A stretch of DNA of 44,847 bases from Candidatus Liptonbacteria bacterium. GTDB taxonomy: Bacteria > Patescibacteriota > Minisyncoccia > UBA6257 > 2-01-FULL-56-20. The position numbers were made by a program, and so were the translations under genes. Below are positions 1 to 44,847 of this stretch, piece by piece; the stretch's first letter is position 1; every line of letters starts with the position of its first letter. Location of the stretch: contig JACQBP010000045.1 in NCBI GenBank assembly GCA_016194445.1, positions 1 through 44,847 on the forward strand, in the 5' to 3' direction. The notes beneath the pieces were generated by a model, which did not search any database, was not told where the DNA came from, and worked only from the letters and a program-made list of their open reading frames with translations.

Positions 1-99
1 AAAAAGTTTATCGAGCTCGCCGATCTGGTCACGGAAATGAAAGAAATAAAACACCCCTACATGAAAGGCATCAAAGCCAAAAAAGGTTTAGAATACTGA
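1..99 (+). CDS. C-terminal fragment of an unidentified protein
   Basis: An open frame enters from the left edge and ends at TGA 97-99, giving 32 residues that are rich in Lys and Glu and end in KKGLEY. The piece is too short to assign to a family. It reads in the same direction as the membrane protein 45 nt downstream, so the two may be co-transcribed. In related genomes S-component genes can sit next to a user of the imported cofactor, but nothing in this fragment shows that here. Confidence 0.6.
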
Positions 100-143
100 A
101 AACAATTATTCTAATTTCTAAATAACCTAATTATTCTAAAAAT

Positions 144-695
144 ATGGCTAAGCTTTTTCAAAAACTCGGCGGGCTAAAATATCTCATCGCCCTGGCAGCC
201 GGTATCAGCCTGCGCTTCATTCCTTTTCGCGCTCCCAATATTGAACCGGTGATGGCCACCACCATGCCCTTGGCCAAAAAATACGGGCGCTTGAGCGGTT
301 TCCTATTTGCGTTCTTGAGCATGGTCCTCTACGACCTCATCGACGGCAAAGTCGGCGCCTGGACTTGGGTGACCGCCGTCGTTTATGGCGCAATCGGCAT
401 CGCCGCGGCCTATTACTTCAAAAACAAATCCAACCGCCCGCTCAATTATCTAAAATTTTCCATCGTGAGCACCCTCGCCTTCGATGCTTTAACTGGTCTC
501 ACGATCGGCCCGCTTTTCTTCCATCAAGCCTTTACCGTCGCGCTCGTCGGCCAAATCCCCTTCACTTTAATCCACTTAGCCGGCAATTCCGTCCTAGCGC
601 TAGCCGTAAGCCCACTTATCTATCGCTGGCTCGTTTTAAACCCCAAACTTGAAACTCAAAACTCTAAAAACTATTTAGCCGTAGATCAACTCTAA
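144..695 (+). CDS. ECF-transporter S-component-like membrane protein (DUF6580-like)
   Basis: A 183-residue integral membrane protein with about five or six hydrophobic segments (roughly 12-30, 46-65, 72-92, 105-125 and 132-158). The short N-terminus carries RFIPFRAPNIEPVMA, which resembles the entry motif of small substrate-binding (S) subunits of energy-coupling-factor vitamin transporters and of DUF6580 proteins. Such proteins bind a vitamin or cofactor and dock on a shared EcfT/EcfA module, and none of those partners is in this window. The ATG at 144 follows an A/T-rich leader without a Shine-Dalgarno sequence. The gene ends at a bidirectional terminator that it shares with the convergent dockerin gene. 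The substrate cannot be read from sequence. Confidence 0.6.
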   Translation: MAKLFQKLGGLKYLIALAAGISLRFIPFRAPNIEPVMATTMPLAKKYGRLSGFLFAFLSMVLYDLIDGKVGAWTWVTAVVYGAIGIAAAYYFKNKSNRPLNYLKFSIVSTLAFDALTGLTIGPLFFHQAFTVALVGQIPFTLIHLAGNSVLALAVSPLIYRWLVLNPKLETQNSKNYLAVDQL

Positions 696-703
696 AATAT
701 TAG

Positions 704-743
704 CAAAATAAAGCCCGCGATATGTCTTGCGGGCTTTATTTTG
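704..743. terminator. Bidirectional Rho-independent terminator
   Basis: AAAATAAAGCCCGC and its complement GCGGGCTTTATTTT surround a short loop. The hairpin has A/T tracts on both sides and can therefore end both the 183-aa gene and the convergent dockerin gene. Confidence 0.9.
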
Positions 744-749
744 ATTTCT

Positions 750-1754
750 CTATGAGGCCGGAGGTGGATCAGAAACTGGCGGTGGAGTTGGGTCTGTCGG
801 CGGCGGAGTCGGATCGGCTGGGGGCGGAGTGGTATCGGATGGAGGTGGAGTCGGCTCGGTTGAAGTTGGAGTAGGATCAACCACAGGCATAGTCGAAGTC
901 GAATCCGGAACAGTAGAAGTAGAATCCACCGGAGTCTCATTGGTCGTTGAAGTTGAAGTAGAGCTTTCGGTCTGATCTGGAACCGCTTCACTTCCTGCGC
1001 CGGCTTCTCCCTCTAAACCGGTATCACCCTCCGGCGAAACCGCATCCAGAATACTCGCCCCTAAATTAGCCGGCTCGGAAGGAGGCGGCTCGCTCTCGCA
1101 AGTCGGCGCTGGAGCTTGACCCCCTAGATAATCAGATAAAGCTATCTGGTCAAAGACATCCGAAACGCCATCACCGTTCAAGTCAGTTTTCACTCCCGTC
1201 GGGATCGAGCCCCCGCTGAAGAGATAGTTTATCAAAACCGTCACGTCTGGCATATTTATCACCCCGTCAGCATTGATGTCGCCGCAGAGCAAGAAAAACT
1301 GATCGCAGGTTGAAACCGTTTCCGAAGTATTAATCTCTTCAATTAAGTTATGATAATAGGCCAGCGTGTCGCTTACTTGCGGATCAGCGAGCAATGCCGC
1401 ATCCGCTTGGGCCGCCAACTGTGAAAGAGTGGTGCTATCTCCGCCTCCCACAATCGCTTCTCCGGAACCGAAATAAGCGATATCAAATTTCAAAGCCAAA
1501 AGCTGTTTTTTAAGCTTATTGGCTAAAACATTATTCGGCAGATTAAAAACCGCGTCCGCTTCCGCGTTATTTGCCACCGTTGTATCCCCTACTGTTTGCG
1601 GGAAAATTCTTTGGCTAGGATGATTCTTCCAGTATCCCATTGAGCGGATTTCATAAGTTAAGCAGGGCTTTCTCTCGATCGTGGCCGTCACATTCACAAT
1701 ATGCGCCTCAAAAGCCGCAAGCGGCACCACGAGCGTAATTAAAACGAAAAACAA
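750..1754 (-). CDS. Secreted protein with a dockerin type I domain and Pro/Thr-rich tail
   Basis: A protein of about 334 residues with three parts. The N-terminus is a hydrophobic stretch followed by AFEAHIVNVTATIE, an exported N-terminus common in CPR surface proteins. The middle (about residues 156-215) holds two calcium-loop repeats, GDINADGVINMPD and TDLNGDGVSDVFD, typical of dockerin type I. The last 115 or so residues are Ser, Thr and Pro with PTPPPSDPT-like repeats, a probable cell-wall spacer. The likely start is TTG at 1752-1754, because a stop lies six codons upstream. That leaves a signal peptide lacking the usual basic n-region. No cohesin partner is in the window. A role in surface attachment is inferred. 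Confidence 0.75.
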   Translation of the reverse strand: MFFVLITLVVPLAAFEAHIVNVTATIERKPCLTYEIRSMGYWKNHPSQRIFPQTVGDTTVANNAEADAVFNLPNNVLANKLKKQLLALKFDIAYFGSGEAIVGGGDSTTLSQLAAQADAALLADPQVSDTLAYYHNLIEEINTSETVSTCDQFFLLCGDINADGVINMPDVTVLINYLFSGGSIPTGVKTDLNGDGVSDVFDQIALSDYLGGQAPAPTCESEPPPSEPANLGASILDAVSPEGDTGLEGEAGAGSEAVPDQTESSTSTSTTNETPVDSTSTVPDSTSTMPVVDPTPTSTEPTPPPSDTTPPPADPTPPPTDPTPPPVSDPPPAS

Positions 1755-2216
1755 ACCAATTCTCGAAATTAAAAGCAGTTTAAAAATATAACCTAAAGTT
1801 AATTTAAATTCCCCGATAGCGTTAAAAATTTTCTCCCCAAAATTTTGCTTCTGTCCTAAGCGAAGCCGAAGGGCTTGCCCTAAAATCGCCGTCTCCGTTA
1901 AAACCCCCTTCTTTATTCGATAATCCTTTTTACACCTATTTCATTTGGAGGTATGTTATACTTTAGCCATATAAGGTGTCAGTAGGGAAACTAGGGTAAA
2001 AATCTTCAATTCCTGTGGATAAGTTTTGGATAAGTCAAAAAGGCCGAAAAAAATCCGGGCATGGACGCTAAATCGGGGAAACTGCCTGAAAAATCAAGCA
2101 AAGATTTAGCGTCCGTGCCCGGATTCTTGAAAAGTCTCAGCTATTCTATTGTCGCTAGACTCTAAAACAATTATCCTTAAATTGTCAATGGTTTCCAAAA
2201 ATTCATCTAGCACCTA
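1755..2216. other. Intergenic region upstream of the permease gene, with a possible promoter
   Basis: About 460 nt without a convincing gene. A plus-strand promoter may lie at 1929-1957 (TTTACA, 17 nt, TATGTT), pointing to the permease at 2217. The rest is A/T-rich, apart from the long hairpin at 2052-2125 that is listed separately. Confidence 0.4.
2052..2125. repeat. 23-bp inverted repeat forming a long hairpin
   Basis: Arms at 2052-2074 and 2103-2125 are complementary over 23 positions with one G-T wobble, around a 28-nt loop. It lies about 90 nt before the permease start and would be in its leader if transcription begins near 1965. No T-run follows on either strand, so it is not a standard terminator. 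Confidence 0.8.
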
Positions 2217-3272
2217 ATGGACCGTCAAAATCTACAAGTTTATTTTTTCCTAGGACTTATCTTCGTCGCCCTCGTTATTGTTTTCTTTATGTTCCTGCCC
2301 TTCCTAGGATCAGTCGTCCTCGCTACTACCTTTGCTGTTCTCTTCGAACCCGTCTACGAAAAAATTTTAAAACTATCTCGAAACCAAAGAAGTGTCGCCT
2401 CCCTCGCCACCATTCTTACCATTCTCATTATTGTTTTTGTTCCCTTAACTCTGATTGGTATTAAAGTCTTTGGCGAAGCTCAAGATCTTTATCTTAGAAT
2501 CACCCAACCCAACACCGCTATTAACCCGGTCACCAAAATCGAAAACACCTTAGAACATAACCTCAAAATTTTCTTTCCCAAGTTGTCTGTTTCTCTTAAT
2601 CTTAATGATAGTATCAAGAGCTTTTTCAAGTGGTTCACCCAAAATTTAGGACCCATCTTCTCCGGTTTAGCCAACATTTTAACAAGCTTCCTGCTTAGTC
2701 TTTTGGCTATTTACTACATTTTTAAGGACGGCGCGCGGCTCAAAAAAGCCGTCTTCAGAGTTAGTCCTCTGCCGGAAAAATACAATGTCGAAATACTAGA
2801 GAAGGTTAAATCCTCTATCAGTTCAGTTATTAAAGGCAATCTTATCGTCGCGATGAGCCAAGGTATCGTGGCCGGCATCGGCTTTACCATCTTTGGCGTG
2901 CCCAACGCCGCCCTCTGGGGTTTTGTTACAGTCGTTGCCGCCCTCGTTCCAATCGTCGGCACCTCTCTTGTCCTTGCCCCAGTTATTATTTACCTCTTTC
3001 TTTTTGACACCCTGTTCTCCGCGATTGGTCTTCTCGCCTGGAGCATGCTCGCGGTCGGTTTAATCGACAACCTCCTCGGACCAAAGCTTATTCAAAAAAA
3101 GATCCAAGTTCACAATTTCCTGATCCTCTTAAGTGTTTTGGGCGGTATCAGTCTTTTTGGACCGATCGGCTTTCTTTTAGGTCCGTTCTTGCTAGCTTTC
3201 CTCTCTGCCCTGCTTCAAATCTACCCCTCCCTCATTCTCCGAAAAAAAGAAGTGGTCGAAATGATCGAGTAG
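2217..3272 (+). CDS. AI-2E family transporter (PerM/YdiK-type permease)
   Basis: A 351-residue polytopic membrane protein of the AI-2E/UPF0118 family. Two to three helices lie in residues 8-82, followed by a hydrophilic segment (about 83-145). A second membrane block runs from about 147 to 340 and includes the GIGFTIFGVPNAALWG and IVGTSLVLAP stretches typical of the family. Members export small molecules or act in sodium-dependent export, and the quorum-signal role was shown for only a few, so the substrate here is unknown. The ATG at 2217 has no Shine-Dalgarno sequence. The gene stands alone between a long leader hairpin and a stop-codon-overlapping hairpin. Confidence 0.85.
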   Translation: MDRQNLQVYFFLGLIFVALVIVFFMFLPFLGSVVLATTFAVLFEPVYEKILKLSRNQRSVASLATILTILIIVFVPLTLIGIKVFGEAQDLYLRITQPNTAINPVTKIENTLEHNLKIFFPKLSVSLNLNDSIKSFFKWFTQNLGPIFSGLANILTSFLLSLLAIYYIFKDGARLKKAVFRVSPLPEKYNVEILEKVKSSISSVIKGNLIVAMSQGIVAGIGFTIFGVPNAALWGFVTVVAALVPIVGTSLVLAPVIIYLFLFDTLFSAIGLLAWSMLAVGLIDNLLGPKLIQKKIQVHNFLILLSVLGGISLFGPIGFLLGPFLLAFLSALLQIYPSLILRKKEVVEMIE

Positions 3273-3313
3273 CCTTAAAACTACTAACCTTTAAGTGATA
3301 GTGGCTACTATAC
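3265..3313. terminator. Hairpin between the permease and efp genes
   Basis: CGAGTAGCC near 3265 pairs with GGCTACT and CTCG near 3303-3316, with an inner CTTAAA/TTTAAG stem. The left arm includes the stop codon of the permease. The genes converge here, so it may serve both strands, but the T-run is weak. Confidence 0.5.
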
Positions 3314-3320
3314 TCGAGTC

Positions 3321-3887
3321 TTATTGAACTCTTTCTACGTACTCGCCAGTTTCTGTATTCACCTTCACAACATCCCCTTCGTCCACAAAAAGCGGCACTG
3401 AAATTTTGGCTCCCGTTTCAAGCGTTACCACCTTCGTTCCCCCTTGCGCCGTGTTGCCTCTAATCGCCGGCGGGGCTTCGGTAACTTTCAGTTCCATTTT
3501 AACTGGTAACGTCACCCCAATTACTTTTTCATTGAAAACTAGAGTCGTCACTTGCGTACTCTGCTTCAAAAACTGTCCCGCCTCGCCCACTAATTCTTCC
3601 TTCAAAGAAAATCTATTTCCCGGTTTTCCGATCTCGTGAAACCAACACTCGCCTTTGGCTTTATAAATAAAGTTAGCTTCCTTTTTCTCCATGTCGGCCT
3701 CGTCGAAGTTATCGCTCGGCTGAAAATTTCGATCGAAAACCTTGCCAGTCATCAAGTTTCGAATCTTAGTCTGCACCACCGCCTTCCTCTGTTGCATGCG
3801 CAAAAAATGCGCCTCCAAAACCTCGTACGGCTCGCCGTTCATCACAAAAAACACTCCTTTTCTTAAATCAGTGTAAGATAAAGACAT
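3321..3887 (-). CDS. efp: Elongation factor P
   Basis: 188 residues, the normal length for EF-P, with the three-domain pattern: an N-terminal KOW-like domain (1-64), an OB domain from about 65, and a C-terminal OB domain ending GEYVERVQ. EF-P enters the ribosomal E site and rescues stalls at polyproline. The tip loop reads RMQQRKA. By alignment with E. coli KPGKGQA, the position of the modified lysine 34 is a glutamine (Gln33) next to Arg34, so lysine β-lysylation is not expected. No EpmA, EpmB or EarP gene is in the window. The gene has its own promoter and a hairpin in its leader, but no Shine-Dalgarno sequence. Confidence 0.95.
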   Translation of the reverse strand: MSLSYTDLRKGVFFVMNGEPYEVLEAHFLRMQQRKAVVQTKIRNLMTGKVFDRNFQPSDNFDEADMEKKEANFIYKAKGECWFHEIGKPGNRFSLKEELVGEAGQFLKQSTQVTTLVFNEKVIGVTLPVKMELKVTEAPPAIRGNTAQGGTKVVTLETGAKISVPLFVDEGDVVKVNTETGEYVERVQ

Positions 3888-3908
3888 AAGGGCACACTTA
3901 TCCCGAGC

Positions 3909-3927
3909 GAGTCCCGCTAAGCGGGAC
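3909..3927. repeat. Leader hairpin in front of efp
   Basis: GTCCCGC and GCGGGAC form a tight hairpin about 20-40 nt upstream of the efp start. The surrounding GAGCGAG and GACGAGG words resemble the middle hairpin of the structured repeat family found elsewhere in the window, so it may be a truncated relative. Confidence 0.5.
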
Positions 3928-3957
3928 GACGAGGGGGATACAATTGATTTGATACTG

Positions 3958-3985
3958 ATTTTAGCAGAAAATCAATAGAAATCAA
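3958..3985 (-). promoter_or_regulatory. Promoter of efp
   Basis: On the minus strand TTGATT (3980-3985) and TAAAAT (3958-3963) are 16 nt apart, giving a start near 3951 and a leader of about 64 nt. Confidence 0.6.
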
Positions 3986-3994
3986 CTCATAGTA

Positions 3995-4139
3995 AACAAA
4001 ATCGGCGGGGAACATTTCTGCTCCACCGCCGAATGTCGCTAAGGGATTTCTTTTAGCGCTCCCCGCTCTTGGGGCATGGCCGGCATCATCCCTGATTGGC
4101 CTGGCGCGACGTTTGGACGCCAATCTCGCCTTTCCGTGA
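3995..4139 (-). ncRNA. Small structured RNA candidate with its own promoter and terminator
   Basis: A minus-strand transcript of about 145 nt is bracketed by a consensus promoter and a terminator hairpin (ATCGGCGG/CCGCCGAAT, followed by TTTTGTTT on the minus strand). Inside, several stems can be drawn: GATTGGC/GCCAATC, AGGGAT/ATCCCT, GCCCC/GGGG and CGCTAA/TTAGCG. Strong promoter, short length and stable fold suggest a housekeeping RNA, such as a 4.5S or 6S RNA. I could not find the SRP apical motif (GGAAG with AGCAG) or a clear 6S bubble, so the class is open. efp downstream has a separate promoter. A minus-strand ORF across this region has no support. Confidence 0.6.
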
Positions 4140-4145
4140 AACCAA

Positions 4146-4173
4146 ATTATAAACCTCAAAACCAAACTGTCAA
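4146..4173 (-). promoter_or_regulatory. Consensus sigma-70-type promoter of the small RNA
   Basis: Perfect TTGACA (4168-4173) and TATAAT (4146-4151) on the minus strand, 16 nt apart. This is the only promoter noticed in the window with both hexamers perfect. Confidence 0.85.
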
Positions 4174-4178
4174 CAAAC

Positions 4179-4210
4179 TAAAAACCCCCGTTTTAATGCG
4201 GGGGTTTTAG
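4179..4210. terminator. Terminator after khpA
   Basis: AAAACCCCCG and CGGGGGTTTT form a GC-rich hairpin with A/T tracts on both sides, just downstream of the khpA stop on the minus strand. Confidence 0.85.
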
Positions 4211-4230
4211 CTATTTAAGTTTCTTATATT

Positions 4231-4530
4231 TTAGAAACTCCCTGAATCGCCTTCCATGGGTTTCCTTTGTCTTGAACCGCCCTCCGGCTCTTCAATTTTC
4301 AAATTAACCCGGGCGTTGTTTTTGATCCCCACGATGCGGAGCAATGAACGGATCGCCTTCGCGGTCGCGCCTTGGCGTCCAACCACCTGTCCCATATCTA
4401 ATGCGTTTACCCGAAGCGAAAGTAGCACTCCCATTTCATCCACTTTGCGAACCACCTTCACGTCATCGGGATGATCAACTAAGGACTTTACTAAGAATTC
4501 CAGGAAATCCTGATCAGCAGTATTAGTCAT
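4231..4530 (-). CDS. khpA: KH-domain RNA-binding protein KhpA
   Basis: A 99-residue protein that is mostly one KH domain. The RNA-contacting GxxG loop is GRQG, inside MGQVVGRQGATAKAIR, and a basic Gly/Arg tail follows. KhpA proteins bind RNA, often with KhpB, and affect cell elongation and sRNA networks. I place the start at ATG 4530. A TTG three codons upstream is also open but has no ribosome-binding site. It lies directly downstream of rpsP on the same strand, the usual rpsP-khpA pairing, and ends at a strong terminator. Confidence 0.85.
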   Translation of the reverse strand: MTNTADQDFLEFLVKSLVDHPDDVKVVRKVDEMGVLLSLRVNALDMGQVVGRQGATAKAIRSLLRIVGIKNNARVNLKIEEPEGGSRQRKPMEGDSGSF

Positions 4531-4624
4531 TATTTTCAATTCTGATTTTCATTTCGACCTTTTCATCAAGACGTAAGTCTTCGCAGTTTAAAAGCTGACT
4601 TTCGAAATCATGTTTCTTTTCTGC

Positions 4625-4942
4625 CTAAGCGCCCACCGCCGCGCTCGCCGCCGGAGCCGTCTTATCGCTACTCTCTTTCTTGCTCATTTTAACCGCCGCT
4701 TTTTTCCCCGTTATCACGCCTCCCTGAATCAATAGGTTGTGGACGGTAACGGTGGGCTGCGCCCCGACCCCTAACCAATGTTTCACTCTTTCCTTTTTAA
4801 CGCTCACTGCCTTAGTAAAAGAGTTGTAAGAACCCAAATCCTCAACTGGCGGGCCTCCCAATTTTGACCGCTTCAAAGCCACAACTAGCCGGTAGCTCGG
4901 TTGATGTTTCTTCCCGATCCTCTGTAATTTTATGGCTAACAT
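4625..4942 (-). CDS. rpsP: Ribosomal protein bS16
   Basis: 105 residues. The first 80 match the bS16 fold, with IKLQRIGKKHQPSYRLVV, DLGSYNSF and KKERVKHWLGVGAQPTVTVHNLL. It belongs to the 30S body and is needed for assembly. A 25-residue Lys/Ser/Ala tail extends past the core, a common extension. khpA follows about 95 nt downstream on the same strand. The ATG at 4942 has no Shine-Dalgarno sequence. No rimM or trmD is present, so the classical operon is not conserved here. Confidence 0.95.
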   Translation of the reverse strand: MLAIKLQRIGKKHQPSYRLVVALKRSKLGGPPVEDLGSYNSFTKAVSVKKERVKHWLGVGAQPTVTVHNLLIQGGVITGKKAAVKMSKKESSDKTAPAASAAVGA

Positions 4943-5070
4943 AAAAAGTAGGTCAATAATAAAACCTTTCCGTTATAAAATCAAGGTATGATTGAAAACC
5001 TAAGTAATTGAGTGCTGTACGCGCTCGGAGGCGGTGGTGTAGGCATCTGCTGTGGCATTTGCGGTGGAGC

Positions 5071-5511
5071 TTATGGTGGTGTGAGCATAGGTGGCGGCAT
5101 TAAGCCAGCGGAATTATTTCTATTTAAAATTTCTTGCACCTTCTTAGCCACGTCCCCTAATTCTTCCGTTTTCTCAATAAAATCTTCCATCCCTAATTCT
5201 TTGCTGATGTTTTTATGATCCCCCGTCAAAGCCGGCCATGGATCTTTAAGATTGGTCAGAAAGGCAACTTTCAAATTTTTGGTTTCTGGGTTTTGTTTGA
5301 TATTTAAAGCAATGTCCGTCCCCGTCGGTCCCGGTGGCATAAAAATATCCATCAAAATTAAATCGGGCATCAACTCTTTTGATTTTTGCACGGCTTCCGC
5401 CTCATTTTTAGCCGCCTCCGTGTCAAATCCGGCCGCTCGAAGCTTAGCCGTGAAAATCTCTCGAAAATTTTCCTCGTCATCCACTATTAAAATAAGCGGC
5501 TTTTGCCTCAT
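5071..5511 (-). CDS. CheY-like response regulator receiver with a Pro-rich tail
   Basis: A single receiver domain of 146 residues. The acidic pair is Asp11/Asp12 (ILIVDDEENF), the phosphoacceptor is Asp55 (LILMDIFMP), the switch Thr is in FLTN and the conserved Lys is in FIEK. A short tail ending in MPPPMLTPP replaces an output domain. A 10-12 residue insertion sits after FLTNLKDP, at the same place as in its neighbour. It lies 8 nt downstream of the second receiver and is clearly its paralogue by tandem duplication. No histidine kinase is in the window, so the phosphate donor and output are unknown. Confidence 0.85.
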   Translation of the reverse strand: MRQKPLILIVDDEENFREIFTAKLRAAGFDTEAAKNEAEAVQKSKELMPDLILMDIFMPPGPTGTDIALNIKQNPETKNLKVAFLTNLKDPWPALTGDHKNISKELGMEDFIEKTEELGDVAKKVQEILNRNNSAGLMPPPMLTPP

Positions 5512-5519
5512 AACTGAAA

Positions 5520-5906
5520 TTAAAAAAAACTTTTAACCTTACTAGCAATCTTATCCAAATCATCCGTTTTCCTAAGATAATCATTCGCCCCGATCTCTTT
5601 CGAAAAATGCACATCCGCCTCTCGCATTTCCATCCTCGGATCGCCAAAATTAGTCAAAAAAACCACTTTGATATCTTTCGTCTTCGGATCATTCTTGAGT
5701 TTCATCACTGCCCCCGCTCCATTTAAAACCGGCATCTCCATATCCATGAGTATCAAATCCGGCTTTAACTCCCGAGCGCTCTTGTAACCTTCCTCGCCAT
5801 CCTTCGCTGTCTTGACCTGAAAACCGGCTTCCGTCAACTTAGCCGAGAATATCTCTCGAAAGTTTTCTTCGTCGTCAACAATCAAAACCAAAGGTGGATT
5901 ATTCAT
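5520..5906 (-). CDS. CheY-like response regulator receiver
   Basis: 128 residues, a stand-alone receiver domain. Asp11/Asp12 lie in LIVDDEENFREIF, the phosphoacceptor is Asp55 in LILMDMEMP, the conserved Thr is in VFLTN and the conserved Lys is in DYLRK. It has no DNA-binding or catalytic output, so it probably works by protein contact. It shares long identical stretches with the receiver just downstream, which marks a duplication. It is the first gene of the pair and starts at ATG 5906 after an A/T-rich leader. Confidence 0.88.
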   Translation of the reverse strand: MNNPPLVLIVDDEENFREIFSAKLTEAGFQVKTAKDGEEGYKSARELKPDLILMDMEMPVLNGAGAVMKLKNDPKTKDIKVVFLTNFGDPRMEMREADVHFSKEIGANDYLRKTDDLDKIASKVKSFF

Positions 5907-6026
5907 ATCTTTTATGATAATATTTTACCCGAAATTACACAAATTCGCTATCCCCATTCTTAACTCCTGTATTTAGTCCACCTAAAATCTAAAACCTATA
6001 ACCTATAACCTACAACCTAATTCATA

Positions 6027-6758
6027 ATGACCAATAAAATTATACTAGAAATCAGAGCCGGTGCTGGCGGCGACGAAGCCTCAATTTTTGCGGGCGACCT
6101 GGCCCGAATGTACCAGCGTTATGCCGGAAAACGCGGTTGGAATTTTCATATTTTAGACTCTAGTCAAAATAGTCTTGACGGCTATAAAAATCTCGTAGCC
6201 GAACTCTCGGGCGTTGGCGCGTACGATGAATTAAAACAAGAGTCCGGCGTCCACCGCGTCCAGCGTGTCCCCAAAACCGAAAAATCCGGCCGCGTCCACA
6301 CTTCGACTGCCTCCGTCGCCATTTTGCCCATCGTCGAAGCCAAAGAAGTCAATATAAAGGACAGCGACCTCGAAGTCACTTTCTCCCGCGCTGGTGGTCC
6401 CGGCGGCCAAAATGTGAACAAAGTGGAAACAGCCGTAAGAATTTTACACAAGCCCTCTGGTATCGTCGTCGCCTCCCGTGAAGAACGCTCCCAGCACGCC
6501 AATCGTGAAAAAGCCATGGAAGTTCTGCGAGCCAAGCTCTACGAAATAGAACAACAAAAAGTTTCCGGCGACATTGGCGCTTCCCGCCGCGAACAAATCG
6601 GCTCGGCTGATCGCTCCGAAAAAATCCGCACCTACAACTTTCCGGACGACCGCATCACTGATCACCGCATCGGCAAAAAATTTTCAAGAATTGAAGATAT
6701 TATGGACGGTAATATCGATCCCATAGTAAAAGCATTCCGGAAAACGCCACAGAGCTAG
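6027..6758 (+). CDS. prfA: Peptide chain release factor 1, short form without domain 1
   Basis: 243 residues against about 355 for usual RF1. It begins at the PCRF core ([20 protein letters not shown]). It keeps the codon-reading loop ([12 protein letters not shown], with PKT as the P-x-T stop-codon tripeptide) and the catalytic GGQ in [16 protein letters not shown]. It should therefore read UAA/UAG and hydrolyse peptidyl-tRNA. The N-terminal about 105 residues are missing, and the upstream 120 nt is repeat-like and non-coding in every frame, so this is not a frameshift. Its C-terminal coding segment is duplicated in diverged form 85 nt downstream. No Shine-Dalgarno sequence is present. Confidence 0.9.
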
Positions 6759-6771
6759 GAGGAAACACTTG

Positions 6772-6840
6772 CCCCGTACTAAACGAGAAATCTGAATCTA
6801 TTAATAAGCAGTTTAAATTTTTCTCGTTTTAGTATCGGGG
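6772..6840. repeat. Imperfect hairpin element after prfA
   Basis: CCCCGTACTAAACGAGAAA (6772-6790) pairs with 6820-6840, with two single-base bulges, around a 29-nt A/T-rich loop. It separates the prfA stop codon from the second copy of the prfA 3' end. No T-run follows, so termination is doubtful. Confidence 0.7.
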
Positions 6841-6842
6841 TG

Positions 6843-6911
6843 GAACCCATTATCAAAGCTTTCAAAAAATCCCCCCAAACAACCCCCTCCTCCGTACAGG
6901 TTTACTATTAA
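6843..6911 (+). pseudogene. Diverged second copy of the prfA 3' end
   Basis: The frame reads EPIIKAFKKSPQ, then ten more residues to TAA. The live gene ends [13 protein letters not shown]. Eight of the first twelve residues match and the rest are mostly conservative, while the DNA is clearly diverged. This is either the original end of the gene displaced by an insertion, or an end left by replacement with a foreign copy. Confidence 0.65.
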
Positions 6912-6920
6912 GAGTATAAT

Positions 6921-7400
6921 ACGGGCTAGCTCGGTGAGAGAGTCAAGCGCTTGGCTCTCAAACCTTAGGTTTCAAGGATTAGCTAGCCAGCTATCAACCA
7001 GTAGAAAGGATGTTGCGGACAAGGGAGCCCTCCATCGGAACTGACCGTTTGGTCGCTTTGGTGGGACAAAAGAGTAGGCTCACGCGCGTAGCGCAAGTAC
7101 CGTACTGGAAGAAAGTCTGACCGCAAAGAGGAAGGGCTATACCAACGGAGACGGGGACCGGGTTATGTAAATTTTTTAAAAACATAATGCGGATTGCCAC
7201 CCCTAACCGAAGTGATGCTCGAAAACTCTGTAGCTGATCCAGAGGCTGGGCGGATAAGTTCGAGGGTTGTACTGTCCGTCGCTAACACACCCCGAAAGCC
7301 AGAATCTCGCTTCGGCAAGCGAGTAGGAGGCAAAGCCTTTAAAGAAGCCCGCGAACATAGCGCAACACCACCCCGCAGACTTGAGCCGTCTGCGGGGTGT
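6921..7400 (+). ncRNA. Large unidentified structured RNA (about 480 nt)
   Basis: The region starts 7-8 nt after a TATAAT (6915-6920; no good -35) and ends at a strong terminator. No ORF across it looks protein-like. Many local stems are visible: GGGCTAGCT/AGCTAGCC closing a 5' domain, GAGAG...CTCTC, AAACC/GGTTT, GACC/GGTC, GCGC/GCGC, GTTATGT/ACATAAT, and CTCGCTT/AAGCGAG. I checked for tmRNA (no 5' GGGG-TTCGAC or 3' T-arm with CCA and no tag ending in LAA), SRP RNA, RNase P, group I and group II hallmarks and found none convincing. Its size and isolation suggest a conserved housekeeping or lineage-specific RNA. Confidence 0.6.
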
Positions 7401-7409
7401 TTCTTTTTT
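7368..7409 (+). terminator. Rho-independent terminator of the large RNA
   Basis: ACCCCGCAGAC and GTCTGCGGGGT form an 11-bp stem followed by GTTTCTTTTTT. Confidence 0.92.
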
Positions 7410-7453
7410 AAAAATAATCTTTTTCAGGTAAAAAACCCGTCAGAGTTTTTTAA

Positions 7454-7948
7454 TTACTCCCTCAAAGTAAACTTCGTATACGCCGGCTGGTGATTCACTA
7501 ATTCTTCCGGCTTAAACCAAACGTTGATTTCGGCTTTCGCTTCTTCAGCTGAACCGGAAGCGTGAATCAAATTAAAAACGCCGATTCCTTTTCCATCCGC
7601 GTGCTTAAAAGAAACGTGGGCGTAATCGCCGCGGATCGTCCCCGGCGCGGCCGACTTCGGCTCCGTCGTCCCCACCATTTTCCGCGCAATTTCAACCATC
7701 TCAATTCCTTCTAAAACTATTGCCACAATCGGCCCGGAAGTGAGCATCTCAATCATAAGCTCTCGCACCTTCTCTCCACGCCGCTTAGCCAAATCATCCG
7801 TGTAGTGCAAACTCGCCGTATCCTTGGCCGAAGCTAAAAGCTTGAGGCCGATGAGCTTCGCCCCCACTCTTTCAAATCGGGTCACAATCTCCCCTATAAT
7901 CCCCCGCTCCAAAACGTCCGGTTTTAACAAAACTAATGTTCTTTCCAT
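7454..7948 (-). CDS. ndk: Nucleoside diphosphate kinase
   Basis: 164 residues. It opens with MERTLVLLKPDVLERGIIGEI and has the phosphohistidine motif NLIHASGS with His129. The usual form is NxxHGSDS, so the Gly-Ser-Asp-Ser part is varied. The enzyme moves the γ-phosphate of ATP to other NDPs through a phosphohistidine. It is slightly longer than the 140-150 usual, with extra residues between the AAPGTIRGDYA segment and the active site. It converges with the large RNA gene and stands alone. No Shine-Dalgarno sequence beyond a weak AAGG. Confidence 0.93.
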   Translation of the reverse strand: MERTLVLLKPDVLERGIIGEIVTRFERVGAKLIGLKLLASAKDTASLHYTDDLAKRRGEKVRELMIEMLTSGPIVAIVLEGIEMVEIARKMVGTTEPKSAAPGTIRGDYAHVSFKHADGKGIGVFNLIHASGSAEEAKAEINVWFKPEELVNHQPAYTKFTLRE

Positions 7949-7986
7949 TTGCCTTAAATTCTAACTGAAAACAAAAAATATATCAA

Positions 7987-8304
7987 CTAAACCTTACCTT
8001 TAGGATTATTAAACCAGCGCTGCAAAAGTGGCACACCGAAAAATAAAATACAAAAATTCAAAACCCCAGGAATTAAAGTTAGAATATGGTAATAAAAACT
8101 TGTATAATCGACGTCGTTAAAAAAGTTTGAGGGAAATACCTCATATAAAAACGCTGAGGGTAGGGAAAGTATATAATTAACCCCGATTGGTACCGCACAC
8201 CCTAATTCCTCACATTCGAAATTCAAAACCCACCAAGAAAGCAGGAAAAAGAGTATGTAGATAATACTTAGAGTTAAAATAAAACTTGATCGCTTGAGCT
8301 TCAT
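7987..8304 (-). CDS. Small membrane protein of unknown function
   Basis: 105 residues with a basic N-terminus (MKLKRS) and about three hydrophobic segments: residues 8-28, 40-55, and a long one near 68-92. A loop with two cysteines (CEELGC) follows the first helix and probably faces outside. The C-terminus is basic. It lies 2 nt downstream of aspS on the same strand and may be read with it. I do not recognise a family. Confidence 0.6.
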   Translation of the reverse strand: MKLKRSSFILTLSIIYILFFLLSWWVLNFECEELGCAVPIGVNYILSLPSAFLYEVFPSNFFNDVDYTSFYYHILTLIPGVLNFCILFFGVPLLQRWFNNPKGKV

Positions 8305-8306
8305 AA

Positions 8307-9770
8307 TTATCCCTTCAACTTCAACCCTAAATCATCTAGTTGTTTCTTATCAACTTCGCTCGGCGCCCCCATCATCAAATCCCGCCCGTCTCCGGTCTTC
8401 GGAAACGCAATCACTTCCCGAATATTCGACTCGTTTTGATAAAGCATCACCAGCCGATCAATCCCCGGCGCAATCCCCCCGTGCGGCGGCACGCCATAAT
8501 TAAAAGCTTCAAACATGTGTCCAAATTGCTTTTCCACCTCCTCCGGTTTATTGCCCAAAAACTCAAAGACCCGCTTCAAAAGCGCCGGATCGTAAGTCCT
8601 GATTGACCCACCGCCCACCTCGTACCCGTTCAACACAAAATCATACTGGTACGCCGAAAGTTTTAACCCTTCTTTTTCGGAATCGAGCATCTTGAAAAGT
8701 TTTTTTGAGTTTTCACTCCCCGGTTTGAAATCGTCTGGCACAAGCGAGGTATCAAAAGTCGGAAAAGTAAACGGATGGTGCACGGCTCCGATCGAACCAT
8801 CATCTTTTTTCTCAAACATCGGAAAGTCCACCACAAACGCAAAGGCGAGTTCGTTTGGATCATTTTTGTCCTTTCTCAAGTCCGGCTTGTCGGAATGATA
8901 TTTCTTCATCACATCGACGTATTTCAATCGCGGAAATTTACCCGTGGTGAGCTTGCCGAATCCACCTTCCGCCGTCAAAGTCGAAATTTTTTTCTCTGGA
9001 AAAAGCTCGCTCGTGAGTTTGATAAACAATTCCTCCGTTAAATTTAAAATATCCTCTTGCGTCACAAAACTCATCTCCAAATCGAGCTGCGTAAACTCCG
9101 GTTGCCGGTCTCCGCGCGTGTCCTCGTCCCTAAAACACCTCACAATCTGGAAATATCTCTCGAGTCCGCCAACCATCAAAAGCTGTTTGTACTGCTGGGG
9201 CGACTGCGGTAAAGCGTAAAAATTCCCCTTTTGAAGTCGAGAGGGCACTAAATAATCTCTAGCTCCTTCTGGAGTAGACTTACCAAGATAGGGCGTCTCA
9301 ATTTCCACGAAACCTCTCTCGCTCAAAAAATCCCGAATGTATTTCGTAACCTTATGCCGAACCATCAAGTTTCTCGTTAGTCGTTCCCGTCGTAAGTCAA
9401 GATACCGATACTTCATCCTCACATCCTCTCCAATCTCCCGCCCATCGGTATCAAGCGGCATCGGTAATTCTTTCGAAGCGCTCAAAATCTCCAAACCCGT
9501 TGCCTGAATTTCGTAAGCGCCGGTCGCAATTTTATTGTTCACTAACTTTTCCGGCCGCTTCGCCACTTTACCCATCACCTTCACCACATACTCCAATCTC
9601 AAATCCCCCGCTTCTTTCATCTCCGGCCCAAAAACAACTTGAACAAGTCCCGAGCGATCCCTTAAATCAATAAAGACAAGCTTCCCGTGATCCCGCCTCG
9701 AATGCACCCAACCAAAAAGCTGAACTTCTTTGCCTTCATGTTTTACAACTTCCGCTGTTGATATCCGCAT
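8307..9770 (-). CDS. aspS: Aspartyl-tRNA synthetase, short form lacking the GAD domain
   Basis: 487 residues against about 590 for typical bacterial AspRS. It has the N-terminal OB anticodon-binding domain (LFGWVHSRRDHGKLVFIDLR) and class II motif 1 near FVEIETPYL. Motif 2 is FRDEDTRGDRQPEFTQLD and motif 3 is GGIAPGIDRLVML. The bacterial GAD insertion between motifs 2 and 3 is almost entirely gone. It charges tRNA(Asp), and it may be non-discriminating (also tRNA(Asn)), but that cannot be decided here. It is divergent from the mgtC-like gene over a 37-nt spacer. Confidence 0.95.
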   Translation of the reverse strand: MRISTAEVVKHEGKEVQLFGWVHSRRDHGKLVFIDLRDRSGLVQVVFGPEMKEAGDLRLEYVVKVMGKVAKRPEKLVNNKIATGAYEIQATGLEILSASKELPMPLDTDGREIGEDVRMKYRYLDLRRERLTRNLMVRHKVTKYIRDFLSERGFVEIETPYLGKSTPEGARDYLVPSRLQKGNFYALPQSPQQYKQLLMVGGLERYFQIVRCFRDEDTRGDRQPEFTQLDLEMSFVTQEDILNLTEELFIKLTSELFPEKKISTLTAEGGFGKLTTGKFPRLKYVDVMKKYHSDKPDLRKDKNDPNELAFAFVVDFPMFEKKDDGSIGAVHHPFTFPTFDTSLVPDDFKPGSENSKKLFKMLDSEKEGLKLSAYQYDFVLNGYEVGGGSIRTYDPALLKRVFEFLGNKPEEVEKQFGHMFEAFNYGVPPHGGIAPGIDRLVMLYQNESNIREVIAFPKTGDGRDLMMGAPSEVDKKQLDDLGLKLKG

Positions 9771-9807
9771 TTGAATAATACGCCTAGTATTCTAGAATTA
9801 TATGTAA

Positions 9808-10302
9808 ATGCTGACCTTCGAGCAAATGCTCATTAACCTCATCGTGGCTCTGGCCCTCGGCGCGCTGATCGGCGTCGAACGCGAATTCGCCGGCAAAGAA
9901 GCCGGTATTCGTACCTCCATGTTGGTGGCCGGTGGAGCGACCATCTTCTCGATGATTGCCTTAACTCTCCCGGAGTTGATTGGCAAAAACGTCACCAACT
10001 ACGCCCAAGCCATCACCGTCCAAAACGCCGGTTTTCTAAACATCATTGCCAATATCGTGGTCGGCATCGGTTTCCTCGGCGCCGGCATCATCATCAAAAA
10101 TAAAAACCATGTGCATGGCTTAACCACCGCCGCCGACATCTGGATGACTTCCGCGATCGGTGTCTTGGTCGGCATCGGTCTCGTCCAATTCGCTATCATC
10201 TCCGCCATCATCGTCTCTGGTCTTCTCTTCTTATTCCGTAAAATGAAAATCTCCGAACGCATCGACAAAGACTTCCCCGGCAAAGACGACGACGGGAACT
10301 AG
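9808..10302 (+). CDS. MgtC/SapB family membrane protein
   Basis: 164 residues with the MgtC membrane domain: ALALGALIGVEREFAGKEAGIRT, the family signature with its Glu/Arg, and later GIGFLGAGIIIK and GLTTAADIWM. About four to five helices. The C-terminus is a short acidic tail (KDDDGN) rather than the ACT-like domain of long MgtC proteins. The family is linked to magnesium limitation and membrane potential, but the biochemical role is unsettled. The next gene begins within a few nucleotides. Confidence 0.9.
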   Translation: MLTFEQMLINLIVALALGALIGVEREFAGKEAGIRTSMLVAGGATIFSMIALTLPELIGKNVTNYAQAITVQNAGFLNIIANIVVGIGFLGAGIIIKNKNHVHGLTTAADIWMTSAIGVLVGIGLVQFAIISAIIVSGLLFLFRKMKISERIDKDFPGKDDDGN

Positions 10303-10337
10303 ATTTGCAAGAAAACCTCCGAAACTACCCAAGTCAT

Positions 10338-11213
10338 ATGAATTTACCAAAAATAGATAAAAACCTGAACGACCGCGGTGGTATACAAACTTCACTGCTT
10401 TTAATTTTAGCCATATTAGTCATAGGATTAGTAGGAGTTATTTTATTCTTCTACTTTCTTATGTCCCCATTCTATTCCGAGGGAAAACACAATTACCAAC
10501 TTTGGATTATGCCACTAGTCCCGATTTGGGTAATTTTAATGTACAGCATAATAAAAAAACTCGCGCAAAAAACCACGAAGCGCCTCGGTACTAGATCAGA
10601 GCCAAACCGCACCATAGTAGTTATAGCGACAATACTCGCACTAATCCCGTTTGGATACATTATCTACGCTCTTGGCAGGGCAGAAATTAACAATTTTGTA
10701 GCTTCAAAACAGATTAGAGTAGCAAATAAGTGTGCGGACTTCTTTTCAGAAAACTTCCAAATAACAGAGATCTACAATGAAAGACTTGTGCCAGAAGAAA
10801 AAGCCATAAAAATAACAGCGAAAACATCCGTCACAACACCAATACTCCTTACTATTAGTGAGCCTGATGGAACCCTCTACGAGGAGCCGATCGAAAAAGA
10901 TCATCTAGTTTTGAATCTTGATTTTGATATCACGGAAAACCCAATGCTGACACAATATCGGAGAAGTGAGATATTAGTAGAACCTGGAACTAAAAGTATA
11001 GACTTCGTGATAACTCCAAGTAAATTTCTTACTAAACCAAATTATTACAATAAAATAGCGTTAGACAACTGGGTAAGTGGAAAATCATTTAGCCTCAGGC
11101 GTCTGGCTCTCTACGCTCGAGATCAATCAAACTGCAGTTCCACTTCAGCATTCATTAGCGCATACGGCTCTTACGCAACCAGGAAATATACGAAACAAGA
11201 TCTAGGTCTCTAA
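10338..11213 (+). CDS. Membrane-anchored protein of unknown function
   Basis: 291 residues from ATG 10338. A TTG 33 nt upstream is also open, but the ATG reading gives the better N-terminus (MNLPKIDKNLNDRGGIQTS). Three hydrophobic segments lie in the first third, including one after RGGIQ, an N-terminus often seen in CPR membrane proteins. Residues from about 140 on are soluble, with β-rich stretches, and probably face outside. The gene uses A/T-rich codons compared with its neighbour upstream. It overlaps the 3' end of the convergent glycosylase gene by 4 nt. No domain recognised. Confidence 0.65.
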   Translation: MNLPKIDKNLNDRGGIQTSLLLILAILVIGLVGVILFFYFLMSPFYSEGKHNYQLWIMPLVPIWVILMYSIIKKLAQKTTKRLGTRSEPNRTIVVIATILALIPFGYIIYALGRAEINNFVASKQIRVANKCADFFSENFQITEIYNERLVPEEKAIKITAKTSVTTPILLTISEPDGTLYEEPIEKDHLVLNLDFDITENPMLTQYRRSEILVEPGTKSIDFVITPSKFLTKPNYYNKIALDNWVSGKSFSLRRLALYARDQSNCSSTSAFISAYGSYATRKYTKQDLGL

Positions 11214-11788
11214 AAATGTATCCAAAATCTCCACTTCCTTTTCTTCCAATACGGCCCCGCATAATTCACGCCCACTCTAGGGCCTCTTTTAATTTGTGAC
11301 TCGAGAAATTTTACGCCTCGATTTTCCACCCAAAGTCCAGATTTTTTACTTGCCGGCATTCCGTTCAATTTTTTATCAATCCTCAAAAACTTGGTGAGTT
11401 TCGCCGGCCCGTTAAAACCTTCGACACCTCTAATTAGTATCGCCGCCGGATAATCCTTCTCCCTCGTCACAATATTCAGCATCCAGTGCATCCCGTATGT
11501 AAAATAAACATACCAATGTCCCGCCGGCCCAAACATAATCGAATTTCGAATCGTCTTCCCCCGCGCCGCGTGTGAAGCTTTGTCATTAAATCCATCATAA
11601 ACTTCAACTTCGCGGATCACTAACGATATTTGGTTATTTTTAATAAGTTCGCGAAGTTGTCCGGAGGTTTTCCGGAGGACTACTATTTCTTTTTTACTAA
11701 AGCGCCGAACCAAAAATTTCCCCAGCAACTCCTTCGCCACTAAAACTGTATCCCGCTCAAAAAACCTTCTTGATAAAATCCGGCGCAT
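11210..11788 (-). CDS. 3-methyladenine DNA glycosylase (AAG/MPG family)
   Basis: 192 residues, close to the family size of about 200. The motif series of the AAG fold is present: LAKELLGKFLVRR, REVEVYDGFNDKASHAARGKT (the Glu residues of EVEVY include the base-excision catalyst), NSIMFGPAGHWYVYFTYGMHWMLNIVT and LIRGVEG. The enzyme removes alkylated purines and hypoxanthine. A small insertion near residues 33-55 separates the first two motifs. Downstream it meets the unknown membrane gene head-on, and upstream lie two hairpins with a shared loop. Confidence 0.92.
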   Translation of the reverse strand: MRRILSRRFFERDTVLVAKELLGKFLVRRFSKKEIVVLRKTSGQLRELIKNNQISLVIREVEVYDGFNDKASHAARGKTIRNSIMFGPAGHWYVYFTYGMHWMLNIVTREKDYPAAILIRGVEGFNGPAKLTKFLRIDKKLNGMPASKKSGLWVENRGVKFLESQIKRGPRVGVNYAGPYWKKRKWRFWIHF

Positions 11789-11824
11789 AAATCAAATTTT
11801 AGCAAAAGTTCCCAAAAACCCGCC

Positions 11825-11927
11825 AACTAAACTATCTAACGATCGTAAGATAGTTGAGTTTGAAAAAACATCCCCACCATCCCTCTCTTACCCACTATAG
11901 TATCTAACGATCGCCGGATACTATAGT
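11825..11927. repeat. Two hairpins with different stems and the same loop
   Basis: Hairpin one has arms 11825-11837 and 11848-11860 (12 of 13 paired). Hairpin two has arms 11894-11904 and 11917-11927 (11 of 11). The stems are unrelated, but both pass into the loop through TATCTAACGATCG, which includes the palindrome CGATCG. Confidence 0.75.
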
Positions 11928-11956
11928 AAAAACAAAACACCCCGCCGAAGCGGGGC
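11926..11956 (-). terminator. Terminator of the RNase P RNA gene
   Basis: On the minus strand CCCCGC, TTCG, GCGGGG is followed by TGTTTTGTTTTT. It lies just past the 3' strand of helix P1. Confidence 0.88.
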
Positions 11957-12301
11957 ATTTTATGGCAATTCATAAGCGGGATTCTGTCTCGCCCGTCATA
12001 GCTTTCGCGACGGCGGGATTAACGATCATTTATCTGGGCCTTTGATTACTCGCAGGCTCAAGCGGCACTTCCGAAAACAGCTTGCGCTGTTCGGACACGA
12101 CCTTGCACTCGATAAGGATTTAGCCGTTTCACCTCTGTCTTTTTATCCCTATAACAGAGTTAGACCAAACTAGCTTGGGATTGGATCTCCCTCGTCCTTT
12201 CGAACGAGAGCGTCACTGCTCGCACCTCTACGCTTACGCGCGACGGCTGTTAGCCGCTACCTTTTTATCCTGTTTACACAGGAGAGTGTCCCGACTTTCC
12301 T

Positions 12302-12592
12302 CCCCCCACCACTTTTCATGCCGACTCGAGACTACCTTTTATTCGCTTTACTAATTCTTTATAAGAATTTTTAAACTGCTTCAGCTTTCTTTCTCGAGTC
12401 AGGGCATCTAACTTAGATCGGTAGATTTCACAGTAGACAAGAACGAAAGGACCTCTGTGTTTCGTTGATTTAGTATCACCCGCATTATGCTCAGATAGCC
12501 GACGCTTCAAATCATTAGTGACACCAATATACAACCTACCGTCCTTTGTACTTTTCAAGACATAAACGCAATACATGAAAAGTGGTGGGGGG
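12302..12592 (-). mobile_element. Putative GIY-YIG element bounded by a 19-bp perfect inverted repeat
   Basis: The arms CCCCCCACCACTTTTCATG (12302-12320) and its exact complement (12574-12592) flank one ORF and nothing else. The ATG comes from one arm and the TGA from the other (CATGA). The arms also serve as the P3 helix of RNase P RNA. A 291-bp unit of nuclease gene plus terminal inverted repeats is what a minimal homing-type element would look like. Mobility itself is inferred. Confidence 0.7.
12316..12576 (-). CDS. GIY-YIG endonuclease nested in the RNase P RNA P3 loop
   Basis: 86 residues, a single GIY-YIG nuclease domain of the short UPF0213 type. Motifs: VYVLKS and LYIG (the two Tyr), then NDLKRRLSEHNAG (catalytic Arg and His) and TRERKLKQ (the metal-binding Glu). 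All catalytic residues are present, so the enzyme should be able to cut one DNA strand. The gene is embedded in the P3 helix. Its ATG and TGA lie in the two arms of the perfect inverted repeat, there is no Shine-Dalgarno sequence, and the start would be occluded in the folded RNA. It has no promoter of its own and must use that of rnpB. Confidence 0.9.
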   Translation of the reverse strand: MYCVYVLKSTKDGRLYIGVTNDLKRRLSEHNAGDTKSTKHRGPFVLVYCEIYRSKLDALTRERKLKQFKNSYKELVKRIKGSLESA

Positions 12593-12616
12593 CGATCGTC
12601 TGAATTACCAACCCCA

Positions 12617-12645
12617 ACTATACCCTATACCAACCAAAATAGCAA
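12617..12645 (-). promoter_or_regulatory. Promoter of the RNase P RNA gene
   Basis: TTGCTA (12640-12645) and TATAGT (12617-12622) on the minus strand, 17 nt apart. Seven nucleotides past the -10 comes position 12610, the first base of helix P1, an independent sign that the RNA begins upstream of the GIY-YIG gene. Confidence 0.8.
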
Positions 12646-12663
12646 TATGTGGTAATAACGTCT

Positions 12664-12927
12664 AAGAAAAAATTTATTTCCGAAACCATAAGCGAGAGGC
12701 GAGGTAGAAATCAGTTAGCGAGTAATTTTAATGACTCTTATGTAAAAGCAAACAAGATATTCCTTTGGCGCGGCTCGGAGGCCGAGCGGGCAGGGTGTCC
12801 CGCCTTGGCGGGACGAGCGAGGCCGGAGTGCCAGCGAAAGTTCTCGCTGGGAACTTGAGTGGTAGTCAAAGGAATATCTTGTTTGCACCCTTAAGCTGAA
12901 GCGGGTTGAAGAAATAAACTTTTTCTT
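12664..12927. repeat. Structured repeat element copy E0, interrupted by E1
   Basis: A 17-nt closing stem joins 12664-12680 to 12911-12927 with one wobble. The right arm ends 14 nt from the glutaredoxin stop. Removing copy E1 leaves about 125 nt, the same size as the other copies. Its ends carry the words CCGAAACC and AAGCGGGTTGAA, also found at the ends of E3/E4 and E6. Confidence 0.6.
12748..12886. repeat. Structured repeat element copy E1 (inserted in E0)
   Basis: The closing stem of 20 perfect pairs is GCAAACAAGATATTCCTTTG (12748-12767) with 12867-12886. Inside are GCTCGG/CCGAGC, GTCCCGCC/GGCGGGAC and an AGTTC/GAACT hairpin whose loop is TCGCTGG. It is nearly identical to E2 except for the middle hairpin and a compensated pair in the closing stem. 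Confidence 0.85.
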
Positions 12928-12941
12928 AACAAAACTATCTT

Positions 12942-13178
12942 CTACTTCAGTCCCAAAAGCTCCATCAAATACCTCTTATCAAACCCAACCACAATTTTCC
13001 CGCCCACATCGATGACCGGCACTCCCAACTGGCCGGACTTATCCACCATCTCTTTTCGAGCTTCAAGATTCGTCGCCACATCCTTCTCCTCAAACTCCAC
13101 CCCCTTTTCTTTAAAAAGCGCTTTGGCCATCTTGCAATAAACGCAAGTCGGCGTGGAATAAATTATTACTTTAGACAT
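12942..13178 (-). CDS. Glutaredoxin-like protein
   Basis: 78 residues, a complete glutaredoxin/NrdH-type thioredoxin fold. VIIYSTPTCVYCKMAK gives a dithiol CVYC centre (Cys12, Cys15), followed by GVPVIDVGG with the cis-proline and GFDKRYLMELLG. It would reduce disulfides or serve ribonucleotide reductase, but the electron donor cannot be told from this locus. It follows the coiled-coil gene by 2 nt, suggesting co-translation. A nested pair of structured repeats begins 14 nt after its stop. Confidence 0.92.
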   Translation of the reverse strand: MSKVIIYSTPTCVYCKMAKALFKEKGVEFEEKDVATNLEARKEMVDKSGQLGVPVIDVGGKIVVGFDKRYLMELLGLK

Positions 13179-13180
13179 GA

Positions 13181-13489
13181 TTATCGGTGTGATATAACCT
13201 TCTCAATTTTAGAAATTCTCTCCTCAAGCAAATTGTATTCATCACGGCCAACCTTAATCTTAACATCACCCCTAACAATGTGAAGTTCCATTTTTATTTC
13301 TTCAATATCCACCGTATTTTTAGCCACCATATCTCGGATTAACACTAGCTGTTGCTGAATACCAAAAGTTGACTCGGCAATGAGCTTAACTTGCGACTCA
13401 AAACTTTCAGTCAACACTCCCAGATAACGTTGATATTCATTTCTCTGATCAGTTAAAATCTTCTCCAGTTTTTGGTCGTTTATTTCCAT
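13181..13489 (-). CDS. Coiled-coil protein of unknown function
   Basis: 102 residues, highly charged, with heptad-like spacing of Ile, Leu and Val over most of the length (for example EEIKMELHIVRGDVKI and EERISKIEKVI). No signal peptide or membrane helix. Short proteins of this type are common in CPR genomes and often annotated only as hypothetical. The stop is 2 nt from the glutaredoxin start, so the two are probably one transcript. I cannot name a function. Confidence 0.65.
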   Translation of the reverse strand: MEINDQKLEKILTDQRNEYQRYLGVLTESFESQVKLIAESTFGIQQQLVLIRDMVAKNTVDIEEIKMELHIVRGDVKIKVGRDEYNLLEERISKIEKVISHR

Positions 13490-13529
13490 GCTTCTATTCT
13501 ACTTCTAGGTTTTGATACACGTCAAGAGT

Positions 13530-13565
13530 TAAATAATTCGCTCCGGAACCAAATGATTCCGGAGC
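13530..13565 (-). terminator. Terminator of the 75-aa gene
   Basis: GCTCCGGAA and TTCCGGAGC form a 9-bp stem followed by GAATTATTT on the minus strand. Confidence 0.75.
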
Positions 13566-13579
13566 TAGACTGTGTTATC

Positions 13580-13807
13580 CTAAGCAACCACCGACACAGG
13601 CATCTCGATCAGTCGATGGTCGTAGGGATTGGTTGGGCTCCTCAAAACAGGATACGTCGCTGACTGATAAGCCACGCGGAGGCCGTCTACAAATTTCTTA
13701 GCCTCCTCAAAAGCAGCTGCCCAATCATTCGCAAGTATAACCCGAATTGTTATGAAGCCAGGGCATCTGTAATCTGCCTCTTCCGATTGAAACAAAAACG
13801 CCTTCAC
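13580..13807 (-). CDS. Small soluble protein of unknown function with a strong ribosome-binding site
   Basis: 75 residues from a GTG start at 13807. AGGAGGT lies 5-6 nt upstream, one of the best Shine-Dalgarno sites in the window, and it decides the start. The sequence is mixed α/β in character with no membrane segment, including ANDWAAAFEEAKKFVDGL, a probable amphipathic helix. A terminator follows. The gene belongs to the group of single, SD-led small genes scattered through the window. No family recognised. Confidence 0.7.
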   Translation of the reverse strand: MKAFLFQSEEADYRCPGFITIRVILANDWAAAFEEAKKFVDGLRVAYQSATYPVLRSPTNPYDHRLIEMPVSVVA

Positions 13808-13868
13808 TTAGACCTCCTCTCTATTTGATGTAGAAACCAAATTAGCCACCACTAGTATATTTAAAAAC

Positions 13869-14297
13869 CTACCTTTTGTCCAACTCCCTATTCACCAACC
13901 TATCCGCCCGCTTATTTTGTTCCCTCGGGATATGTTTAAACTCCACCTTCTTAAAATCCAACCTCAAATTCCAAACTTCAACAAATAGTGGCTGCAAATC
14001 CGGTTCTTTGATCTTATACTCCCCATTCAACTGCTTCACAATCAACTCCGAATCCATCCGCACCTCAACCTCCGCCTCCCCTGCCTTCTTGCCCCCCAAA
14101 AGCGCCTTGGCTTTTTTGAGAGCGAATACGAGCGCCAAATACTCCGCTTTGTTGTTTGTCATCTCTCCCAAATATTCTGAATACTCCTTGCTCCCCACCA
14201 CCACCCCCAAAGCCGCTGGTCCTGGGTTCCCCCTAGCGCCTCCGTCGGTATAAATTATCAATTTCTTATCTCCGAAAAGTTTGGCCGATCTAACCAT
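13869..14297 (-). CDS. Ribonuclease HI-family protein
   Basis: 142 residues with the RNase H fold. The four carboxylates are visible: Asp in IIYTDGGARGNPGPA, Glu in NNKAEYLAL, Asp in RMDSELIVKQLNG and Asp in NKRADRLVN. These proteins cleave RNA in RNA-DNA hybrids. The spacing resembles the short RnhA/YpdQ-like group rather than E. coli RNase HI. A basic stretch KKAKALLGGKKAGEAEVE replaces the usual handle. It overlaps the end of the DHH gene by 8 nt, so the two are translationally coupled. Confidence 0.88.
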   Translation of the reverse strand: MVRSAKLFGDKKLIIYTDGGARGNPGPAALGVVVGSKEYSEYLGEMTNNKAEYLALVFALKKAKALLGGKKAGEAEVEVRMDSELIVKQLNGEYKIKEPDLQPLFVEVWNLRLDFKKVEFKHIPREQNKRADRLVNRELDKR

Positions 14298-15234
14298 TTA
14301 AAACTTTAATTAATTCGTGAACGATTCGCATCGCCTCTCTCTTATTTTTGATCCCCGTAATCCCCGCCGCCCTCGCGTGTCCTCCCGCTTTGAATCCATA
14401 TCGCTCGCGCACTAATTTTCTCAAATCGTGCTTGTGTGATTTTGGCCTCCAGGGATTGGCCCCCACTGCCACCCGAAAAACTTTTCCGCTTTTTAAGAGC
14501 GTCACAATATAGCTCAAACTTGGCACTAAAAAGTGCGGCGCAAACCGCACTCTTTCCACTTCGCCCAAACTCAAATCAATAAAACAAACTTTATCAAAAA
14601 TTTGAAGATTTTTCCGATGATACTCCAAACTCTCCTTTATTTTCGCTAGAACATTTTTCACTACCGCCATCACCCTTCTATCTTTGGCCACTTTGACCAA
14701 ATCTTTTCGACTTAGCTCCTCAATCACCCACCGCACTGGATCACCCTTTTGAGATTTTTGATCAAGATAACTGTCAATCTGAAGCGCTGGCGCATTGAGT
14801 TCGATTGTATCTTTCGCCGACTTATATTTGGCCGCATCCACAATATCCGCCCACTTAACTAAATCTTTAATATACCTACTCGGCCTATATCCAAACTTCT
14901 TTACCAAAACATCGAAGACTAAATGGCAACAAGATTCGTATTTAAAATTCAAATTGAGATATTTTGTTCTCTTAAATTTCTTTTCCCAATCCGGTCGAAT
15001 AAAGGTTGATAAATGATGATCAAAAAAGAAAGCGGCTTTGGGGTGGTAGTAGAAATCAAAAATCACCACTGGATTTTTAGACCTTTTCACCATTCTGTCC
15101 CAGTTCGACCGAGCGTAATGATCCACCGCAAAATAATTAGCCACCGAATCGCCGCGCGATCGCAGATATTCCAAAAACACCGCCGATGAAACTCTCCCAT
15201 CAAAATCGTTGTGAAAATAAACGTCGTACTTCAT
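14290..15234 (-). CDS. DHH-family phosphoesterase
   Basis: 314 residues. Motif I is FHNDFDG (residues 7-13), followed by VVIFDF, then the DHH centre in FFFDHHLS and a C-terminal DHHA1-like GGHARAAGIT. This pattern fits the NrnA/pAp-phosphatase and oligoribonuclease group, which degrade nanoRNA or cyclic dinucleotide products with Mn2+. Lengths and motifs are complete. The start ATG overlaps the stop of pgk (ATGA), and the RNase HI-like gene overlaps its end, so pgk, DHH and RNase H form one tightly packed unit. Confidence 0.85.
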   Translation of the reverse strand: MKYDVYFHNDFDGRVSSAVFLEYLRSRGDSVANYFAVDHYARSNWDRMVKRSKNPVVIFDFYYHPKAAFFFDHHLSTFIRPDWEKKFKRTKYLNLNFKYESCCHLVFDVLVKKFGYRPSRYIKDLVKWADIVDAAKYKSAKDTIELNAPALQIDSYLDQKSQKGDPVRWVIEELSRKDLVKVAKDRRVMAVVKNVLAKIKESLEYHRKNLQIFDKVCFIDLSLGEVERVRFAPHFLVPSLSYIVTLLKSGKVFRVAVGANPWRPKSHKHDLRKLVRERYGFKAGGHARAAGITGIKNKREAMRIVHELIKVLNG

Positions 15235-16328
15235 TTTTTAGATTTTTCGAGAGCCTCTATCCCAGGAAGTTTTTCCCCCGCCAAAAATTCAAGCATCGCT
15301 CCCCCGCCAGTAGAGACAAAGCCAAACTTATTAAAAAATCCATACTCTCGCAAAAACATCACCGTCTCTCCCCCACCGGCCAAAGAAAAACATTTTTTAT
15401 TTGAAACTATGGCTCGCGCAACCGCCAAAGATCCCCTCTCAAATCCTTTCTTTTCAAAAAGCCCCATCGGCCCATTCCAAATCACCGTCCTAGCCTTGCT
15501 GATCTCCGCGGCAAAGAGCTTCTCGGTTCTCGGCCCAATATCCAGAATTCTTTTATTTTTTATATGGTAATCAATCGGCAAAACTAATTTTTTATATTTA
15601 AGGAGCGGCAGAAAAGCTTTCCGATTATCTTTTTCGGCCAGTGAGTCCCCAATATCCACTCCTTTAATCCAAAGCAAAGTGTTAGCCGGCTCTCCCCCAA
15701 CAATAAACCGATCCGCTTTTTTTCGGAAAAACTTCAAAATCCCCAACTTATCTCCCGCCTTACCTCCCCCTAAAACAATCAAGGTTGGTTTCTTAGGGTT
15801 GGCCACCACGTGCGAAAGATATTTAATCTCCCTCTCGAGCTGAAATCCGGCATAGGACGGCAAAAATTCTGTAATCGCGGCCACCGAAGTGTCGTTGCGG
15901 TGTGAAATCGGAAAACCTTCATTCACATAAAAATCTCCCAAATGGGCCAACTTTTTAGCCAACTCTCGGCTGTTTTGATATTCTCCCTTTAGAAATCGGA
16001 TATTCTCCAAAACAAAAACTGATCCGGGGTTGGCTTGGTCTAAAATTTTTTTGATATCACCGAACCGAAAATGAGGTATAAAACTTATTTTTTTGCCGAG
16101 CAGCCGAGCTAATTTTTGAGAATCTTTTCGTAAACTGAACTTCTTTTCAAACCCCTTAGGCCTACCCCTGTGGCTCAGAGCTAAAACCTTACACTTTCTT
16201 TTTAACAAAAACTTTAGAGTCGGAATTGCCGTCTCCATCCGCCAAGTGTCTTCCGTATTGAAATCCAACCGTACAACTGCCGTGCTCCCCAACCTTTTCT
16301 TACCTACTTTACTTAAATATCTAATCAT
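15231..16328 (-). CDS. pgk: Phosphoglycerate kinase, divergent
   Basis: 365 residues against about 390-400. It has VVRLDFNT (normally RVDFNVP), ALSHRGRPKG, VLENIRF, GGGKAGDKLGIL in place of GGAKVSDK, WNGPMGLFE and SLAGGGETVMF for the GGGD nucleotide motif. The DAFGAAHRAHAS loop is replaced by NEGFPISHRNDTS, a notable departure in the substrate-binding region. It should make ATP and 3-phosphoglycerate from 1,3-bisphosphoglycerate. The surrounding genes are not glycolytic. ATGA overlap with the DHH gene downstream. Confidence 0.92.
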   Translation of the reverse strand: MIRYLSKVGKKRLGSTAVVRLDFNTEDTWRMETAIPTLKFLLKRKCKVLALSHRGRPKGFEKKFSLRKDSQKLARLLGKKISFIPHFRFGDIKKILDQANPGSVFVLENIRFLKGEYQNSRELAKKLAHLGDFYVNEGFPISHRNDTSVAAITEFLPSYAGFQLEREIKYLSHVVANPKKPTLIVLGGGKAGDKLGILKFFRKKADRFIVGGEPANTLLWIKGVDIGDSLAEKDNRKAFLPLLKYKKLVLPIDYHIKNKRILDIGPRTEKLFAAEISKARTVIWNGPMGLFEKKGFERGSLAVARAIVSNKKCFSLAGGGETVMFLREYGFFNKFGFVSTGGGAMLEFLAGEKLPGIEALEKSKK

Positions 16329-16422
16329 TCTCTTACTCTTATAAATTCGCGTTATTGAAATAGATTCGTATATTCGTGATTACTCAAAAAATCTAATCAT
16401 TCTGAAAGCCTTTCCATTATAA

Positions 16423-16464
16423 CAAAAAAAGTGTGCCCCCGCATCTCAACGAGATGCGGGGGCA
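16423..16464 (-). terminator. Terminator of the DUF218 gene
   Basis: TGCCCCCGCATCTC and its complement form a 14-bp stem around a 3-nt loop, followed by a run of seven T on the minus strand. Confidence 0.92.
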
Positions 16465-16470
16465 ATTCAG

Positions 16471-17034
16471 TCATATCGGAGGCAATTCCGAAGTAGGTTT
16501 TTCGAGCCACGCTCGATTTCGTCTGCACCACCAGCGGGCCTGCCACAAAGTCTTCAGACAAATTGCCCCCACTTCGCGGATCGAAGAAAAAATCAGGTTC
16601 TCGGTGTGCCAAACTCCTGCAACCTTGATTGGCTTCCGAAAACCGTTCCGTTGAAGAAACCGAACAATCATCGCCACCCTCGGCGCATGATACCAAGAAG
16701 TAACTATGACGATTGAGTTGAACTCATTCTTCGACCCCACCAGACGGATTATCTCAACGACGTCCCGAAAAGTGTCACTGCTTTCGGCCCAATCACTGAT
16801 AATCAGTCTGGATTCGTCAGGAACTAATCCTTCCCCAAGCATAACCCACTTAATATGCTCGGCGTGGATCTCTCTTCCATTCGGAGGTTTCCCTCCGGTA
16901 AGCACGAGCGACACTTGGTCGTTCCCTCGAGCAAGATCAACTGCGAAATGAATCCGGTACCACTCGTGCACACCAACTCGATCCCCTTCGACCCAACAAG
17001 CCAAAGGGCAAACCGCGGTTTTCCCGAGTTCCAA
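16471..17034 (-). CDS. YdcF/DUF218-family protein
   Basis: 187 residues with the DUF218 series: VLTGGKPPNG, a helix with Glu and Arg near DESRLIISDWAESSDTFRDVV and IVTSWYHAPRVAMIVRFL. Family members (SanA, ElyC, YdcF) are linked to envelope and peptidoglycan precursor metabolism, but the reaction is not settled. The C-terminus is basic and Trp-rich. The start is TTG at 17034, chosen because AGGAGGT lies 8 nt upstream. It has a consensus promoter and a strong terminator, so it is a self-contained unit, and its codon use is less A/T-rich than that of the neighbours. Confidence 0.82.
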   Translation of the reverse strand: MELGKTAVCPLACWVEGDRVGVHEWYRIHFAVDLARGNDQVSLVLTGGKPPNGREIHAEHIKWVMLGEGLVPDESRLIISDWAESSDTFRDVVEIIRLVGSKNEFNSIVIVTSWYHAPRVAMIVRFLQRNGFRKPIKVAGVWHTENLIFSSIREVGAICLKTLWQARWWCRRNRAWLEKPTSELPPI

Positions 17035-17091
17035 TCCCGATCACCTCCTTGTGGTTGGTTTGGTAAAGCAACGACTCAAAAAGCCAACCTA

Positions 17092-17120
17092 ATGATAATA
17101 CGAAATCAAGTAATTGTCAA
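17092..17120 (-). promoter_or_regulatory. Promoter of the DUF218 gene
   Basis: TTGACA (17115-17120) and TATCAT (17092-17097), 17 nt apart on the minus strand. Confidence 0.75.
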
Positions 17121-17150
17121 ATCAAACATAAACTGCTCAAAAAGCAAAGC

Positions 17151-17286
17151 GCAAATAAGATATTTCTTTTGCGCGGCTCGGAGGCCGAGCGGGCAGGGTT
17201 CGAGCGTAGCGAGAGAGCGAGGCCGGAGCGCCAGCGAAAGTTCTCGCTGGGAACTTGAGCGGTAGCCAAAGGAATATCTTATTTGC
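17151..17286. repeat. Structured repeat element copy E2
   Basis: The closing stem GCAAATAAGATATTTCTTTT (17151-17170) pairs with 17267-17286 apart from two positions. The core is almost identical to E1, but the middle hairpin is TTCGAGCG with CGAGAG-type pairing instead of GTCCCGCC/GGCGGGAC. It ends 8 nt from the stop codon of the ATPase gene. Confidence 0.85.
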
Positions 17287-17294
17287 ACCGCACC

Positions 17295-19670
17295 TCACTC
17301 CCTCAACCTCCGATAAATTTCCTTTTCTATCTCCTGCCGGTCAGCCCCGTATTTCAGTCTCGAATACTCCTTAAGTTTATAGGCCGCCTCGGCGTTTCCC
17401 TTCTCGACCGGCAAAGTCTTGATATTAAAAGGCTTTGAGGTTTCACCGTTTATCAAAATTTTCGCGTAAGCGTTGAAATTGTCGATATTGACCAAATCGC
17501 TCCGGTCAAAAGTCGGCTCGAACTGCTTGAGTAAAAATTCCGCGTCCTGCACCCCCACCCGAAAAACAATCTGACTGCCAACGTTGCCAAAAACCGCGTC
17601 TCTAATTTTTTCTGTGAGTTGCGCGATAAACTGGTGCGCCATCGTGAGACTCAACCGATATTTCCTGGCTTCCGAAAGAATGGTGGAAATCGATTCGGTT
17701 GTAAAATTCTGGAATTCATCAATGTATAAATTAAAATCTCTCCTCTTCGATGCATCGGGAATATCCACCCGAGAGAGCGCCGCCATCAGCATTTTCCCTG
17801 TAAAAACCATCCCCAAAAGTCCCGCGTTAATATCCCCAATCCTGCCTTTTGAAAGATTAATGAGTATGATCTTCCCCTCATCCATCGCTTGCCGAAAATT
17901 AAACGCGGACTTCGCCTGCCCAATAATCGGCCGCATGTAGTCATTCGAAATAAAATTATTAAACTTCGAAGTGATGTAAGGCGTCATATTCGCAAGCGAC
18001 GCCTCCCCGCCGGCCTTAATGGCCTCTTTTTCCCAAAAATCAATCACCACTGGATTCTGAATTCTAGCCAGTTTCCGTTTACGATATTCTGTGTCCGTAA
18101 ATATTCTAGGCACTTCGATTAAAGTCGCCGGTTCGTTCGGCAAGTCTTCCATCAAAAGCAGAAGCGCGTTGCGCATATACTGCTCAAACATCGGCCCCAT
18201 TGTCTCCTGCGAAAACAGTTTATTAAAAATGCTCTGCATCTCATTTACGATAAAAGTTTTCTCTTCCGGCCGGCCAAAATTGTAATCGAGCATGTTGAGT
18301 CCCAGTGGCCGATCTAAATCCGCTGGATCAAAATAAATCACGTCCTCCATTCTCTCCGGCGGAATCTGGCCCAAAACTTCCTCCACCAAATCCCCGTGAG
18401 GATCAATCATCGCCACTCCAAAACCCCGCGTGATGTCGTGAATCAACATGTTGGTCATCAGGGTCGATTTCCCGGTTCCAGTTTGACCGATAATATAAAT
18501 ATGCCGCCGGCGGTCCTCTTCGGTGATATAAACCGGTTCGTACTCGCCGCGGAAACTGGTCCGGCCAATCAAAATTCCAGTCGCCGGCAAATTCGCTGGC
18601 GGCGGCGCTTCCTTGGACTTCAGCCACTTCACTTTCGGCGCCTCGGTGGTCGCGCTCGGCAAATGGAAAAAGCTCGCGATCTCCTCGCTGTTTAAAACCA
18701 TGGCCTGTTTGTTCTCGAAATTCCGGAAGCTAAAATCGTAAACCAAACCCTTAGAATTCTTGGGCTTTGCCACCTTAAATTCATTCCTCCTTGGAGCGCC
18801 AAATTGAGCCAAACCCGCCAAAAATCCATCCAAAATATCGCTGGCCTGAAAAGGAGTCGCCGCCGAAGTGACCAGTCGCAAGTTAACTTTAAAAAGCGGC
18901 TTGGAGATTTTAGCCTCAAGTGCCTTCACGCCTTCTTCGTCCACCACCTTCATCGCCTTATTCTCTTGTCTTTCCTCAAGTTTTTTCGGACTCAAGGCTT
19001 CGCTAATCATCTTGAAACCAAAACCGCTACCAAAAAGATTTTCCCAAGACTCCCCTTTCTTTAAATGCTCCACGAGATCGTAAACTCTTTTTTTGACATC
19101 TTGCCCCCCGGGTCGAATCAAAAGTTGAATCGCCGCTCCTTCGCCCACCTCGTTCACTTTGGAGAAACCGCCCACAATCGAAGAAAAAGAATCCGCTTCG
19201 AGCTCTCGATAAGTCCGGATCGGCAAAACTGAATCTTCTTTTTGCAAAACATAAGCCACGGCCACGGCGCCCTCCGGATTAAAAATGTTATAGTCCTGGT
19301 TGGCTGGCTCCACCACCGCTCCGCTCCAAAGCCCTTGAACCTGTTTCGCCGCCACCTCGCTCATGGTCTTAGGCACCGCCAAATAAAAATGAATTTCTTC
19401 GCCGATATGCGGCACCGCCGCCTCAAAGCCAAAAGTCTTCCTCATCGAACTCAAGTTGCTCACTAACTTCTCAAATTTGTTAATCTCTAATCGAAAATCT
19501 TTTTCCCGACCGCCCTCGCTCAGCATCTCTTCCCTAGGTATCTTGATCAAGAATAAACTCAAACCTAAAGCTGCGAGCACCGAACGCTTTCTTAAATATC
19601 GAAAAATAAAATAACCGCCCCCCACGACCGCTATTCCCAAAACACTTCCTAGGAAAAAGTTTAGGAACAT
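17295..19670 (-). CDS. VirB4/TraG-like conjugation-type ATPase with a membrane anchor
   Basis: 791 residues. The N-terminus has one hydrophobic helix (FLGSVLGIAVVGGGYFIF) followed by a basic stop-transfer region. Residues up to about 350 are a less conserved adaptor. The Walker A motif GQTGTGKST lies near residue 395, the Walker B LYIDEFQNF near 645, and the strand after it has SEARKYRLSLTMAHQ. This is the DUF87/TraM-recognition type of AAA+ pump used in type IV secretion and DNA transfer, and CPR genomes often carry it alone. A DNA or protein export role is inferred. The companion 139-aa gene lies 8 nt upstream. Confidence 0.85.
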   Translation of the reverse strand: MFLNFFLGSVLGIAVVGGGYFIFRYLRKRSVLAALGLSLFLIKIPREEMLSEGGREKDFRLEINKFEKLVSNLSSMRKTFGFEAAVPHIGEEIHFYLAVPKTMSEVAAKQVQGLWSGAVVEPANQDYNIFNPEGAVAVAYVLQKEDSVLPIRTYRELEADSFSSIVGGFSKVNEVGEGAAIQLLIRPGGQDVKKRVYDLVEHLKKGESWENLFGSGFGFKMISEALSPKKLEERQENKAMKVVDEEGVKALEAKISKPLFKVNLRLVTSAATPFQASDILDGFLAGLAQFGAPRRNEFKVAKPKNSKGLVYDFSFRNFENKQAMVLNSEEIASFFHLPSATTEAPKVKWLKSKEAPPPANLPATGILIGRTSFRGEYEPVYITEEDRRRHIYIIGQTGTGKSTLMTNMLIHDITRGFGVAMIDPHGDLVEEVLGQIPPERMEDVIYFDPADLDRPLGLNMLDYNFGRPEEKTFIVNEMQSIFNKLFSQETMGPMFEQYMRNALLLLMEDLPNEPATLIEVPRIFTDTEYRKRKLARIQNPVVIDFWEKEAIKAGGEASLANMTPYITSKFNNFISNDYMRPIIGQAKSAFNFRQAMDEGKIILINLSKGRIGDINAGLLGMVFTGKMLMAALSRVDIPDASKRRDFNLYIDEFQNFTTESISTILSEARKYRLSLTMAHQFIAQLTEKIRDAVFGNVGSQIVFRVGVQDAEFLLKQFEPTFDRSDLVNIDNFNAYAKILINGETSKPFNIKTLPVEKGNAEAAYKLKEYSRLKYGADRQEIEKEIYRRLRE

Positions 19671-19677
19671 AACTTGA

Positions 19678-20079
19678 TCATTTTAAAAGTCCTCTTCTTT
19701 TAAACTCATCGTAAAGTTTACCCGCCAAAGCGTCATGAAAAGTATCCAAAACAAAAGGACTCGACTGACTGGCTTCTTTGACCGCTTTCATCACCCCCTC
19801 GCTTAAAGCTTTCGAAATGAGATGTTCCACTTCAAGTTTAGCGGAAGGCGGAGCGCTCTCTGCATAATTTGGTAAGGCTCCAGCCGACTGATCATCTTGG
19901 ACTTTATTAGGAGCCGCGGGTGGTGGCGTACTCGCCTGGAGCGCCTTTTTCAAAAGCTCCCGCCCGCCCAAATTTAGGGTCTCGGCAGCCTTTTTTTGCT
20001 TCTCCACTTCTTCTTGAATCTGCCTTACTTCAGCCTCAAAATTCTCGTTTTTGAACTCTGGGGAAAACTGGTCTGGCAT
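19678..20079 (-). CDS. Accessory protein of the conjugation-type ATPase, unknown function
   Basis: 133 residues from ATG 20079. A TTG six codons upstream is open but has no site. The N-terminal half is a coiled-coil-like helix (EAEVRQIQEEVEKQKKAAETL), the middle is Pro/Ala-rich and the C-terminal 60 residues form a helical block ending in LYDEFKRRGLLK. It is soluble. It stands 8 nt upstream of the ATPase gene and is almost certainly co-expressed with it. No known domain. Confidence 0.65.
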   Translation of the reverse strand: MPDQFSPEFKNENFEAEVRQIQEEVEKQKKAAETLNLGGRELLKKALQASTPPPAAPNKVQDDQSAGALPNYAESAPPSAKLEVEHLISKALSEGVMKAVKEASQSSPFVLDTFHDALAGKLYDEFKRRGLLK

Positions 20080-20275
20080 AGCTTTAGAAATCCACAAGCT
20101 TGAAGTTTCTAACTACAGTATAATTACTTTGGGTTTGAAACCCGGAAACGATTAAGCTCGTGGCTTATTCTTTTTTTAATTATACCAAACATAGCTACGA
20201 AATACGAATTTGTACAAATATACAAATAAAAAAATCCGTATATTCGTAGGTCATTCGTAATCCGTAGAGTAATTC

Positions 20276-21898
20276 ATGACTAGATACATCTTCGTGGTCG
20301 GCGGCGTCATGTCCGGTATTGGCAAGGGCATTGCCACCGCTTCAATCGCCTCGCTTTTGGAAAACCGCGGCTACAACGTCACCGCCGTCAAAATCGATCC
20401 CTACATCAACGTTGACGCCGGCACCATGAACCCCATCGAACACGGGGAAGTTTTTGTGACCGAAGATGGCCTCGAATCCGATCAAGATCTCGGCAACTAC
20501 GAACGTTTTTTAAATAAAAACATTTATCGGACTAACTATATGACCACCGGGCTGGTCTACAAAACCGTCATCGAAGCCGAGCGCGCCTTGAAGTATGACG
20601 GCAAGTGTGTCGAAGTCGTGCCTCATATTCCCGAAGAAGTTATCCGCCGGATTAAACTCGCCGCCAAAAAATCCAAAGCGGATTTTGTTTTGGTAGAAAT
20701 CGGCGGCACGGTTGGCGAATACCAAAACATTTTATACCTCGAAGCCGCTCGGATGATGAAAATTGAAAACCCGAACGCCGTCATTTTTGTTTTAGTGAGT
20801 TACTTGCCTGTCCCCGGAAATTTGGGCGAAATGAAAACCAAACCCACTCAATACGCTGTCCGCACGTTAAATTCCGCCGGCCTCCAGCCCGACATCATCA
20901 TCGCGCGCTCTTCCGCCTCTCTCGACGAACCCCGCAAGAAAAAACTTTCCATTTTCTGCAACATCCCAGCCGAAAATATCGTCTCTGCCCCGGATGTCAA
21001 AAGCATCTACGAAGTTCCGATTAACTTCGAGCGTGAACAGCTCACCTTAAGAATTTTAAAAAAATTTGGGCTTCAAGCCAAAAGAAACGGCCACACCCCT
21101 TGGTCCAAACTCATTCAAAAAATCGCCCGCGCTAAAAAAGAAGTTAAAATCGGCATCGTTGGCAAATACTTCGACACTGGCAAGTTCACGCTCTCCGATT
21201 CCTACATCTCCGTGATCGAAGCCATCAAACACGCTTCCTGGGCTGAAGGCGCCATTCCTAAGATCGATTGGCTAAACGCTAAAGATTTTGAAACCAAACC
21301 AAACGCCGTCAAAAGTCTTTCTGGGTATGACGGCATTATCGTCCCCGGCGGCTTCGGTTCACGGGGTGTCGAAGGCAAAATCAAAGCCATTAAATACGCC
21401 CGCGAACACAAGATTCCCTACTTTGGCCTCTGCTACGGCATGCAACTCGCCACCGTCGAATTCGCCCGCGATGTCGCCGGTATGAAAAACGCCAATTCGA
21501 CTGAAATTAACCCCAAAACTCCGTATCCCATAATCGATATCCTCCCCGAACAAATCAAAAACCTCTCCGAAAAGAACCTCGGTGGCTCCATGCGCCTCGG
21601 CGCCTACAAATGCCGCCTGGTCAAAAACACCATTGCTTTAAAAGCTTATGGCAAACCGCTCATCAGCGAACGCCATCGCCATCGCTACGAAGTCAACAAC
21701 AAACTCCGCGACAAGCTGGAAAAATCCGGCCTCATTTTCTCCGGTCTGAATCCCGAAAAAAATTTAGTGGAAATTATTGAGTTAAAAAACCATCCCTTCT
21801 TCGTCGGCGTCCAATTCCATCCCGAGCTAAAGTCACGTCCCTTCGACCCGCACCCTTTGTTTTTAGAATTCATCAAAGCCGCTCTTAGAAAAAAATAG
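20276..21898 (+). CDS. pyrG: CTP synthase
   Basis: 540 residues, full length. The N-terminal synthase domain has the P-loop VVGGVMSGIGKGIATAS and KIDPYINVDAGTM. The C-terminal glutamine amidotransferase has GFGSRGVEGK, the nucleophile near residue 386 in GLCYGMQ (usually GLCLGMQ) and GVQFHPE with the His and Glu of the triad. It makes CTP from UTP with glutamine and ATP. The ATG at 20276 has only a weak purine stretch upstream. The leader contains ATTCGTA-type repeats also seen before pgk. Confidence 0.97.
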   Translation: MTRYIFVVGGVMSGIGKGIATASIASLLENRGYNVTAVKIDPYINVDAGTMNPIEHGEVFVTEDGLESDQDLGNYERFLNKNIYRTNYMTTGLVYKTVIEAERALKYDGKCVEVVPHIPEEVIRRIKLAAKKSKADFVLVEIGGTVGEYQNILYLEAARMMKIENPNAVIFVLVSYLPVPGNLGEMKTKPTQYAVRTLNSAGLQPDIIIARSSASLDEPRKKKLSIFCNIPAENIVSAPDVKSIYEVPINFEREQLTLRILKKFGLQAKRNGHTPWSKLIQKIARAKKEVKIGIVGKYFDTGKFTLSDSYISVIEAIKHASWAEGAIPKIDWLNAKDFETKPNAVKSLSGYDGIIVPGGFGSRGVEGKIKAIKYAREHKIPYFGLCYGMQLATVEFARDVAGMKNANSTEINPKTPYPIIDILPEQIKNLSEKNLGGSMRLGAYKCRLVKNTIALKAYGKPLISERHRHRYEVNNKLRDKLEKSGLIFSGLNPEKNLVEIIELKNHPFFVGVQFHPELKSRPFDPHPLFLEFIKAALRKK

Positions 21899-22106
21899 AG
21901 GGGCGGTTCGGCATCCCAAACCTCTCCCCTCATGTTTCCCCTTATCGAAGCTTTCCCGTAGAGTCTCCTACCCCATGAAACCAATTTAGGAGTCCCTGTC
22001 TAGCTCTTTCGCGAGGAAACTAAGAAAGTTTATCACTCTCAAAAATAAACCGCAAGATTATTGAAAAAAATCTAAGTTGGAGCAATTTATTCAAAACGTC
22101 CGCGAG
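21899..22106. other. Intergenic stretch after pyrG
   Basis: A GC-containing hairpin (GAGGGG with CTCCCCTC) begins inside the pyrG stop codon. The rest, up to the terminator of the 124-aa gene, shows no gene. Confidence 0.4.
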
Positions 22107-22147
22107 GAAAACAAAAACCCGCCGTTCGCATTTCGCTACTAGGCGGG
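22107..22147 (-). terminator. Terminator of the 124-aa gene
   Basis: CCCGCC with GGCGGG and an 18-nt loop, followed by TTTTTGTTTT on the minus strand. Confidence 0.78.
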
Positions 22148-22172
22148 GAACTACTGTGAGTGTCGTTCACTT

Positions 22173-22547
22173 CTAACACCCTTTAGACTCACGAGAAGCT
22201 TGAACGGCTCGGAGATCCTTCATGAGATTCCGCACTTCTCGTCGCAAATCACCGAGTTGGACATATACAGCTTGAAGTCTGCTGATATGTAATTCTTTCA
22301 CTGGATTCTTCTGCTGCTCCGGTTGTGAGTTAAGAATATCAAGCGCACAGAGAACCCTGAATCTGGTTTCCGTTTTACCCTCACCCCGCAACCAACGATA
22401 CACCGTGACGCGGCTAAGATGGTAAAACATCGGATAGTTCCTAAGCACTCGAGTGATAGCATCCCAGGAGCCGTACTGCCTAAGAGCAGCTTCTAGTTGC
22501 TCTTTCACATCTACTAATGGTTTAGGAATGGACCTTTCTCGCTTCAT
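22173..22547 (-). CDS. Small HTH-like protein
   Basis: 124 residues. The first 60 look like a helix-turn-helix: YGSWDAITRVLRNYP, then FYHLSRVTVYRWLRGEGKTE, where RVTVYRWLRG resembles a recognition helix. The rest is a basic, coiled helix (RLQAVYVQLGDLRREVRNLMKDLR). It could be a DNA-binding regulator, with no target evident. The upstream GAGGGG/AAAGGG stretch may act as a ribosome-binding site. A good promoter (TTGACG, 17, TATAGG) and a terminator make it a single-gene unit. Confidence 0.6.
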   Translation of the reverse strand: MKRERSIPKPLVDVKEQLEAALRQYGSWDAITRVLRNYPMFYHLSRVTVYRWLRGEGKTETRFRVLCALDILNSQPEQQKNPVKELHISRLQAVYVQLGDLRREVRNLMKDLRAVQASRESKGC

Positions 22548-22593
22548 ACCCTTTCCCCTCTCGTTTAAAAGACCTACATAGTGAACTACTTAT

Positions 22594-22622
22594 CCTATAG
22601 CACTACTTGAACTCAGCGTCAA
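22594..22622 (-). promoter_or_regulatory. Promoter of the 124-aa gene
   Basis: TTGACG (22617-22622) and TATAGG (22594-22599), 17 nt apart on the minus strand. Confidence 0.65.
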
Positions 22623-22654
22623 GCAAAACTGGAGAATTCTCACTTCGAAAGTGC

Positions 22655-22692
22655 GGCTAAAAAAGAAGCCGCCACTAGGATTAAGTGACGGC
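22655..22692 (-). terminator. Terminator of the 76-aa gene
   Basis: On the minus strand GCCGTCACT and AGTGGCGGC pair apart from one position, followed by TTCTTTTTT. Confidence 0.82.
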
Positions 22693-22725
22693 GACTGTAA
22701 GACCGGCGAGGTTCTTTCTTGTTTA

Positions 22726-22956
22726 TTAGGCTGGTAATACGACTCCCACCAGCGTAATAACGACCACACCGAGCAACCACAGACATGCAGGCTTGAGAAG
22801 TTTCCAGTTGGCTTGGTCGTCCAGGTCACAACCGTTGCAGGCATAATATCCGGTTGCGCCCACGAAGAATATGATCAACCTGAGCGCGGCCATCACGCCG
22901 CAAACCAGCCAAGCCATCCCAAGCAACTGCGTAGCAAGAGAAAATGGCTCATCCAT
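22726..22956 (-). CDS. Small membrane protein with a strong ribosome-binding site
   Basis: 76 residues from ATG 22956, which has GGAGG 8 nt upstream. Upstream in-frame codons are open, but the leader holds a promoter, so the longer reading is rejected. Two long helices (LLGMAWLVCGVMAALRLIIFF and ACLWLLGVVVITLVGVVL) flank a small polar loop with two cysteines (ACNGC). No known family. It has its own promoter and terminator, like the other SD-led small genes. Confidence 0.7.
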   Translation of the reverse strand: MDEPFSLATQLLGMAWLVCGVMAALRLIIFFVGATGYYACNGCDLDDQANWKLLKPACLWLLGVVVITLVGVVLPA

Positions 22957-23014
22957 GTAACTAGCCTCCGCTTTGGGGTTTAACCTACCGAAAACCAGCT
23001 TTGTGCTGTTTAGA

Positions 23015-23042
23015 GTTATACCAAAATCAAGCCAAAAAGCAA
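23015..23042 (-). promoter_or_regulatory. Promoter of the 76-aa gene
   Basis: TTGCTT (23037-23042) and TATAAC (23015-23020), 16 nt apart on the minus strand. Confidence 0.65.
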
Positions 23043-23065
23043 GGCTAGGGACCATAGTAACTTTT

Positions 23066-23195
23066 GTAAAACTTTTACTTTCCGAAACCCCGCAGCCGGC
23101 TAGCTTGGTGTCGCCTTAGGCGACTCGTCGAGCGAGGACAGGATTATCCGCCGCTGGAGCGGATAATCCGAGGTTGAGGAAAGAAAAAGTTTTAC
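23066..23195. repeat. Structured repeat element copy E3
   Basis: Closing stem GTAAAACTTTTACTTTCC (23066-23083) with 23178-23195, one mismatch. Inside are GTCGCC/GGCGAC and GGATTATCCG/CGGATAATCC around the loop CCGCTGGAG. It ends 7 nt from the rplU stop codon. The core is shared with E4. Confidence 0.87.
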
Positions 23196-23202
23196 GCTCA
23201 AC

Positions 23203-23514
23203 CTAAATCTTGGTTATTTCTAACTCCGTATACGGTTGCCGATGCCCCTTCTTTTTTCTATATCTAGTCTTCGAGTGATACCGAAAAATGATTTTCTTTT
23301 TATCCCGCCCCTGATTTAAAACCTTCGCCTCCACTTTTTCTCCCGAAAGATAGGGGGTTCCCACTTCCACCCTATCGCCATCCGCTTTAAGTAAAACTTT
23401 ATCAAAAATAAGAGCGCCGCCAGTTTCAGCTTTTAGTCTTTCCACTTTTAACTTGTCTCCAACGGAAACTTTGTACTGCTTTCCGCCTGTTTCAATTACA
23501 GAAAAATTTTTCAT
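23203..23514 (-). CDS. rplU: Ribosomal protein bL21
   Basis: 103 residues, normal for bL21, with FSVIETGGKQYKVSVGD at the start and IIFRYHSKTRYRKKKGHRQPYTELEI at the end. It binds domain I of 23S rRNA in the large subunit. rpmA (bL27), its usual neighbour, does not follow. A structured repeat starts 7 nt after the stop, and another lies between rplU and the membrane gene upstream. No Shine-Dalgarno sequence. Confidence 0.96.
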   Translation of the reverse strand: MKNFSVIETGGKQYKVSVGDKLKVERLKAETGGALIFDKVLLKADGDRVEVGTPYLSGEKVEAKVLNQGRDKKKIIFRYHSKTRYRKKKGHRQPYTELEITKI

Positions 23515-23545
23515 AGGTATTTCTTATTCTTCTTTTTACCCCCTA

Positions 23546-23690
23546 AGCGAAACTTTTATTTTGAAAGAGCTCGCGGAGACCGTAAAAGCTTGGTCCCCGT
23601 CGTAACGGGGTTTTACGGTCGAGCGCGCAGGCGGGCTTTGGCCGCTGGAGCCAAAGAACCGCCGGTCTTTCAAAACAAAAGTTGAGCGCT
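23546..23690. repeat. Structured repeat element copy E5
   Basis: AACTTTTATTTTGAAAG (23551-23567) pairs with 23667-23683 apart from one position, with a partial AGCG/CGCT extension. Inside are CCCCGT/ACGGGG and CTTTGGC/GCCAAAG around the loop CGCTGGA. The right arm runs into the stop codon of the 116-aa gene (2-nt overlap). Confidence 0.85.
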
Positions 23691-24039
23691 AATTCACCGA
23701 TATAATAGCCGCAAAGTAAATAAAAATCAAGATGCTCAAAAAGAGGGTAAAAGCGGAAGCTAATTTAGCCAAAAACTTATCTCTAAGCTCCAACTCATAA
23801 GCAATCAGAAAATTAACCATAACGACTAGGATCCCAAAAAGCCCCACCTTCGCCAAGTCCCAAGCGTAACCCACTTGGTTGATGCCGGAGATATTGCTGA
23901 AATGAATGATGAGCGGCAAAGATATAGTCCTTAAAGCCAAATACGCCCACAACCACCCGCCCAAAACAAAAACCAAACTGACCACAAAACTTAAGTTATT
24001 AAATTTCGAACTAAAAATTTTCCGGAATGTTTGATTCAT
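23689..24039 (-). CDS. Small membrane protein in the cell-shape cluster
   Basis: 116 residues with a basic N-terminus (NQTFRKIFSSKFNN) and about three hydrophobic helices: 17-40, 58-80 and 93-114. A short charged stretch (ELELRDKFLAK) lies between the last two. It overlaps the end of the PBP2 gene by 29 nt in another frame, so its expression is tied to it. The location after mreB, mreC, mreD-like and PBP2 suggests an envelope role, but no family is recognised. A structured repeat overlaps its stop codon. Confidence 0.65.
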   Translation of the reverse strand: MNQTFRKIFSSKFNNLSFVVSLVFVLGGWLWAYLALRTISLPLIIHFSNISGINQVGYAWDLAKVGLFGILVVMVNFLIAYELELRDKFLAKLASAFTLFLSILIFIYFAAIISVN

Positions 24040-25960
24040 AATCGTTGATGTTTTTATTCTCCTGATTAACTTTCGTCATTCTATTCAAATAATACCAATC
24101 TAAAACATCTTTCGCAATCGGCACCGCGTTTAAACTCCCTTCTTTAGAGTTTTCAACCAAAACTAGAATGCTGATCTCTGGATTTTGAGCGGGCGCGTAA
24201 CCCACAAAAAAAGCGTTTTCTTGGCTGTTATTCCTTATCTGAGCGCTGCCAGTTTTAGCGGCCACCTTAAAAGGCAAATCGTGAAGCGCGTAAGCGGTTC
24301 CGAGTGGGGAAGTGACCGCCCTTTCCATTCCTTTTTGAACTTCTTTGATGACGGAAGTGCCAACCGCCGACAGATCTTTAACCGCTTTCGGTTGATGAAA
24401 ACCATTCACCAAAAAAGTTTGATACACCTCTCCCCCATTCGCCACCGCGCCGATGTAGCTCAAAAGCTGGAGTGGGGTCACTAAAAGATCGCCCTGCCCA
24501 ATCGCAACATTATAAGTGTCACCCAAAAGCCAAGGTTTGCCCGTCTTCTTTTCCCGACTTAATGCATCCGGCAGAGAACCGGCCGCCTCCCCAAACAAAT
24601 CGATGCCGTTCGGAATCCCCAAACCAAACTTCTGCCACCACTCCTTGAGTTTGTTGATGCCCAAACCTTTGACTCCCTCCTGTCCCGCCGCCGCCCGGGG
24701 CGGCGACCCTCCGCCTACGATGTAAAAATAAACATTACTCGATTGAGCCAGCGCCGAAGCTAAGTTCACCTGGCCCTGATAACGCCAATCCAAAAATCGA
24801 GTCGGTTCGTCCGGGTTGTATGGATTTGGGACATCCAAATATCCCGGCGAAAAAATTTCCCTTTCGGGAGTAATCACCCCTTCGCTAAGCGCCGCGATGG
24901 CATGCAACGGCTTGATCGTCGAACCCGGCGAGTAAAGACCGCCAATGGCTCGGTTAAAAAGAGGTTTGAGGGGCGCACTAAGCAACTCGGCTACCGCCTT
25001 ACTCGTCGAGGCAGAATTAAAAATACCGTTATCGTAACTCGGCAAGTTAACCATGGCGAGTACCCGACCGTCTCTTGGATCAATCGCCAGACCCACTCCC
25101 ACCTTCCGACCCAAACTCTCTAACCCTTGCTTTAAGCGACTATAAAAGTAAGTTTGAAAATCCGCGTCGATCGTTAAGTGCAACTCTTGGCCAATTTCTG
25201 ATTCCTTGCCTTTTTTCTGATCGAGGACATTGCCTCTCGCGTCTCGAACCTTAACCGACGTGCCCGGTTTTCCTCGAAGTTTGTTTTCATAAAAAGCTTC
25301 GAGGCCGGCTTTGCCCACAAAATCCCGGCCGCCTAAATTCGGATACCGTTTTAAATCTTCCGCGCTGGCGATCCCAGTGTAACCCACGACCGATGCAAAC
25401 ACCGGTCCCTGCGGGTAGTGGCGATCAAAGCCGCGGCTGACTAAAATTACGGTGGAATCCAAACTTTCCAGTTTTATCAGTTGGCTTTGACTTAAATCAG
25501 CGTTCAAAAGAATCGTATCGCTAAAAACCCCCTGATTATTCTCTTCAATTAAATGCCAAAAATCGTCCGCGCTAATTCCTAAAACCTCCCCGGCCACCTT
25601 AAGAGTCTGATTCTGCAAATCGCTCCTCCGAAGAAATTCTCTCACGTTGAGAAAAGCCAAGAAAACCGGCCGATTTTCGGCCAAAACCTTACCTCGCGCG
25701 TCATAGATAATTCCCCTCGGAGCCGGCAACCTCTGGACTTCGCTTAAGTTAGCCAACGCTCGAGCCTTATAAAAACTGCTCTCGAAAGCCAGTAAGATAA
25801 TTTTCACCGTCGCCCCCAAACCCACTAAAAAAACTATCACCCCGAGATAAAATAAAATTTGCTGATTGAGCGGCGCTTCCGTCACCCCCAAGTCTCGCAC
25901 CCAGTCATCTCCCAAAGACTCTTCTAAAGCCAAATCTCTTTTTTTTCTGAACTTAAACAT
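24011..25960 (-). CDS. mrdA: Penicillin-binding protein 2
   Basis: 649 residues. One N-terminal membrane helix (about 31-55), then the dimerisation domain with the R-G-I-I-Y-D motif APRGIIYDARG. The transpeptidase has the nucleophile in SPGSTIKPLHA (about residue 345), SSN near 407 and KTG near 569 (AAKTGSAQIR). It cross-links peptidoglycan during side-wall growth. RodA is not next to it here. It lies directly downstream of the mreD-like gene, the start following its stop within a nucleotide or two. Confidence 0.94.
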   Translation of the reverse strand: MFKFRKKRDLALEESLGDDWVRDLGVTEAPLNQQILFYLGVIVFLVGLGATVKIILLAFESSFYKARALANLSEVQRLPAPRGIIYDARGKVLAENRPVFLAFLNVREFLRRSDLQNQTLKVAGEVLGISADDFWHLIEENNQGVFSDTILLNADLSQSQLIKLESLDSTVILVSRGFDRHYPQGPVFASVVGYTGIASAEDLKRYPNLGGRDFVGKAGLEAFYENKLRGKPGTSVKVRDARGNVLDQKKGKESEIGQELHLTIDADFQTYFYSRLKQGLESLGRKVGVGLAIDPRDGRVLAMVNLPSYDNGIFNSASTSKAVAELLSAPLKPLFNRAIGGLYSPGSTIKPLHAIAALSEGVITPEREIFSPGYLDVPNPYNPDEPTRFLDWRYQGQVNLASALAQSSNVYFYIVGGGSPPRAAAGQEGVKGLGINKLKEWWQKFGLGIPNGIDLFGEAAGSLPDALSREKKTGKPWLLGDTYNVAIGQGDLLVTPLQLLSYIGAVANGGEVYQTFLVNGFHQPKAVKDLSAVGTSVIKEVQKGMERAVTSPLGTAYALHDLPFKVAAKTGSAQIRNNSQENAFFVGYAPAQNPEISILVLVENSKEGSLNAVPIAKDVLDWYYLNRMTKVNQENKNINDYESNIPENF

Positions 25961-26416
25961 CTAAGTTGAGGTGAAAAGATTATTTAAAAATAAAAAAATG
26001 ATCGCTCCAAAAAGTAAGTCCGCTCCCAAAATCTGCAAGAGTATTCTCAAATTCACCGTCAAAAAAGAAAAGTCAACTAAAGCGTAAAAAATCAGTACCC
26101 CGAAAAAAACGGCCAAAAAAACACCGAGCCACAATTTACCTCGGAAAAAGCGGTGGCCGAAAAATGAAAGCGCGGGTAGAACCGCTAAAGCCATCATTTC
26201 TAAACTTAAAGCGGGTTGCCAATTCAACCATAAAATTGCGACCAAAATAAGAAACGTGAGTTTCCAAAAATCGACAAAAAAGGCCAAGACTAAAAGCGCC
26301 ACCAAAATAAAATCCGGATGTAAATTTGAGGCGCTAAAAAATGCTCCCAAAAAAATAGCTAGGAGCAAAACCAAGGAAGCGAAAAACAGATTCACTCTCT
26401 CTTGTTCAGGGTTCAT
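25961..26416 (-). CDS. MreD-like membrane protein
   Basis: 151 residues from ATG 26416, which overlaps the mreC stop (ATGA). A longer reading into mreC is rejected. Five to six hydrophobic helices fill most of the chain and the C-terminus is short. Sequence similarity to MreD is low, as is usual in this family, so the call rests on topology and position between mreC and PBP2. MreD links MreB and MreC at the membrane in rod-shaped cells. Confidence 0.75.
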   Translation of the reverse strand: MNPEQERVNLFFASLVLLLAIFLGAFFSASNLHPDFILVALLVLAFFVDFWKLTFLILVAILWLNWQPALSLEMMALAVLPALSFFGHRFFRGKLWLGVFLAVFFGVLIFYALVDFSFLTVNLRILLQILGADLLFGAIIFLFLNNLFTST

Positions 26417-27114
26417 TTCTTTAAAACCATAACGGCCTTGATCTGGCTCCAGTCGTAATTCATTTTGAGATCGGCTTCCTGAAACAACTGATCTTTCGAC
26501 CAACCGATATTCCAAACTTCACCGAGCGGCAATCCATAAGGAAATCGCTCATCTGTACTGTAAACCACCTCCCCTTCTTGGATCTTCGCCTCTTTTTTAA
26601 TTAAGGTGAGTCTCGGCTCTCCGCCACCGATCACTAAAGCTTCCACTCCGGGCTTGCCGATTTTGGCTTCGGACTTCCACTCTGGATCAAAAATCGTTGT
26701 GACCAAACTCGTCCGCTCTTTCACTTCTTTTATCCTACCAAGTAAAATCTCGTCATTTTTGAGTAAACCGCTCTTTTCCTTCACAAAGAGCGTAACCGCC
26801 TGATTCACTCCTATCCCCTGTCCACGCCCTGCATTCAGTAAAATCTCGTTTTTAAGATTAAAAGGATAGCGGCTGTAAACTAGAGCCGGCGTAAAATCAG
26901 TTGTGATTTTTGGCAACTGCTCTTTAAGATCTCCCAATTTAATCAGTTCTGCTTTGAGCGACTCATTTTCGAGCGTGAGGCGCTCCCGTTCCGTTTCTTC
27001 TCCCGGTTCTTTCGCCAAAAAACTTCTTAAGTCCCAACCCAATTTAGGGTTGAATAAAATTAAAACCAGTAGGCCAAAAATCAAAATCCCCAAAAAAACA
27101 TTTTTCTTCCTCAT
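26413..27114 (-). CDS. mreC: Cell-shape protein MreC
   Basis: 233 residues. One N-terminal helix (FLGILIFGLLVLILFNP), a coiled coil with EERERLTLENESLKAELIKLG, then two β-barrel domains with VYSRYPFNLKNEILLNAGRGQGI and the GLPLGEV-type end. It is somewhat shorter than the usual 270-300 residues. MreC bridges MreB filaments to the periplasmic PBP2. It lies 18 nt downstream of mreB, with the mreD-like gene overlapping its stop codon. Confidence 0.9.
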   Translation of the reverse strand: MRKKNVFLGILIFGLLVLILFNPKLGWDLRSFLAKEPGEETERERLTLENESLKAELIKLGDLKEQLPKITTDFTPALVYSRYPFNLKNEILLNAGRGQGIGVNQAVTLFVKEKSGLLKNDEILLGRIKEVKERTSLVTTIFDPEWKSEAKIGKPGVEALVIGGGEPRLTLIKKEAKIQEGEVVYSTDERFPYGLPLGEVWNIGWSKDQLFQEADLKMNYDWSQIKAVMVLKK

Positions 27115-27132
27115 ATCATAAAAATATTGAGA

Positions 27133-28185
27133 CTAAGGTGATAAAAAATTAATCGTCATCGGCTTCAAAGGATTGTCGAGCAACTGCCGATGGCCATCAA
27201 AATTATCCACCAGTTTCCCTAAACCGCGCGCCACGCAAGTTAAAGGTTCATCCACCACTTCCGTGGCGACCGATGTTTCCCGCTCTATTAAGGCATCGAT
27301 CCCTCTTAAATTGGCTCCGCCCCCGCAAAGATAAATGCCTTGTTTTAACATATCTCCCACCAGCTCCGGAGGAGTGAGCTCAATCACTTCTTTGATTGTT
27401 TCGATCATTGATCGCACTGACTTGTTGATGGCGGCTCGGACTTGAGTGTCTTTAATTAAAACCTCCCTCGGTAAGCCCGTCGCTAAATCCCGGCCCCGTA
27501 AACTGACCTCCAATTTCTCACTATGCGGAATAGCCGATCCAGCTGCCACCTTGGCAAACTCAGCGGTGGGTTCGCCGATCGCGAGCTTGAATTCATCTCT
27601 TACAAAATTAACTATATCTTCATTAAACTTATCTCCCGCTACCTTGAGAGTCCGGGAAACGACCGTCCCGCCCATTGAAATCACGGCGATATCGGTGGTG
27701 CCGCCGCCAATATCCACGATTAAGCTGGCCGTGGGCAGGTGAATCGGTAAATTCGCTCCCAAGGCTGCCGCTACCGGCGATTCAACTAAGTAAACTTTCG
27801 AACAACCGGCGTTTAAAACTGCGTCCTCGACAGATTTTCTCTCCACTTCCGTCAAATTGTCAGGTATAGATAAAATTCCCCTCCGATAACTGAAAAATGA
27901 CTTCTCGCTAATCTGTCTCAAAAATTGGCGGATGACTTCCTGGGCCATTTCAAAATCAGAAATCACGCCATTTTTAAGTGGTCGGACCACGCTGATATGA
28001 GCGGGCGTTCGTCCAAACATTTTCTTGGCCTCTTCGCCCACGGCTAAAATCTTGTTTGTCTTATTGTTAAACGCCACGACCGTCGGTTCGTTCACTAACA
28101 CTCCTCGACCGCGCAAATAGATCAGGGAATTGGCCGTTCCCAAATCAATCCCGACGTCTTTAAAAAAAGTACCGAAGAATGCCAT
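27133..28185 (-). CDS. mreB: Actin-like cell-shape protein MreB
   Basis: 350 residues. DVGIDLGTANSLIY is the phosphate-1 motif, then VVRPLKNGVISDFEMA, VDIGGGTTDIAVISMGGTVVSRT (phosphate-2) and IYLCGGGANLRGID (adenosine motif). It polymerises with ATP under the membrane and directs wall synthesis in rods, so a rod-like shape is expected. It begins 5 nt after the proS stop and heads the mreB, mreC, mreD-like, PBP2 series. Confidence 0.96.
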   Translation of the reverse strand: MAFFGTFFKDVGIDLGTANSLIYLRGRGVLVNEPTVVAFNNKTNKILAVGEEAKKMFGRTPAHISVVRPLKNGVISDFEMAQEVIRQFLRQISEKSFFSYRRGILSIPDNLTEVERKSVEDAVLNAGCSKVYLVESPVAAALGANLPIHLPTASLIVDIGGGTTDIAVISMGGTVVSRTLKVAGDKFNEDIVNFVRDEFKLAIGEPTAEFAKVAAGSAIPHSEKLEVSLRGRDLATGLPREVLIKDTQVRAAINKSVRSMIETIKEVIELTPPELVGDMLKQGIYLCGGGANLRGIDALIERETSVATEVVDEPLTCVARGLGKLVDNFDGHRQLLDNPLKPMTINFLSP

Positions 28186-28190
28186 AATGT

Positions 28191-29426
28191 TTAACCTTTA
28201 TTTTTCAGTAATCTCAAAACCCCTTTCACGTCCGCCAATTTAACGTTTTTCTCCGATCTTATTTTGACCTCAACCTTCTTACCAGTTTTTTTACTCAAAA
28301 CTAGTCGCCAAGGAATCCCAATCAAATCCGCCTCCGCGAACTTCTCGCCCGCCGAGATTTTCCTGTCATCATAGAGTACTTCAATCTCCGCCTTCTGTAA
28401 ATCTCCGTAGAGCTTTCTCCCTAAGGCCTTTTCAAGTTCTAAAAGGTGAACTTGAAAAGGCGCCACTGTTTTTGGCCAAACTATTCCCCGCTCATCGTGA
28501 AAAACCTCGGCGATGGTCCCCGCCAATCGGCCTGGGCCAATCCCATAACTTCCCATAATCACCGGCTTCAGCTCCTCATTCTGATCTTTAAACATCAAAT
28601 TAAAATCTGTCGAAAACCGAGCTCCTAAGGAGAAAATATTGCCCACCTCTACCGCCTTCACTTCTTCTAAATCCCCTCGCTTCAAGCCCAAATCCGCCAA
28701 AATTTCCTCCCTTAAAACTTCTTTATTCACAGCTAAACCTTTCTTCCGATCCAAGTAAATCGTATCTTCGCCGACCGGTGCAATTGTTTGAAACTCGTGA
28801 GAATATTTTGAAAAAGTGCCACCGGAAGCGAAGGTCAAAAAAGTCTTATCCCCCAAGCCCACCCGGCTAAAAACCTTTAAATAGGCTCCCTTAGCCTTCT
28901 CGTAAAACGCCCTATGTTGAACTTCAGAATCCGTAAATGAGTACAAATCCTTCATCAAAAACTCGCGCGTTCTTAAAATCCCACTCTTCGCTCGAATTTC
29001 ATTTCGAAATTTAGTTTGAAATTGATAAACGAAAATCGGCAAATCTCGGTACGAGGAGATATAACTCTTCATCAGGTACGTGAGAGGCTCTTCGTGAGTG
29101 GCTGCGAGTCCGAGTTCCGAATCATTTTTCAACTTCGTCTTAAACCAAACGTCCAAAACTTTATCCTCCCAACGGCCACTCTTCTGCCAAACGGTTTTGT
29201 CCTGAAGGGTTGAGAGTAAAAGTTCTTGCCCTCCAATCGCATTCATCTCCTCCCGAATAATCTGCTCAATTTTTTTCAAAACCCGAAACCCGAGCGGCAA
29301 ATATTCGTACACGCCCGCCATCACTTTATGCACAAAACCAGCCCTGACTAAAAACCGCATCCCTTGGGCTTCCTCGTCCGCCGGAAACGTGCGGAAAGAT
29401 TTAGTAAATAATTCTGACTGTTTCAT
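28191..29426 (-). CDS. proS: Prolyl-tRNA synthetase, short form without the editing domain
   Basis: 411 residues against about 570. Class II motif 1 lies in VMAGVYEYLPLGFRVLKK, motif 2 in KFRNEIRAKSGILRTREFLMKDLYSF, and motif 3 in PVIMGSYGIGPGRLAGTIAEV. The INS editing domain is replaced by a short linker (GEDTIYLDRKKG and following). The C-terminal anticodon domain is present. A free-standing editing factor might compensate, but none is in the window. It lies just upstream of mreB in the same direction. Confidence 0.95.
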   Translation of the reverse strand: MKQSELFTKSFRTFPADEEAQGMRFLVRAGFVHKVMAGVYEYLPLGFRVLKKIEQIIREEMNAIGGQELLLSTLQDKTVWQKSGRWEDKVLDVWFKTKLKNDSELGLAATHEEPLTYLMKSYISSYRDLPIFVYQFQTKFRNEIRAKSGILRTREFLMKDLYSFTDSEVQHRAFYEKAKGAYLKVFSRVGLGDKTFLTFASGGTFSKYSHEFQTIAPVGEDTIYLDRKKGLAVNKEVLREEILADLGLKRGDLEEVKAVEVGNIFSLGARFSTDFNLMFKDQNEELKPVIMGSYGIGPGRLAGTIAEVFHDERGIVWPKTVAPFQVHLLELEKALGRKLYGDLQKAEIEVLYDDRKISAGEKFAEADLIGIPWRLVLSKKTGKKVEVKIRSEKNVKLADVKGVLRLLKNKG

Positions 29427-29470
29427 CTTTATTTAAAAAGAATAGCACAGGAAAGATGACCTCGCAAAAA

Positions 29471-29497
29471 TTGACAATTTCCATTAAAACCTATAGA
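29471..29497 (+). promoter_or_regulatory. Promoter of the 73-aa gene
   Basis: TTGACA (29471-29476) with TATAGA 15 nt on. The next possible -10, TAGATT at 17 nt, overlaps it. Confidence 0.6.
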
Positions 29498-29546
29498 TTA
29501 AAAAATGGTAACGGAACCGGCGACAACAGTAAAGGAGGACTCACGA

Positions 29547-29768
29547 ATGCACAATCCAACCAGCTTCCCCTACGAGGTCCAGGTCAGAGATATTGAAGAC
29601 CCAGAAACTCCGTTCCGCATCAAAATCGATCGAGACCCTCAAACCCTCAAGCTGGACTCGAAACTCGTAGCGGAAAACGGCAACGGCTACACAGTCATCA
29701 GCTTCGCTGCTGATGGTAATCCAATTATCGACCTCACCGACTGTGCCACGGTCTTACCACCGGCCTGA
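29547..29768 (+). CDS. Small soluble protein with a strong ribosome-binding site
   Basis: 73 residues from ATG 29547, which has AGGAGG 8 nt upstream. An upstream in-frame ATG at 29505 has no site. The protein is acidic, with a β-strand pattern (FPYEVQVRDIEDPETPFRIKID, then YTVISFAADGNPIIDLTD) and no membrane segment. No family recognised. It has its own promoter and terminator. It is the only gene in this stretch on the plus strand, between proS and mraY, and looks inserted. Confidence 0.68.
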   Translation: MHNPTSFPYEVQVRDIEDPETPFRIKIDRDPQTLKLDSKLVAENGNGYTVISFAADGNPIIDLTDCATVLPPA

Positions 29769-29790
29769 AAACGGCTGGAGCCAAAGCATT

Positions 29791-29830
29791 GAAGCCCCGT
29801 TCGTTTTTGCGCGCGGGGCTTCCAACTTTT
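29791..29830 (+). terminator. Terminator of the 73-aa gene
   Basis: GAAGCCCCG and CGGGGCTTC form a 9-bp stem followed by CAACTTTT. Confidence 0.75.
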
Positions 29831-30902
29831 AAAAAAACTTAGCTAAAAAGAAAATCACGAGTCCAAAAGCGCTGAAAACCGCCGAGATAATCCAAAACCG
29901 CATGGTCACCTGTGATTCCGGCCAACCTAAGGCCTCAAAATGGTGATGAATGGGGGTGGAGAGAAAAATTTTCTTCCCTCTCGTTTTTTTGCTGATCATC
30001 TGGGCTATCACCGACAAAGATTCGGCCACCAAAATAATTCCGAAAAAAGGCAAGAGTAGGACGGTATTGGTGAGCATCGCGATCACCCCAATTGTAATCC
30101 CAAGTGACATCGAACCGGTATCCCCCATAAAAAATCTGGCCGGATATATGTTAAACCATAAAAATGCGAGTAGCGCTCCAATTGTCACTCCGCCAAAAGC
30201 CGCTAAATCGTACCGCCCTAAAACAAAAGCCACGGTGGTCAAGGCCACAAAGGCAAAAAGCGACACGCCGCCCAAAAGTCCGTCTAAACCATCGGTTTCG
30301 TTGGCCGAAAAGGCGCTCGCGACAATAATAAAAATAAAAATCGGAATGTTGAGCCACCCCACTTCAATCGTTCCCAAAAACGGCACATAAATCACGGTCC
30401 AATCGAGTTTAAAATAAAACCACCACGCCCCAATTAAAGCCGCCACCGTGTAAACCAAAAGTTTATATCGAATTTTGAGTCCTCCTCCGTTCGAACCAAT
30501 CTTTAAAACACCAAGCCAGTCATCTAGGAGTCCCAAAATCGCGGCGATAATTAAAGCCGCGAGCGGCAAATAAGTTTGAGCTCGGTCAATAAAATTTAAA
30601 TAACCCCAAAAACCGTCAAAAAAGTAATTCAAAATCCCAAAGACAATGGCAAGTAAGAGTACCGTTGACCAAATAATCACCCCGCCCGCCGTTGGCGTGC
30701 CTTCTTTTTTCTGATGGAATTTATGAAAAACTGGCGCCTCCGATCTGGTCCGGATCTGTTTACGCATTTGATATCTTTTTATAAGCCGATACCAAAAAGG
30801 CGTGGCAAGAAGCGCCACTAAAAAAGCTATCCCCGTCAAAATAATGACGCGAATAGCTTGACCAGGAATCGATTCCGATAAAACTCCTTGAGAAAAAATC
30901 AT
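29829..30902 (-). CDS. mraY: Phospho-N-acetylmuramoyl-pentapeptide transferase (MraY)
   Basis: 357 residues from ATG 30902. A longer reading into the carboxypeptidase gene is rejected. About ten helices with KKEGTPTAGGVI, FSANETDGLDGL (the usual NLTDGLDGL with an Ala-Asn-Glu variant) and WFNIYPARFFMGDTGSMSLG with the Asp residues that hold Mg2+. HHHFEALGWPE is the cytoplasmic His-rich loop. It makes lipid I from UDP-MurNAc-pentapeptide and undecaprenyl phosphate. It lies 13 nt after the carboxypeptidase gene. Confidence 0.95.
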   Translation of the reverse strand: MIFSQGVLSESIPGQAIRVIILTGIAFLVALLATPFWYRLIKRYQMRKQIRTRSEAPVFHKFHQKKEGTPTAGGVIIWSTVLLLAIVFGILNYFFDGFWGYLNFIDRAQTYLPLAALIIAAILGLLDDWLGVLKIGSNGGGLKIRYKLLVYTVAALIGAWWFYFKLDWTVIYVPFLGTIEVGWLNIPIFIFIIVASAFSANETDGLDGLLGGVSLFAFVALTTVAFVLGRYDLAAFGGVTIGALLAFLWFNIYPARFFMGDTGSMSLGITIGVIAMLTNTVLLLPFFGIILVAESLSVIAQMISKKTRGKKIFLSTPIHHHFEALGWPESQVTMRFWIISAVFSAFGLVIFFLAKFF

Positions 30903-30915
30903 TCCGTCGTGTAAG

Positions 30916-31971
30916 TTAATATCGATAACTCGACTTAAACCAATTAAACAAACTTTCGGTCTCGCCAAATCTATCGTCCGTTCCGAGAATGATAACTCCG
31001 ACCGGCCTCCGTCCATAAGCGAAGATTGAAATCAGATTACCTTGAGCTTCATCGGTGTGACCGGTTTTCCCGCCCAAAAAATCCGCTCGACCAGCCAAAG
31101 TATTATTATTATCAAACTTAAACACTCGGTTAGTGCTCAAATCTCGAATCGAAATTTTCGCTTTTCTGGTTAACTCAAAAATTTTGGGATAGTTCTCATA
31201 AATTTTTTCCGAGAGCTTTTTTAAATCCCTCACGGTGGATTGATTAGAAACTGATATCCCGGTCGGATCTTTAAAATAAGTACCGTTCAAATCCCACGCT
31301 TTGGCTTGTTCGTTCATCGCCGTTATAAAATTTTCTCGCCCGAAGGTGTGGGCCAAAGCTTCCGCCGCTTCATTACTAGAAGTTCCAAGCATAACTTTCA
31401 AAAGATCGTCAGCGGTAAAAACCTCCCCCACTTTAAGCTCGGCTCCATTCCCCTCTGGAAACTCGAAATCCTTCGCCTCCAAACTAACTTTCTGGTTCAA
31501 ATCAATGTTCTTGATGGTCAAGGCCGCTGTCATAAGTTTAGTGAGCGAAGCCATGGGCCAGCGAGTTTCACCTCCTAGCTCAAAATAAGCCGTGTCGGTT
31601 TGAAGGTCAAAAACCGTGGCCGCTTGAACTTTTATCTCTGGAGGGTCTAATTCTTGAGTCTTGAAAAAGCTAAACTTAGTTTGTTCGCTTTTAGCCTGCG
31701 CCGGATCGATATTGCTCTTTGACTGAACGGCTTGGTTTGGAATCGCCTCGCTAACATTTGACGTTGAGCTTTCATCTATTAAAGAAGTGAAATCGGAACT
31801 GGTGGTTATTATAAGATTATTGGTCACCGATGCCGACTCCAACTTAATCTCTGGCTTTGGCGGTTCTTTTTTCGCGATCACCTCTTGGCTCTTGGTTTTG
31901 CTATTCCCTAAAACCACCGTCACAAAAACCATCACTCCCACCAGTAAAAATTTTGGAAAATTATTCTTCAT
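30916..31971 (-). CDS. D-alanyl-D-alanine carboxypeptidase, peptidase S11
   Basis: 351 residues from ATG 31971. One N-terminal helix or signal (KFLLVGVMVFVTVVLG) and a Ser/Thr-rich linker of about 80 residues precede the catalytic domain. The nucleophile is in MASLTKLMTA (SxxK near residue 140), SxN is SSNEAAEA near 199 and GGKTGHTDEAQG is near 302. It trims the terminal D-Ala of peptidoglycan stems. The C-terminal domain of PBP5-type enzymes is missing. The start overlaps the end of scpB. Confidence 0.9.
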   Translation of the reverse strand: MKNNFPKFLLVGVMVFVTVVLGNSKTKSQEVIAKKEPPKPEIKLESASVTNNLIITTSSDFTSLIDESSTSNVSEAIPNQAVQSKSNIDPAQAKSEQTKFSFFKTQELDPPEIKVQAATVFDLQTDTAYFELGGETRWPMASLTKLMTAALTIKNIDLNQKVSLEAKDFEFPEGNGAELKVGEVFTADDLLKVMLGTSSNEAAEALAHTFGRENFITAMNEQAKAWDLNGTYFKDPTGISVSNQSTVRDLKKLSEKIYENYPKIFELTRKAKISIRDLSTNRVFKFDNNNTLAGRADFLGGKTGHTDEAQGNLISIFAYGRRPVGVIILGTDDRFGETESLFNWFKSSYRY

Positions 31972-32548
31972 TTTGGTTCGTAGTTTCTTTAGCGGTCGTG
32001 AGCGGCGCTTCAAAACCCTCAAGCAAAGACTTGAATTTGCCGTAATCCGGCAACTCCTCAATTTTTTGAAGACCGAGGTGTTTTATCAAATCCAAACTCG
32101 CTTGGTACAAATAACTATTCAGTCGTTTCGGATCGGGAAAGCGCTCCACTAAACCTCGCAGCAATAAATTTCTAAGCGTAAAAACCGAATTGACTCCTCG
32201 AAAATAATCGAGCCGACTCCTCGAGATCGGACCTAAATAAGCTACTACCGACAACGCTTCCACCGAAGCCGGCGACAAGTCTTCCGAAAGTTCATCTTTG
32301 ATAAACTGATTTAAAATTCCAGCCATCGCGGGTTTCGTCGCGAGTTGGAAAAAATCTCCCTGAGAAACCAACCCCAACCCCCTCTGATCGCTCTCGAGCG
32401 TTTCTTTAAGCTGGTTCAAAAGTCTCTCCCCTTCTCCCAGCTTGAGGTTTAAAAATTTCTCGATCTTCTTAACCTCGAGCGGCTCCCCGTGAATAAAAAG
32501 TAAAGCCTCAAGCGCTGCTAACTTTCGATTTGTTTTCTGTTCTTCCAT
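31961..32548 (-). CDS. scpB: Segregation and condensation protein B
   Basis: 195 residues from ATG 32548. Upstream in-frame codons lie in a structured repeat and are rejected. Tandem winged-helix character with ALEALLFIHGEPLEVKKIE at the start, ALSVVAYLGPISRSRLDYFRGVNS and LRNLLLRGLVERF. It is the kleisin partner protein of the SMC complex with ScpA. scpA lies upstream, separated by copy E6 of the structured repeat, and the carboxypeptidase gene overlaps its end by 11 nt. Confidence 0.92.
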   Translation of the reverse strand: MEEQKTNRKLAALEALLFIHGEPLEVKKIEKFLNLKLGEGERLLNQLKETLESDQRGLGLVSQGDFFQLATKPAMAGILNQFIKDELSEDLSPASVEALSVVAYLGPISRSRLDYFRGVNSVFTLRNLLLRGLVERFPDPKRLNSYLYQASLDLIKHLGLQKIEELPDYGKFKSLLEGFEAPLTTAKETTNQNEE

Positions 32549-32566
32549 TTTACTTTCTTTAAAAAT

Positions 32567-32700
32567 GAAGAGGGTTAAGTTTTGAAACCCCCGCAGCCGC
32601 TTTGGCATGGTCCGCTCGTTCTCTTCGAGCGGCAAAGCGGTGAGGATAAGCGAATGAGCCGCTGGGCGAAAGAAGCGGGTTGAAAAATTTAATCCTCTTC
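32567..32700. repeat. Structured repeat element copy E6
   Basis: GAAGAGGGTTAAGTTTT (32567-32583) pairs with 32683-32700 with G-T wobbles. Inside is CCGCTCG/CGAGCGG, then CCGCTGGGCG and AAGCGGGTTGAA. The right arm overlaps the scpA stop codon by 2 nt. It lies inside the scpA-scpB operon, so it cannot be a simple terminator. Confidence 0.8.
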
Positions 32701-33433
32701 ATTTCCTTCTCACTATTATATCAGAAAAATAAGTCTCTTGCTCGAGGTAAATCAACTGCTCTCTCGCCAAATGCAAAATCGCCAAAAAAATAATGATGAT
32801 CTCGGCCTTAGTTTTCGACTCGGCCATTTGCATAAAACTATCCTCCCCCTTGCCTTGCAGCCGGAGAATGATTTCCTGAATTTTTTCCTCGATAGAAACC
32901 ACTCTTTCCCTCACCACCTTCTCTTCAACTTCTAGGTCCCTAAAACCTTCAACAATATTGCTCAAAGCCTGGAGCAAAATTTTCTGATTCAACTTATCCC
33001 CAGGATAAAAAACCCCCGCCCAACTACCCGCTCCCGCCGCCCCCAAACCTCCTTCCAAAAAATAGGGCCGGCTAAATTCGTTGTTTTTCTCCCGCCACCG
33101 AAGTTGGAGCATCTTCATCGCCGGTTTGAGTTCTCTGTACAACTTGAGTCTTCTCTCCAAATCCTTAATGTCCTCCTCTTCTTCCTGCGATAATTCTAAC
33201 CGCGGCAAAAGCGATTTAGATTTTAAAAGTACTAACCGGCTCGCAACCACAATAAAATCAGCTAAAGTCGGCACCTCCACCTTTTCTAAACTGCGGATAT
33301 ATTTCAAAAAATCATCGGTCACGGCCGCCAAACTAATTTCCGACACCTCCATTTTTCGCTCCTCAATAAACTGAAGTAGCTTGTCCAAGGGGCCAGCAAA
33401 TTTTTCTAACCTTAATTCATACGTTGGATTCAT
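32699..33433 (-). CDS. scpA: Segregation and condensation protein A (kleisin)
   Basis: 244 residues from ATG 33433. A longer reading into the neighbour is rejected. The kleisin N-terminus is LRLEKFAGPLDKLLQFIEERKMEVSEISL with the typical FxGPLDLLL variant, then ADFIVVASRLVLLKSKSLLP. The C-terminal winged helix has TKAEIIIIFLAILHLAREQLI. It bridges SMC heads with ScpB. It follows the DUF4015 gene by 5 nt, and a structured repeat starts at its stop codon. Confidence 0.93.
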   Translation of the reverse strand: MNPTYELRLEKFAGPLDKLLQFIEERKMEVSEISLAAVTDDFLKYIRSLEKVEVPTLADFIVVASRLVLLKSKSLLPRLELSQEEEEDIKDLERRLKLYRELKPAMKMLQLRWREKNNEFSRPYFLEGGLGAAGAGSWAGVFYPGDKLNQKILLQALSNIVEGFRDLEVEEKVVRERVVSIEEKIQEIILRLQGKGEDSFMQMAESKTKAEIIIIFLAILHLAREQLIYLEQETYFSDIIVRRK

Positions 33434-33438
33434 AAAAA

Positions 33439-34728
33439 TTATTGCGCAAGTAATAACGCTTCTCTTGTATAAACATTCGCCGGATTCCAAACTAACCACC
33501 CCTGCCCCTCATTTTCCTCGCTCGCTTTGATTTCCGCCCGGACTTTCGTGGCGTCATAAGTCGCGCCCAGATTAAAATCCTGAAGCCAGGGTCGGATTTT
33601 CGCCCGAGCTTCTTTTGTTTTTACCACCTCCGTGGTTCCGGAGGCCGCCGTGGTCGAAGTGCTTTTCACTTTTTCAAATTCATAATTCCTGATTTTTAGC
33701 ATCGCCCCTTCAAGCGAATTTTTAATCACTTCATAAGGATAATCGGCCGGATTTTTATAACCGGCAAACCCAGAGGCGTAATGCGACGGATAAACCATCG
33801 GATCGATGTAATCAAAATAAGGCAGCGCTTTCAGAAGCGTCTGCCCGATGCCTAAATCATCTATGGCCACGGTAACCAACCCAAACAAATCCGCCGAAAG
33901 TTTTGCCTCGCCTAAATTTTCTCTCAAATATTTAAAGAAACTCCCAATCACCGATGCCCTCGAGCTTTTCTTATCCCAAACCGGATAGATAATTTTATTC
34001 AAACTGCCGTCCGAAGGAAAGCGGACGTAGTCAAAATTCACCTCGTCAAAACCTCGAGTGAGAGCGTCTCGAGCAACCGTTAAATCATAATTCCAAACAT
34101 CCTTCGAAGCGGGGTCCATCCAAGCCAAACCTTTATTATCTTTCCAAACCGATCCCGTCGAACTGCTCTTTAAAGCCCACTCCGGATGCGCCCCGGCCAA
34201 GATTGGATCCTGAAAAACCGAAATCCGGCCGATCACATAAATCTGTTTTTCGTGCAGTTTTTTGATTAAAGCGTTCGGCTTCAAAATCCGCAGTTCATTC
34301 AAAGCTCCGCTCCCCTTAATGAGTGGTTCGTCAATATAATAAGAAACGTAACCCGAATAATCTTTAATATCAATCACGATCGCATTCAACTCCGTCTCGT
34401 CAATCATCTTCATCAAATAGTCCATCTTTTTGGTTGAACCCGCCGACCAGCCCGTCGCGTAAATCGCTTTGATCACCGCCGGCGGGTTGGCTAGTGGCTG
34501 TTGATTTTCGATATCGCCACTGCTTTTTTTAACTTCGCTTTTTAAGATAGATGAAGTTGGAATCGGCGCCTCTGGTTGGCCCTGGATGCCCCCCATCGGA
34601 TTGGTCGAACTCGAACCAACCGAATCCGCCGGCTTAATCTCAAAAACTTTTGGCGCTCGGAAAAATAAAAAAAACCCGGCCGCCGCCAAAATTAAAACCG
34701 CTATAAACCACCCGTAAAACTTCATCAT
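33439..34728 (-). CDS. Putative glycoside hydrolase with DUF4015 domain
   Basis: 429 residues. An N-terminal helix (WFIAVLILAAAGFFLFF) and a Ser/Pro linker precede a (βα)8-like domain: IYATGWSAGS, NAIVIDIKDYSGYVSYY, YVIGRISVFQDP, GLAWMDPASKDVWNYDLTVA, FDEVNFDYVRFPSDG and YIDPMVYPSHYA. These are the DUF4015 motifs. It sits outside the membrane, with the substrate unknown. It heads the scpA, scpB, carboxypeptidase, mraY series in the same direction. Confidence 0.87.
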   Translation of the reverse strand: MMKFYGWFIAVLILAAAGFFLFFRAPKVFEIKPADSVGSSSTNPMGGIQGQPEAPIPTSSILKSEVKKSSGDIENQQPLANPPAVIKAIYATGWSAGSTKKMDYLMKMIDETELNAIVIDIKDYSGYVSYYIDEPLIKGSGALNELRILKPNALIKKLHEKQIYVIGRISVFQDPILAGAHPEWALKSSSTGSVWKDNKGLAWMDPASKDVWNYDLTVARDALTRGFDEVNFDYVRFPSDGSLNKIIYPVWDKKSSRASVIGSFFKYLRENLGEAKLSADLFGLVTVAIDDLGIGQTLLKALPYFDYIDPMVYPSHYASGFAGYKNPADYPYEVIKNSLEGAMLKIRNYEFEKVKSTSTTAASGTTEVVKTKEARAKIRPWLQDFNLGATYDATKVRAEIKASEENEGQGWLVWNPANVYTREALLLAQ

Positions 34729-34787
34729 CTATGGAGAAAGTCTAGTTTAATTAAAGTCAGAATACCACGAAAAACTTCGCTCGTAAA

Positions 34788-34820
34788 ACGAAAAACCCTC
34801 GCCTGTAAAAGACGAGGGGT
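34788..34820 (-). terminator. Terminator of the tandem tiny-protein unit
   Basis: On the minus strand CCCTCG and CGAGGG close a short hairpin, followed by TTTTT. Confidence 0.8.
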
Positions 34821-34845
34821 GATCTGAAAATGCAACGGGGCTCAA

Positions 34846-34974
34846 TCAGCGAGCCACCGGGTGGTGAATAAAGGCGTACACGCCGACAACTATTAACCCG
34901 ATGAGTACGGCCCACATCCACCATGTCCCCTTGGCCGACTGGTCAGTCTGACCATCATCCAATTCCGCTGCCAT
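34846..34974 (-). CDS. Tiny membrane protein (42 aa), second of a tandem pair
   Basis: 42 residues from ATG 34974, with GGGAGG 6 nt upstream. A polar N-terminus (MAAELDDGQTDQSAKG) is followed by one helix with Trp-Trp-Met-Trp at its start, and the C-terminus is FIHHPVAR. The layout matches that of the 41-aa protein 53 nt upstream: a short acidic start, one helix, and an end with His-Pro. The pair looks like a duplication. Length alone would hide it from most annotation, so coding is supported by the site, the terminator and the paralogue. Confidence 0.72.
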   Translation of the reverse strand: MAAELDDGQTDQSAKGTWWMWAVLIGLIVVGVYAFIHHPVAR

Positions 34975-35027
34975 ACTTCCCTCCCGTTACTCGGCGCTGT
35001 TTTAAAAAAACGTTTGCGGAAAATGGA

Positions 35028-35153
35028 TTACCAGCTTGGATGGTACATCCAAACCAACACACCAGAGATGGCTACAAGACAAACTACCAGAAACCACAAC
35101 GGCATCCCGTCTTTTCCCTGCAAAGAGACTCCATCTCCCTCCCGTGTTTCCAT
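35028..35153 (-). CDS. Tiny membrane protein (41 aa), first of a tandem pair
   Basis: 41 residues from ATG 35153, with GGAGGG 4 nt upstream. The polar N-terminus METREGDGVSLQGKDGM is followed by one helix (PLWFLVVCLVAISGVLVWM) and the end YHPSW. It resembles the next protein in plan. A promoter of TTGACG, 17 nt, TATTTT lies upstream, divergent from dnaX. No known family. It could be a regulator or stabiliser of a membrane complex, or a toxin, which sequence cannot tell. Confidence 0.7.
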   Translation of the reverse strand: METREGDGVSLQGKDGMPLWFLVVCLVAISGVLVWMYHPSW

Positions 35154-35203
35154 AGAACCCTCCGCTCAAAACTGCCGTTAAATTTCCCTTGGATACCAAT
35201 TTT

Positions 35204-35232
35204 AAAATACTAGAAAATCCAATCGGCGTCAA
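35204..35232 (-). promoter_or_regulatory. Promoter of the tandem tiny-protein unit
   Basis: TTGACG (35227-35232) and TATTTT (35204-35209), 17 nt apart on the minus strand. Confidence 0.6.
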
Positions 35233-35282
35233 TTAATCCCCCCTGCTTGATACTTAATACTGAATACTTAATACTATATACT

Positions 35283-36392
35283 ATGTCGCTTGCCTTATAT
35301 AGAAAATACCGCCCTAAAAAACTCGAAGATCTGATCGGCCAAGAAACCACCGTTCAGATCCTCAAAAACGCGGCCAAATCTGACCGCCTCGGCCATGCTT
35401 ATCTTTTCTACGGACCAAGAGGCACCGGCAAAACTTCGACCGCGAGATTAATCGCCAAGCTCTTAAACTGCGAAAAACGCTTGAGCGACGAAAAATTCCG
35501 CCTTCTTGGCGAACCCTGTGGCGAATGTTCGCACTGCAAAGAAATCGATATGAACTTCTCTTTCGATGTGGTTGAGATCGACGCCGCCTCGAATCGCGGC
35601 ATCGATGAAATCCGCAACCTCAAAGAAAACATTCAAACCTCGCCGGTCAAAGGTGACTACAAAGTTTACATCATTGATGAAGTCCACATGTTAACCGGCC
35701 CGGCTTGGAACGCTCTCCTTAAAACCCTAGAAGAACCTCCCGCGCACGCCGTCTTTGTTTTAGCCACCACTGAATACGAAAAAATCCCAGCCACCGTGAG
35801 CTCCCGCGCTCAGCGCTTCGTTTTCAAAAAAGCCTCCAAGGTTAAAATCATTGAAAAAATAAAAATGATCGCGGGCCTAGAAAAAATCGCGATCGAAGAC
35901 GCTGCCCTCGAACTTATCGCCGCTATCGGCGACGGCTCCTTCCGCGACGCGGAATCCCTCTTAGATCAGTTAAGTTCTTCGGGCGAAAAAATCACTCTCG
36001 AAGTCGTCGAGCAACTCACCGGCCGCACGGGATTAAAAAAAGTGAGTGAACTCTCCGAACTGATTTTGAAAAAAGACGCGGCGGGCGCTTTAAGTTTCCT
36101 GGCCGAAATGAGCGAAGAAGGCGTCAACCTCACCCAACTCGCCAAAGACCTCATCCACTATCTTCGTAAAATCCTCTCTTTAAAAACCAACCCCGGCCTC
36201 GAAAGATTTTTCTCCTCTGAACTGACTAAAGAAGAGATTGAACACTTAAAAAAATTATCTGCTCTCGCCGACACCGAACGTCAAATCAAATTTTTAAAAT
36301 CCCTTATCCTCGCCTACACCGAAATCCGCTATTCTCCTTTCCCAATCGTCCCCCTTGAAGTGGCTATTATCGAAAACCTCCAAACCCCTTAA
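35283..36392 (+). CDS. dnaX: DNA polymerase III subunit gamma/tau
   Basis: 369 residues from ATG 35283. In-frame codons upstream lie in TTAATACT repeats and are rejected. AAA+ clamp-loader domain: Walker A GPRGTGKTSTARLIAK (about residue 45), a zinc module with CEKRL and CGECSHC, IIDEVHMLTGPAWNALLKTLEEPP and sensor 1 TTEYEKIPATVSSR. It has only a collar domain after that and no long tau extension, so it is a gamma-like form. It loads the sliding clamp. No Shine-Dalgarno sequence. A bidirectional hairpin follows. Confidence 0.96.
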   Translation: MSLALYRKYRPKKLEDLIGQETTVQILKNAAKSDRLGHAYLFYGPRGTGKTSTARLIAKLLNCEKRLSDEKFRLLGEPCGECSHCKEIDMNFSFDVVEIDAASNRGIDEIRNLKENIQTSPVKGDYKVYIIDEVHMLTGPAWNALLKTLEEPPAHAVFVLATTEYEKIPATVSSRAQRFVFKKASKVKIIEKIKMIAGLEKIAIEDAALELIAAIGDGSFRDAESLLDQLSSSGEKITLEVVEQLTGRTGLKKVSELSELILKKDAAGALSFLAEMSEEGVNLTQLAKDLIHYLRKILSLKTNPGLERFFSSELTKEEIEHLKKLSALADTERQIKFLKSLILAYTEIRYSPFPIVPLEVAIIENLQTP

Positions 36393-36393
36393 A

Positions 36394-36433
36394 AGAACTG
36401 CGGGCCTACTCCGTAGAATAAGCCCGCAAAACA
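36394..36433. terminator. Terminator after dnaX
   Basis: TGCGGGC and GCCCGCA form a 7-bp stem with A-rich flanks. It serves dnaX and perhaps the convergent 129-aa gene. Confidence 0.7.
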
Positions 36434-36448
36434 GTTTGTGCTCTTGAA

Positions 36449-36838
36449 TCATACCGAAGCGGCCATTTGCATCGCCCGACCCCTCCGCTTCCTCGGGCTC
36501 ACCTTCTTCGATCCCGTTTGCGAAACCTGCCCGACCGGCCCTTCAATCTCCCGAATCCAAGCTTCTCGCAAAGAAGCGCATAAGGCGAGATTGTAAGGGA
36601 TCGTGGAGTCAAAACCGTGCGATACGGCGCTCTGGAATCGAGCGTTCCCCGAGGTTTCGGCTGGCCAGAGCCAACCCAGACCGTTGGCAAAATCACCCTT
36701 CAACTGACCCAAGATGCAACTGTCCCGGTCATGCATTCTCAAACGCCGAAGGCTGATCCGCTTTTTCCAGTCAGGCATTCTTTGACTGAGAAGCTTGGCC
36801 CCTCGAGCCACATTCGCTTCCAACTCTTTCTGATCCAA
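36449..36838 (-). CDS. Small protein of unknown function, phage/plasmid-like
   Basis: 129 residues from TTG 36838. GGAGGT lies 5 nt upstream and fixes the start, and the longer reading without a site is rejected. VARGAKLLSQRMPDWKKRI, then LRMHDRDSCILGQLKGDFANGL, SHGFDST and LREAWIREIEG. The pattern of a GA-LL-P-W start, a Cys-(I/V)-LGQ centre and a HGFD motif recalls short proteins found in phages and plasmids, but I cannot name the family. The C-terminus is basic. A promoter lies at 36889-36917. The codon use is more G/C-rich than the neighbours. Confidence 0.68.
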   Translation of the reverse strand: MDQKELEANVARGAKLLSQRMPDWKKRISLRRLRMHDRDSCILGQLKGDFANGLGWLWPAETSGNARFQSAVSHGFDSTIPYNLALCASLREAWIREIEGPVGQVSQTGSKKVSPRKRRGRAMQMAASV

Positions 36839-36888
36839 CTGCCACCTCCCTCTAAAAAAAGGTTGAACTCTGCCTCGCGCTAGCAAAA

Positions 36889-36917
36889 ATATAACACAAG
36901 CCCATTCCAAAAATCAA
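36889..36917 (-). promoter_or_regulatory. Promoter of the 129-aa gene
   Basis: TTGATT (36912-36917) and TTATAT (36889-36894), 17 nt apart on the minus strand. Confidence 0.5.
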
Positions 36918-36958
36918 ATTGTCCCCGCCACCACTCCTTTTTCTCATCTGGAGCAGAC

Positions 36959-37096
36959 GTCTCGTAAAATTTTGGTTTCCGAAACCCCGCAGCCGGCGAG
37001 CTTGGTGTCGCCTTAGGCGACTCGCCGAGCGAGGACAGAATTATTCGCCGCTGGAGCGGATAATTCGAGGTTGAGGAAAGTAAAATTTTAAGAGAC
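36959..37096. repeat. Structured repeat element copy E4
   Basis: The closing stem joins 36959-36980 and 37075-37096 with three non-pairing positions. The core matches E3, and the apical stem keeps pairing through a G-C to A-T change: GAATTATTCG and CGGATAATTC around CCGCTGGAG. It ends 10 nt from the pilin stop codon. Confidence 0.87.
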
Positions 37097-37106
37097 CATA
37101 TAAATC

Positions 37107-37556
37107 TCACCGAGTGACCTTAATCGTCTTCCCCAACTCTGCCGCCGGCGCCGCAACCGTAATCTCGGTGGTCGACGCGTTTTTTACGACCGTATAACCC
37201 GTGTCGTAATCGGTTACGCTCGTGTAGCGCGCGCTCGAAGTGGCTGGATCAAAAGGCAGATTGTTCATATAGTTCGGCACCAGACACGGCGCGATGTCAT
37301 AGTTCCCGGCCCCCACGGCCATTCTTTTAGTCGTCGTCGGAATATCACCATTCGCACAGGTAAAAATGCCCGTCCTCGTGTCCGCCACATTTTGCCGAAT
37401 GGCGTTTAGGATCGCATTTAAGTGCAAACTTCGTTCTGAATTTCGGGATGAGGCAAACTGCCCCACCGGATTCAACTTCACCACCCACACGCCCAAAATA
37501 ATCGCCAAAATGGCAATCGATATCAAAAGCTCCATCATCGTCAAACCCCTCTTCAT
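37107..37556 (-). CDS. Type IV pilin-like protein
   Basis: 149 residues. The class III leader is short (KRG) and cleavage would follow Gly4. The mature N-terminus LTMMELLISIAILAIILGVWV has Glu5 and the long helix of pilins. The rest is a small β domain with two Cys (FTCANG, APCLVPNY), a probable disulfide, and a ...AELGKTIKVTR end. It would be a major or minor pilin. It is the last gene of the pilus cluster and is followed by element E4. Confidence 0.85.
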   Translation of the reverse strand: MKRGLTMMELLISIAILAIILGVWVVKLNPVGQFASSRNSERSLHLNAILNAIRQNVADTRTGIFTCANGDIPTTTKRMAVGAGNYDIAPCLVPNYMNNLPFDPATSSARYTSVTDYDTGYTVVKNASTTEITVAAPAAELGKTIKVTR

Positions 37557-37605
37557 ATAAGTTAATTATACGCTAAAAACTACAACCTATCACCTACAAC
37601 CTAGT

Positions 37606-39036
37606 TTATTGGACCTCCTCCCACGATATCAAACTATACTGATCACTGCTTAAAGGAAAACTTGGCGGCGGCCCATAAAGCAAGTAAGAATCGTAAATAT
37701 AATCTCGTTGCTGATAACCGTTCGAGGCCGAATAGTTAAAGGCGGGTCTAAGAGCGCTCCCTAACATCCCATACGAAGTAAAAAGCGCGCGACTAGAATT
37801 TGAACCGCAAAAGGCGTATGAATAACGCCCCACCCGCCCATTTTGTGTCATCATCGCGGCATCAACCCTTAAATCATCCTCGCTTACGAGTCCCACGTTA
37901 ATATTATTTTGAGCCAGGAGCGCTATCACGTCACTGCCATCGTAGTTAGTGTAGAGCACGTCGCTATTCACCGTAATACTCGACCGAGTCGCCGGGTTAT
38001 CCGGAAACCGGCCCGAAGCAATGGTTAATCTTTTATTCTTAATCTGACCTCGCACCCATAGATTATCTTCCACGAAAATATTCCCGTTCGCCGGAATCGT
38101 CCCCGTCGCAAATATAGTTTCGGTTTGAATGCTCCAGGTTCCCCATCCCGACTGACCCGAATTGCTGCAACCGCCTGGCGGCGCAGTGAGCGCCGTCACT
38201 TTATAAATCGTAAAAATCCCGCTGGTCGCTAACTGCAAATCGTATCCTAAAACCGTGGAACTGCCAAAATAAGTTCCACTCGCTTGCGCGGCAGTTTTGA
38301 TCAAGGCCAAATCTTGAGTTATTTTTCCAAAATCCACCGCCGGCACCGGAAACTGTCGGCCCGCCATAAAAACATCCGGCCGACTCGGCACGGCCGCCGG
38401 CGGCAATGGATCGGTGGGTGCCGAGTGGGTGTGCACCCCAAATTCATTAGCGCCACTGTGATCCGGATCATCAAAAGTGGTTTGAGCGCTCGTGACCAGG
38501 TTATGAGCCAAACCGTCAAACCGCAAGCCCGAGTTGGAATGAACCAAACCAAACACCTCCGCGGCCGAACCAAATCGAACGTAATCATTTAAAACCCAAG
38601 CGAATTTCGCAAAAGAAGGTATGCCCATCCTCACCTTAATTACCTTCTCCACTGAGCTGTCGGCTAAAGCCTTGCCGGTGCTTTTTATATTCACAATCGT
38701 GGAACCATTTGTCGGCGCCGTAATATCGAGTACAAACTGGCCGATCAAATTGCCGCTTTTATCGTAATAATTGTGAGTGTAAGGCCCGGCGCTACCTGTG
38801 CCATCCTGATAATCCTTCGGCGCGTGCGCTAAGTGCCAGCGATAGTACTCAATCCCCGACTCCGCGATGGTGAAGGCCAAAGATTTATTGAAAGCCCTCA
38901 CGGAAAGTTTAAGGAAGGAAAGAGCGGCAAACGTAAAACCGGAAATTAAAATGACCACGATCGCCGCAAAAAAAACCATCTGCAGCGACAACTGTCCCCC
39001 TCTTTTTCTAATTTGTATTATTCGTATCATTCGCAT
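37606..39036 (-). CDS. PilX/PilO-like pilus assembly protein
   Basis: 476 residues. The N-terminus is MIRIIQIRKRGGQLSLQMV, followed by one long helix (FFAAIVVILISGFTFAALSF). The sequence after RKRGGQ resembles PilX-type minor pilins, which share the helix but lack a classical E5. The large C-terminal part is β-rich with repeated Asn and Gly, rather like adhesin folds. It lies between two pilin-like genes in the same direction. The role in pilus initiation is inferred. Confidence 0.72.
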   Translation of the reverse strand: MRMIRIIQIRKRGGQLSLQMVFFAAIVVILISGFTFAALSFLKLSVRAFNKSLAFTIAESGIEYYRWHLAHAPKDYQDGTGSAGPYTHNYYDKSGNLIGQFVLDITAPTNGSTIVNIKSTGKALADSSVEKVIKVRMGIPSFAKFAWVLNDYVRFGSAAEVFGLVHSNSGLRFDGLAHNLVTSAQTTFDDPDHSGANEFGVHTHSAPTDPLPPAAVPSRPDVFMAGRQFPVPAVDFGKITQDLALIKTAAQASGTYFGSSTVLGYDLQLATSGIFTIYKVTALTAPPGGCSNSGQSGWGTWSIQTETIFATGTIPANGNIFVEDNLWVRGQIKNKRLTIASGRFPDNPATRSSITVNSDVLYTNYDGSDVIALLAQNNINVGLVSEDDLRVDAAMMTQNGRVGRYSYAFCGSNSSRALFTSYGMLGSALRPAFNYSASNGYQQRDYIYDSYLLYGPPPSFPLSSDQYSLISWEEVQ

Positions 39037-39060
39037 GCATTAGTATAGTGGTATCACAAT

Positions 39061-39681
39061 TTAATTGCTTCTTAGGTTCCTGATGGTGATGGTATCTGAA
39101 AATAAAAGTGGGTTCGGCGCTTTGCCAGGATTAGTGTCCACGTGAACCGAAACCTTCACCACTCTTATTTTAGAAACATCCACCGTTGAAGTCATAGCCG
39201 TTTGCGTCCCGGTGTAACTGTCGTCAAAATAATCAAAAAAATTAGTGCCGGTCGCGTTCACCGCGTTGTAAATTACATTTTTGACGACTTCGCTTGAGGT
39301 TACATATTGAAACGTCCCCGTCGGTTTAATTACCCCTTTTTCAACCGTGCTTGTCACCAACGTGTACCTGACTCTTTCAAAAATTCCATCCTGATCAATA
39401 TCGCTGAAAAAAACCAGCGAACTGGTCGACGCCGATTGGATTGGATAAGCCCCGTTTGAAGCCGGACCTGCCGACCTGATATCAGTTACCATCACCTGAA
39501 AAGTTTGATCCAGGGTACTTCTTGATTGAAGTTTTTGATTCACAAAGTTCTCAATATTTGAAACGTTACTCGTTAAACTCGAAACGACCAAGACCAAAAC
39601 CGCCGAGATAGCCGCAAAAATTATCACCTCTACGAGCGAAAACCCATTCTTTGACTTTTTGTTATGTATTACCTTATCCAT
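39061..39681 (-). CDS. Prepilin-like minor pilin
   Basis: 206 residues. The leader is long and charged (MDKVIHNKKSKNG), followed by FSLVEVIIFAAISAVLVLVVSSL with Glu5 of the mature helix, the pattern of PulJ/GspJ-type minor pilins. The rest is a β-rich head. It lies 58 nt downstream of the 586-aa pilin-adhesin. Leader words of the ACCTA type lie between the two. Confidence 0.82.
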   Translation of the reverse strand: MDKVIHNKKSKNGFSLVEVIIFAAISAVLVLVVSSLTSNVSNIENFVNQKLQSRSTLDQTFQVMVTDIRSAGPASNGAYPIQSASTSSLVFFSDIDQDGIFERVRYTLVTSTVEKGVIKPTGTFQYVTSSEVVKNVIYNAVNATGTNFFDYFDDSYTGTQTAMTSTVDVSKIRVVKVSVHVDTNPGKAPNPLLFSDTITIRNLRSN

Positions 39682-39738
39682 AATTCGGTTTTGTTTTATT
39701 CCTTCTACAACCTAAAACCTATCACCTAAAACCTGTTC

Positions 39739-41499
39739 TTACTGCGGCTGCAATAAAATTTCTGCCTGTGTCCAATTGCCCACTACCGAAACCGAACTGG
39801 TCGCCGGATTGTATCCCGTCGCGCTAACTGTAATATCGTAGTCACCAGAGGCTAAGTTGTTGAATAAAGCTTGGGAGGGTGGCACGCACACCCCTTTAAA
39901 TTCAACACTCACATCATCGAGTCGCGGCGTGTAATTCTCATCCGCGGTTGAAAAATAAACTTTATATCGCAAGTAGCGATTACCAGAGAGTCCACTCCAC
40001 ACATTCGAACTCGAGGCAACGTAGTAGCTCGTAGCGGTGCCATCGGGTCCCACAAAATTCCAAGTCGCGTTGTCGTTGTTTGAAGCTAACTGAAACTTCA
40101 GACTGTCCGAGCCGGTTTGCGAAGGCTGAACTTGAGGATTCCAATTCAAACCGTAAAAACTGGCCGTTGAAGAACCAACATCAAAAGTATTCGAAACCAG
40201 CCAGCTCGTGGTCGAAGTGCTGTAAGTCGACGAAGCGTTCGCTAAAAGTTTTATGGTTCCGGCCGGATTCCCCGTGTCTAAACCGCCATCTTGGGCGGCA
40301 TACTGCCCCCCGGACCAATCCGTTTCTCTAAGAAAACTATGGCCAGTAATCGCGCTCGCTTGAAATCCAGATTTAGTTAAATTAACCGATGCTTCCAAAA
40401 CTCCATTCCCGTTCACACTATTTTTCACCGTTACTAAAAGCGACTTCGGCGCGGTCGGTTGAACCACAAACCTGAAATCGTAGGTGGAACTCGGATTCAC
40501 AATCATCGGCGAAAGCGGGACAGTTCCCAACAAATCATAACTGGCTTCATTCAATGGAAAAGAATAAGTGTCCCATTCAATATTGTTAAGGGACTTAGAA
40601 CTGCTCGATCCAGTGTTAGTGCTAGTTGTAAATTTTAAAACATCTGGGTTGGTACCAATCAGTCTCGTCCCGTTCATCGAAAAATGAATATTCGGGATTG
40701 CCTCACACCGGAGTCCCGAGGAGTCAACGTTGACTCGGCTTACCTTATCAATAGCAAAACTGATCGCGGTTACGGTTTGAGCCGCCACGGTGGCGTGCGG
40801 CTTGGTTGGATTCGGATTCCCCGCCGCTCCAATGGGATAAGTTTGATCCGAAGAGTAGCCGGCTTTACTCACGCTAATTTGATAACTTTGAGTGCTCGTG
40901 GGCACCCCCACTAGTTGCAACACGCCACTTGCGTTAGTCGCGTCGGTAAGATCAATCGTTGGCGTCACTGATGCGTTAACCACGTGCACATTCGCCGCGC
41001 TAACTGACGAACCAATCGCGTCAAAAACATTAATAAAAATCGAACCGTTGGTGCTCGCGCTCTCAAGATTCTTGGGCGCCACCGTGGTCGTAAAAACCAT
41101 CGGCACAAACTTTAAGCAAGTGAGGCAACTCACTTCGAGCTCCACTAATTTATAATCGGCCGGCGCGGTATCGTTCGGTGTGCCGCCCAAAGTCCCGTCA
41201 AACGGATCATCAATATTCCGGACCGTTGTCTTGACCGTAAAATTAACGTTATCAAACTTAATAACTTGAATTTGGGGAATTGCGCCCGCCGGCACTCCTC
41301 CTTGAGTCCCAACGCTGTCGTAAGTCATATTTCTCAAAATCTCGACTTGTCGGTTAAAAACCGACGTGGCTGCTCCTCTGATTTCTAAATTATTTACGGT
41401 GTCGAGAATTGAAAAATAAACTAAATAAATTCCGCCAAAAAGCATCACGATAATCGCGACGCTAATCACCACATCAATCAGGCTGAAGCCTTTTTTCAT
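39739..41499 (-). CDS. Large minor pilin with adhesin-like domains
   Basis: 586 residues, much longer than ordinary minor pilins. The leader MKKG is followed by FSLIDVVISVAIIVMLFGG, where the fifth residue is Asp rather than Glu. Then come a carboxypeptidase-regulatory-like domain (VFDAIGSSVSAANVHVVNASV and ...VGVPTSTQSYQISVSKAGYSS), a second β domain and a region like a carbohydrate-binding fold (TWNFVGPDGTATSYYV, GNRYLRYKVYFSTADENYTPRLDDVSVEF), and a final ...GDYDITVSATGY domain. It could place a binding head at the pilus tip. This is inferred from domains and position. Confidence 0.75.
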   Translation of the reverse strand: MKKGFSLIDVVISVAIIVMLFGGIYLVYFSILDTVNNLEIRGAATSVFNRQVEILRNMTYDSVGTQGGVPAGAIPQIQVIKFDNVNFTVKTTVRNIDDPFDGTLGGTPNDTAPADYKLVELEVSCLTCLKFVPMVFTTTVAPKNLESASTNGSIFINVFDAIGSSVSAANVHVVNASVTPTIDLTDATNASGVLQLVGVPTSTQSYQISVSKAGYSSDQTYPIGAAGNPNPTKPHATVAAQTVTAISFAIDKVSRVNVDSSGLRCEAIPNIHFSMNGTRLIGTNPDVLKFTTSTNTGSSSSKSLNNIEWDTYSFPLNEASYDLLGTVPLSPMIVNPSSTYDFRFVVQPTAPKSLLVTVKNSVNGNGVLEASVNLTKSGFQASAITGHSFLRETDWSGGQYAAQDGGLDTGNPAGTIKLLANASSTYSTSTTSWLVSNTFDVGSSTASFYGLNWNPQVQPSQTGSDSLKFQLASNNDNATWNFVGPDGTATSYYVASSSNVWSGLSGNRYLRYKVYFSTADENYTPRLDDVSVEFKGVCVPPSQALFNNLASGDYDITVSATGYNPATSSVSVVGNWTQAEILLQPQ

Positions 41500-41539
41500 A
41501 CCAATCTAAATTATACCATTCCGTAAACTCCTTCTCACC

Positions 41540-41689
41540 AAGTTCCAACTTGTGTTCAGGGGCAACTCTCGCAGGCTCTGCCAGCTTGGTTCCCGAATCT
41601 TCGAGGGGTAGCAGTGCCGAGAGGGTAGGGCGACTTTCGCCGCTGGAGCGAAAGAACGCCCGGTGCCGCTGAACACACGTCAGGAACTT
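41540..41689. repeat. Structured repeat element copy E7
   Basis: AAGTTCC and GTGTTCAG (41540-41558) pair with CTGAACAC and GGAACTT (41669-41689) across an internal loop. The core has GCTTGG, then CTTTCGC/GCGAAAG around the loop CGCTGGA. It ends 6 nt from the pilC stop and lies inside the pilus operon. Confidence 0.8.
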
Positions 41690-41695
41690 ATCCCA

Positions 41696-42787
41696 CTATT
41701 GGCTCAACCCCTGCGAAATCGAGTAAATCGGCGTGATGATCGAAATGGCCACAAAACCCACAAACAGACCCATAAAAAGCAGCATCACCGGTTCGAGGAG
41801 TGTGGTTAAATTCCGCACTTTATTATCCACTTCCTCCGTGTAATATTCCGACAAATAAAAAAGATTGTCTTCCAAGTTGCCGGTGTTTTCCCCAATCTTA
41901 ATCATGCCGCACAAAAGAATGGGAAAAAACTTCTCGTTCAAACTCAAGTATTCGGCCAATTGCTGTCCTTTCCGGATATTCTCATCCGCGTTAGCTAGCG
42001 CCCGCCGGTAAACCAAATTATTAAAAGTGCTCGCCGTAATCGTGACCGCCTCCACAATTCTAATCCCGCTTTTAAGGAGCAGCCCCAAAATTCGAGTGAA
42101 GTTGGCCATATTAATGTTAATAGTGAGTCCCGAGAGTACCGGCACCATAAAAACCGATCGATCAAAAAAATATTTAAAAACCGGCAGTCGAATCAACAAT
42201 CTAAAAATCACTATGAGCAGTATCCCTCCGACCAACAATTCCCAACCGTACTGCTTAGTAAAATTTAGGACCTCAATCAGGATTCTCGTGGTGGCGGGCA
42301 ATTTTATGTTCAAACCCGTAAAAACTGGAATGATTTTCGGGAAAACTACGAAAGTCAAAAAACCGGTGATGGCGAGAGTGGCTATCAAAATCACCATTGG
42401 ATAAACCATGGCCGACCTAATTTTACTTCTCAAAACCTTAGCTTTTTTGAGTTCGTCCGCTAAATAAAGCAAGTTTTGAGCGAGCGTACCGCTCGTCTCG
42501 CCCACTCGAATGATATTGATAAAAAAATCCCCGAAGATGTGCTGATGGGCCTGAAGGCTGTCGGCCAAAGACTGACCCTTTTCAATGTCGCCAATCAGTC
42601 GGTCCACGATCTCGATGAGCGTCTTTGAGGTGATTTGATTGCGAATGATCTTAAGGCCCTCCACTAAAGGCAAACCGGCCTTAATCACAATCGCCAAGTG
42701 CCTGGCGAAATCAATCTTTTCCTGAACCGAAAGCCGTTCAAAAAAAGCTGGAAAACCCCCGTGGGCTGATTTTTTAGAACTCGGCAT
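41696..42787 (-). CDS. pilC: Type IV pilus inner-membrane platform protein PilC
   Basis: 363 residues with two T2SF repeats. The first has FARHLAIVIKAGLPLVEGL and GDIEKGQSLADSLQAHQHIF. The second has FTRILGLLLKSGIRIVEAVTITAS and NIRKGQQLAEYLSLNEKFFP. Three membrane helices are visible near the middle and end. It works with PilB to add pilins to the base. A 46-nt spacer with TTAT-type words divides it from pilB upstream, and element E7 divides it from the next pilin gene. Confidence 0.93.
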   Translation of the reverse strand: MPSSKKSAHGGFPAFFERLSVQEKIDFARHLAIVIKAGLPLVEGLKIIRNQITSKTLIEIVDRLIGDIEKGQSLADSLQAHQHIFGDFFINIIRVGETSGTLAQNLLYLADELKKAKVLRSKIRSAMVYPMVILIATLAITGFLTFVVFPKIIPVFTGLNIKLPATTRILIEVLNFTKQYGWELLVGGILLIVIFRLLIRLPVFKYFFDRSVFMVPVLSGLTININMANFTRILGLLLKSGIRIVEAVTITASTFNNLVYRRALANADENIRKGQQLAEYLSLNEKFFPILLCGMIKIGENTGNLEDNLFYLSEYYTEEVDNKVRNLTTLLEPVMLLFMGLFVGFVAISIITPIYSISQGLSQ

Positions 42788-42833
42788 AGAAATCTATGAC
42801 TCCTGTCATAAGTTATTAGTTACCAGTCATAGG

Positions 42834-44132
42834 TTATTCGTGAATAATCCTCAACACCTCCTCCAAACTCGTCTTTCCCTCGAGAGCTAGCGCCAAACCA
42901 TTCTGAAGCATCGTCTTCATCCCGTTTTTAATGGCGGCGTCCTTTATTGTTTGGTTATTTGCGCGAGCCATAATCAGTTCCCGAATTTCGTCGTTCACCT
43001 CGATCACTTCCCGAATGCCGATCCTGCCTTTATAACCAATTTTCCCGCAAGTCGCGCAACCTTCGCCAATGTAAAAAACTGGCTGCTTGTCTTTTAAACC
43101 AGGAATCATCTCTCTCACGCTTTGAAGCTCACTCGCGCTTAGATCCCGTTTCTTTTTACAGTCCGGACAAATCATTCTGACCAACCTTTGTCCCATCACA
43201 ATATTAATCGTCGAAGCGATCAAAAATGGCGGCACGCCCATATCCATCAGTCGGGGAAAAGTGGTCGCCGCGTCATTGGTGTGAAGGGTAGATAAAAGCA
43301 AGTGACCAGTCAGCGCGGCGTTGACCGCGATCCCCGCCGTTTCTTGATCTCGAATTTCACCAACCATAATCACGTTCGGATCCTGACGCAAAATTGACCG
43401 GAGGCCGTTCGCAAAAGTCAGACCCACTCTTGCGTCTGCCTGCACCTGCGTGATGCCCTCAAGTGAATACTCAATCGGATCCTCCACCGTAATAATCGAA
43501 GTCTCTGGCACATTCAGTTTTTTGAGAATCGTGTAAAGCGTCGTGCTCTTCCCAGAACCCGTCGGGCCGTTCGCCAAAATCATCCCGTAGGGCTTCTTGA
43601 TCGCCCGCTCCACTTTTTTAAGTTCCTCCGGCGCAAACCCCAAATCTTCCAAAGTGAAAGTTTGTGTTTCGGCAAGCAATCTCAAAACGGCATTCTCTCC
43701 GTAGTAAGTGGGCATAATCGAAACCCGCACATCAATCGCTCCCACTCCGTCCGGATCGGTCTTGAATCTTCCGTCTTGAGGCAAAAAGTGTTCGTCCGTC
43801 CGCAGTCCCGACATCACCTTAATCCGACTGATAATCTCCTGGTGGAGTGATTTGGTGATAAAAATCTTATCAAAAATATCATGGAGCATCCCATCAATCC
43901 TAAATCTCACCCTGATTTTATCCGGCGTGGGATCCAAATGCACATCCGAAGCTCTCGCCACGTAAGCGTACTTCACAAACAAATTGACCAAACTCACAAT
44001 CGAAACTTCGTCGATGGGCTTCGTAATTTGCTTCTCAATATCAAGCTTTAGGGAAGCAACATCCACCACTTCTTTTTTCTTAGGCGGATTCTCAATTTTG
44101 CTTTCGTCTTTTTTAGGACCAAAAATAGCCAT
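42834..44132 (-). CDS. pilB: Pilus extension ATPase PilB/GspE, short form
   Basis: 432 residues against about 560, because most of the N-terminal GspE_N region is missing. The N2 and C domains are complete: Walker A GPTGSGKST near residue 190, an Asp box around RQDPNVIMVGEIRDQETA, a His box in SALHTNDAATT-like form (LSTLHTNDAATT) and a zinc-binding tetra-Cys set (CPDC near 322 and CATC near 358). It drives pilus growth with ATP. PilT is not in the window. It is the first gene of the pil cluster. Confidence 0.94.
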   Translation of the reverse strand: MAIFGPKKDESKIENPPKKKEVVDVASLKLDIEKQITKPIDEVSIVSLVNLFVKYAYVARASDVHLDPTPDKIRVRFRIDGMLHDIFDKIFITKSLHQEIISRIKVMSGLRTDEHFLPQDGRFKTDPDGVGAIDVRVSIMPTYYGENAVLRLLAETQTFTLEDLGFAPEELKKVERAIKKPYGMILANGPTGSGKSTTLYTILKKLNVPETSIITVEDPIEYSLEGITQVQADARVGLTFANGLRSILRQDPNVIMVGEIRDQETAGIAVNAALTGHLLLSTLHTNDAATTFPRLMDMGVPPFLIASTINIVMGQRLVRMICPDCKKKRDLSASELQSVREMIPGLKDKQPVFYIGEGCATCGKIGYKGRIGIREVIEVNDEIRELIMARANNQTIKDAAIKNGMKTMLQNGLALALEGKTSLEEVLRIIHE

Positions 44133-44153
44133 CGATAGTTTTCTTACTACTTT

Positions 44154-44181
44154 ATTATAGTTTATTATAGCACGAAGCCAA
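44154..44181 (-). promoter_or_regulatory. Promoter of the pilus cluster
   Basis: TTGGCT (44176-44181) and TATAAT (44154-44159), 16 nt apart on the minus strand. A second TATAAT lies in between (44164-44169), part of a direct repeat. Confidence 0.6.
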
Positions 44182-44201
44182 ATCAGCTAAAACCAAGTTA
44201 A

Positions 44202-44301
44202 CCCAGCTCCACGACTCCACAGCCGCGGCTTCAGGGCTATTCCCTTCGGGACCATACTGCCAATTCCTCCACGTCACACCTATGGCTTCCGTGGGGCTGG
44301 G
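44202..44301. repeat. Structured intergenic element upstream of pilB
   Basis: CCCAGCTCCACG (44202-44213) pairs with CGTGGGGCTGGG (44290-44301), one wobble. Inside, TCCC and GGGA close a TTC loop and AGCCGCGGCT is a palindrome. A second stem CTGGG/CCCAG overlaps the right arm. Size and layout recall the E-family, but the conserved CGCTGG loop is missing. It could also be an RNA gene, of either strand. I could not name a class. Confidence 0.55.
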
Positions 44302-44348
44302 CGAATTCCCCAGTCCTCTTGTGATTAGTCATTTGTTACAATAATGTC

Positions 44349-44513
44349 ATGTCCTCAAAATCCATCATCTGGCTCGGCATGATCGTGGGCTCGACGGCCG
44401 GCAGTTTTATCCCCTCTCTCTGGGGCTCCGGCGTTCTTTCTTACTCGTCTCTTTTATTTTCTACCCTCGGCGGTGTCGCCGGCATCTGGCTCGGGTTTAA
44501 ATTGAGCCGGTGA
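44349..44513 (+). CDS. Small membrane protein with Gly-rich helices
   Basis: 54 residues from ATG 44349. Two helices, GMIVGSTAGSFIPSLW and LLFSTLGGVAGIWLGFKL, are joined by a short turn. Both have glycine-zipper spacing. Short proteins of this shape recur in CPR genomes, but I know no function. There is no clear Shine-Dalgarno site. A 12-bp hairpin follows 3 nt after the stop. Confidence 0.65.
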   Translation: MSSKSIIWLGMIVGSTAGSFIPSLWGSGVLSYSSLLFSTLGGVAGIWLGFKLSR

Positions 44514-44516
44514 TTA

Positions 44517-44603
44517 GGTTTTCTTAGTGAAGAATGAACTTAGAAAACCAATCATCCTGAGGAGCAAGGCGAGGAGGTACCAAACACACTAGTGTGAGGT
44601 ACC
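44517..44603. repeat. Hairpin pair after the 54-aa gene
   Basis: GGTTTTCTTAGT pairs with 44538-44549 apart from one position. Then GGTACC (44576-44581 and 44598-44603) flanks the perfect palindrome CACACTAGTGTG. The words CATCCTGAGGAG and GTAGGATT around it resemble a bacterial intergenic repeat type that is common elsewhere. Confidence 0.6.
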
Positions 44604-44640
44604 GAGTGCACTTGCGACGTAGGATTACCTTTTTATTTAA

Positions 44641-44847
44641 TCAGTCAAAAATATTCACGAGATACTGGTCAATTTCGCGCTGGGACAAGTCGTATAAATA
44701 TTTGCCGCTGTTATGTAAATCAGTCGCAAGCGCTACGCCCACAAAACGCCAGTGCCACGGCTCGAATTGATAGTACGAATTGTTGGAAGGGTAAGAGAGC
44801 ACCAAGCCGAACTTGTACGCGTTTGTCTCCAACCATTTATAAGCTTT
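44641..44847 (-). CDS. C-terminal part of a VanY/LdcB-type D-alanyl-D-alanine carboxypeptidase
   Basis: 68 residues, open at the right edge of the window, so the start is not in view. It has FGLVLSYPSNNS and YYQFEPWHWRFVG; EPWHWR is the strong zinc-site motif of the VanY/LdcB peptidase family, with the catalytic Glu and the metal-binding His. The protein would trim peptidoglycan stem peptides. An in-frame TTG at 44832 is not a start. The end follows with a 30-residue tail. Confidence 0.85.
   Translation of the reverse strand, partial: KAYKWLETNAYKFGLVLSYPSNNSYYQFEPWHWRFVGVALATDLHNSGKYLYDLSQREIDQYLVNIFD

Follow-up and report, generated by a model that had tools for sequence, protein, structure and literature searches.

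A GIY-YIG nuclease gene between palindromic arms in the P3 helix of a patescibacterial RNase P RNA gene: a probable transposable element maintained as a hairpin

The only rnpB gene, encoding RNase P RNA, detected in an 894 kb genome (G000; 48 contigs, 99% complete) whose relatives are Patescibacteria is interrupted in its P3 helix by a 289 nt insert, comprised of an 86-codon open reading frame (ORF) for a GIY-YIG nuclease delimited by a perfect 19 bp inverted repeat. This insert is probably a palindromic transposable element that encodes a nuclease resembling UPF0213 and Slx1 as its sole protein and persists in RNA genes in the form of a hairpin, a reading drawn from sequence comparison. The window referred to throughout is the whole stretch of DNA analysed, the 44,847 nt contig C5 of this genome.

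The interrupted gene lies on the minus strand (12610-11963), as do all of the features described here, and is flanked by genes for glutaredoxin and 3-methyladenine DNA glycosylase. As a first-pass annotation of the same DNA had proposed, helices P1, P2 and P4 can be paired and the 5' strands of P1 and P2 are upstream of the ORF: P1 (TGGTAATTCA, 12601-12610) pairs over 10 bp with TGAATTGCCA at 11963-11972, and P2 (GACGATC, 12594-12600) over 7 bp with GATCGTT at 12021-12027. The 5' arm of the element (CCCCCCACCACTTTTCATG, 12574-12592), which contains the ATG, forms the 5' strand of P3, the ORF (12316-12576) fills its loop, and the 3' arm (CATGAAAAGTGGTGGGGGG, 12302-12320), recognised through the perfect inverted repeat and the comparison of arms, overlaps the TGA and forms the 3' strand. 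The annotation had described these arms, with the start and stop codons inside them, correctly; the unit it gave as 291 nt is indeed present, but measures 289 nt, the outermost of the 19 pairs being a C-G that joins the final base of GATCGC to the initial G of GAGGAAAG. The remainder of the RNase P RNA (11963-12302), delimited by the Rfam model RF00010 and by identity to a sister gene, extends from GAGGAAAGTC at J3/4-P4 through the catalytic core to the 3' strand of P1, and includes the P4 3' strand region (ACAGAATCCCGCTTA, 11973-11987), located from the RF00010 scan and by reading the sequence. A 14-pair hairpin resembling an intrinsic terminator is found at the transcript end (11932-11963). 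The insert folds better than 200 of 200 shuffled sequences (z = -5.1).

A promoter had also been proposed for this transcript. The site in question, TTGCTA-17-TATAGT, does exist upstream of P1 (12617-12645), with 9/12 matches and a placement analogous to that in the sister genome, but 1.1 such sites are expected by chance. Two further palindromic regions neighbour the gene: an ORF-less palindrome of around 125 nt (GCAAACAAGATATTCCTTTG ... CAAAGGAATATCTTGTTTGC, 12769-12893) just upstream of the promoter region, and, downstream of rnpB (11840-11925), short palindromes with a common GATCGTTAGATA, namely ACTATAGTATC..GATACTATAGT and a neighbour.

Comparison with a sister of the same genus (G002), a check advised by the annotation, reveals an empty site: an identical 18 nt P1-P2 segment is followed by a P3 interval of 20 nt, rather than the 289 nt found in the window. 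The rest of rnpB has 267 identities over 341 nt between the two genomes, which also have in common the end of a glutaredoxin-like upstream gene, as read by eye. Reading of the sequence further indicates that P4 pairing has been kept through a compensated change, AGTCGGG / CCCGCTTA replacing AGTCCGG / CCGGCTTA. Ordinary, short P3 helices are likewise seen in members of the family; the median interval, readable in about two-thirds of the genes, is 22 nt.

On the minus strand of the window, RF00010 matches at 67.8 bits (E = 6e-21, model positions 1-367), under a gathering cut-off of 100 bits that 57 of 151 relatives exceed and that the uninterrupted sister gene, at 88.3 bits, likewise fails to reach. 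An Rfam scan of the window at the gathering threshold consequently returns no match, as the insert lowers the rnpB score, and the gene is detected in evalue mode. In that fit cmscan sets the first ~50 model positions, corresponding to P1/P2, on the tail of the ORF, the very placement the first-pass annotation had named as contradicting its own; it contains many non-pairs and is overridden by the sister sequence, and we regard it as artefactual, the model being unable to absorb an insert of 289 nt. No intron family was matched around the ORF, either in an evalue-mode scan of 11900-12700 or in the whole window. A weak match to rnpA was found in the genome (E = 8e-5, under the cut-off).

That the locus represents a misassembly, or an inactivated copy of rnpB, is scarcely credible, even though the sequence derives from an assembled metagenome and the score falls under the RF00010 cut-off, given that the same P3 architecture recurs in five independent assemblies and that the catalytic core and the P1, P2 and P4 pairing are retained. 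The annotation had noted that a second intact rnpB would mark this copy as dead; RF00010 found just one in the 99% complete genome, which argues for the function of the interrupted gene. Taken with the conserved pairing, these data argue for a nuclease ORF residing, as had been proposed, in P3 of a single-copy rnpB that is plausibly functional.

The ORF matches the GIY-YIG family PF01541 at 8e-19, the only other model to match being the related T5orf172. An AlphaFold model of the 86 aa protein has a pLDDT of 93.6, and the closest solved structures are the UPF0213 protein 1zg2 (8.5e-10 by sequence; 1.5e-4 by Foldseek) and Slx1, a cutter of branched DNA. Residues Y5, Y16, R26 and E62 are invariant in 29 relatives, and H30 is likewise invariant family-wide. 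The window ORF differs from its counterpart at locus L137 at 22, 12 and 47 first, second and third codon positions, respectively, a pattern indicative of purifying selection; it is expressed as counts, not a dN/dS ratio, because pairwise dS is saturated. Such selection, and a predicted fold close to UPF0213 and Slx1, would also suit an old, vertically inherited resident of rnpB, since lost from most lineages, with a host function in repair as a structure-specific nuclease transcribed together with RNase P RNA. This history is very improbable in view of the empty site in the sister, the ordinarily short P3 of the family, and the occurrence of same-arm relatives in Omnitrophota and at unrelated loci. 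Two more GIY-YIG ORFs are present in the window's genome, on contigs C7 (L090) and C10 (L092), both with CCCAGTACTACAA repeats; that on C7 directly precedes a pilin-like reading frame.

Related ORFs occupy P3 in four other rnpB genes (L137, L141, L144 and L148) and P12 in a fifth (L140). The two best protein matches among relatives both lie in rnpB P3, one in the same family (L137 in G015, 78% identity) and one in another (L141 in G051, 66%), and the remaining three carriers came from a scan of genome contigs; the rnpB genes at L144 and L140 score above the RF00010 cut-off. In the P3 carriers the insert is enclosed by paired P1 and P2 helices, whose sequences differ from carrier to carrier, with a single A-C mismatch in P2 of L137. 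Separately, on a Saganbacteria contig (L179; 2482-2848 and 2923-3171), a GIY-YIG ORF begins ~75 nt beyond an intact rnpB (237 bits), on its 3' side.

The distribution of these carriers could be accounted for by an rnpB-specific homing unit or intervening sequence, which would have entered P3 once and then spread from allele to allele through nuclease-stimulated recombination between P2 and J3/4, with no transposon involved. Exact P3 junctions with the window's arm are scattered, being found in 3/244 genomes of the order, and a clear gap in score separates the proteins of P3 carriers from the next proteins. Monophyly of the P3 carriers is not rejected (p-AU 0.36), and the window protein has that of L137 as its sister (99/95), on a protein tree whose few columns and rough bootstrap mean that single forks are not to be pressed. 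Furthermore, rnpB lacks a target duplication, the direct repeat flanking the window's copy being 3 nt only; its allele may therefore have been acquired through recombination between rnpB genes, and homing-type spread is a possible route for its arrival. As an explanation for the insert itself, this alternative is unlikely, since the arms and junction of L148 differ from those of the other carriers, and since the same arms and protein clade, as well as ORF-less copies, are found in the other settings described below.

The arms are the element's own ends. The same CCCCCACCACTT arms flank close relatives of the window ORF at unrelated loci: an outer arm CCCCC-ACCACTT is common to the P3 copies, the P12 copy and intergenic copies at L138, L139, L145, L150 and L151, and a variant of it occurs at L142, in a T-box-like leader. 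The annotation had recommended searching for the arm and GIY-YIG unit elsewhere, and these P12, leader and intergenic copies are the outcome; its picture of a lone homing gene exploiting the host's P3 accordingly does not fully hold. The idea that the arms are merely host P3 sequence was rejected, given their recurrence at unrelated loci and the different P3 sequences of other members of the family. Between 15 and 27 pairs are retained by the arms of 12 elements, with both-sided changes (C-G/A-T; C-G/G-C/T-A/A-T) such that position 6 appears as C-G, G-C, T-A and A-T, pointing to selection on the stem. Together with L143, the same-arm copies form one group of 13 on the protein tree (86/91), and the four arm types distributed over 33 proteins require 3 changes on that tree, the minimum possible, against a mean of 16.2 and a minimum of 13 over 300 shuffles.

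Same-arm copies were not found elsewhere in G000, where matches with 2-3 mismatches lie in apparent coding sequence (one) or near ribosomal genes, and a search for carriage of the element by viruses gave one weak match only. At L142 (3000-3340), the element is situated between the halves of an apparent T-box leader, with a AGGGTGGCACCGCG motif, ahead of a tRNA-synthetase-like gene.

Copies of the palindrome with no ORF are also found. In the rnpB of L144, P12 is a perfect palindrome, AACCCCCCACCACTTTTTTTAAAAAGTGGTGGGGGG, containing the window's arm core, beside the ORF copy in P3; at L148, rnpB contains two C-rich palindromes in addition to the ORF copy. In one genome (G136), the arm CCCCTCACTTGAAA is found 33 times at ≤1 mismatch, the reversed control being found 0 times; most of these matches belong to ORF-less palindromes of 68-145 nt, in about 15 copies, two of them inside rnpB, in P3 and P12. 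A truncated contig end in the same genome bears an ORF that has this arm too. Direct repeats of 4-7 nt (TTGAC, GGTTGAC, TAAA and GTCAA) adjoin the G136 palindromes in 4 of 10 cases. Exact-arm ORF-less palindromes were present in only 1 of 380 genomes of the phylum, and the trailing T runs there resemble terminators. The rnpB of G136 (L065) has three ORF-less hairpin inserts in all, forming P3, P12 and a third with other arms (GTCCCGCACCTTTTCTAAC). The annotation's view of P3 as a tolerant harbour is thus partly borne out: copies with or without the ORF also occupy P12 and another variable region of the gene. At L217 and L218 in G479, palindromes with the window's arm core are followed by T runs and positioned like intrinsic terminators.

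Signs of transposition extend to the wider family of ORFs, the fractions for which describe the neighbourhood of the query and not all GIY-YIG genes, because loci were chosen by similarity to it. Perfect inverted repeats ≥12 nt long surround 38 of 79 family ORFs, in comparison with 1-2 in a mispaired control, 0 in a shuffled one and 3 of 339 other ORFs at the same loci; over half of the family ORFs have no long repeat. Direct repeats of 5-11 nt adjoin the arms of 15 of 42 armed ORFs (mispaired-flank control: mean 1.0, maximum 4 in 200 runs), examples being TTCAC, TTTAC, GGATAAC and the tRNA 5' ends GGGCCGTTAGC and GGGCCAGTAG. Structured RNA genes recur as neighbours or hosts: 18 of 80 family ORFs end at the 5' end of a tRNA, against 2 of 756 control ORFs, and copies lie inside rRNA genes according to Rfam (16S, L184 and L185; 23S, L158), with a third 16S case (L206) read by eye. 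Many of the tRNA-side copies have another architecture, in which a 5' tRNA fragment is repeated. At L081, L101, L106 and L080, for instance, the 5' part of the following tRNA gene is duplicated ahead of GIY-YIG ORFs of another sub-type, and the ORFs at L089, L093 and L103 end within a tRNA gene whose sequence supplies the stop codon.

If the insert is a transposable element, its C-rich inverted repeats could extrude as a hairpin or cruciform, and its nuclease would recognise its own arm type and cut there or at a hairpin-forming target, action on arm cruciforms being suggested by the predicted Slx1-like fold. Repair after the cut would leave a copy with a short direct repeat. On transcription of an RNA gene, the element would fold into a hairpin, which in rnpB would serve as P3 or P12, so that the ribozyme core would stay intact. 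Because the start codon is within the 19 bp stem, it is doubtful that the intact RNA could be translated; RNase III could cleave the stem, as it does in rRNA intervening sequences (IVS), freeing the start codon and producing a two-piece RNase P RNA held together by P1, P2 and P3. The stem is of sufficient length for RNase III, two genes for which are present in the window's genome.

A more far-reaching proposition, held tentatively and judged somewhat short of probable, is that these elements constitute a separate class of prokaryotic DNA transposon, with an Slx1-like GIY-YIG protein for a transposase that would act on cruciforms of its own arms, target hairpin-forming DNA and hence structured RNA genes, generate short target duplications and drive ORF-less palindromes in trans, the window's copy being the P3 resident of an essential ribozyme. 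Were the transposable element interpretation true, a selfish nuclease gene would have an essential, single-copy ribozyme gene as its home and probably as its promoter. The structured RNAs of CPR bacteria have long been known to contain insertions, and these would gain a concrete agent that brings its own helix. A new nuclease fold would be added to those moving bacterial DNA elements, the variable P3 and P12 of rnpB in these lineages would be accounted for, and a directly testable model would be available for how RNA genes tolerate and gain new helices.

Among known systems, REP palindromes and their RAYT proteins, the latter Y1 HUH enzymes, comprise single-ORF units between palindromes, with many ORF-less palindromic copies per genome and specificity between arm and protein. 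The window's family is similar in having an ORF between palindromes, many ORF-less copies in one genome (G136) and arm-protein specificity, but its nuclease is of the GIY-YIG type, the window ORF having no match to the Y1 HUH transposase, and direct repeats flank some of its copies. I-TevI is a GIY-YIG homing endonuclease, and proteins of this type share with the window's the catalytic fold and residues, and the location of the ORF within a structured RNA gene. By contrast, the insert has no intron, no separate DNA-binding domain in its 86 aa, inverted-repeat ends and non-homologous insertion sites, with the same clade and arms at unrelated loci where homing endonucleases would occupy homologous sites only. 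Terminal inverted repeats, and non-autonomous copies with the same ends (P12 of L144, and the genome and rnpB of G136), are instead the characteristics of transposable elements. To our knowledge, UPF0213 and Slx1 are host proteins encoded outside RNA genes, and, unlike the present nuclease, are not linked with arms; we know of no role for the GIY-YIG fold in moving bacterial DNA elements.

In agreement with the first-pass annotation, which knew of no named system of this kind, searches of an open-access library covering GIY-YIG nucleases in connection with RNase P RNA and its gene rnpB, palindromes, Patescibacteria and target duplications returned no description of such an element. The nearest parallel is the set of rRNA insertions in CPR bacteria that have GIY-YIG ORFs, match no group I/II intron and lie mostly at the tops or bases of stem-loops (PMC11270868); the main text of that study presents no RNase P RNA case and uses neither 'inverted repeat' nor 'tRNA'. 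Like the copies found here in 16S and 23S genes, these GIY-YIG ORFs occupy structured RNA genes in the same bacteria; the present analysis adds RNase P RNA as a host gene, the arms, the target repeats and the ORF-less copies. An rRNA IVS, as cited in the same study, is excised by RNase III to leave a fragmented RNA (PMC11270868). With such IVS, including those associated with 23S_rRNA_IVP, the insert shares a non-intron position at the helix tip of an essential RNA, a long perfect stem and, in some cases, an ORF, but differs in protein and host RNA, and processing of the window's insert is a proposal. Jumping DNA that survives through hairpins in structured RNAs is thus apparently undescribed, and we rate the architecture as being of the IS/MITE or IVS type, although the nuclease is unexpected and the host RNA appears previously unreported.
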